Origin: Verrucomicrobiia bacterium
GTDB lineage: Bacteria > Verrucomicrobiota > Verrucomicrobiia > JABWAM01
DNA: 64,000 bases
Assembly: GCA_020849895.1 (NCBI GenBank)
Contig: JADZFN010000007.1
Coordinates: 19,546 to 83,545 of the forward strand
Reading direction: 5' to 3'
Made by a program: the position numbers and the translations under genes. Below, one piece after another: positions 1 to 64,000 of this stretch; positions within the stretch are counted from its first letter, which is position 1; every line of letters starts with the position of its first letter. The notes below the pieces were generated by a model. The model did not search any database. It was not told the origin of the DNA and was given only the letters and a program-made list of their open reading frames with translations.

Positions 1-474
1 GAGGAGCAGGTCCACCTCGGTTTTTTTCCAGCCGCCGATGCCGGCGGCGATCCGAACGGCTTCGGCAGGGCGATGGCTCGCCGCGGGGTCTTCCGTCACC
101 GTGACCAGCGTTCGCGGGAGGCTTCCGTCGGGTGGCGCGGGCGGCGCTTCCTCGGGCGAACATCCCAGCGGTGTGAACGCCCGAAAGCGGTCGCAACCCG
201 TGATCACGTCCACAAGCACGGTCAGCCCGCTGAAAGCCGCTTTCTCGGGGTCCCAGGCGATGTCGCGTTTTTTCGCGCCGTAGGCGCAGGCGAAGATGCG
301 GATGCCTTTCGCGCGCAGATCGGCCATTTCGGGCCGGTCGAGACAGCGAACACCGTCATCAATGAGGTAAAGGAACACGGCGTCCCCTCGGGCGAAGGCG
401 TCGCCCGCGAGCTGATGGACCTTGCTGAGTTCGGGTCGGTCGGGCGCGCTGGCGAGCATGAGGCCGAGTTTCAT
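1..474 (-). CDS. DsrE/DsrF-like sulfur-relay family protein, 3' end beyond left window edge
   Basis: Open minus frame from ATG (complement of 472-474) to position 1 with no stop; absent from the ORF track because it is open-ended. Translation MKLGLMLASAPDRPELSKVHQLAGDAFARGDAVFLYLIDDGVRCLDRPEMADLRAKGIRIFACAYGAKKRDI... resembles DsrE-type folds; a second similar segment seems to begin near the edge. Confidence 0.6.
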   Translation of the reverse strand, partial: MKLGLMLASAPDRPELSKVHQLAGDAFARGDAVFLYLIDDGVRCLDRPEMADLRAKGIRIFACAYGAKKRDIAWDPEKAAFSGLTVLVDVITGCDRFRAFTPLGCSPEEAPPAPPDGSLPRTLVTVTEDPAASHRPAEAVRIAAGIGGWKKTEVDLLL

Positions 475-544
475 GGGGAAAAAGGTTGGAGCCGAAGGAA
501 CCAGCGGCAAAGGGCGCCGACGTTCCGTCGCGCGGCCCACGGCG

Positions 545-614
545 CAACCCGCTTTGCGTCTCGATCGGCCCTCGGGCCTTCGCCACTCTGCCACGCCGCC
601 GTTCGTTCCGCTAG
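545..614. repeat. Dispersed repeat R1, copy 1 (70 bp)
   Basis: caacccgctttgcgtctcgatcggccctcgggccttcgccactctgccacgccgc...ctag matches 15133-15202 at about 68/70 positions, ungapped by eye. Confidence 0.9.
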
Positions 615-794
615 TGAGCGGAGCCACCTTTTCGAGCCAGGTGGAAAGCTCGTCTGGGGTTGGGATTAATGATGGGTTGGAGTTCTGGGTTTGTCCATCC
701 CTGTCGGAGAGAGGGCGTAGCCCGACCACAGGCGAGGATGGGATCCGTTGCCCTATAAAGAGGGTCGGGCTCAGAGAGCCGAGCTTGTTGTGGA

Positions 795-950
795 CCTGAA
801 GCTGTCCATCTGCCCGAACGACTGCTTCCAGCGAGGGAGCGTCGTCTCCGAGATCCTCCTCTCCCGGCACATCTCCATGAGCGACTTCTCGTGGTCGGCC
901 TCCCGCAAGATACGGATCTTCTCTTCCGTCGAGTCTCGTTTGCCTTTCAT
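795..950 (-). pseudogene. IS3-family transposase OrfA remnant
   Basis: Within ORF 771..983(-): MKGKRDSTEEKIRILREADHEKSLMEMCRERRISETTLPRWKQSFGQMD, the typical OrfA HTH. Truncated, with no OrfB nearby. Confidence 0.75.
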
Positions 951-1043
951 GGTCTGGGGGTCTCCTCTCCCCCAGACGAGCACCTCCTCTGATTCAAAAA
1001 ATCGGGGTCACGTCAGGAAACGAGGATCTGGAAGGTCTGAGCT

Positions 1044-1107
1044 GCGATTTCGCGTTTGCCGGTTGATTCGCGTGGGAGCGATGCAAATGGAGGGGCGCGA
1101 GTCCGCC
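1044..1107. repeat. Dispersed repeat R2, copy 1 (64 bp)
   Basis: gcgatttcgcgtttgccggttgattcgcg...gcgcgagtccgcc aligns without gaps to 14965-15028 with about 8 mismatches. Confidence 0.85.
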
Positions 1108-1359
1108 TCCCTTGCCCTCCCGCGGGACGGAACCAGTGCGTGTCGTCGTGAACATGATGGACCCACCGATCCTCCGGACGCCCTTCTCGCCTCGCGCGGC
1201 GGCACCTCTCTCCGCGAGGACGACCGGCGCGCAGGGGAGTTTTTGTGGCTTGGAGAAGAGTTTCACGATCCTTAGGCGAAGGCCTCCGTCTCTCGGGGAA
1301 AATCCCTTTCGCGGCTCCTTCGGAGGATCGGACATCATCGAGTCTTTGTGACATGATTT

Positions 1360-2163
1360 TTGGCTGGACATGGCTCTGAACGAAGGATAGCTTGCGGCAA
1401 GATGACGGTCCTCTTCGCGACAACCCGGCTCCGGCGTCTTCGCGTCCGCGGGGGGCAGTGCGTTCCGATTTCTCCCTGCGCCTTCACCTTGATCGAGCTT
1501 CTGGTGGTGATTGCGATCATCGCGATTCTCGCCGCACTGCTCCTTCCCGCGCTCGAGCGCACTCGTGAGCGCGCGCGTGCGGTGCAGTGCTCGAACAATC
1601 TCCGCCAGCTCTTCCTCGGAGTGCAGATGCTGGGCTCGGAGGAGTTGGACGGCTACCTGCCGTGTGGATGGTTTAGCAGCCCGGGCAACTACAACTCCTG
1701 GAAGTACATCAGCAACAACAACTGGGGAGAGAACGACACGGGCCCCGGCAGCCACTGGCTCGCGCTCACCAACTATGTTCCCAACGTACTCGCTTTCATC
1801 TGTGCGTCGAGCGAACCCAAGCACTATCCGAGGACGGTGAAGCTCGGAGACCTCGATTTGGGCTATATGATCCATGTGGGGGCGGGTACGAACTGGTCCG
1901 ACCGAAGCGGGGTGCGCTTCGGGCACCCGAACAAGCCGGTGCGGCTCGGGGATCCCGCGGTGAATCCCCCGCTTCGCGTCGTGCTCGCCTGCCCGATGTA
2001 TGACCCTGGCGGAAGCGATTACTTCCGTTTCGCCGCGCACAAGAAAGGGGGAGGCGGAACGGCTATCTACCTCGACGGACACGCGGCGTGGCACCGCTGG
2101 CCCGACGACTACAGAACCTTAAATCCCGCGATAGGCCCGATGGGGGTCTTCACTCCGAGATGA
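1360..2163 (+). CDS. Prepilin-type N-terminal cleavage/methylation protein (pseudopilin-like)
   Basis: [45 protein letters not shown] is the class III signal and hydrophobic helix; C-terminal H..DGH motif ([20 protein letters not shown]). Start codon uncertain. Confidence 0.85.
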
Positions 2164-2359
2164 AGCACCCCGCATCGTTGCCGGTCGCCGCCAACACGAG
2201 CATTCGGTCCGCTTCGAACATCGTTTTTATGATCCGCGCCGACACGGTCGCGAACCCGGGCTTGATCCGGGCCTCGGAGGGGCGGAGCGCGCCCGCGTCT
2301 CTGCGTAGCCGTCCATCTCCCGAAAGGCGGAGGAATTCCCTCGCCCGGGATCCCAGACG

Positions 2360-3373
2360 ATGACCCCTAGCGCGAAACGTTCCATGTCCGATCCCGAAAT
2401 CCCGCTCCGTCTCCGATGGGTCCGCGACCCCTCGAACCCGATCCTTCCGCCCCGTCCCGGTTCATCCTGCGACAGCACCCGCTGCATGAACCCGTGGGTG
2501 GTCCGGTTCGGCGGTGAATACCGGCTCTATTACTCGGGCGGAGACGAGGCGGGACGGCAGCGCATCTGTCTCGCCGTCGCGAAGGCGGAGCGGCCGTCCG
2601 ATTTCCGGAGGCTCGGAGTGGTGCTCGATCTGGGGAAAGCAGGCGCCTTTGACGCGAATTGGTGTGTGCTCCCGCTCGTGCGACGTTTCGGGGACCGCTG
2701 GCACCTGTATTACACCGGCAACGACGGGACCGAGCGAGGGCTCCAGTCGTTTCGGGGAATCGGGTTGGCAACGAGCGCGGACGGTTTGCGTTTCGAGCGC
2801 GGGTCGGACGAACCGATTATCACGGGCGACCACTGCCGCGAGTTTCCCAACAACCGGGGGATCGCGGGCGGAGGGACGATCCTCGAGGATCGTAAGCCGG
2901 ACGGATCCGTGAGTTACCGCCTCTACTACACGGTCGCCGTCGGGACGAAAAACCGGGACGTGCGCGTGGACCAGGAAAAGCATTGCGCGGTCTGCCACAG
3001 CCGGGACGGAATCCACTGGGAGGACCACCGTCTCATTATGAGTCCGCGGAGGGATGTGGCGAGCGAGGACATCGCCGTGGCCGCGCCGTGGGTGTGGCGC
3101 GACGGAGGCTGGTACCGGATGCTCTACTGCGGGATCGGGACGCGCTGGGGTTTTTACTCGATTTCCGAGGCGTGGAGCCGGGATGGATACGTATGGGAGC
3201 GCGGAAAGAAGAACGCGAATCTCAGCCTCGCCCCCGGCGCGAAGGGGAGCTGGGAGGAGCAGATGGTCGAGTATCCCGCGCTCGTGGACGAGCCGGGAGG
3301 GCGACGCCTTTACTACTGCGGAAACGGCTACGGGAAGACCGGCATCGGCACGGCGGTGGCCGCGTTGCCATGA
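2360..3373 (+). CDS. Beta-propeller glycosidase-like protein (GH43/GH130-like)
   Basis: Repeated propeller-like motifs: NPILPPRPGSSCDSTRCMNPWVVRFGGEYRLYYSGGDEAGRQRICLAVA, ...DRWHLYYTGND..., ...RLYYCGNGYGKTGIGTAVA. Confidence 0.65.
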   Translation: MTPSAKRSMSDPEIPLRLRWVRDPSNPILPPRPGSSCDSTRCMNPWVVRFGGEYRLYYSGGDEAGRQRICLAVAKAERPSDFRRLGVVLDLGKAGAFDANWCVLPLVRRFGDRWHLYYTGNDGTERGLQSFRGIGLATSADGLRFERGSDEPIITGDHCREFPNNRGIAGGGTILEDRKPDGSVSYRLYYTVAVGTKNRDVRVDQEKHCAVCHSRDGIHWEDHRLIMSPRRDVASEDIAVAAPWVWRDGGWYRMLYCGIGTRWGFYSISEAWSRDGYVWERGKKNANLSLAPGAKGSWEEQMVEYPALVDEPGGRRLYYCGNGYGKTGIGTAVAALP

Positions 3374-5100
3374 TCGAGACGGCCTCACTGCAGAGAGTGC
3401 GGCGGGCGGCCACGGGTCTGCTTGCCCGCTGGATGGGCCTGCTTGCGCCGCACTACGGCCCGTCAGGGAGCATGGACCTCGACCTGCGGCTCTATCCGGA
3501 CGCGGAGGGGCCTTCGCACATGAACCAGTTCGCGCACTACCCGCTGCTCCTGCTCTCGGAGGGGATCGTGTCGAATCCCGTCGCGCCGCTGCGAAGGACG
3601 ATGTACCGGCGCCTCGCGCTGCGGAACCTGCGTTACGCGCTGCGGATCACCGGGCGGGATTTCAAGCAGCCGCTCTGGTCGCGCGGGCGGAGCTGGGGCC
3701 GCGTCCACAGCGACTGGATGATCTTCTTCCTTCAGCGGTCGTGGAGGATCGTGGAGGAACGCCGTCTGGGCTCCCCGGCCTTCCGCGACGGATTGGCCCG
3801 GGTGGTCGAGGGGTCGGTGGACGCAGCGTTCCGCGATTTTCGCGCGCGCTTCGAACCTCGGATCGCGGAGGGCGCGCGGAGTTTTCCTGGCAATCACGCG
3901 GCGTGGTGGGCCGCGCTGTTCCACGAGGCGGGAAGGGTCTGGCGGCGGGAGGAGTGGCGCCTCTTCGGGGAACGCTTCTTCCATTCGTGGGTGCTTCCCT
4001 TCCAGGACGCCGACGGCTTCTGGCCCGAGGGGGGTGGGATGGTGGGAGTCTACGGAATGGTGACGGCCCAGGCGCTCTCCGTTTACGCGGGCGCGTCGGG
4101 GGACGCGGCGGCGCGGAGGGCCCTCGGGAAGTTCCTCGCCGGCTACCGCCGCTTCGTCTTCCCCGACATGAGCGTCTCCTGCGTGGCCGATTGCAGGATG
4201 ACCTACCATGATCGCCCCGTGCTCTTGCTGGCTCCGGAATTCCTGGCGTTCGAGGGAGGCACCGCCTTCTGCCTCGACAGCGTCCGCGCGGGAGAGCGCT
4301 GGCTGCGACGCGAACCGCCGCGAGACAACGGTGCGCAGGGGGCCGCGTTCTTCGGCGTCTTCGTGGAGGCTCTCCGCGGCGCGGCGTCGGGCAGGGCGCT
4401 CCCGCTCCCGCGCCCGAGGCTCGCGAAGGTTGCGCGGGTGGAGAGCCCGCATTGGTGCGCGCTTCTTTCCGCGCAACTCAACTCCGAGACGGCCAGCCGC
4501 TGGTGTCTCGACAACCAGAATTTCGTGGATCTCTGGGGGCCGCGCTGCGGCCTGCTCGCGGGCGGAGGAAACAGCAAGCACGCCCCGCTCCTCTCCTCGG
4601 TTCGGGAGGTCGGCGGATCGCGCGCCTTCCTCCCCTCGCGCGCGAGGATCGTCCGCCGCGGAGCGCGCGCCGTGGAGGCCGAATACCGCTTCCGGGGCGC
4701 GGCGGTCCGGGTTCGCCTCCATGTCCGCGGGCGGGAGGCCTCGCTCACGTGGCGGGTGGCGCAGGGGCGCCTCCCGCTGGAGGCGGCCGTGATCCTTGCG
4801 CTCCGAGAAGGCGACTGCCTCCGAACGGCCGATGGACGGGTTCTCCGCGCGCGCGCCGCTGAATGCATCGAGCTGGCTCTTGAGCCGCGGACGGGGCCGC
4901 TTCTCGCGCGCGGGGTTGCGATCCTCGCGCCCGCCGGCGCGCGGCTCCTCTGGCCGATCGCGCTTTGGAACCCCTATCGTCAGGATTCGCTCGGAGGGCC
5001 GCTCCGCGCGCGGCTCGCGTGGCGGCTGTCTCGCCGTCCGAGCGTGGTCCGATTCCTCGCTCCATCCCGTCCCGCTCGCCTCTCGGGGCGATCCCGTTGA
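3370..5100 (+). CDS. Hypothetical protein, translationally coupled to the upstream glycosidase-like gene
   Basis: ATG at 3370 overlaps the upstream stop (ATGA); in-frame part of ORF 2983..5100. Helix-rich N-terminal region suggests an alpha/alpha-toroid fold. Confidence 0.7.
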   Translation: MIETASLQRVRRAATGLLARWMGLLAPHYGPSGSMDLDLRLYPDAEGPSHMNQFAHYPLLLLSEGIVSNPVAPLRRTMYRRLALRNLRYALRITGRDFKQPLWSRGRSWGRVHSDWMIFFLQRSWRIVEERRLGSPAFRDGLARVVEGSVDAAFRDFRARFEPRIAEGARSFPGNHAAWWAALFHEAGRVWRREEWRLFGERFFHSWVLPFQDADGFWPEGGGMVGVYGMVTAQALSVYAGASGDAAARRALGKFLAGYRRFVFPDMSVSCVADCRMTYHDRPVLLLAPEFLAFEGGTAFCLDSVRAGERWLRREPPRDNGAQGAAFFGVFVEALRGAASGRALPLPRPRLAKVARVESPHWCALLSAQLNSETASRWCLDNQNFVDLWGPRCGLLAGGGNSKHAPLLSSVREVGGSRAFLPSRARIVRRGARAVEAEYRFRGAAVRVRLHVRGREASLTWRVAQGRLPLEAAVILALREGDCLRTADGRVLRARAAECIELALEPRTGPLLARGVAILAPAGARLLWPIALWNPYRQDSLGGPLRARLAWRLSRRPSVVRFLAPSRPARLSGRSR

Positions 5101-5170
5101 AAGGAGACGCGGCTCTTGCCCGCGAAGGAACCGTCGGGCGGCATGATCGCGCGGGGCGCGTGCCGGCGGC

Positions 5171-6565
5171 TCATCCGCGGTAGGAGGGCAATCGTTTCGC
5201 GTGCGCGCGGAAGAGGGCGTCGCAGACGCTCGCGATGCGATCCGCGGAAAGTTGGCTGGCGGTGTTCGGATCGAGCATGGCGGCCTGGAGGATGAGACGG
5301 CGATCGCGCGCGAGGATGCCGCGCACAGCGAGATCCTGGACGTTGACGTTCGTGCGGATGAGCGCCGCGCATTGAGGAGGGAGTTTGCCCACGAAGGTGG
5401 GGCGGATTCCCGAGCGGTCGGCGATGCACGGCGTCTCGACGCAGCAATCGCCGGGGAGGTTGGCGATGAGCGCGCCGCCGCGGTTGTGGATGTTGCCGTT
5501 GAAGACATACGGGCGGCCCGTGACGATGGCGTTGAGGATGCGGCTCGCATACTCGTTGCTCGGGCGATAAGGGATCGAAATCGCGGGCTTCCCGCGACGC
5601 AGGTCGCGGCGCAGGGCGCGGTAGCGCTTCTCCTGCGCGCGGCAGGTGTCCAGATATCCGGCGACCCGGAGGTGGTGGCGGCGGATTTCCTCGGGATCCT
5701 TGAGGAACCAGGGGACATATTCGGCCATGTGATCGCTCGTCTCGGTCATGTACCAGCCGAGGCGCTCGAAGAGCGCGAGGCGGACGGGGTCGAGGCGGCG
5801 GATCCACGGCAGGGCGAGGAGGCGCCGCAGGGCGGGGTAGAGATCGCGCCCGCCGCTCTCGAAGCGCAGGAAGAAGGCCATGTGATTGATGCCGGCGCAT
5901 GTGAAGTTGAGCGCGGGGTCGTCGCCCCAGGACATCCACTCGGCCCATTCGCGCGCGCGCCGGGACGCGGAGCCGAGGAAATGGTTCCAGACCACGGAGG
6001 GCGGGAGCTTCGCGATCTCGAGGCAGGCGCGGATGAAACGCGCCGTGTTCGAGACGCCGTGGCAGAGTCCGACGTGACGGATTTCAGTCGTCCGTTCTAC
6101 GGCGAGGCAGTGCATCGCCATCGGATTGGAGTAGTTGAGCAGCCACGCCTTCGGGCAGCGCCGCTTCATCTCGCGGCAGATTCCCAGCAGGACGGGGATG
6201 CTCCGGGCGGCGCGGAAAATGCCTCCCATGCCGAGAGTGTCGCCGATCGTCTGCTTCAGGCCGGAGCGCAGCGGGATGAGCAGATCATCGCGCGTGGCGG
6301 GGAACCCTCCGACGCCGATCGCGCTGATCACGAAGTCGGCGCCATCCAACGCCCGAGGAAGCGAGCGCGTGGCGAGAATCCTCGCGCGGGTCCGGAGCGA
6401 GGCGTTGAGCGATTCCGCCAGTGCCTGCCCCGTTTCGAGCCGCTCCGGATCAATGTCCATCAGACGGACCTCGGAGCCGGCGAGGGCCTCGTGCCAGAGG
6501 ATGTCGGCGAGGATGTTTCTGGCGAAAACGACCGAGCCGGCGCCGAGGAATGCGATGCGGGTCAT
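5171..6565 (-). CDS. GH4 family glycosidase (alpha-galactosidase/alpha-glucosidase-like)
   Basis: N-terminal NAD-binding MTRIAFLGAGSVVFARNILADIL; GIGDT-like QTIGDTLGMGGIFRAARSIPVLL; LLNYSNPMAMHCLAVER; GLCHGV, all typical of GH4. Confidence 0.9.
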   Translation of the reverse strand: MTRIAFLGAGSVVFARNILADILWHEALAGSEVRLMDIDPERLETGQALAESLNASLRTRARILATRSLPRALDGADFVISAIGVGGFPATRDDLLIPLRSGLKQTIGDTLGMGGIFRAARSIPVLLGICREMKRRCPKAWLLNYSNPMAMHCLAVERTTEIRHVGLCHGVSNTARFIRACLEIAKLPPSVVWNHFLGSASRRAREWAEWMSWGDDPALNFTCAGINHMAFFLRFESGGRDLYPALRRLLALPWIRRLDPVRLALFERLGWYMTETSDHMAEYVPWFLKDPEEIRRHHLRVAGYLDTCRAQEKRYRALRRDLRRGKPAISIPYRPSNEYASRILNAIVTGRPYVFNGNIHNRGGALIANLPGDCCVETPCIADRSGIRPTFVGKLPPQCAALIRTNVNVQDLAVRGILARDRRLILQAAMLDPNTASQLSADRIASVCDALFRAHAKRLPSYRG

Positions 6566-6678
6566 CAGGGGAGGAGGTGGAAGGGGAAGGCGGTTTCCGG
6601 AGGCGAAGCGGATGAGCTTGGACGAAAGGAAATGAGGTGAGCCAAGGAAGGGTTTGGAAGAGAGGCGTGGGTTTCCGT

Positions 6679-7626
6679 TCAGGTCGCGATCTTCGAAGCT
6701 GCCGCGGCCTTGTTCGTTCCGCGTTTCGCGCTGGCGCCCGCAACGGCGCGGTAGGCGGCGGGGGTCATGTGGTAGAGCCGACGGAAGACCCGGCCAAACT
6801 GGGTGGGGCTCCCGAAGCCGCAGCGCGCGGCGATGCTCCGGGCGCTTTCCGCCGTCTCGCGGAGGCGTCGCTCCGCCTCGCTCGCGCGCAACTGGGTCAC
6901 CCAGGCGGCGGGGGTGCGGCCCGTTGTCCGGCGGAAGTGGTGGCTGAAGTGGGTGCGCGACAGGCCGTGCGAAGCGGCGAGAACGCTCACGTCAATGGGG
7001 CGGGAGAGCCGCCGCATCACCGTCCGCCTTACGGCTTCGAGGAGCTCCTCGCGGCGGCCGGCGGGGTGGCGTTGCTGGTCCCGCGTCCGTTCGTACACGC
7101 AAAGCCAGCGGAAGAGGGATTCCTCCCGCGCGTGCATGTCGGGAAAGCGCCCGAGCAGCACGCCGTCGAGCAGGGCCAGCGAGGCGCGCATGAGGGGGGA
7201 ATCCTCCGGCAGATTGAACACCGGCGGCGTCTTGAGCAGCGAGGGCCACACCCGCTCGACAATGTAGCGGTGGTGGATGCTCAGCCAGAGGAACCTCCAG
7301 AAGGGAGAGCGCTTGGGCAGCCAATAGCGGTAGGGCGAGGGCGTCATCGCCAGGAAGGCCTGGCCTGGGTGCAGCCTCCAGTGTTTTTCTCCGAACGCGA
7401 AGGCCCCGAGGCCTTCGAGGGTATACTTGAAGATGAGAATGGGATGGTTCCGGGAGACGTTTCGTTTCAGCCCATCCTGAGCGTAGCGTTCTTCTCGCGC
7501 GCGAGTCTCCAGACCCCAGCCGATCGCCATGTCCCCGACGCCCCGCAGGCGGTGTCGCGGATCGCCCCCGAACAGGCGGCTCAGACGCTGGCAAAAGCCG
7601 GGCGATACAAGGGTTCGGTTCTTCAC
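6679..7626 (-). CDS. AraC-family transcriptional regulator
   Basis: C-terminal double HTH: DVSVLAASHGLSRTHFSHHFRRTTGRTPAAWVTQLRASEAERRLRETAESARSIAARCGFGSPTQFGRVFRRLYHMTPAAYR. Confidence 0.9.
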   Translation of the reverse strand: MKNRTLVSPGFCQRLSRLFGGDPRHRLRGVGDMAIGWGLETRAREERYAQDGLKRNVSRNHPILIFKYTLEGLGAFAFGEKHWRLHPGQAFLAMTPSPYRYWLPKRSPFWRFLWLSIHHRYIVERVWPSLLKTPPVFNLPEDSPLMRASLALLDGVLLGRFPDMHAREESLFRWLCVYERTRDQQRHPAGRREELLEAVRRTVMRRLSRPIDVSVLAASHGLSRTHFSHHFRRTTGRTPAAWVTQLRASEAERRLRETAESARSIAARCGFGSPTQFGRVFRRLYHMTPAAYRAVAGASAKRGTNKAAAASKIAT

Positions 7627-8011
7627 GTAGCGATCAATTTAATCGTTCCCCGAAGGGGACGGTATGCGTTTCCTTCGCGGGATGCCTGACATATCCGTTA
7701 CGGGTATCGGTCACAAGGCGAATATTCCTTTTGTGAATGGTCCGGAGGATGCGCGACGAAAGGGCTTTCCTCGCGTGGAGAGGAAGAGGTATGATGCCGC
7801 CGTGATGCAAATAGCCGACCGGTTGCGCGGATTCGATCTCGGGCGCCGCACTGCGGCAACGCGGCGTATCCTTCCGTTCAGGACGCGGGAGGACGGGTCC
7901 TTCATCCCGCACGCCGGAAGGCGCCACGTCCCGCGCGTGACGGAGAGAGGTCTCGATGCGAGGTGTCACGTCGGGCGGAAATCCAGTCGTCCGCGTCCGT
8001 TTGTCCGCGCC

Positions 8012-10240
8012 ATGCTCTTTTTGTGCCTGGCTACTGGGATGGCCCGGGCGGTCACGCTCCCTCAGGATCATCCGTATCAGAAAGTCCTTCGGGAGCATCT
8101 CGCCGCGTTCACCGAGGCGGACCTCGCCGTTGAGCGCAAGAAGTTCACGGTTGACGAGGAGTTTCTGAAGGATGAAGAGCGCGCGTTCGAGGCGTGGCTG
8201 GCGCTCTCGGACCTGTCGCGTCCCTGTTGGGAGCGTCCGGATTTTCGGGCTCCTGCGGAGCATTATCTCCTCAAGACGATCGAGTCGCCCGAGGGACTCC
8301 GGATGAAGATCGGGCGGGGGCGCGATCTCCCTCATCCGACCTACCCGGCGTGGTGGGCCACGTGGAAGTATCCGGGCAACCCTTACCTTGGCGATAAGGC
8401 GCTTTTGCGGCGCGCGCTCGTCATGGCCATCGCGGATATGGTGGTCTACGACCGCTTTCTCGAGTCGCCGGAGGCGGAAAAGGCCATCGCGGGCCGCACC
8501 TCCTGCATCGGAGGGCATCTCCTTGCGGAGGCCTACACCTACTTCTGTGCGAAGGAACTTCTACCGGAGCCCGTTCGCAAGGCCTACGAGGAGGGAATGA
8601 TCAAGATGTTCGCGCGCCTCGAGGCGAAGGGGCCCGACGGGATCAACGAGAACATCAACGGAAAGAGCCTCGTGGGCATCGCCTATCTGACAAAGGCCGT
8701 GGCGGATCCCGCGCTCGCGCGGCGATGCGAGGCCTACGCGGAGAGGATGCTCTCCACGAAGCAGGTCGGCATCGTGCATCCTGTCGGCGTGGTGCGCGAC
8801 GCTGGCGGGATCGAGACCTCCTACAACGGGATTCTGCTCTATGATCTCGTTTGGGCGGCGCTCGCGACCGACTGGCCGATCCTGCGCGAGTCGGCGCGGG
8901 AACTGACGGCTTTCAAGGGGAAGCTCACGCTTCCCGAGCCGGACGGTGGCTACTGGTTCGGGCCGAACCATTTCAACTCGCGCGTGGGCGCAGGCGATTC
9001 CCCGAACGACCAGTGGAATGCGAGCGGGCGCGACGTCGGTCTCGCGATGCTCGACGACGGCGCGCTCTATCTCCCCGTAAGCTACCGCCGCCTTCCCGGA
9101 TCGAGGTCGCTCGATCCGCGGCCCGGCCTCGCCGAGCTGCCTCCGCTCGAGAAGATGCAGGCCGCCTTGCGCGCGTTCGTGGAGGCGCAGAATAGGGAGA
9201 CACCGTCCGGAGCGGTCGCACCGTTCCCGCTCTGGCACGAGGGCGGCATCAGTGGTCACTGGGGGCCGATGATCCCCTATGCTTCGCAGAACTATCGCCC
9301 CGGCATCTACCGGAAACTCAAGGAGTTCGAGGCGAAGAAGAGCGAGCTGCTCGTCCCCCCCGTGACTCGGACATCCTCGTTCACCGAACTCCTGCCGACC
9401 GAGGACCGGATCTTTTCGGAGGCCGATCGAAACACCTTCCTCCTCTACCGGCGGCCGTCGTTTTACGCGATGGTGTTCTCCGGGAGGCTGGGCTGGCATT
9501 CGTTCCTCAACTTCGGCGGGGGCGGGTTATCGGCGTTCTGGACGCCGGAGGGCGGCCCGATCCTCCTCGGGCGCTCCAATGGCTACGAAGGCAACCAGTG
9601 GAAAACCTTCCGCCTCTGGCCGTGCAACATGGTCGCGGGGGCGACCGCGCGGGGGGACGGCTTCTCGACCGCTCGGTTGCGCCGCGAGATTTGCAAGGTT
9701 CTCTACTGGAAGCAGGGAGAGGAGGCGGGCGCCGTCTATGGAGGAAGCCTCAACGCCTCGCTCGACGGGGGGCGGGTTTGCGAGCTCGGGAGCAAGGGAA
9801 ACCTCAAGGGGGAAAACTACTTCGAGCGGACGGTGACGCTTCGGCCGCGGGGCGTCGAGATGAACGTGCTCTTCAAGTCGGATGGCGACGACCGGGTGAT
9901 CGAGCTCTTCGAGGTGCTCCCCGTATTCCTCCGCGACGCGCGGCGACAGAAGGATCTGGAACCCGCCACGATCGAGGTTCTCGCCGGGGGCGAGTGGAAG
10001 ACCGTGGCGGATGCATGGACGGAGGGCGTCGAGCGCATCCGGATCCGTCGCGCGAAAGGGGGCGCGGAGATCGAACTCGACCGTCCGCGCCGGGTAAAGG
10101 CCGCCACCTCGGTCGAGGGGCTCTGGGAAACCACACGGCCTTTCGAAGTGCGCAACCTCTACCTCGACCTGTTGGGCAAGGATGGAGAGACTCCATTCCC
10201 CTCGACAGAGATGACCTACCGGATCCTTCCCGCGCCGTAG
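8012..10240 (+). CDS. Large secreted protein, putative polysaccharide lyase/toroid-fold enzyme
   Basis: Signal-peptide-like MLFLCLATGMARA from the internal ATG at 8012 (in frame with ORF 7664..10240); toroid-like then beta-rich C-terminal half. Family not identified. Confidence 0.6.
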   Translation: MLFLCLATGMARAVTLPQDHPYQKVLREHLAAFTEADLAVERKKFTVDEEFLKDEERAFEAWLALSDLSRPCWERPDFRAPAEHYLLKTIESPEGLRMKIGRGRDLPHPTYPAWWATWKYPGNPYLGDKALLRRALVMAIADMVVYDRFLESPEAEKAIAGRTSCIGGHLLAEAYTYFCAKELLPEPVRKAYEEGMIKMFARLEAKGPDGINENINGKSLVGIAYLTKAVADPALARRCEAYAERMLSTKQVGIVHPVGVVRDAGGIETSYNGILLYDLVWAALATDWPILRESARELTAFKGKLTLPEPDGGYWFGPNHFNSRVGAGDSPNDQWNASGRDVGLAMLDDGALYLPVSYRRLPGSRSLDPRPGLAELPPLEKMQAALRAFVEAQNRETPSGAVAPFPLWHEGGISGHWGPMIPYASQNYRPGIYRKLKEFEAKKSELLVPPVTRTSSFTELLPTEDRIFSEADRNTFLLYRRPSFYAMVFSGRLGWHSFLNFGGGGLSAFWTPEGGPILLGRSNGYEGNQWKTFRLWPCNMVAGATARGDGFSTARLRREICKVLYWKQGEEAGAVYGGSLNASLDGGRVCELGSKGNLKGENYFERTVTLRPRGVEMNVLFKSDGDDRVIELFEVLPVFLRDARRQKDLEPATIEVLAGGEWKTVADAWTEGVERIRIRRAKGGAEIELDRPRRVKAATSVEGLWETTRPFEVRNLYLDLLGKDGETPFPSTEMTYRILPAP

Positions 10241-10380
10241 TCCGCGAGGGAGTCCGGCGTTTTTCGAGACATTTCTCCCTCGCGCGGCATCATGCAAAAG
10301 GAGCCGACGCCGTGTTGCCGCGACGGTTCGCCTTCGACAAATCGCAGGTTGTTTCCAGGCTCGAATGATTTCCCGCGCGT

Positions 10381-13300
10381 GAAAACGTCCCTCTTGGTTC
10401 GCGTTCTGCCGTTCATCGTGATGTTTGCGCCGCCGGCGGACGTCGTCGGGTTCGCGGCCCCGATTCGGACGGTTTCAGAGGATCTCCTGGCCGAAGAACC
10501 CGAGCGCCTCTTCACGGTCGAGGGGGGCGCGTTCGAGGTTGTCGGTTCGGATGCGCAGCGGATCCTGCGCTGGAAGATCGAACCCGGCCAATCCTCGAAG
10601 CTCGCATTCAAGACGGACCATCCCGTCATGGCGCGTCTGCTCCAGCGGGACCGGATCACGTTCGAGTTTCGCCTCGCCTCGGGCGGCATCTTCGACGTGA
10701 ACCTGCTTGCCCTCGGACACGTCTCGGGCGCGCGCCGCTTCAAGGTCCACAGCTGGCAGGTCGCGCTCCAGTCGGCTCCCGTTGGCGAATGGAGGGAGCA
10801 ACGTCTCGAGCTGGCGCGGCCGGACTGGCTGCCCTGGGACAATCCGGACGGTGTCGAGGCCTCCGCGTTCTTCCGCTTCGAGGGGCTCGCGCTTCCCTCG
10901 GGCGCCGTGGTCGAGTTCCGCGGTCTGCGCCTCCACCGAGACGCGCTCGCTCTGAAGCCCGATTTCGAGCCTCCGTTCACCTGGCCGATCCCGAAGATGG
11001 ACGAAGACGGGAACGCCGCGTGGAGCTTTCCCGTCGCCCTGCAGAACATCTCGGGGCGGCCCGTCCAGGTCGTCGGGCGTCTGCTCTCCCGCCACGAGCG
11101 TTTCTCAGTGAAGATCGGTCCGGGTGGAGAATCCGTCCCGACAAACGCGTCGCCCGCCGGCGCGAGCGCGAAGGTGGCCGCGGCCCACGCGGCGCGCGCT
11201 GCGTTCACGGTGACGGCGACGATGTCGGCGAAGGATCTCGCCGCCTCGCCGGAGCTCTACGCCGAGACGGTGCGCCTGAGTTTCGCGCCGGAGGACGACC
11301 CGGGGGGCGAGGTCGTGTGGAGCGGCGACTTGGTGCGTCCGCTGTCGAGGGAGGTCCGTCGTCAGGTCCTCCTTACGGAGGAGCAGATGGCGCGGATCCG
11401 AAGGGGGCTCGCCGAGGGGGATGCTGCTCTCGCAAACGCGCTGGGTTGGGCGGCCACGCGCAAGCTGGCGGACGAGTTCCTCGAGAAGAAGCTGGTCCAG
11501 ATCCCCGGCGGCCACAACTGGCCGGGGTCGCCCTCTGGGGACTGGAGGCCTACCGACACGATGCCCGAGGCGCTGAACGCGAAGACGGGAGAAAAAGAGT
11601 TCGGCGGGGAGACGGCCTCGCGCGCGTGGCTGAACTGGCTCAACACGGGCGGCGCGTGCGAAGCGCTGGCGAACGCATGGCTGTTCACAGGCGACGAGCG
11701 TTACGCGCGCAAGGCGTTCGATTTTTTCCGCCTTTACGCCCGCCAGTACACGGCGCTTCCGTGGAGCTCGCTCTACGAACCCTCGTGGAACGCGGGACCG
11801 CCCCTCCTGTCCGCTGCGCGCAACGCCACGAGCGTGGGTTACGGCGGCAACATGTATTTCCGATGGCACTGTCGCCTCCTCTCGGCCGTGGCGGACGCGT
11901 GGACGGACGATGAGCGCCGGCTCGTCTACGAGGGATTCGTCGTCCCCTACGTCACCGAGATGCTCAAGTTCCACGGCGGCCTGAACAACATGTCGGACAT
12001 CACGAACCACAACCTCCTGCTCCTCGGTCTGGCCTTCCGCGACGCGGGCCTCGTCCGCCAGTCGTTGCGGCGTCCTTCGGGACTCCTAAACCGCGTCGCG
12101 GATTACGACGCCGACGGGTTCGGCTCCGAGTCCCGCGCCATCAACTACCACGACGCAGGTCTCGCCGAAATCCTGCCGTCGTTCGGCTACCTTATCCGCT
12201 CAGGCCTCGCGGTGGACCTCCCGAAGGACCGTCTCCTCGCCGCGGTGAAGATGCCGTACCTGCGTGCCACTCTGTCCGGCAGCGTCCCGAACGCCGGCGA
12301 CTGCGGTCGAGGGGTGCGCGTGGCGTCCTCGTTTCACGCGGACCAGCTCCTTCCCCTGTTCCCTTCGGAGGAGTGGCTCTTCGACCTCGGGCGCATGAGC
12401 ACGGTGGACGCGCGGCTCCGCGCCCTCGATCTGGGGCGCAGGCCCGCCCCCGAGGGCTGGAAGAAGCGGCTCGAGACGGCCCCGCGTCTGTTCCGACGGG
12501 CCGGTTTCGCGATCCTGCGAACGGGCGAGTCGCCGGAGGCGCAGGTGATGGCCACGCTCGACTACGGGGCGAGTATTGCCCATGGGAAGCCGGACCGCTC
12601 CCAGGTCACGCTCTGGGCCTTCGGGCGCGCTCTGACCCACGGACCGGGCTCCTCTTACAACGTGGGCAGCGGCACGACGAAGCATCTCGACGCGCGTCTC
12701 GCGCGATTTACCGACCACAGCACCTCGCTCGCGAGCAACGTGATCCTCGTGGACGCGAAGAACCAGCTCCCCTGCATCGGGCGACTCCTCGCGTGGAGCG
12801 ACCGCCCCGACTTTCAAGCGGTCGTGGCCCGCGTGGATGGCATCGCGCCGGGAGTCGGTCACACGCGCGGGATTGTCCTCACGGAAGGGTTGCTCCTCGT
12901 GTTCGACCGCGTCGAGAGCCACGCCGAACACACCTACGATTTCGTCTGGCACAATTTCGGAAAGCTCACGCCCGGCGATGGCTGGACTTCCACGCCGGCC
13001 AACGCTCCACTGGGTGTCGAGGCCGACTACGACGCGCTGGTCAACCTCCTCCGTCTCGAAGGGGGCGGGCCCGTGCGATTGCGATGGGATCTTGAGGAAG
13101 CCGGCGCCTTCACGGTCGTCAAACCGGCGAAGCCTCCTCCGAGGCTCCCGGCCGTCAGCCTCGATCTCTGGCAGATGACCGTCGAGGGGGGAGACGTCTA
13201 CACGGCCTCGACCGGTCTGAACAACGCCGACTTAAAGATCACCCCCGACGAGGCGCCGAGCCTCATCCACCGGGTCCGCGCGAAGGCGACGACCTTTCTC

Positions 13301-13453
13301 ACCGTTCTCGAACCGCGCGTCGGCGGGGCTCCCGCCCGCGTCGTTTCCGTGCTCCGCGAGAACGAGGATGGGATGAAGATCGGCCTGCGGGATGGCAGGA
13401 CTCTGTCCGTCTCCCTCGGCCGTCTCATCCAGGAGCATTCCGCGTCAAAGTGA
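10381..13453 (+). CDS. Heparinase II/III-like secreted protein
   Basis: In ORF 10292..13453; signal-like VKTSLLVRVLPFIVMFAPPADVVGFA; LNTGGACEALANAWLFTGDERYARKAFDFFRLYARQYTALPWSS; NMSDITNHNLLLLGLAF; SRAINYHDAG; C-terminal beta-sandwich-like region. Start is approximate. Confidence 0.65.
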
Positions 13454-14937
13454 GCGCGCCCTCCCGTCCCGCGTCGAGCGCCACGGCGGACGAGGCGGCC
13501 GCCGTGGCCGACGGGCTGTACCGTTGCGGCTCGCTGATCTACACGCGCAAGGGGCTGACCCTGCTGTTCGCGTGGCTGTTGTGGGGCGATTTCTGCTTCA
13601 CGCTCATGGAGACGATCGTGCCCTCCATCCTGCCGCTGAAGCTGCGGGCGTTGGAGACGCCAAACTGGCTCATCGCGATGATCATGACGACGCTGCCGGG
13701 CGTGCTGAACACGACCATTTGCCCATGGGTGAGCTTCAAGAGCGACCGCCACCGGGGCCGATGGGGGCGACGCATCCCCTTCATCATCTCCACGCTGCCT
13801 TTTCTGACGCTCTTCCTGCTCCTGCTGGGATGGTCGGAGCACCTTGGCGCGTGGATCCACCGCCGGTGGTTCTCGGAGGGCGGATTTCCGCCGACGACGC
13901 TCATCCTCCTGCTCATTGGAATCTTCATGGTCGGATTTCAGTTCTTCAACATGTTCGTGAATTCGGTCTTTTGGTACCTGTTCAACGACGTCGTGCCGGT
14001 GCAGTTCATGGGGCGTTTCCTGGGCCTCTTCCGTCTCGTCGCCGGAATCAAGAGCGCGCTCTACAACTTCCTGATCTTCAAGTACGCGGAAAGCCACATG
14101 CCGGAGATCTTCACCGGCGTCGCGCTCCTCTACTTCTTCGGCTTCGGGACGATGTGCCTCATGGTCAGGGAGGGCGAGTATCCGCCGCCGCCCGACCTCG
14201 GAAAGCGGCCCGGTTTTTTCGCGCAAATCCGAACCTTCGCCGTGGAGTGCTACAGCCTTCGGTTCTACTGGGACTACTACCTTTTCTGCATGCTCTGGTC
14301 GCTATCCACGTGCATCAGTACCTTCTCGATCTTTCTGCAGAAGGACGTCGGCCTCGACCTCGCGAAGATCGGCCAGATCGCTGGCGTGGCGACCGTGATC
14401 TCGATGTGTCTGACCTATCCTGCCGGCATTCTCGTGGACCGATACCATCCGCTCCGCGTCCTGCTCTGGGTCAAGGTCGTCGTGGTCACGCTGACCCCGT
14501 TCGGCCTGATCTGGCTCTTCTTCGATTTCCATCCGGACACCGTCTTCGCGATCTCGCTGAGTTTCTCGATGCTCCTGCTGCCCTTCAACGTCCTCACGGA
14601 GGCGACGAGCCTGCCCACCCAGATGCGGCTCTTCCCGAAGGAGCGGTTCGGGCAGTTCTGCTCGGCCAATGCGCTCCTCCGCGCGGCGACCGTCGTGGTC
14701 GGCGGTCTGCTCGCGGGGATGTTCCTCGATTTCACGAGATGGGCCTGCGGCGGAAGCAATTTCGGCTACCGTTTCATCCCGATGTGGACGATTCCGTGCG
14801 TCACCGGCTCACTGCTCTGTCTCATCCGCCTCTACCGTCGCTGGCAGGCTGCCGGAGGCGATCTCGGCTACCGTCCTCCGACAGTGGATTGCGCCGGTCC
14901 GCGATCCCGGCCCTCCCTTATCGCAGAGAGGGAGTGA
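13450..14937 (+). CDS. MFS transporter (sugar:cation symporter-like)
   Basis: GTG start overlaps the upstream stop (GTGA). About 12 hydrophobic segments; SDRHRGRWGRRIPFIISTLPFLTLFLLLLG motif. Confidence 0.85.
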   Translation: MSAPSRPASSATADEAAAVADGLYRCGSLIYTRKGLTLLFAWLLWGDFCFTLMETIVPSILPLKLRALETPNWLIAMIMTTLPGVLNTTICPWVSFKSDRHRGRWGRRIPFIISTLPFLTLFLLLLGWSEHLGAWIHRRWFSEGGFPPTTLILLLIGIFMVGFQFFNMFVNSVFWYLFNDVVPVQFMGRFLGLFRLVAGIKSALYNFLIFKYAESHMPEIFTGVALLYFFGFGTMCLMVREGEYPPPPDLGKRPGFFAQIRTFAVECYSLRFYWDYYLFCMLWSLSTCISTFSIFLQKDVGLDLAKIGQIAGVATVISMCLTYPAGILVDRYHPLRVLLWVKVVVVTLTPFGLIWLFFDFHPDTVFAISLSFSMLLLPFNVLTEATSLPTQMRLFPKERFGQFCSANALLRAATVVVGGLLAGMFLDFTRWACGGSNFGYRFIPMWTIPCVTGSLLCLIRLYRRWQAAGGDLGYRPPTVDCAGPRSRPSLIAERE

Positions 14938-14964
14938 ACGGCGGCGACGGGGCCGGTGACGGGC

Positions 14965-15028
14965 GCGATTCCGCGGTTGCCGGTTGATTCGCGCGGGGGT
15001 GATGCGAATGGAGGATCGCGAGTCCGCC
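14965..15028. repeat. Dispersed repeat R2, copy 2
   Basis: Aligned to 1044-1107. Confidence 0.85.
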
Positions 15029-15132
15029 CGAACGAGCGTCCAGGACGATCTCCGCCGCTTCGCCTGGAGCCTAAGCGCAGTACGCCGGACCCGCCCCGAG
15101 ATTCAGGAGGAGCAACTCCGCGATCCGCGTCA

Positions 15133-15202
15133 CAACCCGCTTTGCGTCTCGATCGGCCCTCGGGCCTTCGCCACTCTGCCACGCCGCTGCTCGTTCCGCT
15201 AG
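15133..15202. repeat. Dispersed repeat R1, copy 2, overlapping the lpxD stop codon
   Basis: Aligned to 545-614. Confidence 0.9.
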
Positions 15203-16293
15203 GGCTTCGTCTCCGGGCGCCGCTCCGCCATCTGTTTTTCGACCTTGCGGAGGCGTTCGATCATCTGGGGGAGGCGGCGGAGCGCCGCGTGCATCCGCAG
15301 CGCCTCGCGCTGCTCCTGGGCGGGGTAGCCGAAAACGGTTTCGCCCTTTTTCACATCGCGAGTCACGCCGCTCTGCGCGAGCAGCGTGGCGCCGTCGCCG
15401 ATGGCGATGTGGCCGACGGTGCCCACCTGCCCCGCGATGCGGACGCAGCGACCGATCTGGGTGCTGCCCGAAATTCCCGCCTGCGCGACGATCGCCGTAT
15501 CTTCCCCGACGGTCACGTTGTGGGCGATCTGCACGAGGTTGTCCACCTTCACGCCTCGCTGGATCCAGGTGCGCCCGAAGCGCCCGCGGTCCACGGTGCT
15601 GTTCGCGCCGATCTCGACGTCGTCGTCCACCTGTACGATGCCGACCTGAGGCACCTTGACGTAGCGCCCGTCCACGAACTCGTAGCCGAAGCCATCGGAG
15701 CCAATGACGACGCCCGGATGGAGGATCACGCGGTCGCCCACGAGGCAGCGTTCGCGGACGGTCACCTGCGGATAGAAGAAGCACTCGCGGCCCACGCGCG
15801 CTCCGTGGCCGAGATAACCGCCGGCGCCGATCACGGTGCCTTCGCCGATTTCGACGTCGGCCTCGACGACGACGAAGGGCTGGATGGACACGGTCGGATG
15901 CACCTTCGCGGCGGGATCCACGACGGCGCAGGGATGGATGCCGGGGGCGCTTCGCGGCGGCGGCGGCGGCGCGAAAGTCTCAACGACGCGCATGAAGGCG
16001 GCGCCCGGTTTTTCGACTCGCAGGAGGTTGAGGCGGAGGTCGGCGGGGACGGAGGCCTCTGCGCCGAGAATCACCAGGGACGCGCGCGTCGTCGCAAGCA
16101 ACGGCGCATAACGCGGGTCTTCGAGGTAGCTGATCCGGCCCGCCACGGCATCGCGGAGCCCCGCGATGCCGGTCAGAACGACGGTGGGATCGCCTTCGAG
16201 TCGGCCGCCGACGAGGTCGGCGACCTCGCGGGCGGTCATGGAACGCGGTTCGGAGGCTGCCATATCGGGATCGCGCGCGGTGGATCGCCGCAA
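15199..16293 (-). CDS. lpxD: UDP-3-O-(3-hydroxymyristoyl)glucosamine N-acyltransferase
   Basis: LpxD N-terminal domain plus left-handed beta-helix hexapeptides (CAVVDPAAKVHPTVSIQPFVVVEADVEIGEGTVIGAGGYLGHGARVG..., HNVTVGEDTAIVAQAGISGSTQIG). Confidence 0.95.
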   Translation of the reverse strand: MRRSTARDPDMAASEPRSMTAREVADLVGGRLEGDPTVVLTGIAGLRDAVAGRISYLEDPRYAPLLATTRASLVILGAEASVPADLRLNLLRVEKPGAAFMRVVETFAPPPPPRSAPGIHPCAVVDPAAKVHPTVSIQPFVVVEADVEIGEGTVIGAGGYLGHGARVGRECFFYPQVTVRERCLVGDRVILHPGVVIGSDGFGYEFVDGRYVKVPQVGIVQVDDDVEIGANSTVDRGRFGRTWIQRGVKVDNLVQIAHNVTVGEDTAIVAQAGISGSTQIGRCVRIAGQVGTVGHIAIGDGATLLAQSGVTRDVKKGETVFGYPAQEQREALRMHAALRRLPQMIERLRKVEKQMAERRPETKP

Positions 16294-16348
16294 AAAATCG
16301 TCGGCGCGGGCGCTCCGCCCACACCGGCAAACCGTCCCCGGGAAAAGA

Positions 16349-16957
16349 TCACTTCTTCTTGTCGGCGGCGGGCGCCGCGGCGCCGCCTGGGGGCGCGGAC
16401 TTGTTCAATTCCTTGACCACGGAAGCGGTGATATCGAGCGTGTCCTGCACGTAGAGGAAGGCGGAGACGCCGCTGAGAGTATTGCCGGTCTTGTCCACGA
16501 CGAGGTTGTAGCCGTCGCGTTTGGCGATGTCCTGGACGACTTTGATGATCTCATCCACGATGGCGCCGCGGACGCGGCCCTGCTGCTCGCGGAGCTCGCG
16601 CTCGCGGTTGTTCTTCATCTCGTTGAGCGTCTGCGCGAGCAGGCGGAACTCGGTGAGCTTGGCGTCGCGGAGCTTGCGTTTTTCGGAACGCTTCTCGTCG
16701 TTGAACGCGGGATTCTCAGCGTCCTCTTCGAGTTTGCGTCCGTCCTCCTGGAGCTTTTGCAGCTCGGCGGCGCGCTCCTTGAGCTCCTTTTCGTAGCCGG
16801 CGGCGCGCTCCTTGAGCTCGCCCTCGGCCTTCTTGGTCTTGTAGTACTCGGCGAAGATCTTGCTCATGTCCACAGCGCCGATCTTGATCTGTTGGGCGGA
16901 CGCGAAGACGGGAAACGCGAGCGCAAGGACGAGAGAGAGAACGAGGGGATTCATCAT
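16349..16957 (-). CDS. OmpH/Skp family periplasmic chaperone
   Basis: MMNPLVLSLVLALAFPVFASAQQIKIGAVDMSKIFAEYYKTKKAEGELKERAAGYEKELKERAAELQKLQ...; Met at 16957 chosen inside ORF 16349..17467. Confidence 0.9.
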   Translation of the reverse strand: MMNPLVLSLVLALAFPVFASAQQIKIGAVDMSKIFAEYYKTKKAEGELKERAAGYEKELKERAAELQKLQEDGRKLEEDAENPAFNDEKRSEKRKLRDAKLTEFRLLAQTLNEMKNNRERELREQQGRVRGAIVDEIIKVVQDIAKRDGYNLVVDKTGNTLSGVSAFLYVQDTLDITASVVKELNKSAPPGGAAAPAADKKK

Positions 16958-17022
16958 GTTTTGGAGGGAAGACGTATCCTTAAGGGAAGTGTCGGGCGCT
17001 GTCAACGCGCGAACCGCAGCTT

Positions 17023-19443
17023 TTAGAACTTGGTGCCGACGTTGAAGCTGAACTGGCCATTGTCGCTGGTGATGTTCTGGTCCTTGCGGATCGGCCAGCC
17101 GTAATCGAGGTTGATCGGCCCGATCGGGAGGTTCAGCCGAAGGCCGACGCCCGCACCGACGACCGGCGACGAGCTGCTCCAGTCGTAAGCCTTGCCCCAG
17201 ACCTGTCCCGCGTCCACAAAGGTCGCGAAACGCACCCGCTCGATGATGGGGATCGAGTATTCCGTCTGCAGAAAGGCCATCGTCTTGCCGCCGACCGGCT
17301 CGCCGCCGGGCCCGTCTTTCGGCCCGATATCGCGAAACTTGAAGCCGCGCACCGAATAAGGCCCGCCGAGGAACCAGCGGTCGAAGAGAGGCACGCGCGT
17401 GCCTTCGTCCCAGGTTTCGACGATGCCGCTGGAGCCGTTGAAGGAGAGGATGTTCTGCTCCCACCACGGCATGAGGAAGTAGGCCTGGCCGCTGACGCCC
17501 GCCTTGTAGGTGTGGGTCTGCCCCTTGAGGGCGGGTCCGCCCGCCACCTCACTCCAGAGCTCCACCTTGTACCCCTTGGTCGGGAGGGTGAGGTTGTCGC
17601 GCGTGTCGCGGTTGAGGTTCAGACCCACCGAGCTTTTCGAACGCGTTCCGGCCTCGCTGCTGATGGCCGTGCTGGCGCCCGAGGCCACGTTGTAGATTTC
17701 GATCTGTTCGAACTTGTAGGTGAGGTCGGCGCGGTTGAACTCTCCGAGCCCCGTGCCGAGGCGCACATCGCCGCCGTAGTTGCGCTGGTTGTAGATCGCA
17801 CTGATGTAGTTCGCGTCGTTGTAGAAGAGGTCGAAGCCCGCCGCCAGGCGCTTGTTCAGGAACCACGGCTCGGTGAAGGAGATGATGTAGTCCTGACGCC
17901 GCGCGCCGAACTGGGCGCGCACACGTGCCTTCTGCCCCGCGCCGGTGAAATAAGGCGGGTTGGCGATGTCGAAGTTGCCCTGGCTCACCTCGGCGAAGCC
18001 CAGGATCGAATCCACCGAGCTGAAGCCCGCGCCGAAGCTCAGCGAGCCCGTGCGCTGCTCTTCCACCGCGAGCACGAGGTTCTTGCGGTTCGGGATGTCT
18101 GTCTCCTCGGCGGTCGCGCTGACGTGCGAGAAATAGCCCAGGTTTTCAAGTCGCTGCTTCGAGGCGTCCACTTTCACCGAGTTGTAGATTTCGCCCGGCA
18201 CGACGGCAATCTCGCGGCGGATCACTTTGTCCTTCGTCTTGGCGTTCCCGCGGATCTCGATCAGGTCGAGATAGGCCATGTCCCCCTCGCGGATGTCGAG
18301 CTTCACGTCCATGGTGCTCGTCGTCACGTTCGCCGCGCGCGTCGGGCGGACGGTGCAGTCAATGTAGCCGCGGGCGCCGTAGAGGTCCTGGATCGCCTTG
18401 ACGTCCTTCTGCAGGCCGCCCGGAGTGAAGAGGTCGCCCTCCTTCATCGCGAGCTTCTTGCGGATCTCCTCCGTCGGAAAGAGCTGGTTGCCCTCCAGGG
18501 CGAAGCTGCCCACCTTGTATTGGTTGCCCTCGTACAGAAAGAAGGTGACGACGATGCTTTTCGCGTCGGGTTTGTCGTACTTCACGTCCTTGACCTCGGC
18601 GTCAATGTAGCCTTCGGAACGGTAAAACTCCGCGAGGCGATCCTTGTCCTCCTCGACCACCGTCTCTTTGAGAAAGCCCTTCTTGGTGATCCAGGAAATC
18701 CAGTTGTGGTTTTTTGTTTCAGTCTTGCGGCGCAGGATCTTGGCCGTGAAGGCCTTGTTCCCCTCGAAGTTCACGCGGGCGATCTTGACCCGTTCGCCTT
18801 CCGTGATCGTGAACTTGGCGATGCTCTGCCCCGTCATCTCGTCGGGCATGATTTCGAAGCCCACCTTGACGTTGTGATAGCCCGCCTTCTGGTAAAACTC
18901 GACGAGGGCGTTGGCGTCCTCGGCGACCTGCCGCTCGCTCACCACTTCGTCCACCTTGCACTTGATCTCCTTCTTGAGGCGCTCGGTCTTGTATTTCGTA
19001 TTTCCTTCGAAAAGGACGTCCTTGAGCTTCGGTTTGCCCTGCACGAAAGCCACGATTTTGACGCCGTCGCCCAAAGGCTCCTCGATGAGGCGCACGTTGG
19101 CGAAAAGCCCCGTTGCGTAAAGCGCGCGCACGTCGTCCTCCGAGTTCGTCCGGGTGAACGGTTCGCCCACTTTAGTCCGCATGTTGGCCAACACCACGCT
19201 ATCGCTGACCGTCCGGGCCCCGCTGAAGCGGACCTCGATCTCCTTGACGATCCGCCCGATCTCCTTGGGTTTGGCTTCCTGTTCCGGAGTGGTCACCACC
19301 TGTTTGCCTTCCTCCGTTTTCTCGGCCGACTCCACTCTTGGGGCTTTCGTGGAAGGCAGGTCCTGGGCGTACCCGATCTCCGCCGCTGCCAGCGCGACGA
19401 CCAGTCCGGAAATAAAAAACAACCGAATGCGTAAGAGGCTCAT
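17023..19443 (-). CDS. bamA: Outer membrane protein assembly factor BamA
   Basis: Signal peptide, POTRA-type repeats and C-terminal barrel (WFLGGPYSVRGFKFRDIGP, ...DQNITSDNGQFSFNVGTKF). Confidence 0.95.
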   Translation of the reverse strand: MSLLRIRLFFISGLVVALAAAEIGYAQDLPSTKAPRVESAEKTEEGKQVVTTPEQEAKPKEIGRIVKEIEVRFSGARTVSDSVVLANMRTKVGEPFTRTNSEDDVRALYATGLFANVRLIEEPLGDGVKIVAFVQGKPKLKDVLFEGNTKYKTERLKKEIKCKVDEVVSERQVAEDANALVEFYQKAGYHNVKVGFEIMPDEMTGQSIAKFTITEGERVKIARVNFEGNKAFTAKILRRKTETKNHNWISWITKKGFLKETVVEEDKDRLAEFYRSEGYIDAEVKDVKYDKPDAKSIVVTFFLYEGNQYKVGSFALEGNQLFPTEEIRKKLAMKEGDLFTPGGLQKDVKAIQDLYGARGYIDCTVRPTRAANVTTSTMDVKLDIREGDMAYLDLIEIRGNAKTKDKVIRREIAVVPGEIYNSVKVDASKQRLENLGYFSHVSATAEETDIPNRKNLVLAVEEQRTGSLSFGAGFSSVDSILGFAEVSQGNFDIANPPYFTGAGQKARVRAQFGARRQDYIISFTEPWFLNKRLAAGFDLFYNDANYISAIYNQRNYGGDVRLGTGLGEFNRADLTYKFEQIEIYNVASGASTAISSEAGTRSKSSVGLNLNRDTRDNLTLPTKGYKVELWSEVAGGPALKGQTHTYKAGVSGQAYFLMPWWEQNILSFNGSSGIVETWDEGTRVPLFDRWFLGGPYSVRGFKFRDIGPKDGPGGEPVGGKTMAFLQTEYSIPIIERVRFATFVDAGQVWGKAYDWSSSSPVVGAGVGLRLNLPIGPINLDYGWPIRKDQNITSDNGQFSFNVGTKF

Positions 19444-19453
19444 GGAGAAAAGG

Positions 19454-20815
19454 TTAAGCGGGAGTGACGTCCACGTCGCGATAATCCTCGAATCGTGTGA
19501 ATTCCGGAAAGAATGTCAACTTAAAACCTCCGACCGGGCCGTTTCGGTTTTTGGCGACATAAACCTCGGCGGTTGCCGGCTCTCCGGGACGCAGGTCGTC
19601 TTTCATCTCCTTGCGGGAAAGCAGGCAGACGATGTCGGCGTCCTGTTCGATGGCGCCGGATTCACGCAGGTCCACGAGCTGCGGTCCTCCTTCACGCTTG
19701 CCTCCTTCCCGGTTGAGCTGCGAAAGGACGACCACAGGGATTTCGAGTTCCAAAGCCAGGGACTTCAAGCCGGCGGAAACCTGGGCGACCTCGCGTTCGC
19801 GGCTGTCGTTGCGGCCGGCGAGCCCGGAGGGCTGCACCAGTTGGAGGTAATCCACGAAGAGCGCCTCGATTTTGTGTCGCGCGCGGAGGCGGCGCGCGGC
19901 GGAGCGGAGCTGGCTGATACTGATCATCGGCGCCTCGATGATGTGGATCGGGGCGCTCTCGATGTTCTTCGCCGCGCGGATGAACCCGCGGAGCGTCTCG
20001 TCCGGCACTCGCTCGTTGGTGTAGAAGCTGCGGCTGTTGACCCGCGAGCGCGAGCAGGCGATGCGCAGGGCGAGGGCCTCAGCGGACATCTCGAGGCTCA
20101 TGAACCCGATGGGTTTCCCGTCGTCCACGGCAATGCGTTCGGTCACATTGAGCGCCAGGGCCGTCTTCCCGATGCCCGGGCGGGCGGCAATGACGATCAT
20201 CTCGCCGGGCTTGAGGCCGAAGGTGAAGGTGTTCATGTCGCGGTAGCCCCAGGAGAGGCCCGTTGGCTTGCCGCGGGAGGCGTGCATCTCCTGCACCTTC
20301 GCGATCATTTTCTCGGTGATCTCGAAGAAGCCGCGTTCCCGCTTCGTTTCGTCCTGACAGAGCGCCAGCATGTCCTTTTCCACCTCGTCCATCACCTGCT
20401 CGACGGCGTCCTGCTGCTCGTAAGCCATCTGGATGAAGCGCGTTGCGGACTCGATCACGCGGCGCAATTGGTGCTTTTCGCGGAGGAGGCCGAGGTAATA
20501 GTCCACGTTCGCGGCGGTCACGAACGCGGAGGCGATCCGGCTGACCTCATGGACCCCGCCGACGTCCTTGAGATGACCGGCGTCCTCGAGGCGGGAGACG
20601 ACTGAAGGGAGCTCGATCACCTCGCCCTTGTCGCGCATCGCGACGCAGGTCTCGTAGAGGAGGCGATGCCCGCGCGCGTAGAAGTGCTCGGGCGTCAGCC
20701 TTTCGACGCAGCGATCGATCGTGTTCTCGGGATCGGCCAGGATCGCGCTGAGCACGGTTTCCTCAGCGAGCGAATTGTGCGGCATGACCCGCACCGGCGT
20801 CGCGCTGTCGGCCAT
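19454..20815 (-). CDS. dnaB: Replicative DNA helicase DnaB
   Basis: MIVIAARPGIGKTALALNV Walker A; LFVDYLQLVQPSGLAGRNDSREREVAQVSAGLKSLALELEIPVVVLSQLNRE. Confidence 0.97.
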   Translation of the reverse strand: MADSATPVRVMPHNSLAEETVLSAILADPENTIDRCVERLTPEHFYARGHRLLYETCVAMRDKGEVIELPSVVSRLEDAGHLKDVGGVHEVSRIASAFVTAANVDYYLGLLREKHQLRRVIESATRFIQMAYEQQDAVEQVMDEVEKDMLALCQDETKRERGFFEITEKMIAKVQEMHASRGKPTGLSWGYRDMNTFTFGLKPGEMIVIAARPGIGKTALALNVTERIAVDDGKPIGFMSLEMSAEALALRIACSRSRVNSRSFYTNERVPDETLRGFIRAAKNIESAPIHIIEAPMISISQLRSAARRLRARHKIEALFVDYLQLVQPSGLAGRNDSREREVAQVSAGLKSLALELEIPVVVLSQLNREGGKREGGPQLVDLRESGAIEQDADIVCLLSRKEMKDDLRPGEPATAEVYVAKNRNGPVGGFKLTFFPEFTRFEDYRDVDVTPA

Positions 20816-20836
20816 AAAGGGAAGGGGCCGCGAGCG

Positions 20837-21373
20837 TCAGGCTTTTTTCTTCCGAACGGGGCGGGCTTTCTCGCTCTTGGCCTTCGCGCCGCGGGCGGCG
20901 GGCGCTTCCTCGGCAGCCGGGGCGTGTGGGATCGCCACGGTCAGCTTGAAGGTCGCCGTCACCTGGGCGTGGAGGCGGATCGGGATCTCGAAGCTCCCGG
21001 CCTTCTTGATCGGTTCGTCGAGCTGGATGGATCGCTTGTCCACTTGAAAGCCGCGTTCCGCCAGCGCGGCGGCAATGTCGGCGCCGCTCACCGAGCCGAA
21101 GACCTTGCCTCCCTCGCCCGCCTGGAGCTCGACGGTGCTGCTGAGCTTGTCGATCTTCTTGCCGAGTTCCTGGGCTTCCTCGAGCTCCTTGCGTTCGCGT
21201 TCCGTGCGCAGGAGCTTGAGCGACTCGACGCGGCGCATCGCGCCCGTCGTGGCCACGACGGCCATCTGCCGGGGGAGGAGAAAGTTTCGGGCGTAACCGT
21301 CGGCCACGGAGACCACGTCTCCTTCGGCGCCGAGGTTCTTCACGTTCGTGGTCAGAATGAGTTGAGTGGACAT
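20837..21373 (-). CDS. rplI: 50S ribosomal protein L9
   Basis: MSTQLILTTNVKNLGAEGDVVSVADGYARNFLLPRQMAVVAT; Met at 21373 inside the longer ORF. Confidence 0.96.
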   Translation of the reverse strand: MSTQLILTTNVKNLGAEGDVVSVADGYARNFLLPRQMAVVATTGAMRRVESLKLLRTERERKELEEAQELGKKIDKLSSTVELQAGEGGKVFGSVSGADIAAALAERGFQVDKRSIQLDEPIKKAGSFEIPIRLHAQVTATFKLTVAIPHAPAAEEAPAARGAKAKSEKARPVRKKKA

Positions 21374-21541
21374 AAGGGAATGGGGGTCGCCGATCCCTTC
21401 AAAACCGACCCCATGAGGCGGAGATGGATGGCGAAGAGTTGAATACTGTTGATAGTCGCGTCGGAGGGCGCGAGTCAAGGGCATTTGGCTTTTGCATTTG
21501 GGCTTTCGCGCGGCGGAGGCTTGTGGTTCGCTTTTCCGAGC

Positions 21542-22342
21542 ATGTCGAACCTTCACCCCACCGCCCTCGTGGACCCGCGCGCCGAAATCCACGAGACGGC
21601 CGCCGTCGGCCCGTATGCCGTGATCGAGGGGCGCGTGGCGCTCGGAGCGAACTGCCGGGTCGGTCCTCACTGCCACCTCCTCGAGGGCACCGTTCTCGGA
21701 GAGGACAACCGCCTTCATGCCGGCGTGGTGCTCGGCGACGCGCCGCAGGATCTGGCGTACCGGGGAGCGTCCACGGGGCTGCGCATCGGCCGGGGCAACA
21801 CGTTTCGCGAACATGTGACCGTCCATCGCGGAACTCAGGAGGGGACGTTCACCGAAATCGGCGACGACAACACCTTCATGGCGCATTGTCACGTGGGTCA
21901 CAACTCCCGCGTCGGTTGCCACGCGATCCTCGCCAACGGGGTGCTCCTCGGCGGCTACGTGGAAATCCAGGACCGGGCGTTTCTCGGCGGCGGCGCCGTC
22001 GTCCATCAGTTCTGCCGCATCGGCACCCTGGCGATCCTCCGTGGTCTGGCGCGTATCAGCAAGGACGTGCCCCCTTACTGCATGGCGGTCGAAAACAACG
22101 AACTGGTGGGGCTGAACGCGGTCGGCATGAAGCGTACGGGATTCACGCTGGAACAGCGCGCCGCCCTGAAGAAGGCTTATGCGACCCTCTTTCTTTCGGA
22201 ACACAACCTTTCCCAGGCGATCGCAGAAATCGAGCGGGCCTCGCAGACGGCCGAGGTCGAAGGCCTGATCCGCTTCCTCCGGGAATCCTCGCGCGGCGTC
22301 GCCCGGGCCCGCCGCCGGCCCACGATCGCCCCGGACGAATGA
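21542..22342 (+). CDS. lpxA: Acyl-ACP--UDP-N-acetylglucosamine O-acyltransferase
   Basis: MSNLHPTALVDPRAEIHETAAVGPYAVIEGRVALGANCRVGPHCHLLEGTVLG...; LpxA hexapeptide helix. Confidence 0.95.
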   Translation: MSNLHPTALVDPRAEIHETAAVGPYAVIEGRVALGANCRVGPHCHLLEGTVLGEDNRLHAGVVLGDAPQDLAYRGASTGLRIGRGNTFREHVTVHRGTQEGTFTEIGDDNTFMAHCHVGHNSRVGCHAILANGVLLGGYVEIQDRAFLGGGAVVHQFCRIGTLAILRGLARISKDVPPYCMAVENNELVGLNAVGMKRTGFTLEQRAALKKAYATLFLSEHNLSQAIAEIERASQTAEVEGLIRFLRESSRGVARARRRPTIAPDE

Positions 22343-22345
22343 AGG

Positions 22346-22966
22346 TCACGGCTCGACCTTCGCGAACGAGCCGTTGACGTGCGAGAACATGGCCCACGCC
22401 GTCTCGAGATGGCGGGCGTCCGCCAGCATGCCGAGCGTGATGAGCCGTCCTTCGCCGAAGAAGCTGCGCTCGAACCCTTCGAGCTCCCGCCCCTTCTCCA
22501 TGCGGCGGAAACGCACCGCGACCTCTTCGTTTTCGGGCGAGGCCTCGAACGCCAGGACCTTCACGCGTTCGCCGGCCTCCTCATCCGCCCACTTCTTCCG
22601 GATCGCGGCGATCGCCGGCGCTCCCATCTTTTCGAGGACGCCGCCCTTTCCGTCCGCGAGCTTCTCCACGCGCACGCCGATCACCGCCATTCCCGTGGAG
22701 GCGCCGAACGCTGCGGCGTCGTAGCCCATGCTGTTCGACACCCATTTCCAGTCCGGCGTATTCAACGAACGGTAGAGCGCCTCGGCGAAGGAGAACTGCA
22801 ACATCAGGGTCGGGCCGGCTTCCCCGCGCGCTTCGCCCACGGATATTTCCTGAACCCCCACGCTCTCGGCGACCGCCGCCGGCGCCCAGCCCGCCAGCAG
22901 CGCCGCCGCGCCGACGATCCAACGCCGCCGGGCCCCGCCGCGGCGCGGCTTCAGTACCTCGTCCAT
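22346..22966 (-). CDS. Secreted hypothetical protein
   Basis: From Met at 22966: MDEVLKPRRGGARRRWIVGAAALLAGWAPAAVAESVGVQEIS..., signal peptide. Overlaps the upstream pilus gene stop. Confidence 0.6.
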   Translation of the reverse strand: MDEVLKPRRGGARRRWIVGAAALLAGWAPAAVAESVGVQEISVGEARGEAGPTLMLQFSFAEALYRSLNTPDWKWVSNSMGYDAAAFGASTGMAVIGVRVEKLADGKGGVLEKMGAPAIAAIRKKWADEEAGERVKVLAFEASPENEEVAVRFRRMEKGRELEGFERSFFGEGRLITLGMLADARHLETAWAMFSHVNGSFAKVEP

Positions 22967-25140
22967 AAACCGCTGGCAAAGCGCCGCACCAAGGGCGCCC
23001 CCTTCGGAAGCTTGTTCGGATCGAGATATTGGGTGTTGAACGCGTAGTAGCGGACCGGAGGATCGAACACGTAATTCCCGGTTCCCGATTGCTTGTAGTA
23101 ACTCTTCGCCTGCTGGCTGTAGAACAGGCTGACCATCGAGCCGGAAATCTTGAAGCTGCTGCTTCCCCAATTTTCCATGAACCTCGGGAAGTTGTTGATT
23201 CCCCCCGTCGTGCCGTTGCTCGAACTCGAGGTGGCCGTCTTGCTCGTCGTGGAGGCGCCCGCGATCACCGCCGCGTTGACTTCCGTACTTTGAGAAACGC
23301 TCCGGTTGCTGAAGAGCGTTGAAATGCGACTGTTGTCGTCGTCCTGAGAACGACTCCACGAGGCCGACATGAAACTTACCGCGTCGGCGACGATCATCGC
23401 CGGCTTCACTCCGGTGGGATTACTGCCCGAGGAGGGATCGTACGAGAGTTCCTGGCTGGGCGCGCCGGCGCTGCCGCCTGAACTCGCGGTCCCCTCCGGC
23501 GCGGTGTTCAGGCTCCCGTCGGAGTTGAAGTGCCCGATCACATAGACGGGATTTTCCGAGACCAGGCTGAACGACTTGATCTGCGAGGCGGCCTTCGTCG
23601 CGCTGGTCCCCGAGGCCGGCTTGTCGTCCACTCGAAGCCCCGGACGCCGCCCCGACGACGACGTGCCGTTGTAGTTGTCGTCATAGAAATAGACGATCCC
23701 GTTGAAGGTGGGCGTCGTGATGGGGTTTCCGCCGGTATCCTGAGTGACCGGCATACCGGCGGTGGTGAGGAACTGTCCGCTCGAGTTTACCGCCGCATAG
23801 AGCTTTTCCAGATACAACTCCGTCATCGTGATCTTGTTGTTGTCCATCAGATACTCGCGCTGATCGCGAACCGTCGCCGTCGCGTTCGGGACGATCTGGT
23901 TCTGGTTGAGCAGGTTGATGCTCTTGAAAGAGGTCACGTTCCCTGAGCTGTTCCGGATGGGCACCTTGAAATAGACGTTGGTCCCGCTTCGATGAATCAC
24001 CAGAGAGGCGGAGTACGCCATCTTCGCCTTCTGCTTGTCGGAATCGTCGGAGGAGGTGTTGATGCTCCAGGAGACCTTGTCGGAGGAGGTGACCGCCGGC
24101 GCCTCGATCATCACATGATAGGGATTGTCGAACCCCGTATACGGTTGATTCGGGTTGCTGTTCGCGAGCACCGTGGCGGGGATGGGGGGAGTGATCAAGC
24201 CGATCCCCATGTCGCTGTTTTTGATGCCGCCTCCCCAACGGCTGATCGCCCCGGTATTCCAGTCGGAGGCCTTGCTGTCGTAGTAGGTCGAGGAGCTGCC
24301 CGAGCCGCTCCGCGCGTTCACGAACGACCCGGAAATCGGGTTCTTGACGTCGAAATCGCCTTTGGAGGAGTTCCAGCCGGGGGCGTACGACTGCCATTTG
24401 CCGCTGCCACTGGAGTTCCAGAATTTAAGCCCGTACCACATCTCGTTCGCGCAGGTGAGATTCCCGTTGATGGCGAGGTCCGCCAGCGGCGCGAAATAGA
24501 GCGTGCCGTTCACGTGGACCTTGCCGTTGATCGTCATGTCCTCGGCGTTGAAGACTTCCGAATCCATGTTGTAAAAAACCGCGTATTGAAAGATCGGGAC
24601 GTAATCCACGTAGAATTCCTGCTGGACGGTTTTGGGGATGCTGTAGCGGCCCGGGCTCTCACCCGTCGCCGAACAGCGGATTGTGGCGCGGGTGCTGTAT
24701 AACCCCGCGAGGGCATCGGTGCTCTCGGGGGGAATCTGGCTGTTCGCATACACGTTCGTGGAGCCCGCGTTGGTCACATAACCGATGGTCACGCTGCTGA
24801 ACGTGAAGTTTGTGAATACGGACACCGCGGAGGGAGGATTGGCGGTCAGGAGCCCGTTGAGCGTCGTCTGCGTCGGCGCCGGCGGCACGGATACGTAGCC
24901 GTCCAAGGGGTAATTCTGAATGATCAGCTGCTGGACCTGGGCCATGCTTCGCCGCATCACGCCCTCCGCTCCGTAGAAGGATTTGATCCGCAGGTATCGG
25001 CGCGTCACCTGGACGCTTTCCGTCCCCGTCCACTGGAGCAGCGAGGCAAGGAGGACCGAAAGGACCGCGACAAAAATCATGGTCGTGATCAGGGCGGAGG
25101 CGTTGCCTCGCCCGTTCCGTTTGTGGAAGGATGTTTTCAT
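22951..25140 (-). CDS. PilX/type IV pilus-like large protein
   Basis: MKTSFHKRNGRGNASALITTMIFVAVLSVLLASLLQWTGTESVQVTRRYLRIKSFYGAEGVMRRSMAQ, pilin-assembly-like N-terminus. First gene-scale ORF 22951..25155. Confidence 0.65.
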   Translation of the reverse strand: MKTSFHKRNGRGNASALITTMIFVAVLSVLLASLLQWTGTESVQVTRRYLRIKSFYGAEGVMRRSMAQVQQLIIQNYPLDGYVSVPPAPTQTTLNGLLTANPPSAVSVFTNFTFSSVTIGYVTNAGSTNVYANSQIPPESTDALAGLYSTRATIRCSATGESPGRYSIPKTVQQEFYVDYVPIFQYAVFYNMDSEVFNAEDMTINGKVHVNGTLYFAPLADLAINGNLTCANEMWYGLKFWNSSGSGKWQSYAPGWNSSKGDFDVKNPISGSFVNARSGSGSSSTYYDSKASDWNTGAISRWGGGIKNSDMGIGLITPPIPATVLANSNPNQPYTGFDNPYHVMIEAPAVTSSDKVSWSINTSSDDSDKQKAKMAYSASLVIHRSGTNVYFKVPIRNSSGNVTSFKSINLLNQNQIVPNATATVRDQREYLMDNNKITMTELYLEKLYAAVNSSGQFLTTAGMPVTQDTGGNPITTPTFNGIVYFYDDNYNGTSSSGRRPGLRVDDKPASGTSATKAASQIKSFSLVSENPVYVIGHFNSDGSLNTAPEGTASSGGSAGAPSQELSYDPSSGSNPTGVKPAMIVADAVSFMSASWSRSQDDDNSRISTLFSNRSVSQSTEVNAAVIAGASTTSKTATSSSSNGTTGGINNFPRFMENWGSSSFKISGSMVSLFYSQQAKSYYKQSGTGNYVFDPPVRYYAFNTQYLDPNKLPKGAPLVRRFASGLWTRY

Positions 25141-25151
25141 GGGAACCTCCG

Positions 25152-25739
25152 TCACCAGAGCCCGGCATTGCGAAAGGCCACGCTCGTTCGGATAAAAATC
25201 ACCTGTTTTCCGTCGCGGTCGTTCGGGTCCACCACGCGTATGTTGATCACGAACGAACCGCCGACCTGCTGGAAGATGTCATTCGTATTGCTCAGCCCGT
25301 CCACGATCAGCAGCGGCTCGCCCCGGGACGCATCCGGCCCGGCGTTGGTGGAGGCGCCGGAGAAAAACCAGACCCCCCGCGTGAATTCGTTCGCGGTGTT
25401 GCTCACGAAGAAATGGCGGTAGATCTGTCCCGCGACCGCGTTCGAAGGCGCCTGGATCCGGAAATAGGCGCCCATCCCGTTCGAGTTGATCGTCGGGTTC
25501 GCCCCGAAATTATTGTAGACGACGGCGGTGCTGCCGAGCCGCAGCTCGTCCGTGATGCGGTCCACTCCGCTCCGCGCGATGCGCTGCACGTTCAACTGGT
25601 TCATGCCTCCCGAGGAAAGCTGGGTGCAATAGAGATAGATCGAAAGCAGGCCCAACATGACGATCGAGAACACCCCGACGGTGACCATCACTTCGATCAG
25701 CGTCATGCCGCGGCGGGCCTCTCGGAGGGGCGCCTTCAT
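25152..25739 (-). CDS. Prepilin-like protein
   Basis: MKAPLREARRGMTLIEVMVTVGVFSIVMLGLLSIYLYCTQL. Confidence 0.85.
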   Translation of the reverse strand: MKAPLREARRGMTLIEVMVTVGVFSIVMLGLLSIYLYCTQLSSGGMNQLNVQRIARSGVDRITDELRLGSTAVVYNNFGANPTINSNGMGAYFRIQAPSNAVAGQIYRHFFVSNTANEFTRGVWFFSGASTNAGPDASRGEPLLIVDGLSNTNDIFQQVGGSFVINIRVVDPNDRDGKQVIFIRTSVAFRNAGLW

Positions 25740-26305
25740 TTGAGGATCGTGGGGTTGTTGCGGAGCGTCGTCAGCACGATCGGCGGCTGGACGCGCCCTA
25801 GGAAATTCCACCGGTTGCTCACCATGATGACCACGTAGTCGAGGTTCGTGTCGGCGCCGGTGGGTGCGCCGATGAGGACGTAGCGGTCGGTCACGTAGCT
25901 GCCGAGATCGTCGAGCGGAAGGTTCGTCTCGGTCGCGAGGCGGTTGATGTTGGTGATGGCAAGCGGATTTCCGCCGCGCGTGGTCTGGTAAATATTCGTG
26001 GTGTAAAACCTCGTATAGAACAGGGCCGGGGCGCCCGCCGTGGGGAGCGCCGTCACGTAGCGCGACGGAAGGTCGGTGCTGTTCGTCACGGAGAAATCCG
26101 AATACGGGGTATACAGGGTGTATTCGACCGCCTGTTCGGCATAGCTCACCGCCACCTGGTAGGCCGACTCGAACTTCGCGGCCTCCTGCCCCTTGACGAA
26201 ACCGAAGAGCAGCGTGGCCGTCGTCAGGGCGATGAGGGCGGAGGAGACCACCACCTCCACCAGAGTCATTCCGGATTCAAACGAGATCGGACCGTGCGTC
26301 TTCAT
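25736..26305 (-). CDS. Prepilin-like protein
   Basis: MKTHGPISFESGMTLVEVVVSSALIALTTATLLFGFVKGQEAAKFE; stop overlaps the next gene's start. Confidence 0.85.
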   Translation of the reverse strand: MKTHGPISFESGMTLVEVVVSSALIALTTATLLFGFVKGQEAAKFESAYQVAVSYAEQAVEYTLYTPYSDFSVTNSTDLPSRYVTALPTAGAPALFYTRFYTTNIYQTTRGGNPLAITNINRLATETNLPLDDLGSYVTDRYVLIGAPTGADTNLDYVVIMVSNRWNFLGRVQPPIVLTTLRNNPTILK

Positions 26306-26377
26306 GGCGGGACTCCACGCCAATTCAAGCTAGCAGAATCGGTCAGAAAAGCGACTTCATTTTTCCGGAGACCGACG

Positions 26378-26406
26378 TTGACGGACGCCGGCGCGCGCGC
26401 TAGGGT
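26378..26406 (+). promoter_or_regulatory. Sigma70-like promoter for rpmH
   Basis: TTGACG (26378-26383), 17-nt spacer, TAGGGT (26401-26406); ATG at 26416. Confidence 0.55.
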
Positions 26407-26415
26407 TTGGTTTGC

Positions 26416-26556
26416 ATGAAACGCACTTACCAACCCTCCAAGAGGGTGAGGCGGCGCAGCCACGGTTTTTTGAATCGAACGCGCACCAAGTCGGGGCGGG
26501 CCATCTTGAGCCGCCGCCGGCGCAAAGGGCGCAAGCGCTTGACGCCCAAAATGTAA
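26416..26556 (+). CDS. rpmH: 50S ribosomal protein L34
   Basis: 46 aa [46 protein letters not shown]; too short for the ORF track. Confidence 0.97.
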
Positions 26557-26584
26557 CCCCGGCGGCCGGGAGAGGGAAGCGGAC

Positions 26585-26953
26585 ATGGCGCGTCATGGCC
26601 AAAGCCTGCCACGCACCTCGCGCATTCGCCAAGGCGCGGAAATCCGACGGATCCTCAAGAACGGCCGCCGATTCACCGGAGCACACCTCACCCTGATCTG
26701 CCTGACCACGCCCGAAGCCGGAGGCGCCACGCGCGCGGGGTTTTTATCCCCTCGTCGCCTCGGCCCGGCGACGGCGCGAAACCGAGCCCGGCGGCGGCTG
26801 CGCGAGCTGTTCCGCACCCATCGCGCCGCCCTGCGAGCTTCTCCTCAAATCCTGTTCATGGGACGACCTTCCACCGCCACGGCATCTTTCGAAGCCCTTC
26901 GGGCCGACTTTTTTCGCCTGTGTCGGACGGCGCGTCTCCTGCCTGACGCGTGA
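26585..26953 (+). CDS. rnpA: Ribonuclease P protein component
   Basis: Position after rpm[27 protein letters not shown]...[22 protein letters not shown]. Confidence 0.93.
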
Positions 26954-27246
26954 TCCGCAAGCCGCTTCTTTTTCTCATCCGCTTCTATCAGGTTGCGCTC
27001 TCGCCCTATCTTGGGCGCTGGTGCCGTTTCGAGCCTTCCTGCAGCGAATATGCCCGCCAGGCCCTCGCGGTTCACGGCGTTGGGCGCGGGGCGCGGCTGG
27101 CCGTCTACCGGCTGGCGCGCTGCCATCCGTTTTGCCGGGGAGGGCACGATCCCGTGCCGCCCGCATCGCCGCCGGCGAATCCCTTTTCGCCGCACGCCGC
27201 CGGCTCGCCGAACCGAGGGCCTGCCGCGACTTCGGCCGCCTCCTGA
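26950..27246 (+). CDS. yidD: Membrane protein insertion efficiency factor YidD
   Basis: [35 protein letters not shown]...[17 protein letters not shown]. Confidence 0.95.
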
Positions 27247-27252
27247 AATCCC

Positions 27253-28977
27253 ATGGACCGCAAGACGCTTCCGCTCATCGTTCTCTGCATCGCGCTGATC
27301 ATCTTTTGGCAGCCGATTCTGAACATGATCTTCGGCCCTTCGCCCGAGAGGCCCGCCCCACCGTCCACCAACCAGGTTGCCGCGGCGGCGTCGGTCGCTT
27401 CGGGAGAAACGTTTGCGCCCCCCGCGTCCGCCGCCGCGAGCCTCGCGCCCGCTTTCACGAATGCCGCCCCTTCGAGGAAAACGATCCTCGTCGAAAACGA
27501 GGTCCTTTCCGCGGAAATGCTTTCCGACGGCGGCGGCATCGGGCGCATCACGCTCAAGAAGTTTTCCCAAAGCGGCATCCCTGAAGACCCCATGCGCGTG
27601 ATCCTCAACGCGGAATCGCCGCTGCCGGTGCTTTCCGTGGCGGTGGGCGATGCGGACTTCCGCGCGGCGTATGAGGCCCGCGCCGTCGCCGACGGCGCGA
27701 GTTTCGTTTTCCGTTCTGCGAGCGGCCTGCGCATCGCGAAGGAGTTCCGTCTTGGGAAAGATTACCTCTTCGATGCGGCGGTCACCCTGACGAACGAAGG
27801 GAAGACTCCGCTCAAGGGGCAGTCGCTGCGCATCGGCGTCGGGCTCGCCTCCTCCGGGCCGGTCAAGGCCGGCCTGCCCTACGTGGCCGCCACGGCGTTC
27901 AGCGGCGCCAAGGCGCGCCACGAGGTCCTTGCGGCCTTGCAAAAATTCGTCGCGAAACAGCATCGCCCGTGGGAGCTGGCGCAGCCGATCGAATGGGGGG
28001 CGGTGCGGAACCAGTATTTCGCGGTGATCGTGACGCCACCCGCGCCGTTCGCCGCCTTCTCGGCCGAGCCGCACGCGCTGGCGGAACCTCCGCCTCCCGG
28101 CGAAAAACCCGCGGAAGGCGTCCTCGCGGCCATGGCTTCGGCGCCGTTCGATCTCGCGGCGGGCGCCTCGACGAACCTCGCCTTCCGTGTTTATGCGGGG
28201 CCGAAGGAATACCGCCGCCTCGCTGCGCTCGGTCAACGCCAGGATCAGGTGCTGGACCTGGGCATGTTCGAGATCATCTCGCGAGCGCTCCTGTGGCTCA
28301 TGGACATTTTCCACGGCGTCTTCCGCAACTGGGGCGTGGCGATCATCGGGGTGACCGTCGTCATCAAGATCCTTTTCTGGCCGCTCACGGCAATCAGCAC
28401 GCGGAGCATGAAGCAGATGCAGGCGCTGGCGCCGAAAATCAGCGCGCTCAAGGAAAAGCACAAAGACGACGCGAAGAAAATGAACGAGGAGATGATGAAG
28501 CTCTATCGGGACTACAAGGTGAACCCGATGGCGGGCTGCCTCCCGATGCTCATCCAGATCCCGATCTTTTTCGCTTTCTACAACCTGCTCCGCGCCTCGA
28601 TCGAGCTTCGCGGCGCGCCGTTCCTCTGGATTCACGACCTTTCGGCGGCCGACACCATCGCCCATCTCCCCGGCCTCGATTTCCCGGTCAACCTCATGCC
28701 GCTCATCATGGCCGTGACGATGATCTGGCAGACCAAGATGACCCCCCAGACGCCCAACGCCGACCCGAGCATGAAGATGATGATGTGGATGATGCCGGCG
28801 ATGTTCCTTTTCTTCTGTTACAGCTTTTCCTCGGGGCTGTCCCTCTATTGGACGGTCCAGAACCTCCTCACGATCCTTCAGACCTGGCTCACCCGGGATA
28901 AACCCGTGGCGCCGCCCACGCGCGCGAAACCGCGCCGCGGGTTTTCGTTTATCCGCCAGGATCACCCGAGGGGCTGA
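27253..28977 (+). CDS. yidC: Membrane protein insertase YidC
   Basis: N-terminal TM, periplasmic domain, C-terminal KYKVNPMAGCLPMLIQIPIFFAFYNLLRASIELRGAPFLWIHDLS. Confidence 0.96.
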   Translation: MDRKTLPLIVLCIALIIFWQPILNMIFGPSPERPAPPSTNQVAAAASVASGETFAPPASAAASLAPAFTNAAPSRKTILVENEVLSAEMLSDGGGIGRITLKKFSQSGIPEDPMRVILNAESPLPVLSVAVGDADFRAAYEARAVADGASFVFRSASGLRIAKEFRLGKDYLFDAAVTLTNEGKTPLKGQSLRIGVGLASSGPVKAGLPYVAATAFSGAKARHEVLAALQKFVAKQHRPWELAQPIEWGAVRNQYFAVIVTPPAPFAAFSAEPHALAEPPPPGEKPAEGVLAAMASAPFDLAAGASTNLAFRVYAGPKEYRRLAALGQRQDQVLDLGMFEIISRALLWLMDIFHGVFRNWGVAIIGVTVVIKILFWPLTAISTRSMKQMQALAPKISALKEKHKDDAKKMNEEMMKLYRDYKVNPMAGCLPMLIQIPIFFAFYNLLRASIELRGAPFLWIHDLSAADTIAHLPGLDFPVNLMPLIMAVTMIWQTKMTPQTPNADPSMKMMMWMMPAMFLFFCYSFSSGLSLYWTVQNLLTILQTWLTRDKPVAPPTRAKPRRGFSFIRQDHPRG

Positions 28978-28994
28978 ACGCCTCTCCTTCCCCC

Positions 28995-29528
28995 ATGACT
29001 GAAGCCCTTCCTTCCTCGCCTCCCCCGTCGTCGGGGAACGGCGAACCTCCCGCAGACCTCTCCGCGATCGCCGCCCGCACCGAGGAAATCGCCTCGGCGC
29101 TCCTCGCGCGCCTCGGTTTCGAGGCGCGCCTCGCCGCGTCCGTCGGGTCGAACGAAATCCGCCTCCGCCTCCTCGTCGAGGAGCCCGCCCGCCTCATCGG
29201 ACGACGCGGAGCGATGATCAACGACCTGCAATTCCTCATGAGCCGCATCCTTCAACGCCTGTTCAAGGAGATGCCCCGCCTCTATCTGGACGTCGTCGCG
29301 CCCGAGGCGCCGCCTCCTCCGCAGATCAGCGAACGCCTCCAGGACTTCGCCGAACGGGTGCGCCGCTGGGGGGACCCCGTGGACCTCGGCGCGCTCGACG
29401 CCACCGAGCGCCAAGCCGCGGTGGACGCCTTCGCCCGCGATCGCGAGCTCGAGGTGGTCCCCGCCGCCGCCGCGCCGAACGCCGCCGGCCTCCAGCCGAT
29501 GCGCCTTCAGCTTCGCAGCAGCCGCTGA
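28995..29528 (+). CDS. Jag/KhpB-like RNA-binding protein (KH-R3H)
   Basis: LIGRRGAMINDLQFLMSRILQRL KH motif followed by R3H-like ATERQAAVDAFARDRELEVVP; located after yidC. Confidence 0.8.
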   Translation: MTEALPSSPPPSSGNGEPPADLSAIAARTEEIASALLARLGFEARLAASVGSNEIRLRLLVEEPARLIGRRGAMINDLQFLMSRILQRLFKEMPRLYLDVVAPEAPPPPQISERLQDFAERVRRWGDPVDLGALDATERQAAVDAFARDRELEVVPAAAAPNAAGLQPMRLQLRSSR

Positions 29529-29959
29529 TCGGTGTCGTACCGCAAAACGCCGCCATCCGCAGGCGCAAGGCGGATCGTCGGCCGCTCGGGCGAAACGCAG
29601 ATCTCCGACGGCGCTTCGCCGGATTCGATCCGCCGGACCCAGTCCCCGAGACGCCTCAACAAGGCCGTCACGTCCAGCCTTTCGCGTTCGGGGGCATACG
29701 GCGCGAGATGCTTTTCCGCGAGGCGCAGCAGGCGAAGCGCGGGGCCGCTTCGAGACTTCGAAAGATGAACGAACGCCCCCGCGATCTGAATCAGCCCTTT
29801 GTAGAAGCCCACGATCTCCTCCGTGCTCCGCAGCCAGAGCGATTCGAGGACTTCGTGGGCTTCAAAATACCGCCCCTGATTGAACTCTTCGAAAAAGGCG
29901 AGATACCGCGCGTCCATGCCGTTCGGATCCGGCGCGGCCTGGAGATCGAGCGGACTCAC
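29507..29959 (-). CDS. DUF309 domain protein
   Basis: YLAFFEEFNQGRYFEAHEVLESLWLRSTEEIVGFYKGLIQIAGAFVHLSKSRSGPALRLLRLAEKHL. Confidence 0.85.
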   Translation of the reverse strand: MSPLDLQAAPDPNGMDARYLAFFEEFNQGRYFEAHEVLESLWLRSTEEIVGFYKGLIQIAGAFVHLSKSRSGPALRLLRLAEKHLAPYAPERERLDVTALLRRLGDWVRRIESGEAPSEICVSPERPTIRLAPADGGVLRYDTDQRLLRS

Positions 29960-31272
29960 GCGAACACATCCTTCTTCGGGAAAGGAGGCGCCTCATCGTC
30001 GCTTTCCTGGCCGCTCCCCCACCGCCGCCATGCGCGACGTCCGCCCGTCAGCGTCGGATTTTCGGGATCGGAAAAGTCCGTTTCGAATCCCACCGCGTGC
30101 TTGATGGCCTGAAGCAAAGCCGCGGAGGTGCAGGCGAAACCGTTTTCCTCCCGAAGCCCCGTCAGCACCGCCGCGAACGGGGTGGGCGCGGGATGCACGC
30201 GCACCCAGTGCGCGAGCGTCTGCAAGATCGCCTCGGATTCCCGGGCGCGATGGGCGGCGGGCTCGGGCCCCTCGGCCCAAACCGGCATGCGCGGACTGAT
30301 CATCTCGATCAGGCGCGCGTAAAACGCCAATCCATGGCGGCGTTTGGCCGCGACGGGACCGAGGCGTTCCTTCAAAAGCGCCGGCGTCAGCGGCATGACT
30401 TTGGCGAGCAGCTCGTCGGCCATTTCGTTGAGCGTGGCGACCATCGGCGGCCCGCCGAACCGGAGCGCCTCGCCGGCCAACAGATTCACGATCTGGCGCA
30501 CCCGCTCGCGCGTCAGTTTTATTTTTTCCCCGATCCGCATGAGCGTCCAGGGCGCATCGGTGGCGCCGAGCCGGCGGCAGAGGATCTCCCGCCGAGGCTC
30601 GGAAAGGCGGTCCACATAGTCGTCAATGCGCGTCACGAGATAAAGGCACGGACTCATGCCGGCGGCCTCCCGGGATTTTCCGAACTCTCCTCGCTGGATG
30701 CGTCCGAGAAGCTCCCGGATTTCCGCGGCGGTGCGCACTCCGCAATCGGGTGTCGCGCGCAATACCGAAAGATCCATGCCGTGCAGATCGCCCAATTTTT
30801 CCATCTTCAACCGCGTGAGAACATGGTCGAGCCGCAACGAAATCGGAAGCTGCTTCAGAGGCCAATCGCGCACCGCCTCCGGCACGGAAAGAGGTTTGTG
30901 GGCGGAGGCGTCGCTCCGTGACGTTTTGAGGATGGCGTCTTTGGCGAAATAAGGCGACAGCACGCGGAAAATCTCCGACGCGCTTTTGAAGCCGCAGTTA
31001 TGCGCGTCCCGGATGCGGGAGACGGGTGTGTTGTGCAGATCGCCCAGAGTCTTCACCAGATTGGCAACCAGAATGTTTCGCGCGCGTGTCGAAAACGGCA
31101 GCGAAGAAAGGGGGCGCGCGTGATGCTCGGGATCAATTTGAAAATTGGACGAGTCGTCGTTGGCGGAAACACGCGTCCGCCGCGCGCGCGTTGCGGATTG
31201 GACGGAAGCTTCAGGCGAGGGGTCCTGATCGGCCGTGGGAGGAGGTGAAGAAGGAGATTCCATGAAGTTCAT
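29956..31272 (-). CDS. Protein with two RpoA-CTD-like domains and a sigma70 region-4-like HTH
   Basis: LPFSTRARNILVANLVKTLGDLHNTPVSRIRDAHNCGFKSASEIFRVL; LPISLRLDHVLTRLKMEKLGDLHGMDLSVLRATPDCGVRTAAEIRELL; PRREILCRRLGATDAPWTLMRIGEKIKLTRERVRQIVNLLAGEAL. Confidence 0.7.
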   Translation of the reverse strand: MNFMESPSSPPPTADQDPSPEASVQSATRARRTRVSANDDSSNFQIDPEHHARPLSSLPFSTRARNILVANLVKTLGDLHNTPVSRIRDAHNCGFKSASEIFRVLSPYFAKDAILKTSRSDASAHKPLSVPEAVRDWPLKQLPISLRLDHVLTRLKMEKLGDLHGMDLSVLRATPDCGVRTAAEIRELLGRIQRGEFGKSREAAGMSPCLYLVTRIDDYVDRLSEPRREILCRRLGATDAPWTLMRIGEKIKLTRERVRQIVNLLAGEALRFGGPPMVATLNEMADELLAKVMPLTPALLKERLGPVAAKRRHGLAFYARLIEMISPRMPVWAEGPEPAAHRARESEAILQTLAHWVRVHPAPTPFAAVLTGLREENGFACTSAALLQAIKHAVGFETDFSDPENPTLTGGRRAWRRWGSGQESDDEAPPFPKKDVFA

Positions 31273-31373
31273 TGAAGGCTAGAGTTTTTTTGTTTTTTGT
31301 CAATAAAAACACCTTGACCTTGATGCGCGAGGAAGCGATCCGCAGGGATTCGGCGTCCGGTTCCGCGAGCGGA

Positions 31374-32636
31374 TCACGCGGTCGCAACTTCCGATTCGGA
31401 TTCGTGCGACTGTTCCTGCTCGAATCGGGCGCGGGCGGCTTCCACATCGTACTTTTCGTTGTCGCGATGGCCGTGGTGCAGCGGCGAAATCTCGCGCAGG
31501 CGTTGGATGATCCCCGGAAGGATTTCCAGCACGCGATCCACGTCGCGGTCCGTATTGTCCACGGACAAGCTGAAACGCACCGCGCCGCGCGCGCGCGCCG
31601 GCGTCAGTCCCATCGCTTTGAGGACGTGGGAGGGATCAAGCGAGCCCGTGGTGCAGGCCGAACCACTGGAGGCGCAAATGTCGGCCTTGTCGAGGAGGAG
31701 CAGCACGGCTTCGGCTTCGACGAAATCGAAGGCGACATTCGTGGTGTTGGGAAGGCGGAGGTCGCGGTGGCCGTTGACATAGACGTCCGGAATGCGAGCG
31801 AGGATCTCGTTTTCGAGACGATCGCGAAGCGCGCGAACCCGGGTGTTTTTCTCGGTCATTTGCGCGCCGGCGAGTTCGCAGGCGCGTCCAAAACCGACGA
31901 TGGACGCCACGTTTTCGGTGCCGCCCCGCTTGCCGCGTTCCTGATGTCCGCCGACGAGGGTCGGCGCGAAACGCGTGCGGCGGCGCAGATAAAGCGCGCC
32001 GACGCCCTTGGGAGCATGAAGCTTGTGGCCGACCAGGGAAAGCATATCCACCTGGTTCGTTTTGAGATGGATGGGAATCTTGCTGATGGCCTGGACGGCG
32101 TCCGTGTGGAAAAGGACCCCTCGGCGTTTGCAGAGGGCGGCGATTTCCTCGACGGGGAAGATGACACCGGTCTCGTTGTTCGCCCACATCACGCTGCATA
32201 CGGCGGTGCGGTCGTCCACCGCCTTCGCCACCTCGGCGACGTCGAGCGTGCCATCGCTGCGAACCGGAAGAAAAACCACCTCGATGCCCTTCTTTTGAAG
32301 CCTTTCACACGGATTGATGATCGCGGAATGTTCGACCGCGGTGGTCACGACCTTTTTCTTGCCGGTGACTTCCAGGGCGGAGTTGATCGCGGCGTTGTTG
32401 CTTTCGGTGCCGCACGAGGTGAAGATGATCTCTTTCGGGTCGGCGCCAAGGAGCGCGGCGATTTTCTCGCGCGCTTCTTCGACTCCCGCGTGAACCTGGC
32501 TGCCGAAACGATAGGCGCTCGAGGGGTTGCCCCAGAATTCGGTGAGAAAAGGCTTCATCGCCTCGAACACCTCCGGCGCGACCGCCGTTGTGGCGTTGTT
32601 GTCGAGATAAACGAGGTCTTTCGGCGACAATTTCAT
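31374..32636 (-). CDS. Cysteine desulfurase (NifS/IscS family)
   Basis: Met at 32636: MKLSPKDLVYLDNNATTAVAPEVFEAMKPFLTEFWGNPSSAYRFG...; LVGHKLHAPKGVGALYLRR; SSGSACTTGSLDPSHVLKAMG. Confidence 0.96.
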   Translation of the reverse strand: MKLSPKDLVYLDNNATTAVAPEVFEAMKPFLTEFWGNPSSAYRFGSQVHAGVEEAREKIAALLGADPKEIIFTSCGTESNNAAINSALEVTGKKKVVTTAVEHSAIINPCERLQKKGIEVVFLPVRSDGTLDVAEVAKAVDDRTAVCSVMWANNETGVIFPVEEIAALCKRRGVLFHTDAVQAISKIPIHLKTNQVDMLSLVGHKLHAPKGVGALYLRRRTRFAPTLVGGHQERGKRGGTENVASIVGFGRACELAGAQMTEKNTRVRALRDRLENEILARIPDVYVNGHRDLRLPNTTNVAFDFVEAEAVLLLLDKADICASSGSACTTGSLDPSHVLKAMGLTPARARGAVRFSLSVDNTDRDVDRVLEILPGIIQRLREISPLHHGHRDNEKYDVEAARARFEQEQSHESESEVATA

Positions 32637-32828
32637 AAGGCAACCTTCTTGAAAGCAGACCAAGCTAGTCCTTTTTCCAGACCGGTGCAAATCTTCCTCG
32701 GTCGGCAAGGCTCGACAATCCGCTTCGCCGGTGGGCATAATGCGGCTCTCATGCGGCGAAATCCGCCTGGTCATCTCGCGCCTTCTGTTTCCGCGAACCC
32801 ATCGTGCTTTCCTTTCCCCCGGCCCGCC

Positions 32829-35800
32829 ATGAAAACCTTCTTCGTTGCGATCTTTGGGTTCACGCTTTCGATGGCGTCCGCCCAACAAAAAATTCCCGAC
32901 GCCCTCAAGCCCTGGGAAGATTGGGCGACGTGGGACGCGCCGCACCGCGGATGTCCCACCGCCTACAACGATCCGAACCGATGGTTCTGCGCCTGCCCGT
33001 CGGAGCTCTCCCTCCAGGTTGACGCGAAGGGGGGGCGTTTCGCCCTCGCGGCCACCGCATTTCATCGCGCGTGGTTCGCCTTGCCGGGCGACGCCGACCT
33101 CTGGCCGCTCAACGTAAAATCCGACGGCCAACCCATCGCTGTGGTGGAAAAAAACGGCCGGCCCAGCGTCCAACTCGAGCCGGGAGCGCATCGGCTTTCG
33201 GGCGAGTATCGCTGGGCCGAAATGCCGCGGAAAGTGCGCGTCCCTGCCGATTGCGGGATCGTCGCGCTTTCCGTCGAGGGGAAAGCGGTCGTCTCCTCCA
33301 GTTGGGATGGCGAAGGTTTTCTCTGGTTGAAGCGGGCGGTCGTCGAGGAGAGCAACCGGGATTTTCTCGGCGTGAAGGTGTATCGCCTCCTCGAAGACGG
33401 CATCCCGATGTGGCTGCACACGATTCTCGAGCTGAGCGTGTCGGGCAAGAGTCGCGAAGTCGAGTTGGGCAACCCGCTCCCCGAAGGTTGGCGCCTCGCT
33501 TCCGTCGAAAGCCCCATCCCCATCGCCGTGGACGAGCTGGGGAACGCGAAGGCCCAGGTGCGCGCAGGCCAGTGGCTGGTGCGCCTGCGGGCTTTTCGCA
33601 CGGAACCTTCGGCGGAGCTGAAACTCCAAAGCGGCGCGCGCCCCGCGGCGGATCGCGAGCTCGTCGCTTTCAAGGCCGACCCCGAGTTCCGCTTGATCGA
33701 GCTCCGCAACGCGCCTCCCGTGGACGCGAGCCAGACGACGTTCCCGCGGGAGTGGCGGCAGTTCCCCGTCTACCAGTGGGACCTCAGGACGCCGATCGCC
33801 CTTGTGGAAAAGATGCGCGGCTCGGGGCTGCAATCCCCGAAATCCCTTGCCAATACGCGCGAGCTCTGGCTCGACGAACGCGGCGGTGGATACACCTATC
33901 GCGATCGCCTCAGCGGCCGGATGCAGAGTCTCTGGCGGCTCGATGCGCCGCTGCCGCTCCATCTCGGCAGCGTGAAGGCTGACGGGGAGGGCCTGCTCCT
34001 CACGCGCAACCCGAAGACCGGCACCACGGGGGTCGAGGTCCGCACGCGCAACCTCCAGCTCGAGGCGGTGGGCGTCTCCGATTCCGTGCGGAAAATTCCC
34101 GCGACCGGATGGAACGCCGACATGGACACGCTCGCGCTCACACTGAACCTGCCGCCGGGCTGGCGGCTGCTCGCGCTTTTCGGCGCTGAACACGTGGAGG
34201 GCGACTGGCTCACCTCGTGGACGCTGCTCGACCTCTTCCTCCTGCTCGTCTTCAGCCTCGCCGTCTACCGGCTCTGGGGGGTCCGCGCCGGGCTCCTCGC
34301 CTTTCTCGCCTTCGGTCTCACCTATCACGAGGCCGGCAGCCCGCGCTCCACGTGGCTTTTCCTCCTCGCGCCGCTTGCCCTGCTCCGCGTCGTTCCCGAG
34401 GGGAAAATGCGCAAGGTTCTCGTCGGCTGGAAATACCTGGCGCTGGTTGCGTTCGTTTTCGTTCTCGTCCCCTTTGCCTACCGCCAGATCCAGTCGGTGA
34501 TCTATCCCCAGCTCGAAAGCGTCGGCGGCGGTCGCCTCCTGTCCGGCTTCGCACGCGGACGCGTCGCCACCATGGGGATGGAGGAGGGTTCCGCGAGTTC
34601 GGGAAGGGCGTCTGTCTCTGACGAAGTCGCCCCGGCCGCCCTCCCTGAAGCAGGGCCTTCTTCGCGCGAGCGCCTCAGCAAACGGCGTTCCGCCCCGTCG
34701 CTGTACGCGGCTTCCCCCATGCATCAACGCACGCGCGGCGACACGGAGGCGGGCAATCTGAAACAGGAAGCCCAGGCGAAAATCCAGACGGGCCCCGGCA
34801 TTCCCGACTGGCATTGGCGCGCGATTTCCTGCCACTGGAACGGACCGGTCGCCGCGAGCCAAAAGATCACTCCCGTGCTTCTTCCGCCTTTCGCGCGCAG
34901 GCTCGTGGTCCTTGCCGGACTCGGCCTGATCTTCGCGCTGCTCGCGCGGCTCCTGGAATTCCGCCGCATGCCGCGGCCTAAGGCCCCCCTGCGCTCTTCG
35001 GCGGCGGCAGGGCTCGTCGCGTTCGGGCTGGCTTTCGGCGCGGCGAACGCTTCGGCGCAGGGGTTTCCCGACGCGCAAACTCTCGAGACCCTCAAACAGC
35101 GCCTCCTCAAACCGGCCGACAGCTATCCGCACTGTGCCGACCTTTCTTCGGTCAGCCTCACGGTCAGTGACGATCGTCTGACTTACGAGGCGCGCGTGGA
35201 CGCCGCGATCCAGACGGCGCTGCCCCTGCCGGGGCGTTTCCCCGCGTGGTCGCCCCTCCGCGTGGAAATGGACGGCAAGCCCGAAACCGCCGTGCGCCGC
35301 CAGGACGGCTACCTCTGGATCGTCGTCCCTGCCGGCGTCCACCGCGTGAAGGTCGAGGGGCTGCTCTCCGGCGCGCGCGATTGGGAATGGAACTTCCTCC
35401 TCAAACCGCGCGTCCTGACGATCGAGGCGCCGGGCTGGAACGTCACCGGGCTTCGCAAGGACGGCGCTCCCGAGGCGCAAGTGTTCTTTTCGCGCAAACA
35501 GGCCGGCGGCGACCGTCAGGACGCCGCCTACGACCGCCGCGAGTTTCATGCGCTCGTCGTCGTGGACCGCACGCTCGAGATCGGCCTCACCTGGAAGGTT
35601 CGCACCCGGGTGACGCGTCTCGCTGCGCCGGGCAAAGCGGTCGCGTTCCAAGTGCCGCTCCTTGCCGGCGAACAAGTCCTCACCGCGAACCTTTCGATTC
35701 GCGACAATGCCGCCGAGGTGCGTCTCGCCGCGAACCAGCGGGAGTTCACCTGGGACAGTGAGCTGGTCCCTGCCGCCGCGCTCGCTCTCCCCGCCGCGAA

Positions 35801-36920
35801 GACCGATCTCTGGGTCGAACGCTGGCGCCTCGTCTCCTCGCCCGTGTGGAACGTGACCTTCTCCGGACTCGCCCCCGTAATGGAAGCGCAGGAGGAGCGG
35901 CTCGTTCCCGTCTGGCATCCATGGCCGGGCGAAACGGCCTCGCTCACGATCGCCCGTCCCGAAGCCGTACACGGTCCGACGATGACCCTCCACCGCGTCC
36001 GCCATGAGGTGAACCTCGGACGCCGCAGCCGCACCGCCTCGCTGCATCTCACCCTTCAATGCAGCATTGGCGAAGACCTCGTCCTGCAGCTCGATCCCGC
36101 AGCCGAGATCACCTCAATCCAGCGCGGCGGGACGAAGATCCCCATGCGTCGCGAAGGCGAGAAGCTCATCGTGCCTGTCCAGCCCGGCATGCAGGAGCTC
36201 GATCTGGCTTGGAAAGAGGCGAAAGCCCTCGGCGCGTGGGCTTTCGCCACGCGGATCGGGATTCCCATCGAGGGCGCAAACGTCGCCACGATCCTTTCCC
36301 CACCCGGCGACCGCTGGATCCTCTGGACGCACGGTCCGCTCCGCGGCCCGGCCGTCCGTTTCTGGAGTGTCCTCGCGGGGGCGCTGGTCGCCGCATGGGC
36401 GCTCGGACGGCTGCCGCACTCGCCGCTCACCCGCCTCCAATGGGCGCTGCTCCTGGTGGGGCTCACCCAGGTCCACCTCGCAGGCGCGCTTGTTGTGGTC
36501 GGATGGTTCTTCCTTCTCGCCCGAAGAGGCGCGCCGACGGATGCGCGCGCGCCGGCGTGGCGCTTCAACCTTTTCCAGGTCTTTCTCGCGGCGACGACGG
36601 CGTGCGCGCTCATCATCCTGGTCGCCACCGTTTGCCAGGGGCTCCTCGGAAACCCCGAGATGTTCATCCTCGGAAACGGCTCCACGCCGCACGCGCTCAA
36701 CTGGTATGCCGCGAAGGCGTCGGGCGCGTTGCCGCAGCCCGGAATGCTTTCGGTCTCGGTCTGGTTCTACCGGATCCTGATGCTGCTCTGGGCGCTCTGG
36801 CTTGCCCACTCGCTCATCCGCTGGCTGATCTGGGGCTGGAAACAATTCATCGCCGGCGGCGCGTGGCGCACCCGCATGAAACCTTCCGCCCCGCCCCCGA
36901 TGCCTCCGAAAACAGCCTGA
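32829..36920 (+). CDS. Large membrane protein with two homologous halves, function unknown
   Basis: Met at 32829 with signal peptide MKTFFVAIFGFTLSMASAQQ; hydrophobic segments mid-protein and at the C-terminus; internal similarity (see findings). Confidence 0.75.
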   Translation: MKTFFVAIFGFTLSMASAQQKIPDALKPWEDWATWDAPHRGCPTAYNDPNRWFCACPSELSLQVDAKGGRFALAATAFHRAWFALPGDADLWPLNVKSDGQPIAVVEKNGRPSVQLEPGAHRLSGEYRWAEMPRKVRVPADCGIVALSVEGKAVVSSSWDGEGFLWLKRAVVEESNRDFLGVKVYRLLEDGIPMWLHTILELSVSGKSREVELGNPLPEGWRLASVESPIPIAVDELGNAKAQVRAGQWLVRLRAFRTEPSAELKLQSGARPAADRELVAFKADPEFRLIELRNAPPVDASQTTFPREWRQFPVYQWDLRTPIALVEKMRGSGLQSPKSLANTRELWLDERGGGYTYRDRLSGRMQSLWRLDAPLPLHLGSVKADGEGLLLTRNPKTGTTGVEVRTRNLQLEAVGVSDSVRKIPATGWNADMDTLALTLNLPPGWRLLALFGAEHVEGDWLTSWTLLDLFLLLVFSLAVYRLWGVRAGLLAFLAFGLTYHEAGSPRSTWLFLLAPLALLRVVPEGKMRKVLVGWKYLALVAFVFVLVPFAYRQIQSVIYPQLESVGGGRLLSGFARGRVATMGMEEGSASSGRASVSDEVAPAALPEAGPSSRERLSKRRSAPSLYAASPMHQRTRGDTEAGNLKQEAQAKIQTGPGIPDWHWRAISCHWNGPVAASQKITPVLLPPFARRLVVLAGLGLIFALLARLLEFRRMPRPKAPLRSSAAAGLVAFGLAFGAANASAQGFPDAQTLETLKQRLLKPADSYPHCADLSSVSLTVSDDRLTYEARVDAAIQTALPLPGRFPAWSPLRVEMDGKPETAVRRQDGYLWIVVPAGVHRVKVEGLLSGARDWEWNFLLKPRVLTIEAPGWNVTGLRKDGAPEAQVFFSRKQAGGDRQDAAYDRREFHALVVVDRTLEIGLTWKVRTRVTRLAAPGKAVAFQVPLLAGEQVLTANLSIRDNAAEVRLAANQREFTWDSELVPAAALALPAAKTDLWVERWRLVSSPVWNVTFSGLAPVMEAQEERLVPVWHPWPGETASLTIARPEAVHGPTMTLHRVRHEVNLGRRSRTASLHLTLQCSIGEDLVLQLDPAAEITSIQRGGTKIPMRREGEKLIVPVQPGMQELDLAWKEAKALGAWAFATRIGIPIEGANVATILSPPGDRWILWTHGPLRGPAVRFWSVLAGALVAAWALGRLPHSPLTRLQWALLLVGLTQVHLAGALVVVGWFFLLARRGAPTDARAPAWRFNLFQVFLAATTACALIILVATVCQGLLGNPEMFILGNGSTPHALNWYAAKASGALPQPGMLSVSVWFYRILMLLWALWLAHSLIRWLIWGWKQFIAGGAWRTRMKPSAPPPMPPKTA

Positions 36921-37025
36921 TCTCCGAAGGGCGGCGGAGAGCGTCGTTTGGTGCGCGAGGCCCGCCCGCCTGCGGAGGATCGGAGGGAATTTCGCAAAAA
37001 CGCGGGCGGGGGTCGAAAATGGGCG

Positions 37026-37054
37026 TTGACGCCCGCCGGCGGCGGCACTATGTT
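37026..37054 (+). promoter_or_regulatory. Sigma70-like promoter for rplM
   Basis: TTGACG (37026-37031), 17-nt spacer, TATGTT (37049-37054); ATG at 37071. Confidence 0.6.
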
Positions 37055-37070
37055 CACCGCCCCTTTTCCA

Positions 37071-37502
37071 ATGAAGACTTCGTTTGCCAACCGGGAGAAC
37101 GCCAAGCCGCGATGGTTCCTTGTGGACGCCGACGGCGTTGTCTTGGGCCGTTTAGCCTCGACCGTTGCCGACATCGTTCGCGGCAAGAACAAGCCCGATT
37201 TCACTCCGCACGCGGATACCGGCGACTTTGTGGTGGTCATCAACGCGCGCAAGGTCCGCCTGAGCGGCAAAAAAGAGACCCAGAAGACCTACACGACCTT
37301 CTCGACCTATGTTGGCGGCCAGAAAATCGAATCGGTGGAACGCGTTCGCGCCCGCCATCCCGAGCTCTTGATCGAGCGAGCCGTCAAGGGAATGGTCCCG
37401 CACACCCGCCTGGGCCGCGCCCAACTTCGCAAGCTCAAGGTGTACGCCGATGCCACGCATCCCCATCAGGCGCAGCTGCTCGAAGCCCTCTCGATCTCGT
37501 AA
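37071..37502 (+). CDS. rplM: 50S ribosomal protein L13
   Basis: MKTSFANRENAKPRWFLVDADGVVLGRLASTVADIVRGKNKPDFTPHADTGDFVVVINA... Confidence 0.97.
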   Translation: MKTSFANRENAKPRWFLVDADGVVLGRLASTVADIVRGKNKPDFTPHADTGDFVVVINARKVRLSGKKETQKTYTTFSTYVGGQKIESVERVRARHPELLIERAVKGMVPHTRLGRAQLRKLKVYADATHPHQAQLLEALSIS

Positions 37503-37516
37503 CCGCATCCCCCGCC

Positions 37517-37945
37517 ATGTCCGAAGCCTCGTCCAAACCGATCTCCTCCTCCACCGATTCCCGTGTGGTCCAGGCCACGGGCCGCCGCAAGACTTCCGTT
37601 GCGCGCGTCCGCCTGTTGCCCGGCAACGGCGAAGCAAAAGTCAACGGCCGGCGCTTCGAACAATACTTCCCCACCGAAGACCTCCAAAATCACGCGCTGG
37701 AATCGCTTCGCTCGGTCAGCCGCCAGAAACAGTTCAACCTCGACATCCGCACGACGGGCGGCGGCCTCAACAGCCAGGCCGGCGCCGTCCGCCACGGCAT
37801 CGCTCGCGCCCTGTTGCGCGCCGAACCCGACCTGCGGCCCGTTCTGAAGAAGGCCGGTTTTCTCACGCGGGACCCCCGCATGAAGGAGCGCAAGAAATCG
37901 GGTCAGCCCGGCGCGAGGCGACGCTTCCAGTTCAGCAAGCGTTGA
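37517..37945 (+). CDS. rpsI: 30S ribosomal protein S9
   Basis: VVQATGRRKTSVARVRLLPGNGEAKVNGR...LTRDPRMKERKKSGQPGARRRFQFSKR. Confidence 0.97.
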   Translation: MSEASSKPISSSTDSRVVQATGRRKTSVARVRLLPGNGEAKVNGRRFEQYFPTEDLQNHALESLRSVSRQKQFNLDIRTTGGGLNSQAGAVRHGIARALLRAEPDLRPVLKKAGFLTRDPRMKERKKSGQPGARRRFQFSKR

Positions 37946-38014
37946 TCCTTTTCCCCGTCCGCTCGGCGCCGCCCGCGCCCGCCGCGCCACGGGGCTCTTC
38001 CGACGCGACGCTTC

Positions 38015-39070
38015 ATGATCCGCGCAGCCATCATCGGCGCCAGCGGCTACTCGGGCGAGGAACTCGTCCGCCTTCTCCTCGGCCACCCGAAGGTCGCCTT
38101 GGTCGCCGTCACCTCCCGCCAAAAGGCCGGTCTCGCCCTGAGCAGGGTCTTTCCCCGGTTCGCCGGCCTCGCCGCGGCGCGTGGAATCCGTTTCCTCCAA
38201 TCCGAACCCGGGGGCGTTCTCGCCGCGCTCGGCGCGGACCGGAAGCGCGCCGTCGTTTTTCTCGCCCTGCCTCACGGTGTCGCCGCGGAATGGGCCGTTC
38301 CTCTCGTGGAAGCGGGCGTGCGCGTCATTGACCTCAGTGCCGATTTTCGCCTCCGCTCCGCCGTCGCATACAAGGAGTTCTACGGACACGAGCATCCCGC
38401 GCCCGCCCTCTTGGAGAAGGCCGTCTACGGGCTTCCCGAGCTGCGCGGCGCCGAGGTGCGCCGCGCCCGTCTCGTCGCCAGCCCGGGTTGTTATCCCACC
38501 AGCATCCTCGTGCCGCTGGTCCCGCTTCTGCGGGCGGGGCTTCTGAAACCCGACGGCCTCGTGATCGCCAGTCTCAGCGGCGTCTCCGGCGCCGGCCGCA
38601 AAGTCGAGGAAACCGGCCTCTTTTGCGAGTGCCACGAGTCGATGCGCGCCTATGGCGTTCCGAAGCATCGCCATCTCTCCGAAATCGAGCAGGAGCTCAC
38701 GCTCGCCGCGCGCCGCAAGGTGGTCGTCCAGTTCACTCCGCATCTCATACCGGTCAACCGCGGCATCCTGACCTCGATCGTCGCCGTGCCCGCAAAACCC
38801 GTGGCAAAGACCGCCGCCCTCATCGAAGCCTCTTGGGCGCGCGCCTACGCCCGATCCCCCTTCATCCGCCGCCTCGGCGCCGACGCGCTTCCGGACACGA
38901 AGAACGTCGTCGGCACCAACTTCGTCGAAATCGCCTGCCGCGTGGACCCGCGCACGGGGCGCGCGCTGATCTTCTCCGCCGAAGACAATCTGACCAAGGG
39001 CGCCGCCGGCCAGGCCGTCCAGTCCATGAACCTCATGTTCGGCCTTCCCGAAACGGAAGGGTTGCTGTGA
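38015..39070 (+). CDS. argC: N-acetyl-gamma-glutamyl-phosphate reductase
   Basis: MIRAAIIGASGYSGEELVRLLLGHPKV...; ASPGCYPTSILVPLVPLLRAGLL. Confidence 0.96.
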   Translation: MIRAAIIGASGYSGEELVRLLLGHPKVALVAVTSRQKAGLALSRVFPRFAGLAAARGIRFLQSEPGGVLAALGADRKRAVVFLALPHGVAAEWAVPLVEAGVRVIDLSADFRLRSAVAYKEFYGHEHPAPALLEKAVYGLPELRGAEVRRARLVASPGCYPTSILVPLVPLLRAGLLKPDGLVIASLSGVSGAGRKVEETGLFCECHESMRAYGVPKHRHLSEIEQELTLAARRKVVVQFTPHLIPVNRGILTSIVAVPAKPVAKTAALIEASWARAYARSPFIRRLGADALPDTKNVVGTNFVEIACRVDPRTGRALIFSAEDNLTKGAAGQAVQSMNLMFGLPETEGLL

Positions 39071-40305
39071 GCCGCCGCGTGTTTCGCAGAGTCGAAGAAG
39101 GCGTTTGCGCAGCGGCGGGATTTCGCGCCGCCGGCGTCGCCGCCGGAATCAAGAAAACCGGCAAACTCGACCTCTCCCTCGTGGTTTCCGACCGCCCCTG
39201 CGCGTGGGCAGGGACCTTCACGACCAACGCCGTGAAGGCCGCCCCCGTCCTTTTCGATCTCGCGCTGCCGCGCGCCCGTTCCGTACGCGGGATCGTCGCC
39301 AACAGCGGCAACGCCAACGCCTGTACGGGCGCGCAGGGCCTTCGCGACGCGGTGCGCATGGACGCCCTCGCCCGGGAAGCCGCCGGGAGCGCGTCCATCC
39401 CGTTCCTTATCGCCTCCACGGGGCGGATTGGCGGCCTCCTCCCCATGGCGAAGGTTGCCGCCGGCCTCCGCACCGCCGCCGCGCGTCTTTCTCGCGATGA
39501 CCTCGCCGCCGCGCGGGCGATCATGACCACCGACACCTTTCCGAAACGCGCCGCGGCGGAAATTCGCGTCGGGGGGCGCGTCGTGCGCATCGGCGGAATG
39601 GCCAAGGGCGCCGGCATGATCTGCCCCGGCATGAGCCGCACCGGACGCCGTCCCGCGCTTCACGCCACGATGCTCGCCTTCCTTGCCACCGACGCCGCAA
39701 TCGCCCCCGCGCCGCTCCAGCGTTGCCTCGAACGGGCGGTCGCCCGCTCGTTCAACCGCATCAGCGTGGACGGCGACATGAGCACCAACGACACGGTGCT
39801 CCTTCTCGCCAACGGTGCCGCCGGCGCGCCGGCGCTTCGCGACGGCAGTCGCGCCCTCGCGGATTTTCAGGCCGCGCTCGACGACGTGACCCTCCGCCTC
39901 GCACAAGGGATCGTGCGGGATGGCGAGGGGATCTCGAAGGTCGTCACCGTCGTCGTGGAGGGCGCCGCCTCGGCGGCCGATGCGGAACGCGCCGTCCGCG
40001 CCATCGGGAACTCCATCCTCGTCAAATGCTCTTGGTGCGGCGAGGACCCGAACTGGGGTCGCCTCTTCGATGCGGCAGGCTATTCCGGCGCCCGTCTGAA
40101 CCTTGAAAATCTTTCGGTGCATTACGACGGCGTTCCGCTCGTCCTTCGCAGCCGCAGGCTCACCGCGAACGCGCGCCGTGCGTGCGCCGTCCTCAAAAAG
40201 CCCGCGTTCACCGTGCGCTGCGGCCTGGGCGTCGGACGTTTTTCTGCGGTTTTTTACACAACGGACTTGACTGAAAAATACGTGGAACTCAACAAAGGCG
40301 AGTAG
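39067..40305 (+). CDS. argJ: Bifunctional glutamate N-acetyltransferase/ornithine acetyltransferase
   Basis: GTG start overlapping the argC stop; GIVANSGNANACTG; GMICPGM; ...MLAFLATDAAI. In ORF 38488..40305. Confidence 0.95.
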   Translation: MSRRVFRRVEEGVCAAAGFRAAGVAAGIKKTGKLDLSLVVSDRPCAWAGTFTTNAVKAAPVLFDLALPRARSVRGIVANSGNANACTGAQGLRDAVRMDALAREAAGSASIPFLIASTGRIGGLLPMAKVAAGLRTAAARLSRDDLAAARAIMTTDTFPKRAAAEIRVGGRVVRIGGMAKGAGMICPGMSRTGRRPALHATMLAFLATDAAIAPAPLQRCLERAVARSFNRISVDGDMSTNDTVLLLANGAAGAPALRDGSRALADFQAALDDVTLRLAQGIVRDGEGISKVVTVVVEGAASAADAERAVRAIGNSILVKCSWCGEDPNWGRLFDAAGYSGARLNLENLSVHYDGVPLVLRSRRLTANARRACAVLKKPAFTVRCGLGVGRFSAVFYTTDLTEKYVELNKGE

Positions 40306-40340
40306 ATCCCCGCTCCATCCCCTTCTTCCCCCATCTTCTC

Positions 40341-41213
40341 ATGGACCCCCTCCACGCCAAGGCGCAAACCATCGCCGATATCCTCCCTCACCTCCGCGCC
40401 GTCGAAAACACCCTCTTCGTCCTGAAATACGGCGGCAGCGTCATTGAGGAGGCCGTCTACGCGGAGAGCATCCTCCACGATGTGGCCTTTCTCCGCCACG
40501 CCGGCATGAGCGTCGTCATCGTTCACGGTGGCGGAAAGGCGATCTCCAACAAGATGCGCGAACAGGGGATCACCCCGAAGTTCGTCAACGGCCTGCGCTA
40601 TACCGACAAGAAGACGATCTCGATCGTCGAGTCCGTGCTTGCCCACGCGATCAATCCTCCGATCGTCGAAGGCCTCCGCGCCAAGGGCGTCAAGGCCGAC
40701 GGCCTCTCGGGCAAAAAGGTGCTGACCGCCCGGAAACTGACCGCCTCCTCCCCGGACGGCAAGGGCAAGGTAGACCTCGGATTCGTCGGGGAAATTACCC
40801 GCGTGGCCGCGCCCAAACTCCAGGCGCTCCTCAAAAAGGGCGTCGTCCCCGTGATCACCCCCGTCGCCGCCGGACCTGGTGGCGTCTCGCTCAACATCAA
40901 TGCCGACCTCGCGGCCGCGCGGATCGCCGCCGACCTGCGCGCCACCCACCTCGTCTTCCTCAGCGACGTCAATGGCATCCTCGAGGATCCGCAGCATCCC
41001 GATTCCACGCTCGCCAAGGTCTCGCAGACCGATCTGACCGGCCTCTGCAACACGGGGGTCATCTCGGGCGGAATGCTTCCGAAGGTCACGGCCTCCATCG
41101 AGGCCCTGAAGAAGGGCGTCCGTCGCGTCAAGTTCCTCAACGGGCAGGTCGCTCATTGTCTGCTGGCCGACTTCTTCCTCGAACCGAAGATGGGCACCGA
41201 AATCGTGCTGTAG
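40341..41213 (+). CDS. argB: Acetylglutamate kinase
   Basis: FVLKYGGSVIEEA...VIVHGGGKAIS...GVISGGMLPKVTASIEALKKGVRRVKFLNG. Confidence 0.96.
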   Translation: MDPLHAKAQTIADILPHLRAVENTLFVLKYGGSVIEEAVYAESILHDVAFLRHAGMSVVIVHGGGKAISNKMREQGITPKFVNGLRYTDKKTISIVESVLAHAINPPIVEGLRAKGVKADGLSGKKVLTARKLTASSPDGKGKVDLGFVGEITRVAAPKLQALLKKGVVPVITPVAAGPGGVSLNINADLAAARIAADLRATHLVFLSDVNGILEDPQHPDSTLAKVSQTDLTGLCNTGVISGGMLPKVTASIEALKKGVRRVKFLNGQVAHCLLADFFLEPKMGTEIVL

Positions 41214-41303
41214 GGCGACGCCTCGGCCCGCGGTGTGGGGAAGGCGGCGTACGGATCGGCTTTTTCACTTCAGCCCTTTCGAAAGGTTTCATTTTCCCTC
41301 GCC

Positions 41304-42542
41304 ATGATCACCCCCGAGATCCTCGCCGCGCACGAGCGCTTCGTCATCTCGACCTACGGACGTTTTCCCCTCGCTTTCGTCCGCGGGCGCGGCGCACGCC
41401 TCTGGGACGCCGAAGGCCGCGAGTATCTTGATTTCGCCGCGGGAATCGGCGTCGGATCGCTCGGTCACGCGCACCCGGCCCTCGTTGAGGCGATCGCCCG
41501 CCAGGCCGCCACGCTGCTTCACGTTTCCAACCTGTATCATACCGAATCCCAGGCGCGCGTTGCAGAACGCGTCGCCGCCCAGCTCGGCGGCGGCCGCTGC
41601 TTCTTTGCCAACAGCGGCGCCGAGGCCAACGAGGCGCTCTACAAGCTTGCACGGAAGTTTGGCCATGCCACCGGCCGCTACGAGATCCTCACCGCCGTCA
41701 ACTCCTTCCACGGACGCACCCTCGCCGGCATCTCCGCCACGGGGCAGGACAAGATTAAAAAGGGGTTCGAGCCGATGGTCGAGGGGTTCCGCCACGTCCC
41801 TTTCCACGATCTCGCGGCCGTGGAAACCGCCGTCTCCGACAAGACCGTCGCCATCCTCTTCGAAGGGGTGCAGGGCGAGAGCGGCATCCATCCCGCCACG
41901 GCAGACGATCTCCTCGGCCTGCGCGATCTCTGCAATCGCCGGGGACTTCTGCTGATGCTGGACGCTGTGCAGGATGGGATGTTCCGCACGGGGCGTTTCC
42001 AAAGCTGGCAGCGCCTCCTCGAAGGATCGCGCGACCCGCGCGCCGCGGCCTTCCTGCCCGACGCCCTCTCGATGGCCAAGGGGATCGCCGGCGGCGTGCC
42101 GATGGGCCTCGCCTGGGCGCGCGCCCCGTACGACGCCCTCCTCGGTCCCGGCTCGCACGGCTCCACATTCGGTGGCGCTCCGCTCGCGTGCGCCGCGGCG
42201 CTCGCCGTCTTTGACACCATCGAACGCGAAGGGCTTGCCGATCACGCCCGCCGCATGGGCGAACGCCTCCTTGCGGGACTGCGGGCGCTCGCTTCGCCGC
42301 GCGTGGCCGCCGTGCGCGGCCTCGGTCTCATGATCGGCGTCGAACTGAAGAAAGACATCCCTGCGCTGACAAGCGAAGGCAAGCTTCCCTCCGCCCTTTT
42401 CGTCGCGAAACTGCACGCCTTGGGCCTGCTCGCCGTGCCCGCCGGGGCGCAGACGATCCGATTCCTCCCTCCGCTCAACGTGACGGCCGACGAGTGCGAC
42501 GAGGCGATCGCCACGCTCGCTCGCGCCCTCGCCGCCCTCTGA
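41304..42542 (+). CDS. argD: Acetylornithine aminotransferase
   Basis: PLAFVRGRGARLWDAEGREYLDFAAGIGVGSLGHAHPALVEAI...; LMLDAVQDGMFRTG; SMAKGIAGGVPMG. Confidence 0.94.
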   Translation: MITPEILAAHERFVISTYGRFPLAFVRGRGARLWDAEGREYLDFAAGIGVGSLGHAHPALVEAIARQAATLLHVSNLYHTESQARVAERVAAQLGGGRCFFANSGAEANEALYKLARKFGHATGRYEILTAVNSFHGRTLAGISATGQDKIKKGFEPMVEGFRHVPFHDLAAVETAVSDKTVAILFEGVQGESGIHPATADDLLGLRDLCNRRGLLLMLDAVQDGMFRTGRFQSWQRLLEGSRDPRAAAFLPDALSMAKGIAGGVPMGLAWARAPYDALLGPGSHGSTFGGAPLACAAALAVFDTIEREGLADHARRMGERLLAGLRALASPRVAAVRGLGLMIGVELKKDIPALTSEGKLPSALFVAKLHALGLLAVPAGAQTIRFLPPLNVTADECDEAIATLARALAAL

Positions 42543-43308
42543 CGGAGGAGGAGACACGTTGGCCCGCCATCTTTGCGTTGCGTCGCGCGGTCCTCACGGC
42601 CAGTTGAGGGCCTAACCGGGAACGGGAAATGGGGTCCCGCCGGCACGCGGCGGTGATCCACGTGATCAACGCCGGCGCGCGCCGCTCAAGCCAGCGGCGC
42701 TGCGCCGCGGTCAGGCTTTCTTTGGTCCCTTCCCCCTCGGTGGTTTCAAGAAGGCGGTGGATCGCAGCGAGGAGTTCGCCCGCCTCTTGGTGTTCAGCCA
42801 GGCCTTCCAACGCCGACCGGAACTCGGCGGGATACAATTCATGCAAGCAAGTCAGGTCGAACAGATCCGTCGGCTCGCGCCGGTCCACCACGCACTGCAA
42901 CTTCTCGCGTACCAGGTCGGCGGGCGAAAGAATCGGGCAGCGCAGGTTTGAGTCGTAGAACAACTGGATCGGCCGCCAGATCTTGCCGATCTCGATCTTG
43001 ATTTCGCGGGTTGTCGGATACTCGATGAAGATCTCGCAAAAGTGTTCGCCACGACGCGCGATCCGGTGACGAATCTTTTGGCGTTCGCAGGAGCGGACAA
43101 TCTCCATTAACGCCGCGTAGCTGGAAACCTCCTCGCGCGTGGAGAACACATCCACGTCGCGGCTCACCCGGGCGGCCTGCGGATGCCTCAGGGTGAGCCA
43201 CGCGCCACCGCCCAGGGCATAGTGCTCTCGAATCAAGGGGTGGCGGAACACCCAGCGAGCGAGCCGCTCAATGTCATGGCGGTCCGGAAGATCAGGCGCG
43301 ATGCGCAT
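42475..43308 (-). CDS. AbiEii-like nucleotidyltransferase (putative toxin)
   Basis: EHYALGGGAWLTLRHPQAARVSRDVDVFST (GG...RDVD NTase motif) and SPADLVREKLQCVVDRREPTDLFDLTCL (D..K......R...D..DL). C-terminal end overlaps the argD 3' end convergently. Confidence 0.75.
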   Translation of the reverse strand: MRIAPDLPDRHDIERLARWVFRHPLIREHYALGGGAWLTLRHPQAARVSRDVDVFSTREEVSSYAALMEIVRSCERQKIRHRIARRGEHFCEIFIEYPTTREIKIEIGKIWRPIQLFYDSNLRCPILSPADLVREKLQCVVDRREPTDLFDLTCLHELYPAEFRSALEGLAEHQEAGELLAAIHRLLETTEGEGTKESLTAAQRRWLERRAPALITWITAACRRDPISRSRLGPQLAVRTARRNAKMAGQRVSSSVRGRRGRERAWRSPRRTRRPSR

Positions 43309-43690
43309 AAAGTTCCTCGACCATTGCCTTGCGAACCCGCCGCTCCAGACGCGTCCGCCCGGCGTGCGCGAACGCCGCCGCGCCCTGTCGGGACACCCAC
43401 TGCGGCATCGCGGTCGGGTCGCGAGTCGCCAGGAGACGGGCGCGCGCTTCTTCGGGCGGCAAGACGGCTTCCCTCCAAAAAACCGAGGGGTCCGGTCGCC
43501 GCGGTCGCCCTCGGCGATGGCTCGCCAGCGTGGTCCGAAAACGCTCAAGCGAGACGACGGGAATGAGCCAGCATCGCCCCTTCCGCCGGCTGCCAACGAG
43601 GCGCCCCTCGCGGCAATAGCGGGCGATGAGTTCGAGGCTCCGTCCCAGGGCCCGCGCGGCTTCCGTGGCGGTGTAGAGCTCCATGGCCAT
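43292..43690 (-). CDS. MerR/excisionase-like HTH protein, putative antitoxin/regulator of the NTase
   Basis: MAMELYTATEAARALGRSLELIARYCREGRLVGSRRKGRCWLIPVVSLERFR is an excisionase-type HTH; stop overlaps the NTase start. Possible alternative start at 43684. Confidence 0.75.
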   Translation of the reverse strand: MAMELYTATEAARALGRSLELIARYCREGRLVGSRRKGRCWLIPVVSLERFRTTLASHRRGRPRRPDPSVFWREAVLPPEEARARLLATRDPTAMPQWVSRQGAAAFAHAGRTRLERRVRKAMVEELYAHRA

Positions 43691-43691
43691 T

Positions 43692-43715
43692 AAATATACA
43701 GAATCACGTATATTT
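43692..43715. promoter_or_regulatory. Perfect inverted repeat AAATATAC-N8-GTATATTT, putative autoregulatory operator
   Basis: Read directly: AAATATAC (43692-43699) AGAATCAC GTATATTT (43708-43715), one base upstream of the 43690 start codon. Confidence 0.75.
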
Positions 43716-43945
43716 TACAAGCGCCCCCTCGTTGCGAACGCTTCGAGGGTGAATTTTTTGGGCTCCTCATAACTTTCAGTGGGTAGCGGGGAGGGGCTGG
43801 GCGGTGTAGGGGGCCATGGGGATGGGGAGCTTGCTGGCGACGAAAGAGAGCCTGTTGATGGGAGGGCATCCGATGCGGGAGCCGCGAGCCTTGCGTCGGA
43901 CGGCGGAGAAGACGCGCGCGCGAGCTTTCCTGGAGACATATTAGC

Positions 43946-43974
43946 TTGACATCCCTCCCTTTCCTTCCGATCTT
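43946..43974 (+). promoter_or_regulatory. Possible sigma70-like promoter for the PEP-CTERM gene
   Basis: Consensus TTGACA (43946-43951), 17-nt spacer, weak GATCTT (43969-43974). Confidence 0.4.
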
Positions 43975-44019
43975 TTCCTCATAAGCTTTACGGGGCGGCT
44001 TTCTCCCAGGAAGATTTTT

Positions 44020-46338
44020 ATGTCCACGCGCTCTCGATTTTCTCTCTCCGTCGCTCTGCTGTTCGTCGTCCTCGCCCCCTTGGCGCGTGCCGCCGACAAC
44101 GAGGTCAGGACGATCACCAACGTCGTGGACAACGCCGGCACCAACTACACCTTCGGGGTCGGCTACAATAACACCCTGTTCATCACCAACGGCGCCCAGC
44201 TCACCAACGTGGCGGTGGGACTCATCGGCCCGACGTGGCCCTACGCCGGGACGAACAACGGCCTGCTCGTGAGCGGTGCCGGCTCCATGTGGCAGAGCAC
44301 GAGCTACCTCCAGATCGGCAACCAGGCCAACGACAGCTTCAACTGGATGATCATCTCCAACGGCGGGGCGGCCATTTCAAGCGGGGCCTATGCCATCGGG
44401 GGCACAGCCAGCGCCAGCAACCGGGTGGTGGTCACCGGCTCGGGATCGGTCTGGACCAACATCGCGGGCGTGATGCGCATCGGGAACAATGGCAGCGGCA
44501 ACAGCCTCACCATCAGCGACAGCGGCAGAGTGGTCAGTGCGGGAGCTTCATTGGGGGTCAACAACAGCTCCAGCCTCGGCAACTGGGTGCTCGTGACCGG
44601 CACGGGATCGGTCTGGGACGCGAGCGCCGGCGCGATCGTGGTTGGCGCTCAGGCCGCGTCGCAGCGATTGATCATCTCCAACGGAGGAACGGTCCTGAGT
44701 CAATCCGGCAGAACCGGCGGAGACTTATCGTCCTACAACTCAGCAGAGAACTTCGTGTTGGTCACCGGTGCGGGCTCCCTCTGGAGCAACATCACGACCC
44801 TGACCATCGGCAACGGAAAAACCTCTCGCGATCTCATGGAGATTCGCAACGGGGGCAGGGTGACCAGCACCGCCGGAACGATCGGAAGCGGTTACAACTC
44901 GGCTTCGAACAGCTCGGTTCTTGTGACGGATCCCGGCTCCCTTTGGTTCATGGGAAGCAGCTTGTTGAGCTTGGGGGGTGGGTGGGGCCACTCCCTCGTC
45001 ATCTCCAACGAGGGCACAGTGAGGGCAGGCAATGCCATCGTCGGGTACGGAGCCGGATCGAGCAACAGCACGATCCTCGTGACGGGCACAGGCTCGATGC
45101 TCACGAATACGGGCATCCTCACCGTCGGCTACACCGGCGGGAGCAACCTGCTGCGGATCGTCAGCGGCGGGACGGTGGTGAGCGGGAGTGGGCGGCTGGG
45201 CTTTAATAGCGGTGACTCGCGGGACAACCTGGTGATCGTGGAAGGCGCCAACTCGCTCTGGAATGCGGGGAGCTCCCTCGTGCTCGGTTCCACGAGCGCC
45301 GGGCCCAGCAACCGCGTGAGTGTGACTGCCGGGGGCGCCCTGCTCTCCGGGAGCGCGACGATCGGCGAAGTCGCCAGCACGTTTGGCAACTCGGTGACGG
45401 TCAGCGGAACCGACTCCGTATGGAGGGTCGCGGGCACGGTCACGGTGGGCGCCTCCGTCTCGAGCAACAACTTCATGCTCGTGGTCAACGGGGGACTCGT
45501 GGAGTCGAGCGGCCTGGTGGCCGCGGCGAACATCGGCAACTCCATCAGCAACGCGGGCGGCATCTTCCAATTCACGACGCGGACTCCAACGATCACCGCG
45601 GGGAGCGCGGGCGCGATCGTGCTGGATAACGGGACCCTCGGTTTTCGTGGAATCACCAACGGATCTCCGGTCCTCGGCGGCACGCAGTTGACGAATATCA
45701 CCTTTGTTGGGAACAACGCCTTCCGCCTCGACACCGCGACCAACGCGGCGGGTCTCGGCAGCTACACGTTCGACTCGGTGGCCAATACGGGAATGGCCTC
45801 GAACTTCCAGCGCCTTGCCTTCGCAGGGAGCGGCTCGCTCTGGCGCAGTGCGAACCTCCAGATTGGCGCCGGCGGAGCCGTCGTCGGCAACGGGACGATT
45901 CAGGCCAACATGGTGACGAACCAAGGCACGCTGGCGCCGGGCAACTCTCCCGGCCTGTTGACCTTCACCAGCAATCTCACCCTGCTCTCCTCCTCCGTTT
46001 TGAACATGGAGTTGGCGGGAACCAATACGGCCCTCTTCGACCGGATCACGGTGGGCGGCGCGTTCGCCGTTGATGGCACACTCAACGTCTCGCTCATTGA
46101 CGGCTTCACGCCGCAGGCGGGCGACACCTTCAAGCTCTTCGGTTTCGATGTGTCGCTCATCAGCGGCACGTTCGCCACGACGAGCTTCGGAGCCCTGTCC
46201 GGAGGCCTCGTCTGGGACACCAGCGACCTCTACATTACGGGCACCCTCGGCGTCATCCCGATCCCCGAGCCTCGCGCGCTCGCTCTCCTCAGTGTCGCCG
46301 CGCTGCTCGCCCTGTGCCGCCGGCGCGAGACGTCCTGA
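44020..46338 (+). CDS. PEP-CTERM-anchored repeat protein, autotransporter-like
   Basis: Signal peptide MSTRSRFSLSVALLFVVLAPLARA; about eight VTGxGSxW...ISNGGTVxSG... repeats; C-terminal IPIPEPRALALLSVAALLALCRRRETS. Confidence 0.9.
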   Translation: MSTRSRFSLSVALLFVVLAPLARAADNEVRTITNVVDNAGTNYTFGVGYNNTLFITNGAQLTNVAVGLIGPTWPYAGTNNGLLVSGAGSMWQSTSYLQIGNQANDSFNWMIISNGGAAISSGAYAIGGTASASNRVVVTGSGSVWTNIAGVMRIGNNGSGNSLTISDSGRVVSAGASLGVNNSSSLGNWVLVTGTGSVWDASAGAIVVGAQAASQRLIISNGGTVLSQSGRTGGDLSSYNSAENFVLVTGAGSLWSNITTLTIGNGKTSRDLMEIRNGGRVTSTAGTIGSGYNSASNSSVLVTDPGSLWFMGSSLLSLGGGWGHSLVISNEGTVRAGNAIVGYGAGSSNSTILVTGTGSMLTNTGILTVGYTGGSNLLRIVSGGTVVSGSGRLGFNSGDSRDNLVIVEGANSLWNAGSSLVLGSTSAGPSNRVSVTAGGALLSGSATIGEVASTFGNSVTVSGTDSVWRVAGTVTVGASVSSNNFMLVVNGGLVESSGLVAAANIGNSISNAGGIFQFTTRTPTITAGSAGAIVLDNGTLGFRGITNGSPVLGGTQLTNITFVGNNAFRLDTATNAAGLGSYTFDSVANTGMASNFQRLAFAGSGSLWRSANLQIGAGGAVVGNGTIQANMVTNQGTLAPGNSPGLLTFTSNLTLLSSSVLNMELAGTNTALFDRITVGGAFAVDGTLNVSLIDGFTPQAGDTFKLFGFDVSLISGTFATTSFGALSGGLVWDTSDLYITGTLGVIPIPEPRALALLSVAALLALCRRRETS

Positions 46339-46543
46339 AGGGAGTCTGGAGCCACGATGCCCTGTCAGGAGGGTCCGCCTTGTCACGCGGGAGCGTGACA
46401 GGGAGCGGGTCAAACTCCATGGAGGAGACGCCTTTCGCCGGGCTCGGGTGCGGTTTGAGATCCTTTTCCCCTTTGGTTTCGATGGACTGTGTGTCCATCG
46501 TCGCGGTGTCCCTCATGGACGCCTTCACTCCGTTTCGGTTTTC

Positions 46544-46584
46544 GCCAATCGGCCATTGGCAAAAGACGCCGGGAAAGGTTCAAT
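46544..46584 (+). promoter_or_regulatory. Inverted repeat GCCAAT-N5-ATTGGC overlapping a possible -35 of hisC
   Basis: GCCAAT (46544-46549) CGGCC ATTGGC (46555-46560); TTGGCA-N17-TTCAAT (46556-46584) precedes the ATG at 46592. Confidence 0.35.
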
Positions 46585-46591
46585 CTCCTCC

Positions 46592-47683
46592 ATGATTTCG
46601 CCCGGTTCGCATCTCGCAAGACTGCCCGTGTATGAGCCCGGGCGTCCCATCGAGGAGGTCGCACGCGAGCTCGGCCTCGATCCTGCGCGGATCCTCAAGC
46701 TCGCATCGAACGAAAATCCGCTCGGTCCCTCGCCGAAAGCGGTGGCGGCGCTGGAAAAGGCTTCTTCGGGCGTGCATTTCTATCCCGACGGCAACGGATT
46801 TCTCCTCCGCGAGGCGCTCGCAAAAAAGCATGGCCTTGCGAGGGGGCAGGTGGTCCTCGCCAACGGATCGAATGAGATCATCGAGTTCCTCGGGCACGCC
46901 TTCCTTGCCCCGGGCGACGAGATGGTGATCTCCCAATACGCCTTCGCGATCTACGAAATCGTCGCACGCCTTTTCCGAGCAAAGGTCGTCGAGGTCCCCG
47001 CCCGCGCGTTCGGACACGATCTCGACGCGATGCGCGCGGCGATCACCCCGCGCACGCGCCTCGTTTTCGTCGCCAATCCGAATAATCCCACCGGCACGGC
47101 GGTGAGCGCGAAGGCCCTCGAACGCTTTCTCCGCGCGATGCCCGAGTCCGCTCTGGCGGTCGTGGACGAAGCGTATCAAGAGTTCCTCGAGAGACCTCTC
47201 GACACTCCGCGATTCCTCGCACGAAAGCCGAATGTGGTCGTGATGCGCACCTTTTCGAAAGCCCAGGGGCTCGCGGGCCTGCGCATCGGTTACGGCCTCG
47301 CCGCCCCCGAGGTCGCCGTCGCGCTCCAGAAGGTCCGCCAGCCGTTCAACGCGAACCTCCTCGCCCAGACCGCCGCGCTCGCCGCCCTCGGGGACAAGAC
47401 CCACCTCCGCCGCACGATCCGGACGGTGCGGGCCGGACGCCGCTTTCTGCAGGATGCCTTCCGCGAACGAAACCTGGGGCACGTTCCTTCCTGCGCGAAT
47501 TTCGTTCTCGTCCGGGTCGGCAACGGGAAAAAGGTCTTCGAGGCGCTCCTCCGCCTTGGGGTGATCGTTCGCCCGATGGACGGGTATCGCCTCCCCGAAT
47601 GGATTCGCGTCACGGTCGGCCGACCTGCCGAAAACAAAATCTTTCTCAAGGCCCTCGATCAAGTCCTGGGAAGGAAGGGCTGA
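46592..47683 (+). CDS. hisC: Histidinol-phosphate aminotransferase
   Basis: LKLASNENPLGPSPKAVAAL...VFVANPNNPTGTAVS...VVMRTFSKAQGLAGLRIGYGLA. Confidence 0.94.
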   Translation: MISPGSHLARLPVYEPGRPIEEVARELGLDPARILKLASNENPLGPSPKAVAALEKASSGVHFYPDGNGFLLREALAKKHGLARGQVVLANGSNEIIEFLGHAFLAPGDEMVISQYAFAIYEIVARLFRAKVVEVPARAFGHDLDAMRAAITPRTRLVFVANPNNPTGTAVSAKALERFLRAMPESALAVVDEAYQEFLERPLDTPRFLARKPNVVVMRTFSKAQGLAGLRIGYGLAAPEVAVALQKVRQPFNANLLAQTAALAALGDKTHLRRTIRTVRAGRRFLQDAFRERNLGHVPSCANFVLVRVGNGKKVFEALLRLGVIVRPMDGYRLPEWIRVTVGRPAENKIFLKALDQVLGRKG

Positions 47684-47757
47684 GCGTCGCGTCTCCGATT
47701 TCGGGCCCGGACCCGGGGGCGTTTGACGCGGAAGTTTCGGCCCTTCAGGCTTCCTCC

Positions 47758-48483
47758 GTGCTCAAGACCGACCTCCATCTGCACAGCCTCGAGGACCCGC
47801 ACGACGTCCTGGAGCATGACGCCTTCGACCTCGTGGATCACGCGGCGCGCCGCGGCTATCGCGTCCTTGCGCTGACGCTGCACGGGCGGGTCCACCTGCC
47901 CGACGATCTCGCGGCGCATGCCGCGACGCGGGGAATTTTGATGATTCCCGGCGTCGAGCTTTATCTCGACGGGCGGGAAGTGCTTCTCCTGGGCGCCGCC
48001 GAGGAGGAGGCGCGGCTCCTGCGAACCCTCGAAGACCTTCGCGCGTTGAAGAAACGACGAGGAAACAACCTGCTCACGATCGCGCCGCATCCCTTCTACG
48101 GGCTGGGCCAGTGCCTCGGCAACCGCCTCGACGACTACGCGGAGACGCTGGATGCGATCGAGCTGTGTCATTTCTATACGGCGCGATGGAATCCGAACCG
48201 CAAGGCGGCGGAAGCGGCACGCCGACTGGCCAAACCGCTCGTCGCCTGTTCCGACACGCATCAGCTCAAGTGGATGAACCATCACTACTGCCTCGTGGAC
48301 GCAGAACCGACGCGCGAATCGGTCTTTGCCGCGATCCGCGAGGGAAAACTCCGGAACGTCACCCGCCCGCTTTCCCGGAGCGAGATGCTCGACAAGCTGA
48401 CCTGGCACGCGTTGACTCACGCGCCGCTGAAAGCGTTTCGCCGGTGGGGATGCCTCGCCTTGCCCAGGACGCCCCGCCGCTGA
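47758..48483 (+). CDS. PHP domain phosphoesterase
   Basis: KTDLHLHSLEDPHDVLEHDAFDLVDHAARRGYRVLALTLHG...APHPFYG...VACSDTHQ. GTG start assumed. Confidence 0.8.
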   Translation: MLKTDLHLHSLEDPHDVLEHDAFDLVDHAARRGYRVLALTLHGRVHLPDDLAAHAATRGILMIPGVELYLDGREVLLLGAAEEEARLLRTLEDLRALKKRRGNNLLTIAPHPFYGLGQCLGNRLDDYAETLDAIELCHFYTARWNPNRKAAEAARRLAKPLVACSDTHQLKWMNHHYCLVDAEPTRESVFAAIREGKLRNVTRPLSRSEMLDKLTWHALTHAPLKAFRRWGCLALPRTPRR

Positions 48484-48660
48484 AAGCCAAGGACCTTCTT
48501 CGCGGCCGATGGAGAGGCAAGAAGTTGGAAGCTCGAAGCCTGAGGCGGGAAGGAGGAAAAGAGAGGCGAGATGCGAGGCGGGAAGGCTCGCGCCCCGCGA
48601 GCCGACGAAGCGATCTTCGAAGATGACGCCTTTCCCCTTCTCCTGCTAGAGTTTCCCTTT

Positions 48661-50175
48661 ATGGCATCCCCTACCGCCCTCGTCGTCGGCGCCGGCCTCG
48701 GCGGCATGGCTTCTGCGATCCGTCTGCGCCGTGCGGGGTGGAAGGTCACCGTTCTCGAGAAGAACACGCGCGTCGGCGGCAAGCTGGACCGCCATGCCGC
48801 CGAGGGTTTCCTTTGGGACGTTGGCCCGACGGCGGTGACGCTCACCCCGGTGTTGACCGAGCTCTTCGAACACGCCGGGCAGCGCCTCGAAGATTATTTG
48901 GAACTGACGCCGGTGGACCCGATCTGCCGCAGTTTTTTTCCCGACGGGAAGGTCCTGAACACCTGGTCCAAAGCGCATCTCTTCCAGATCGAGATCGCCC
49001 GGCGCGAGCAGGACCAGGGACAGGCCCTCGAAGGATTCCTCCGCTACGCGCGGAGGCTCCACGACCTCGGAGGCGAGGCGTGGCTGTACCATCCTCCGCG
49101 GACGCCATTCGGTTTTCTTCGGGGGAATTTCCTGAAGCGCCTGCGCGGGCTGCCCGCTTTACTGAGCCGGCGAACGCTGGCGGACGTCGTCGAACGCCGT
49201 TTCAAAAACCTCCAGGTGAGGCAGGTCTTCGAGCGGTATGCCGCTTATACGGGCTCGTCGCCCTTCCTCGCGCCTTCGCTGCTCAATCTCATTCCCTATA
49301 TCGAAATCCAAGGGGGAAGCTGGCATCTGCGCGGCGGCGTCTTCCGTCTCGTCGAGGCGCTCGAGAAGTGCGCCCGGGAACTCGGCGTCGAGTTCATGTT
49401 CGACGCGGAGGTAACGTCCATTCTCACGGAACGCCGCGGGCGTTTCGGCGCGCCGCGTGCCCGCGGGGCGCTCGTGAACACGCGCATCCGGATGGAAGCC
49501 GACGCGGTGGTCTGCAACACCGACCCCGCGCACGCGTGGACGCGCCTGCTGCAGGGCCTCCCCGGCGCCTCGCGCGCGTTCCGCCGCCTCGCGAAGCGTC
49601 CATTTTCGCTCGCGCCCTTTCTCATCCTCTGGGGCGTCAAGCACCGGGACCCGCGCCTCGCGCATCACAATGTCTTTTTCTCCTCCGACCTTCGCGCGGA
49701 GTCCCACGAGCTCGTCGCGCGCCGGCGCGCGGCTCAGGAGCCCACCCTCTACGTGGGCGTTTCCTCGCGCACCGACCCGACCCAGGCGCCGCCGGGACAG
49801 GACAACTACTTCGTGATGGCTCACGTGCCCCCACTCGAACCCGATCATCATTGGGATCGGGACCGCGACGCCTACCGCGACCTCATCCTGGCCCGCCTCG
49901 AAAAGATGGGACTCGATGCGCTCCGTCGCAACATCGTCTGCGAAAAGATCATCACCCCTGCCGACTTCGCGGCGCGCGTCCACGCCTTCCGCGGCGCGAT
50001 TCACGGTTCCGCCTTTCACTCCTTCGGCAGCGTGTGGAGGCGTCCCCGCGCCCGTTGTCCCGGCGTCCGCGGCTTGTATTTCGTCGGCGGCTGCGTCCGC
50101 CCCGGCGGCGGAATTCCGTTCGTCCTGCTGTCGGCTCAACAAACCGTGGGGGCGATCCTCGACGACGCGCGCTGA
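48661..50175 (+). CDS. CrtI-type phytoene desaturase family FAD oxidoreductase
   Basis: TALVVGAGLGGMASAIRLRRAGWKVTVLEKNTRVGGKLDRHAAEGFLWDVGPTAVT; C-terminal GLYFVGGCVRPGGGIPFVLLSAQQTVGAIL. Confidence 0.9.
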   Translation: MASPTALVVGAGLGGMASAIRLRRAGWKVTVLEKNTRVGGKLDRHAAEGFLWDVGPTAVTLTPVLTELFEHAGQRLEDYLELTPVDPICRSFFPDGKVLNTWSKAHLFQIEIARREQDQGQALEGFLRYARRLHDLGGEAWLYHPPRTPFGFLRGNFLKRLRGLPALLSRRTLADVVERRFKNLQVRQVFERYAAYTGSSPFLAPSLLNLIPYIEIQGGSWHLRGGVFRLVEALEKCARELGVEFMFDAEVTSILTERRGRFGAPRARGALVNTRIRMEADAVVCNTDPAHAWTRLLQGLPGASRAFRRLAKRPFSLAPFLILWGVKHRDPRLAHHNVFFSSDLRAESHELVARRRAAQEPTLYVGVSSRTDPTQAPPGQDNYFVMAHVPPLEPDHHWDRDRDAYRDLILARLEKMGLDALRRNIVCEKIITPADFAARVHAFRGAIHGSAFHSFGSVWRRPRARCPGVRGLYFVGGCVRPGGGIPFVLLSAQQTVGAILDDAR

Positions 50176-50178
50176 AGG

Positions 50179-50910
50179 TCAGCCGGTGGCGGCGACTTCT
50201 TCGGCGAGGGCGCGCAGCACGGCGCCCGGGTCGGCTGCCTCGAAGAGCGAACGCCCCATCACCAGGAAATCGCTTCCTTCCCGGATCGCCTTCGCGGGAG
50301 TCATCACGCGTTTCTGATCGTGCGCGGCCGTTCCTTCGAGTCGCACGCCCGGGGTGACGATCACCGGTTCTTTTCCAAGCTCCCGGCGCAGCAGCGCGAC
50401 CTCCTGAGGCGAGGCGACCAGACCGTCGGCGCCCGCACGCAACGCGAGGCGGGCGAGGTTGAGCACCTGCCCCGCCATGGTGTGGTCCACGCCGATCTCG
50501 CGCAGGTCGGCGTCGTCCAGGCTCGTCAGGATGGTGACGGCGAGGAGTTTCGTCTGCACGCGTGGGTCCTTCGCGCGCGCCTCCCGGATGGCGGCGGCGG
50601 CGACAGCGATCATTTCGACGCCGCCCGAAGCGTGCGCCGTGAGGAAACGAACTCCGGGGACGGCGAGGTTCGCGACGGCGCGTCGGACGGTGTTCGGAAT
50701 GTCGTGGAGCTTGAGGTCCACGAAGGCGCCGTGCCCCCGTTCGAGGACGTCCTCGACGGCGGGCCAGCCCTCGTGGGTGTAGAGTTGGAGGCCGACCTTG
50801 AAAAAACCCACCAGCCCGCCGAGGCGGTCCATCACCGCGGCGGCTTCCGCCCGTGCGTCCACGTCCAGCGCGGCGATCACGGGCGCGCGGAGGGGCGAGA
50901 CGTCGTTCAT
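50179..50910 (-). CDS. pyrF: Orotidine 5'-phosphate decarboxylase
   Basis: PVIAALDVDARAEAAAVMDRLGGLVGFFKVGLQLYTHEG...GHGAFVDLKLHDIPNTVRRAV...VIVTPGVRLEG. Confidence 0.95.
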   Translation of the reverse strand: MNDVSPLRAPVIAALDVDARAEAAAVMDRLGGLVGFFKVGLQLYTHEGWPAVEDVLERGHGAFVDLKLHDIPNTVRRAVANLAVPGVRFLTAHASGGVEMIAVAAAAIREARAKDPRVQTKLLAVTILTSLDDADLREIGVDHTMAGQVLNLARLALRAGADGLVASPQEVALLRRELGKEPVIVTPGVRLEGTAAHDQKRVMTPAKAIREGSDFLVMGRSLFEAADPGAVLRALAEEVAATG

Positions 50911-50917
50911 GGCGGTT

Positions 50918-52693
50918 TTACAAGCGGGAGATGAGGAGGTCCCTGTTCTCGGTGAGCTGTTTGGGCAAACGGGAACGCAGCTTGATGAAGAGGTCGTCCT
51001 GGGCATGGACCTCCTGACGCCATTCCTCGGCCTTGATGGCCAACGCCTCGCGGAGCCGTTCCCGCGTCGAGTCGGGAAGGCCTTCGAGATCAATCTCCCC
51101 GAGGCGGGGCATCCAGCCAAGCGCGGTTTCGTCGGCCTCCGCGCGCCCGTGGCAGCGGTCCACGATCCACTTGAGGATGCGCATGTTCTCGCCGAAGCCC
51201 GGCCAGAGGAATTCGTCCTTCGCGTTCTTCCGGAACCAGTTCACGTAGAAGATGCGCGGCAGGCGCTCGATCTTTGACCGCATGTTCAGCCAGTGGGCGA
51301 AGTAATCGCCCATGTGGTAGCCGCAGAAGGGGAGCATCGCCATCGGGTCGCGACGGACCTGGCCCGCGCCGCCCACGGCGGCCGCGGTCATCTCGGAGCC
51401 CATCGTCGCCCCGAGATAGACGCCGTGCGTCCAGTTGAAGGCCTGGCTGATGAGGGGAACGGTCGTCGAGCGCCGCCCGCCGAAGATGATCGCGCTGATC
51501 GGAACCCCTTCGGGATCGTCGGCCTCGGGGGCGAGACAGGGATTGTTCGTCATCGGCGCGGCGAAACGACTGTTCGGGTGGGCCGCCTTCGACGGGGACG
51601 CAGGAGTCCATTTTCTCCCCTGCCAGTCAAGCGCCTCGGCGGGCGGCGGTCCGTCTTTCCCTTCCCACCAGACGTCCAGATCGGGCGTCAGCGCCACGTT
51701 GGTGTAGATCGTGTCCCGTTGGATCGTGGCGACCGCGTTGGGGTTCGATTTCAGGCTCGTGCCGGGCACGACACCGAAATAACCCGCCTCGGGATTGATC
51801 GCGCGGAGGCGCCCGTCTTTGCCAGGCTTCATCCATGCGATGTCGTCGCCCACGGTCCAGATTTTCCAGCCCTTGTAGTGCGCGGGCGGCACCATCATCG
51901 CGAAGTTCGTCTTCCCGCAGGCGCTCGGGAACGCGGCGGCGATCCAGGTCTTCTCGCCCTGGGGCGATTCCACGCCCAGGATGAGCATGTGTTCGGCAAG
52001 CCAGCCCTCTTCGCGGGCGAGCCACGAGCCGATGCGCAGGGCGAGACACTTCTTCCCGAGCAAGACGTTTCCGCCGTAGGCCGATCCGACGGAAATGATC
52101 GTGTTGTCCTGGGGAAAATGGCAGATGAACCGCCGCTCGGGATTCACGTCGAGCATCGTGTGGAGGCCGCGGTTGAAGTCCTTTCCGTCGCCGAGGTGGC
52201 GGAGCGCCAGTTCGCCCATGCGCGTCATCACCCGCATGCTGAGCGCGACGTAGATCGAGTCGGTCAGCTCCACGCCCACTTTGGCAAGCGGTGAACCCGG
52301 AGGGCCCATGAGATAGGGCACCACGTACATCGTGCGCCCCTTCATCGCCCCGCGGCACAATCCCTTGAGCTTCTCGTACATCTCGGCCGGCGCCGCCCAG
52401 TTGTTTGTCGGTCCGGCCTCCTCGGCCCGCGGCGTGCAGATAAACGTGCAATGCTCGACCCGGGCCACATCGTTCGGATTCGAGCGATGGTAGTAGCATC
52501 CCGGAAGCTTCTTCTGGTCCAGGCGGATCAGGACCCCCTGCCGGACGGCGTCCTCCGTGAGAAAGTCCTTCTCAGCCGGCGACCCGTCGCACCAGAAGAC
52601 GCGATCGGGCTGCAGAAGGGCAGCCTGGTCGGCGACCCATTGGTTCAAGGTGGAGTTGGTCGAGCGACACTTGCCGAAGTCGGCGTGATCCAT
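50918..52693 (-). CDS. pckG: Phosphoenolpyruvate carboxykinase (GTP)
   Basis: GEKTWIAAAFPSACGKTNFAMM; ISAIIFGGRRSTTVPLISQAFNWTHGVYLGATMGSE; FYVNWFRKN. Confidence 0.96.
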   Translation of the reverse strand: MDHADFGKCRSTNSTLNQWVADQAALLQPDRVFWCDGSPAEKDFLTEDAVRQGVLIRLDQKKLPGCYYHRSNPNDVARVEHCTFICTPRAEEAGPTNNWAAPAEMYEKLKGLCRGAMKGRTMYVVPYLMGPPGSPLAKVGVELTDSIYVALSMRVMTRMGELALRHLGDGKDFNRGLHTMLDVNPERRFICHFPQDNTIISVGSAYGGNVLLGKKCLALRIGSWLAREEGWLAEHMLILGVESPQGEKTWIAAAFPSACGKTNFAMMVPPAHYKGWKIWTVGDDIAWMKPGKDGRLRAINPEAGYFGVVPGTSLKSNPNAVATIQRDTIYTNVALTPDLDVWWEGKDGPPPAEALDWQGRKWTPASPSKAAHPNSRFAAPMTNNPCLAPEADDPEGVPISAIIFGGRRSTTVPLISQAFNWTHGVYLGATMGSEMTAAAVGGAGQVRRDPMAMLPFCGYHMGDYFAHWLNMRSKIERLPRIFYVNWFRKNAKDEFLWPGFGENMRILKWIVDRCHGRAEADETALGWMPRLGEIDLEGLPDSTRERLREALAIKAEEWRQEVHAQDDLFIKLRSRLPKQLTENRDLLISRL

Positions 52694-52807
52694 AGGGAGG
52701 AAGGATGGGGATTGAAGGGTTTTGCGGGTCGGAAGACCCGGAGGCGGGCGCGTGAAGGTATCGGTCTCTTTCCAGTTCGACAAGCAAAAGATAACCGAAA
52801 AATCGCG

Positions 52808-53158
52808 TCAGTCGAATGTCGTCCAGTCCACGCGCGGCGCGTCGCCCCAGAGGCGTTCGAGGGCGTAGAACTCGCGGCACTCCCGCGAAAAGAGGTGCAC
52901 GACCGCGTCCACGAAATCGAGGACCACCCACTGGCTCATCGGAAAACCGTCCACTCCTCGGGCGCGAACACCCTTCTCCCGCGCGCGTTCCTCGATCTCG
53001 TCACGCAGGGCTTTGAGGTGCGGTTCGGAAGTCCCGCTGGCGATCATGAAGAAATCGGTGATGCCGGACTTCTCCCGGACATCCAGGATCACGATGTCTT
53101 CTCCTTTGCGGCGGTCGGCGCTGCGCGCGCAAAGCCGGGCGAGTTCTTCAGGCGTCAT
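52808..53158 (-). CDS. rsfS: Ribosomal silencing factor RsfS
   Basis: GEDIVILDVREKSGITDFFMIASGTSEPHLKALRDEI...FPMSQWVVLDFVDAVVHLFSRECREFYALERLWGDA. Confidence 0.95.
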   Translation of the reverse strand: MTPEELARLCARSADRRKGEDIVILDVREKSGITDFFMIASGTSEPHLKALRDEIEERAREKGVRARGVDGFPMSQWVVLDFVDAVVHLFSRECREFYALERLWGDAPRVDWTTFD

Positions 53159-53759
53159 TCGGGGTCGCGTAGAGTTGGTGCGCGCGGATATAGGCGAGCA
53201 CGGGCGCCGGAAGCCAGCGCGAAACGTCGCGTCCTTCGCGGAGCCTCCGGCGCAGGTCCGAGGAAGCGACGTCCAGCGTCGGCCCGGGGATCGGACGATG
53301 GCGCAGCCGCGCCCTCAATCCGGATGGCACGTTCGGAGGCGGAAAGACCGTCGGATAACCCGGCCGTTCGACGACCAGAAATTCGCAGAGGTCGAGGAGC
53401 GCCTCGAATCGCGCCCAGGATCCGACCTGGATGAAATTGTCCGAGCCGAGGATGAACCCGAGGCGCGCGCCGCCGTTTTCCGCCGAGATCGCGGCCAGGG
53501 TGTCCGCGGTGTAGGAAGGCCCCGCCCTCTCGATCTCGATGGCCGAGACCTCGCATGCGGCGCGCCCCTCGACCGCCCGGCGTAACATCTCGAGGCGATC
53601 GGCGCCAAGCGCCAGGCCGACGCCGCCCTTGTGCGGAGGCTGGTGGGCCGGCACGAAACGGACGCGCGCCGCGAGCCCCGCGCGCAGCACGTTCTCCGCC
53701 ACCTGGAGGTGGCCCGCGTGGACGGGGTTGAACGTCCCTCCGAAGACGGCGAGCTTCAA
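53148..53759 (-). CDS. nadD: Nicotinate-nucleotide adenylyltransferase
   Basis: TTG start; LKLAVFGGTFNPVHAGHLQVAENVL...FVPAHQPPHKGG...LGFILGSDNFIQVGSW. Confidence 0.93.
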   Translation of the reverse strand: MKLAVFGGTFNPVHAGHLQVAENVLRAGLAARVRFVPAHQPPHKGGVGLALGADRLEMLRRAVEGRAACEVSAIEIERAGPSYTADTLAAISAENGGARLGFILGSDNFIQVGSWARFEALLDLCEFLVVERPGYPTVFPPPNVPSGLRARLRHRPIPGPTLDVASSDLRRRLREGRDVSRWLPAPVLAYIRAHQLYATPNDA

Positions 53760-56020
53760 CGGGGCGAGGGCGCAGCGGGGGCGTCCGCGCGCCCCTGTTC
53801 CATCGCAAAACGGCGGAAATGCTCTTTGAAGATAGATTCCACCTCGCGGAAGTTGAACGGCTTGGTCATCCACCGGTTGCCGCTCTGCTGGAGAAACTCG
53901 AGCGTGCGCGGGGAGTTCGTGTCGCCCGTGACGAAGATGAAGCGCGCGACGAGGTCCGGCTTCGTCTCCTTGACCCACTCGTAAAGCCCGCGTCCGTCCA
54001 TCCCCGGCATCTTGAGGTCGGAGACGATCAGATCGAAGTCCTGCCGCTCGATCATTTTCTGGGCCTGCAGGCCGTTCGTCGCGCCATGGACGCGGCAGGA
54101 CTTGTCCGCGAGGAGCTCGGAAAAGACGTCGAGGATGGCGACTTCGTCGTCCACCACCAGCACCTCGAACACGCGCGTGGGCGGGATGACGCCCGACTTG
54201 CGCATCGGCGACGAGGCGGCCTTGCGGTCCTCCGGCTTCACGTGGGACACCGGGAATTCGAGGGTGAAGACCGCGCCGTCTTCGTCGTGGTTGGCGGCCG
54301 TGATGTTGCCCGAGTGCTCCTTGATGATGCCGTGGGAGATGCTCAGGCCGAGCCCTGTGCCTGCGCCGGTTTCCTTGGTGGTGAAGAACGGATCGAAGAC
54401 TTTTTCGAGGATCGCCGGCGGGATTCCGTGGCCGTGGTCGAGCACGATGAGGCGCACGAGGGCGCCGGACGCCTCGGTCTTGATCCGGATAAATTTCTCG
54501 CGAGGGCTGCCCTCCATGGCGTGCATCGCGTTGTTGATGAGGTTGAGGAGCACCTGTTCGAGCTGGTTCGGGTCCCCGAATACCGGAGGAAGGGGCGTCT
54601 GGAGTTCCCTCACGAGCTTCACCCCCGACGCGCGCAGGTCGTAATCGAGCAGCTCGAGGGTGACGTCCACCAACTCATTGAGGTTGACGTTCGACTTCTC
54701 CATCGGATGCTTGCGCGCGAAGGTAAGGAAGTTCTGGACGATCTTGCTGGCGCGCTCGCTCTCGCGCTGGATCTTGGCCAGGTCGCCGCGGATTTTTTCG
54801 TCCGCGGTGGGTCGCATGCTGAGGAGCTGGGCATAACCGCTGATGACCGCAAGCGGGTTGTTGAGTTCGTGGGCGACGCCGCTGATGAGCTGGCCGAGGG
54901 CGGAAAGCTTTTCGACCTGCCGCATCTGCTGTTCGAGGCGGCGGCGTTCGGTCACCTCGCGCAGATGGACCTGTACGGCCGCGCCCTTGGGCGCCGCCAT
55001 CACCGAGGCGGATCCCTCGGTCAGGAGCATGTTGTGGTCCTTGCGGGTCAGCGGGATGTTTCCGTATGAGGCAAAGATCCGGGAAAGCGCCTCGGGATGC
55101 TCCCCGATCTCGCGCTCTTTCTCGCGCAGGATGGGGCAGAGATTCACGAACCGGAGCTGAAGCAGTTCGTCGCGCGAGTAGCCGCTGAGGGCCTGAGCGG
55201 CCCGGTTCACCTCCAGGATCTGCAGGCTGCGCGGATCCACGACGAAAATGCCGTCGCTCGTGTTCTGGAAGAGGTGTTCATACTTGTTTTCGGTCAGCTC
55301 GATCTCCTTCTGAAGGTGGCGAGTGAGGCGCGCATCGGCCTTGATCTGGTCGCGCAGGCTGATCGCCTCGCCGCGCACCTCTTCGAGCATCAGGATGATC
55401 ATCCCCACAGCGATCAGGAGCTGCGTGATGGAGATGATCACGAAGCCGGTCGGTCGCATCGCGTCGTCCGCTTCGAAGAAGGGTTGGAAGGCCATCTGGA
55501 TCCCCCAGATGATGAAACCCAACCCCAGCAGGCTGGCGCCGAGGTAGCGGTGGATCAGTCGTTGGGAGAAGAAGCACCCTGCCGTGAGGAAGCTCGACAG
55601 GCTCAGGATCGTGAAGAGCGGCATCGAGAGCCAGAACCGGCTCTCGACGCTGTGGCGCGCGACGTAGCTCCAGAGCAGCATCATCAGCACGGTGAGGGCC
55701 ATCTCGCGCTGGCCGCGATGGCTTCCCCGGAAGTTCAAGGCGCCCCAGAAGAGGAAGATGGCGCAGATCCCGATGCAGGCGAGCTTCACCCATTCCCACT
55801 GGGGCGGGTTGTTCACTTCGAGGAACGAGATGCTCGAAGTCAGCCACAGGGCGTAAAACAGCCAGCCCGCCGTCCACAGCGCGAAGTAGGGGCGCCGCGT
55901 GTAGCGGTTCAGATAGGCGTAGAGCCCCACGAGCACCCAGGTGCTGAGCAGCGCCAGCACGAGCGCGGCCTTCAACCACTCCGGCGGAAAATACAGGTCC
56001 AGGAAGTATTGGAACTGCAT
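53756..56020 (-). CDS. Hybrid histidine kinase (7TM-like sensor, PAS, HisKA/HATPase, receiver)
   Basis: VAHELNNPLAVISGYAQLL H-box; FFTTKETGAGTGLGLSISHGIIKEHSG; receiver VLVVDDEVAILDVFSELL...DLIVSDLKMPGMDG. Start 56020 chosen. Confidence 0.9.
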   Translation of the reverse strand: MQFQYFLDLYFPPEWLKAALVLALLSTWVLVGLYAYLNRYTRRPYFALWTAGWLFYALWLTSSISFLEVNNPPQWEWVKLACIGICAIFLFWGALNFRGSHRGQREMALTVLMMLLWSYVARHSVESRFWLSMPLFTILSLSSFLTAGCFFSQRLIHRYLGASLLGLGFIIWGIQMAFQPFFEADDAMRPTGFVIISITQLLIAVGMIILMLEEVRGEAISLRDQIKADARLTRHLQKEIELTENKYEHLFQNTSDGIFVVDPRSLQILEVNRAAQALSGYSRDELLQLRFVNLCPILREKEREIGEHPEALSRIFASYGNIPLTRKDHNMLLTEGSASVMAAPKGAAVQVHLREVTERRRLEQQMRQVEKLSALGQLISGVAHELNNPLAVISGYAQLLSMRPTADEKIRGDLAKIQRESERASKIVQNFLTFARKHPMEKSNVNLNELVDVTLELLDYDLRASGVKLVRELQTPLPPVFGDPNQLEQVLLNLINNAMHAMEGSPREKFIRIKTEASGALVRLIVLDHGHGIPPAILEKVFDPFFTTKETGAGTGLGLSISHGIIKEHSGNITAANHDEDGAVFTLEFPVSHVKPEDRKAASSPMRKSGVIPPTRVFEVLVVDDEVAILDVFSELLADKSCRVHGATNGLQAQKMIERQDFDLIVSDLKMPGMDGRGLYEWVKETKPDLVARFIFVTGDTNSPRTLEFLQQSGNRWMTKPFNFREVESIFKEHFRRFAMEQGRADAPAAPSPR

Positions 56021-56203
56021 CAGGGACGCACCATAAATTTGGTTTATCTCTGCGCCGAACGAATAGGTCAGAATTCCGAGAGGGCTCACGGAAAGGAGGG
56101 GCCGAGGCCCTGAAGCATGCCCTGTAACCGCGTTCCATTCAAGCGCCAAAGCTGAATCCGGGTTTGACACCGATCCTCCGGCTCGGTTCAAGGAGCGAAC
56201 CTC

Positions 56204-57688
56204 ATGATGACCCCTCCCTCCTTCTCCCTTATCATCCGCGGAGAATTGCCGTCCAAGGCGAAAATGGACGCCCTCCTCGTCGCGGTCCCTCCGCGCGCGC
56301 AAGGCGCTTCGCCCTGGGCCTTCCTTCCCGCCGCGCTCGCGCGCGAATGCGAACGCGTGGCGCCCGCCGCCGAGTTCCGCGGCAAAGAGGGCGATCTCGT
56401 CGTCGCCCCTGCCCTCGAGGCGCGAGGGGCGCGTTGGCTCGCCGTCGCCGGCCTCGGCGCCCGTGTTGATGCGCTTCCCCGGGGGCGCGCGCTGGGGCGC
56501 GCGCTCCGCACGCTCGCCAAGCGGCATTGCCGGCGGATCGGCATCGCCGCCCCTCCGGGCCTTCTCTCTCCCGCCCTCGTCGCCGCCGCCGCCGAGGAGG
56601 CGACTTACGATTTCACGGAATACCGACCGCGCGACGCCGAGACGCTCGCCGCGCCGTCTTCCGAGATATTGCTCTTCGATCCCTCCGCACGGCCGCGCGA
56701 GGCGGCCGCCGCGAACGCCGTGGCCGCCGCGGTCCGCGCCGCGCGCGCGCTGGCGAATCAACCGCCCAACGTTCTGAATCCGGCGACGCTTGCCGCCGAG
56801 GCGCGCCGCCTCGCCGCCCGGCGCCGCCTGCGCTGCGAAATCTGGGATGAACGCCGCCTGCGCCGCGAAGGATTCGGCGCGCTCCTCGCGGTCGGCGGCG
56901 GCAGCGCGAACCCGCCGCGCTTCATCCGCCTCGATTATCGCGGCGGCCGCCGGGGCGCGCCGCCCGCCGTGATCGTCGGCAAGGCGATTACGTTCGACAC
57001 CGGGGGGCTCAGTCTCAAACCGGGCGAACGAATGGACGAGATGAAGTTCGATAAATGCGGCGGCATCGCGGCGCTGGGCGTCATGGACGCCGTGGCCGCG
57101 CTTCGCCTGCCTCTCAACGTGACGGCCCTCATCGCCGCCGCCGAGAATATGCCGTCCGCCACCGCCTATCGCCCCGGCGACCTCGTGAAGACGCTTTCGG
57201 GCCGCTACATCGAGGTGCTCAACACCGACGCCGAGGGGCGGATGGTCCTCGCGGACGCCGTGACCTACGCCCAGCGCCTCAAGCCGCGCGCGATCGTGGA
57301 CCTCGCGACACTCACCGGCGCCTGCCTGATCTGCCTCGCGCACGAGGCCGCGGCGCTTCTGGGCAACGACGATCGTCTCGCCGTTCAACTGCTCGACTCG
57401 GCGGAGCGGACTGGCCAACGCCTCTGGCGGCTCCCGATGTGGCCCGAGTTCAAGGAGATGATGAAGAGCGAGATTGCCTATGTGAAAAACATCGCGGGGC
57501 GCGAAGGCGCCACGATCACCGGCGCGTGCTTCATCGGCGCGTTCGTCGAGGAAGACGTTCCTTGGGCGCATCTCGACATCGCCGGCATGGCCTGGACCTC
57601 GAAGGAAGAACCGCATCGCCCGAAAGGCGCTACGGCCTTCGGCGTCCGTCTCCTCACCGATTGGCTTCGCGGGCTCGCGTCTTCCTGA
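56204..57688 (+). CDS. pepA: Leucyl aminopeptidase (M17)
   Basis: VIVGKAITFDTGGLSLKPGERMDEMKFDKCGG; NTDAEGRMVLADAVTYA. Confidence 0.95.
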   Translation: MMTPPSFSLIIRGELPSKAKMDALLVAVPPRAQGASPWAFLPAALARECERVAPAAEFRGKEGDLVVAPALEARGARWLAVAGLGARVDALPRGRALGRALRTLAKRHCRRIGIAAPPGLLSPALVAAAAEEATYDFTEYRPRDAETLAAPSSEILLFDPSARPREAAAANAVAAAVRAARALANQPPNVLNPATLAAEARRLAARRRLRCEIWDERRLRREGFGALLAVGGGSANPPRFIRLDYRGGRRGAPPAVIVGKAITFDTGGLSLKPGERMDEMKFDKCGGIAALGVMDAVAALRLPLNVTALIAAAENMPSATAYRPGDLVKTLSGRYIEVLNTDAEGRMVLADAVTYAQRLKPRAIVDLATLTGACLICLAHEAAALLGNDDRLAVQLLDSAERTGQRLWRLPMWPEFKEMMKSEIAYVKNIAGREGATITGACFIGAFVEEDVPWAHLDIAGMAWTSKEEPHRPKGATAFGVRLLTDWLRGLASS

Positions 57689-57749
57689 TCGGGACAACCG
57701 GGAACCCGTTTCGCGCCGCAGCTGTGCCGCAACCCGTCCGCAGCAAGGC

Positions 57750-58784
57750 TCAGGAAGGGTGGCGGGCTTCGGGTTGCGCCGCGAAGCCCGGAGGGGGGGC
57801 ACCGCCGGCGGCGTCGCGAAAGGCCTGTTTCAACACATCGAGCCCTTCCCCTTTCTCGGCGGAAATGGGGATCGGCTTAAGACGAAACTTCCGACGGAAG
57901 CGGCGAAGATGTTCGGCGGCTCCGGGGGCGTCCATCTTGTTGGCGACGACGAGCCGCGGCTTGCGGAGGAGGACCGGGTTGTAGAGTTCCAGCTCCTCGA
58001 GGAGCGTCGCGTAATCAGTGCGCGGATCGCGCCCCTCGGTGCCCCCCATGTCGAGGAGGAGCGCGAGGCCACGGCAGCGCTCGATATGGCGGAGAAACCC
58101 GTGCCCGAGGCCGACGTTGCGGTGCGCGCCCGCGACGAGTCCGGGGATGTCGGCGACAGTGAGTTTGCCCCAGTCGTCGAACTCGATCGCGCCCACGACG
58201 GGATGAAGCGTGGTGAAGGGGTACGACCCGACCTTCGGATGCGCACGCGAAATCCGGGAGAGCAACGTGGATTTTCCCGCATTCGGGAAGCCGACGAGGC
58301 CGAGGTCCGCTACGGTCTTGAGCTCGAGCTCGAAGTCTCCTTCCTCGCCCGGTGCGCCCAGGTCGAACTCGCGCGGGGCCTGGTGGGTCGAGCTGCGGAA
58401 GACGGCGTTGCCCCGTCCGCCGCGTCCGCCTTTGCAAAGGACGAACTCGGTCCCGGCTTCGACGAGGTCGGCTACAGGATCGCCGTCGGGGAGGCGGCGA
58501 ACCTCGGTTCCAGGAGGCACCTTGACGGTGAGGCGCGCGGCGGAACGTCCATGCTGCTTTTTTCCCCGCCCGTGGCCGCCGCGCCCGGCGATCAGACGCG
58601 GCTGGTAAAGGAGGTCGGCGAGATGGCTGGTGTGCGGGTCCACATGGAGGACGACATCGCCGCCGTCACCGCCGTTGCCGCCATCGGGACCGCCGCGCGG
58701 CACGAACTTCTCTCGACGAAAGGAAACGCAGCCGCTCCCGCCGTCGCCGGCTTTCGCATGAATCTTGACGCGGTCAACGAACAT
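57750..58784 (-). CDS. obgE: GTPase ObgE
   Basis: MFVDRVKIHAKAGDGGSGCVSFRREKFVPRGGPDGGNGGDGGDVVLHVD; GFPNAGKSTLLSRIS. Confidence 0.97.
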   Translation of the reverse strand: MFVDRVKIHAKAGDGGSGCVSFRREKFVPRGGPDGGNGGDGGDVVLHVDPHTSHLADLLYQPRLIAGRGGHGRGKKQHGRSAARLTVKVPPGTEVRRLPDGDPVADLVEAGTEFVLCKGGRGGRGNAVFRSSTHQAPREFDLGAPGEEGDFELELKTVADLGLVGFPNAGKSTLLSRISRAHPKVGSYPFTTLHPVVGAIEFDDWGKLTVADIPGLVAGAHRNVGLGHGFLRHIERCRGLALLLDMGGTEGRDPRTDYATLLEELELYNPVLLRKPRLVVANKMDAPGAAEHLRRFRRKFRLKPIPISAEKGEGLDVLKQAFRDAAGGAPPPGFAAQPEARHPS

Positions 58785-58829
58785 GGGCGACGCATCGAGG
58801 GCGCGGTTCGGCGGGCTGGCCGTCGCGGT

Positions 58830-59708
58830 TCAATAGAGCCAACGCCGGATCCGTCCCGTTTGATCGAGCGCGACGCCCTGGCGGCGATAGGCCCAACACA
58901 TGTAGCTGACGCTGACGAAAAAGCTGGCGGGGAGGCGGTTGAGCGCACCGATCTTGCAGCCGAGGAGGGTGGTTTTCCCTCCGAAACCCATCGGGCCGAT
59001 GCCAAGGCGGTTGGAGGTTTCGACGACGTCCTTTTCCAGGCGCGCAAGCGCGGGCACGGGGTTCTTGTCGTCGAGCTTGCGGAGGAGCTGCTCCTTGGAA
59101 TGGAGGTAGCCGGTGGCGCGATCGCCGCCGATGCAGACGCCGAGGACGCCGGGGCCGCAGCCTTTGCCCTGCGCCTGGAGGACGGCATCGAGGATCGCGC
59201 GCCGGCAGCCGTCGAGGTCGCGGTTCGCGCCGATCTTTTCGTGGGGAAGCGAATACTGGGCGCCGACATTTTCGCAGCCGCCTCCCTTGAGGATGAGGCG
59301 GACCTCGGCGCCCGCGCCGGGCGCCTGGTCGAAATGGAACGCAGGGGCGCCGGGGCCGACGTTGGTGCCGTCGTTCTTTCCGGTGAGAGAATCCACGGAG
59401 TTCTGCCGCAGATACCCCTTGCGGGTGGCGGCGCGGACCGCGTCGCACGCGGCGCGCCGGAAGTCCGATTGGTCAAAGCCGCGCGGGGCGTGGACGAAGA
59501 AGAGGACCGAGCCGGTGTCCTGGCAGATGGGTTGAGACTTGTTCCTTGCGAGGGCGATGTTGCGGCGGATGATTTCGAGCGCCTGTTCGGCGATGGTCTG
59601 CTTCGCCTCGGCGCGCAGGGCGCGGAGGATGGCGCGGTGGACATCGTCCGGGATTTCGGCCGACGCGCGGCGGATCAGTTCGAGGAGGGATTCGCGGAAG
59701 GATTTCAT
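58830..59708 (-). CDS. Class I fumarate hydratase/tartrate dehydratase, alpha subunit-type
   Basis: QPICQDTGSVLFFVHAP; LKGGGCENVGAQYSLPHEKIGANRDLDGCRRAILDAVLQAQGKGCGPGVLGVCIGGDRATGY. Confidence 0.92.
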   Translation of the reverse strand: MKSFRESLLELIRRASAEIPDDVHRAILRALRAEAKQTIAEQALEIIRRNIALARNKSQPICQDTGSVLFFVHAPRGFDQSDFRRAACDAVRAATRKGYLRQNSVDSLTGKNDGTNVGPGAPAFHFDQAPGAGAEVRLILKGGGCENVGAQYSLPHEKIGANRDLDGCRRAILDAVLQAQGKGCGPGVLGVCIGGDRATGYLHSKEQLLRKLDDKNPVPALARLEKDVVETSNRLGIGPMGFGGKTTLLGCKIGALNRLPASFFVSVSYMCWAYRRQGVALDQTGRIRRWLY

Positions 59709-59802
59709 TGCGGACAGGCCGCTGTGAAAGCGCGGGATGAGGCCGGAGGGTTCAAGAGGAAACAGCCGATCTATTCGATGTTGTTTGCGCTTCGTTGAGG
59801 CT

Positions 59803-60978
59803 ATGCTGAACGCCTCCTTCTATCAAACGCACCCCTTCCCCCGCGAACCTTTTTCCTCCGTGGCTTCTCCGTCCTCCAAACTGACGATCGCGCATACCGA
59901 AGCCTCGGAAGGCTGGGGCGGACAGGAAATCCGCGTGATGGTGGAGCTCACCGAAATGGCAAAACGCGGCCACCGCACGATCTTGATCGCGCCGCCGTCG
60001 AGCGACATCTTCCGCCGCGGCCTGGACGCGCAGATCGAGACGCTGCCGCTCTCGATGCGGCGGCAGGATTTTTTCGCGAACCTGAAATGGCTGAGCGGAT
60101 TTCTGCGCTCGGAAAAGGTGCATGTGGTGAACACGCACAGCTCGCGCGACAGTTGGCTGGCGGGATGCGCGGCGCGGCGCGCGGGGACGCCGCTGGTGAT
60201 CAAGACGCGCCACATCTCGGCGCCGATCTCTCGCGGCTGGCTGACGCGCCTCGCGTACCAGAAGCTCCACGATTTCATCATCACAACAAGCGAGGGGATT
60301 GCGCGGGATATGGCGCGCTTCAACGGCTTCGACCCGCGACGCATCGTGGCGGTGCCGACGGGGGTGGACCTCGGAAGGTTCGATTGCAGCGGCGGCGGCC
60401 GCCGTCTCCGCGAAGAGCTGGGCCTGCCTCCCAAGGCGCTGCTGGTGGGCATGGTCTCCGTACTGCGGAGTTGGAAAGGGCATCCGGACTTTTTGAAGGC
60501 CGCGCGGGCGGTGAAGGCGCAGGCGCCATCCGCGTATTTCGTCATCGTGGGAGAAGGGCCGCGCCGTGCGCATGTCGAAGAGGACCTGCTGCGGATGGGA
60601 CTGGAGGATTACGTCTTCCTCATCGGGCACCGCGACGAGGTGCCTCAGGTGTTGTGTGACCTCGACGTGTTCGTGTTGCCCTCCTACGCGAACGAAGGCG
60701 TGCCCCAAGCCCTGCTGCAGGCCCTCGCGATGCGGCGGCCGGTGGTCGCGACGGCCGTCGGAGGAATCCCGGAGGTGATTGCTTCGGGAGTGCACGGCCT
60801 GCTCTGCGGACCGAACGAACCCGATGCGCTCGCGGAGAACATCCTGCGCGTCCTGACCGATCCGCCCTTGGCTCGCTCTCTTGCGGAACGCGGGCGGGAG
60901 CGCGTGTTGGAGCACTATTCCCTGACCCAGATGATCAATCACCTGGAGCAGATCTACACCGAGCGGCTCGGCGGATAG
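59803..60978 (+). CDS. Glycosyltransferase, GT4-like
   Basis: AHTEASEGWGGQEIRVMVELTEMAKRGHRTILIAPP; LPSYANEGVPQALLQALAMRRPVVATAVGGIPEVI. Confidence 0.93.
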   Translation: MLNASFYQTHPFPREPFSSVASPSSKLTIAHTEASEGWGGQEIRVMVELTEMAKRGHRTILIAPPSSDIFRRGLDAQIETLPLSMRRQDFFANLKWLSGFLRSEKVHVVNTHSSRDSWLAGCAARRAGTPLVIKTRHISAPISRGWLTRLAYQKLHDFIITTSEGIARDMARFNGFDPRRIVAVPTGVDLGRFDCSGGGRRLREELGLPPKALLVGMVSVLRSWKGHPDFLKAARAVKAQAPSAYFVIVGEGPRRAHVEEDLLRMGLEDYVFLIGHRDEVPQVLCDLDVFVLPSYANEGVPQALLQALAMRRPVVATAVGGIPEVIASGVHGLLCGPNEPDALAENILRVLTDPPLARSLAERGRERVLEHYSLTQMINHLEQIYTERLGG

Positions 60979-61125
60979 GGCGCCATCCCTCGCGCGGGCG
61001 CCTCCTCCCGACTCCGGACGAGATGGGAACAGGCTTGGTCCGCGCTTCCTTTGCAGCCAAGGAAAGCGCCTCCGCTGGAGAGAAACTTCAACCCGCGGGC
61101 TTTCGGCGACGAAACGCGGGAGGGG

Positions 61126-61350
61126 TCAGTACGTCGCGAGGTCGCCGAAGGAGTCCGCGAGTTCCTGGCGTTTGCCGTCCTGATCGTAGCGGTAGAGCTT
61201 GCCCGGCTCTTCGTCGCGCGTCAGCTTGTGATGCCCGTCGCAGAAGGGCGGCTTTTTCGACAAACCGCACATGCAGATGTAGATCGGTTCGCCGTCCGCT
61301 CCTTCGATTTCCTTGGGACCGGTCTGGATGTGTTTGATGATGCGTGCCAT
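61126..61350 (-). CDS. CDGSH-type iron-sulfur domain protein
   Basis: IYICMCGLSKKPPFCDGHHKLT. Confidence 0.92.
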   Translation of the reverse strand: MARIIKHIQTGPKEIEGADGEPIYICMCGLSKKPPFCDGHHKLTRDEEPGKLYRYDQDGKRQELADSFGDLATY

Positions 61351-61450
61351 GAGGGTTTTCTCCGGTGAAGGTTGAGGGGATTGGGATCGTGCAGAAACAA
61401 TGGAGCCGGATTTCCAGAGGAGAAGGGCGCCTCCATTGCTTTTGCAAAGC

Positions 61451-62179
61451 TCAAGGATAGCCCATGAATTCGTCTTCGTGAATCTGCTCTTGCCGCACGC
61501 CGGCTTGCGTCAGCGCGGCCTGGACGCCCGCCATGAAGCGCGGCGGCCCGGCGGCGTAATACGCCGGGCGGCTCGCGTCACCGAGCGTTTCGCGCAGCAG
61601 CGCGGCATCGAGAAGGCCCGTGCGTCCCGTCCAGCCTCGGCGGGATTTTTCCGCCTGAGACATGATCGCCACCAGCCGGAAGCCGGCGGACTGATGTTTC
61701 CAAGCCTCAAACTCATCCAGAAACGCCGCGTCTTCGGGAGTGCGGTTGGCGTAGAACAACGTCATCGCCCGCGACGAGCCGCGGTCCAATGCGTCCCGGA
61801 TCATCGCGCGAAACGGTGTGATCCCGATGCCGCCCGCCAGAAAGACGGCCGGCGCGGAAGATTCGTTGTCGAGCACGAACGCGCCGAACGGTCCGGCGAC
61901 CTGCACGGGTGCGCCGAGCGGGAGCTCCCCCAGGACGCGCTTGAACGCGCTGCCGGTCATGCGCGTGGCGACCAGTAGGCCTGGCTCCTGCGGCGACGAC
62001 GCGATCGAAAGCGATCGTGCGGCGCCTTTCTCGTCCTGAAAGGGAGGATTGATCAGGGTGATCCGGACGAACTGTCCCGGCCGAAACGCCCACGCTTGAC
62101 CGCCGAGATCAAACCGGAAACTCATCGTGTTTTCGGCGATGACGCAGCGTTCTTGAAGCGTGAGGGTGAGCTTGCCCAT
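61451..62179 (-). CDS. Ferredoxin--NADP reductase-like FAD/NAD-binding oxidoreductase
   Basis: FRPGQFVRITLINPP...ARSLSIASSP...VFLAGGIGITPFRAMIRDAL. Confidence 0.88.
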   Translation of the reverse strand: MGKLTLTLQERCVIAENTMSFRFDLGGQAWAFRPGQFVRITLINPPFQDEKGAARSLSIASSPQEPGLLVATRMTGSAFKRVLGELPLGAPVQVAGPFGAFVLDNESSAPAVFLAGGIGITPFRAMIRDALDRGSSRAMTLFYANRTPEDAAFLDEFEAWKHQSAGFRLVAIMSQAEKSRRGWTGRTGLLDAALLRETLGDASRPAYYAAGPPRFMAGVQAALTQAGVRQEQIHEDEFMGYP

Positions 62180-62333
62180 GGTCCGACGGCGCGCGCTTCC
62201 GAAACGTGGCACGTCTCGCGGAATTTTCAACTGCTTGCCGCCGGCTTCCCAAGGAGGGGCAGCCCTCCTCCGTTGCGGACGGCTGGACGGTCCCGCAGCG
62301 ATGAAGCCTCGCGCTCTCTTCTCACGACCGGAA

Positions 62334-62429
62334 GATGTGCGCCCGTCACAACGTCAGCGAGCCAACGTACTCCCGCTGGAAGCGGGTCTACGGAGGCATG
62401 GAGGTGGACGAGGCGCGGAAGATGGGCGG
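62334..62429 (+). pseudogene. IS3-family transposase OrfA remnant
   Basis: Frame not in the ORF track: MCARHNVSEPTYSRWKRVYGGMEVDEARKMGG, OrfA HTH/tail signature. Confidence 0.7.
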
Positions 62430-62845
62430 GATTGGTTCACGCGGAGAAGCGGAGACGCGGAGGCATCCAGGTGGTTTACGATTCGGTGCAGACCTTCCTT
62501 GAGGGTTGCAGCACCAAAATTGATCAGTAGGCCAACCGGAAGGTTCATCAGGCGCAGGTAGGTGAGCAGTTGCTTGCCGTGGACGGGCGCGAGTTTTTCC
62601 ACCGACTTGAGTTCCACGACCACGCGGCCTTCCACAAGCAGATCAACGCGGAAACCTTCCTCAAAAACCATCCCGTCGTATTCAAACCGGATAACCTTTT
62701 GCCGCTCGGCATGAAAGCCCCGCCGCTCCAGTGTCCTCGCCAGCACCGCTTCATAGACCGATTCCAGCAATCCCGGCCCAAGCTCCATGTGAATCTTGAG
62801 CGCCGCATCCACAGTCGCGCCGGTGATGTCATCCAGTTCTTTCAT
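62354..62845 (-). CDS. GxxExxY family protein (PD-(D/E)XK-like), with extended C-terminal tail
   Basis: GPGLLESVYEAVLARTLERRGFHAERQKVIRFEYDGMVFEEGFRVDLLVEGRVVVELKSVEKLAPVHGKQLLTYLRLMNLPVGLLINFGAATLKEGLHRIVNHL. Confidence 0.9.
   Translation of the reverse strand: MKELDDITGATVDAALKIHMELGPGLLESVYEAVLARTLERRGFHAERQKVIRFEYDGMVFEEGFRVDLLVEGRVVVELKSVEKLAPVHGKQLLTYLRLMNLPVGLLINFGAATLKEGLHRIVNHLDASASPLLRVNQSRPSSAPRPPPCLRRPASSGSTLAR
62436..62466. repeat. GCGGAG-rich motif, inverted relative to the tandem array
   Basis: ttcacgcggagaagcggagacgcggaggcat on the + strand; the same motif lies on the - strand at 62846-62995. Confidence 0.75.
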
Positions 62846-62995
62846 TGCTTCTTCCTCCGCGATCTCCGCGCCTCCGCGTGAGTGTTATTCACAGGTGCTT
62901 CTTCCTCCGCGATCTCCGCGCCTCCGCGTGAGTGTTATTCACAGGTGCTTCTTCCTCCGCGATTTCCGCGCCTCCGCGTGAGTGTTATTCACAGG
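62846..62995. repeat. Three tandem copies of a 50-bp unit
   Basis: tgcttcttcctccgcgatctccgcgcctccgcgtgagtgttattcacagg at 62846-62895, 62896-62945 and 62946-62995; the third has one C-to-T change. Confidence 0.97.
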
Positions 62996-63068
62996 TGGCC
63001 TGCTTTCTAATCCCATCGGATTCGATAGGCTGGCCTTTGACCATCATTTTCTGATTCTTGGTGCTCAT
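62985..63068 (-). pseudogene. Truncated 5' end of a gene coupled to the methyltransferase
   Basis: ATG at 63068 overlaps the methyltransferase TGA; encodes MSTKNQKMMVKGQPIESDGIRKQATCE and stops at a TAA inside repeat copy 3. Confidence 0.6.
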
Positions 63069-63712
63069 GCGGCGGCCTCCTTCGGAGCAAGGCCCGCCAG
63101 CTCACGCACCGTCATCGGCGGGTAGGTCTTGGCGGGTGTGAAGATCTCGTGCTTCCCGGATCTGGCAAAGAGCGAGTCTTCGGCGCGGAAGGTCGAGGAA
63201 AGCGTGAGACTGTCGAAGCGGAAGTCGCGCCGCTGGAAACTGCCTTTGCCGAGATAGCCCCATTCCGCAAAGAGGATCGCCGAGCCATCGGCGGCACGCA
63301 TTTTCATGGCATCGCCGTGGACGAGGTTTTGCGAGAGCACGAAGGACGCGGCGCGGTACAGGTCGTCGGACGGATCGAGGCGCAAATCCTCGGCGAAGAT
63401 CTCGAGCAGGTTGGCGCGGCAATCGGCGATGTTGTCCGGCAGCAGTTCAACGCCGTAGATGCACATCAACCCAAGCAGCGCGTAGTGCCGCCGCTCGAAC
63501 TCGGACTGGCCGTATTTGAGTTCCACGGCGACGAGCTTGCGCCGCAGGATTTGCACGAGGAAGTTCCCGTTCCCGCACGCCGGTTCCAGGAAGCGCGAGT
63601 CCATGCGCTCGGTTTCGCCCTTCACGAGGTCGAGCATCGCCTCGACCATCCAGACGGGGGTGAAGACCTCCCCGTGATCGGCGATCCGTTGTTTGGACTT
63701 CACCAGGCTCAT
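63065..63712 (-). CDS. DNA N6-adenine methyltransferase-like protein (motif I region)
   Basis: KQRIADHGEVFTPVWMVEAMLDLVKGETERMDSRFLEPACGNGNFLVQILRRKLVAVELKYG; no obvious NPPY/DPPY. Start 63712 chosen (ORF extends to 63775). Confidence 0.8.
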   Translation of the reverse strand: MSLVKSKQRIADHGEVFTPVWMVEAMLDLVKGETERMDSRFLEPACGNGNFLVQILRRKLVAVELKYGQSEFERRHYALLGLMCIYGVELLPDNIADCRANLLEIFAEDLRLDPSDDLYRAASFVLSQNLVHGDAMKMRAADGSAILFAEWGYLGKGSFQRRDFRFDSLTLSSTFRAEDSLFARSGKHEIFTPAKTYPPMTVRELAGLAPKEAAA

Positions 63713-64000
63713 GGAGCGATCAGCAAATGGGGTGTTTGTGCGCGGATCATGTCGGCGCATTGTGCCGAACTTCACACGACGTGACCACGGCCGGTGTCCC
63801 TAGGGTCCATGCACCTTCACGAGTCACCGTTTCTGTCCTCAAACTGCTGCTGCCTCAAAAAACCGGATCAAACCTTTGTCCAACGGCCTGTTTCGGGGTT
63901 TTTGGATCAAAATGGTCTCGGCAGGCGTTTTCTTGCGTAACCCTTTGATGTTCCGCCTGATTTCGCGTGGATCAAACCTGATGACAAAGTTCACCTGAAC

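Follow-up and report, generated by a model that had tools for sequence, protein, structure and literature searches.

INTRODUCTION

Free-standing homing endonucleases are encoded by a nuclease gene that stands alone between two conserved phage genes, with relatives in which the site is empty, and the cassette described here is similar in this respect; we know of no homing family, however, that has inverted arrays of core words such as those reported below. Three further kinds of element invite comparison. The intervening sequence (IVS) of the 23S rRNA of Coxiella burnetii has a 28-bp terminal stem and an S23 ORF preceded by three tandem heptamers, and RNase III excises it (PMC4990558). In REPtrons, a RAYT (TnpA-REP) gene, often retained long, is bordered by inverted repeats (REP, BIME) that also occur as scattered gene-less copies, and RAYT is an HUH (Y1) transposase that works on palindromes with a GTAG tag (PMC8266576). 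Finally, RU elements are short, intergenic and MITE-like, and can carry ORFs (PMC2759123).

The locus studied here lies in a window of 64,000 nt, the whole stretch of DNA that was analysed. It comprises the following features.

62354..62845, minus strand: ORF of a GxxExxY protein, 163 aa (TIGR04256 and PF13366 matches)
62477-62827, minus strand: nuclease domain, residues 7-123 of this ORF
62855..62882, minus strand: copy of the 5' arm closest to the gene, three CGCGGAG cores, minus strand CTCACGCGGAGGCGCGGAGATCGCGGAG (sequence)
62905..62932, minus strand: second tandem copy of the 5' arm, 50-bp unit (TRF, period 50, 3 copies)
62955..62982, minus strand: third tandem copy of the 5' arm, one core being CGCGGAA (TRF, period 50, 3 copies, and sequence)
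62846..62997, minus strand: 50-bp tandem triplication, which includes the 5' arm together with the stretch leading to the start codon (TRF)
62436..62463, plus strand: 3' arm, the inverted partner, TTCACGCGGAGAAGCGGAGACGCGGAGG (sequence)
62329..62417, no strand given: stretch directly beyond the 3' arm, probably a remnant of an IS3-type orfA (copies elsewhere)
63065..63775, minus strand: upstream neighbour, N6 DNA methylase-like, restriction-modification context, co-oriented (weak PF02384 and PF20473 matches, partial NF047738 match)
61451..62179, minus strand: downstream neighbour, probable FAD/NAD-binding oxidoreductase, co-oriented (ORF list; label from reading the sequence)

Like the 23S rRNA IVS, the cassette has an ORF, sometimes decaying, within a terminal inverted repeat of about 30 bp in transcribed DNA, and three tandem short repeats directly before the start codon. 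Unlike the IVS, its protein has a nuclease fold instead of a four-helix bundle, its repeats have a period of 8-11 nt, it bears no G.U signature, and it sits in protein-coding operons with a nuclease ORF, not in 23S rRNA with an S23 ORF. With REPtrons it shares a gene bordered by inverted repeats, scattered gene-less copies (here in relatives) and long retention, but it has a PDDEXK_3 nuclease and non-palindromic triple cores where RAYT systems have an HUH (Y1) transposase. It is short and intergenic like MITEs and RU elements, for which the accessible part of the source mentions neither tandem-core arms nor a nuclease (PMC2759123). The inverted ends of a classical IS or DDE transposon are present, but neither a target duplication nor, between the window arms, a transposase gene was found. 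Since IS elements, REPtrons and IVS each have a defining feature that was tested for and found to be absent, the cassette is assigned to none of the three. No description of it was found in the searchable literature (bioRxiv and most subscription papers lie outside that search), and exact core strings used as queries returned unrelated papers only. The literature searched gave no function for GxxExxY proteins, mentions elsewhere being off-topic, including one in an algal virus genome.

RESULTS

A predicted RecB/Cas4-like nuclease

In profile searches the window protein scored 133 bits against both TIGR04256 (cut-off 35) and PF13366 (PDDEXK_3, cut-off 22), and it is filed under these families. 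The searches for related PDB sequences and Rfam families gave no convincing match and no match, respectively. The AlphaFold2 model of the protein is confident (pLDDT 96.7, pTM 0.90), and its best match among solved folds is the Cas4 nuclease SSO0001 (prob 0.99, E 2e-3); MGME1 and lambda-type exonucleases match more weakly, and I-Bth0305I, a PD-(D/E)XK homing enzyme, is a distant fold match only. Within the GxxExxY family, the G..E, D, ExK and Q positions are invariant and the Y of QxxxY is nearly so. The fold and the motif set E-D-ExK-QxxxY are those of Cas4, lambda exonuclease and MGME1 (RecB-type). Unlike these, the GxxExxY nuclease has only about 120 aa, no evident Fe-S domain and no CRISPR context, and the E-value of the fold match is only 2e-3. 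Model and motifs together point to GxxExxY proteins as putative minimal RecB/Cas4-like PD-(D/E)XK nucleases. This protein is the only recognised gene between the window arms, where no transposase gene is found.

Paired arms are the rule around GxxExxY genes

A sequence-only reading of the window had noted three 50-bp tandem copies upstream of the minus-strand gene, a related inverted element near its 3' end, and an inward orientation of the two, like that of terminal inverted repeats. All three observations hold. The triplication at 62846-62997 has a TRF score of 297 with 99% match, and the 5' arm at 62855..62882 pairs with its inverted partner on the plus strand at 62436-62463 with a score of 19.0. 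The triplication itself is special to the window locus, the arm being present as a single copy in the nearest homologues (L115-L117); the outer end of the 3' arm, TGGTTCACGCG, is common to L115, L116 and other homologues, as seen in flank comparisons. In L115 and L116, translation of the 3' arm supplies the tail of the protein (SASPRLRVN...); the stop codon and the start codon of the downstream HsdR-like gene apparently overlap (ATGA).

In the window, the final part of the annotated ORF runs through the 3' arm into the 89 nt at 62329-62417, which produces an odd C-terminal tail. This stretch is repeated, with a 91% identical copy in the same genome (G000:C46:2832-2920) and an 86% identical one in the same-genus genome G001; read from its translation, it is probably an IS3 orfA remnant, and it marks the outer edge, outside the cassette proper. 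The repeat comprises the window stretch, G000:C46:2832-2920 and L393.

Are the arms a common intergenic repeat, which would have spoken against a cassette? The 8-mer ACGCGGAG is above chance in the window (18 occurrences vs 6.8 expected; 0/100 shuffles). A pattern search, from which all counts in the window's own genome were taken, found exact GCGGAGNNGCGGAG 9 times in the 2.85 Mb, 4 of them at the window locus; the other five contexts are unrelated and look like chance, so that within this genome the motif is no widespread intergenic repeat. The window gene is its sole TIGR04256 gene, and no other copies of the element were found there.

We therefore turn to other genomes. Among 13 loci in same-family genomes, inverted repeats surround nearly every GxxExxY gene, with a different sequence each time. 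In the wider sample, drawn from 291 genomes of the phylum and 80 named contigs of many phyla, the gene is present in more than half of the phylum's genomes (166/291) and in many other phyla, and inward-facing inverted arms occur at 81% of 195 GxxExxY loci from many phyla. Each locus was given the score of the best inverted match of its two 250-bp flanks, one upstream and one downstream, with a threshold of 15. In a control set of 158 loci, the mean score was 21.4 and 80% reached 15; when the upstream arm of one locus was compared with the downstream arm of another, the mean fell to 9.9 and 6.8% reached 15, and none of 296 displaced flanks of the same loci did so. Given the 81% of paired loci and the 0/296 displaced flanks at that score, the pairing at the window locus is not due to chance. 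The loci are not all independent, 21 of them being fabD-fabG orthologues; most sphingomonads, however, are in the block L126-L166, and 124 of the 158 arm-bearing loci come from elsewhere. The arrangement in the window is thus a general rule and not a local oddity. A lack of paired arms at other GxxExxY loci, which the sequence-only reading had named as evidence against a cassette, was not observed. A single viral contig (L195) was among the scanned loci, and phages are thus not evident carriers in that scan.

Ends of the unit, empty sites and derivatives

The limits of the unit are best seen in two paralogues, L289 and L290 (88% protein identity), at unrelated sites of one genome. What they have in common begins and stops, to within 5 nt, at the outer edges of the two arms (75.7% nucleotide identity over 465 positions), and their similarity beyond these edges is at the level of shuffled sequences. 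Terminal inverted repeats, a feature of classical IS and DDE transposons, thus stand at the unit's edges. By contrast with such transposons, no target site duplication was detected, direct repeats at the edges equalling the swapped control (n=139), so ordinary cut-and-paste is not indicated.

Orthologous sites differ in what they hold. Across the genomes of one family, the pheS-pheT gap is occupied by a GxxExxY gene in G104; G022 has a CACAGAG hairpin there without a gene, G079 has an S23/IVP gene in arms of the 7-nt type (L326, G079:C19:14800-16200), and the gap measures 5 nt in G160 and 2 nt in G093. The contents of the gatA-gatB gap and of the L256 site vary among relatives in much the same way. 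Truly empty sites are found at pheS-pheT in G160 and G093, at L256 in G079, at L104 in G160 and at L257 in G096. Presence and absence at orthologous sites, a feature of homing endonuclease genes, is thus established. At the window's own position, an empty counterpart was not found in four relatives, because the flanks are not conserved in them. None of the truly empty sites holds a core array, which indicates that the arms arrive with the unit and are not a pre-existing target. Spread by homing to pre-existing copies of the motif, as the sequence-only reading had it, is therefore dropped; homing in a wider sense, as nuclease-provoked spread to the same site, may occur.

Reduced forms also occur. 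At L234, an in-frame-deleted nuclease without its catalytic centre lies between well-matched arms, and the L118 mini-elements consist of a 5' arm, a start-codon stretch, a 3'-end stretch and a 3' arm. To judge from their sequences, these forms appear to have arisen by deletion from gene-bearing copies.

Placement in operons and inheritance

Both neighbours are co-oriented with the GxxExxY gene in 80 of the 93 loci where this could be determined, and the arm begins a median of 7.5 nt past the upstream stop codon. Orientation was taken from a composition-based gene caller, chosen because a longest-ORF rule is unreliable in GC-rich DNA; it called the GxxExxY gene correctly in 193/195 loci and left 61 loci undetermined. 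Judged from these alignments and gene calls, the arms are the ends of a unit that sits just after a stop codon inside operons, in the same orientation. The host gene pairs include gatA-gatB, pheS-pheT, fabD-fabG, pdhB-pdhC, cysD-cysN and restriction-modification operons (fabD-fabG from annotation, the others from reading of flanks or annotation). The window copy and its closest homologues lie within or beside restriction-modification operons, as would be expected if GxxExxY were an accessory nuclease of defence islands and the repeats were regulatory sites; the many loci in the housekeeping operons just listed argue against this reading, which we consider very improbable.

Some cassettes have been inherited vertically for a long time, in which they differ from a very active transposon: the fabD-fabG residents of sphingomonads form one clade in the protein tree, with a single other tip inside. 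Such long retention is also what one would expect of ordinary vertically inherited genes equipped with promoter or terminator repeats. For the family as a whole, however, we give this explanation hardly any credence, since paralogues share the arm-to-arm segment only, orthologous sites can be empty, and the protein is 92% identical in a Chthoniobacter genome, with values of 75-78% in genomes that bear the labels Planctomycetota, Lysobacterales, Desulfuromonadales and Chloroflexi. The six residents of gatA-gatB type are scattered over the protein tree, whose support is modest, and this suggests that cassettes reached that site more than once.

Each cassette has its own core word

A typical arm contains three 7-nt cores spaced 8-11 nt start to start, giving about six cores per cassette. 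Common cores are CGCAAAG, CGCGGAG, CACAGAG, CGCAGAG and ACAGGAT; CACTAAT and CGTTAAT are rarer. The GCGGAG pattern that had been taken as the mark of the element at the window is therefore not a general one, each cassette having its own core. Indeed, cores are alike at 6.35-6.41 of 7 positions inside one cassette vs 4.37 between cassettes, and cassettes within one genome bear different words (4.2/7). Between the two arms, mismatches amount to 4.2% in cores vs 40.5% in spacers. As this contrast is partly built into the core finder, we repeated the comparison on the positions that the finder leaves free; cross-arm core mismatch there was 8.9%, and the contrast with the spacers holds.

Core identity rises from 3.7 to 6.7 of 7 with nuclease identity. 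In 19 sphingomonad orthologues the six cores co-vary with one another (6.63 vs 6.01; 0/2000 permutations). Within genomes, the relation between protein similarity and core similarity was not significant (rho 0.10, 155/1000 permutations). Moreover, repeats that mirror each other in the two arms resemble one another more closely than other repeats do (mismatch 0.090 vs 0.128; 0/2000), so that each arm also corresponds to its partner.

Such mirroring, repeat by repeat, would be expected if the arms formed an RNA stem as in the IVS, with RNase III cutting the stem, freeing the ORF RNA and separating the neighbouring messages, and with the nuclease as a passenger. This reading also accommodates the co-orientation with the host operon, the position directly after stop codons, the folding of the window element with its arms paired (z -2.1) and the precedent of the Coxiella IVS, with its 28-bp stem, tandem heptamers and RNase III excision (PMC4990558). 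Furthermore, S23/IVP genes use comparable arms in the genomes analysed here. PF05635 (S23/IVP) genes outside rRNA (L196-L225) are flanked by inverted arrays, mostly of 7-nt units, and 16/30 of them score at least 15, vs 1.8% of swapped arms; S23/IVP and GxxExxY are unrelated families with a common design and at least one common site (pheS-pheT). On the other hand, selection for an RNA stem through a wobble bias was not detected, arm mismatches having no preference for G.U-compatible changes (165 vs 171, p = 0.79), and a stem alone needs neither tandem cores that are alike nor free spacers. Taken together with the rest of the arm anatomy, mirrored repeats without a G.U bias favour two readings over an RNA stem, namely recognition of the cores as DNA, perhaps within a DNA hairpin or cruciform, and copying from one arm to the other; we regard the IVS-like explanation as unlikely.

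Gene-less arrays

CGCARAG triple arrays are present in 87/291 genomes, with hundreds of copies in a few, and a reversed control pattern is near zero in the 291 genomes. Of 30 arrays sampled, 10 are paired with an inward partner at most 700 bp away and none with an outward one; a GxxExxY match is near only two. A run of about 17 CGCAAAG units stands without an inverted partner at L355 (G261:C1:3776070-3776212). At L372-L386 (G129, G289, G008), some of which are at contig ends, the CGCARAG arrays are embedded in near-identical repeats, and it seems that other, larger repeats carry them; G008 has 287 array matches. At L388 and L389 (G266), a common sequence extends from the outer edge of a CGCAGAG array about 90 nt inward, the preceding flanks being unrelated. 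Other residents are seen between paired CGCARAG arms, namely ORFs for a 182-aa protein with a membrane-like start (L361/L366, G133:C1:860113-860753) and for a 134-aa protein (L350).

These arrays raise the question of whether the arms themselves are the element, mobile or useful to the host in the manner of REP- or MITE-like intercistronic hairpins and moved by other machinery, with GxxExxY, S23 and other ORFs as cargo captured many times. In some genomes gene-less hairpins and solo arrays are more numerous than gene-bearing ones, the ORFs of L361/L366 and L350 occupy such arms, and the 76%-complete assembly of G001 contains solo arrays and a CGCGGAG hairpin without a gene, but no GxxExxY match. 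Against this, arrays and GxxExxY genes co-occur strongly (79/166 genomes with the gene vs 8/125 without it; odds ratio 13, p = 1e-15, uncorrected for kinship), core identity rises with nuclease identity as described above, and some gene-less forms look like deletion products (L118, L234). Capture of the gene by independent arms thus appears improbable to us.

DISCUSSION

We consider it fairly probable that GxxExxY genes of this kind belong to nuclease-encoding mobile cassettes whose protein recognises the cassette's own cores as DNA. The ends, presence and absence at orthologous sites, derivatives, concerted cores and position in operon gaps are read from sequence; recognition of the cores as DNA by the encoded nuclease, and copying by repair, are the steps we infer. 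The unit would run from outer edge to outer edge through a 5' arm with about three 7-nt cores, a start codon, the gene for a RecB/Cas4-like nuclease of about 120 aa and an inverted 3' arm. The nuclease, or a partner, would recognise the cores as DNA and act on its own ends, on the target or on both, and repair would copy the unit into a new intercistronic gap. Transcription of the host operon would express the cassette gene, landing between two genes would spare the host, and gene-less hairpins would be non-autonomous derivatives.

Several results were counted against this mobile-nuclease reading: the missing target duplication, the old vertical cassettes, the many solo arrays (inward partners in 10/30), the non-significant correlation within genomes (rho 0.10), and G096, which has 14 CGCARAG array matches, yet no sampled GxxExxY gene with that core. 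As to the cassette originally proposed for the window, what survives is a small unit with a nuclease gene and no transposase, whose aligned flanks, as in the paralogues L289/L290 and at orthologous sites of relatives, have consistent edges and for which empty sites exist; the homing to resident motif copies and the universal GCGGAG mark do not.

The arms suggest a function for GxxExxY proteins, in that the probable target is written on both sides of the protein's own gene, in a different version per copy. This makes the function directly testable and puts many natural nuclease/target pairs on offer. In these genomes, the cassette could also account for a class of short intercistronic arrays and hairpins. 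Moreover, the intervening sequences of 23S rRNA, an old puzzle, become linked to cassettes that sit in ordinary operons. More tentatively, and with somewhat more doubt than conviction, we propose that a RecB/Cas4-type nuclease may drive a large, unnamed class of mobile elements with GxxExxY genes as their autonomous core, each element bearing six copies of its own 7-nt recognition word and word and nuclease drifting together, and that S23/IVP cassettes, including the 23S rRNA IVS, may be a parallel class with the same design. If so, nature would hold a large repertoire of small nucleases, each matched to a target word that can be read.
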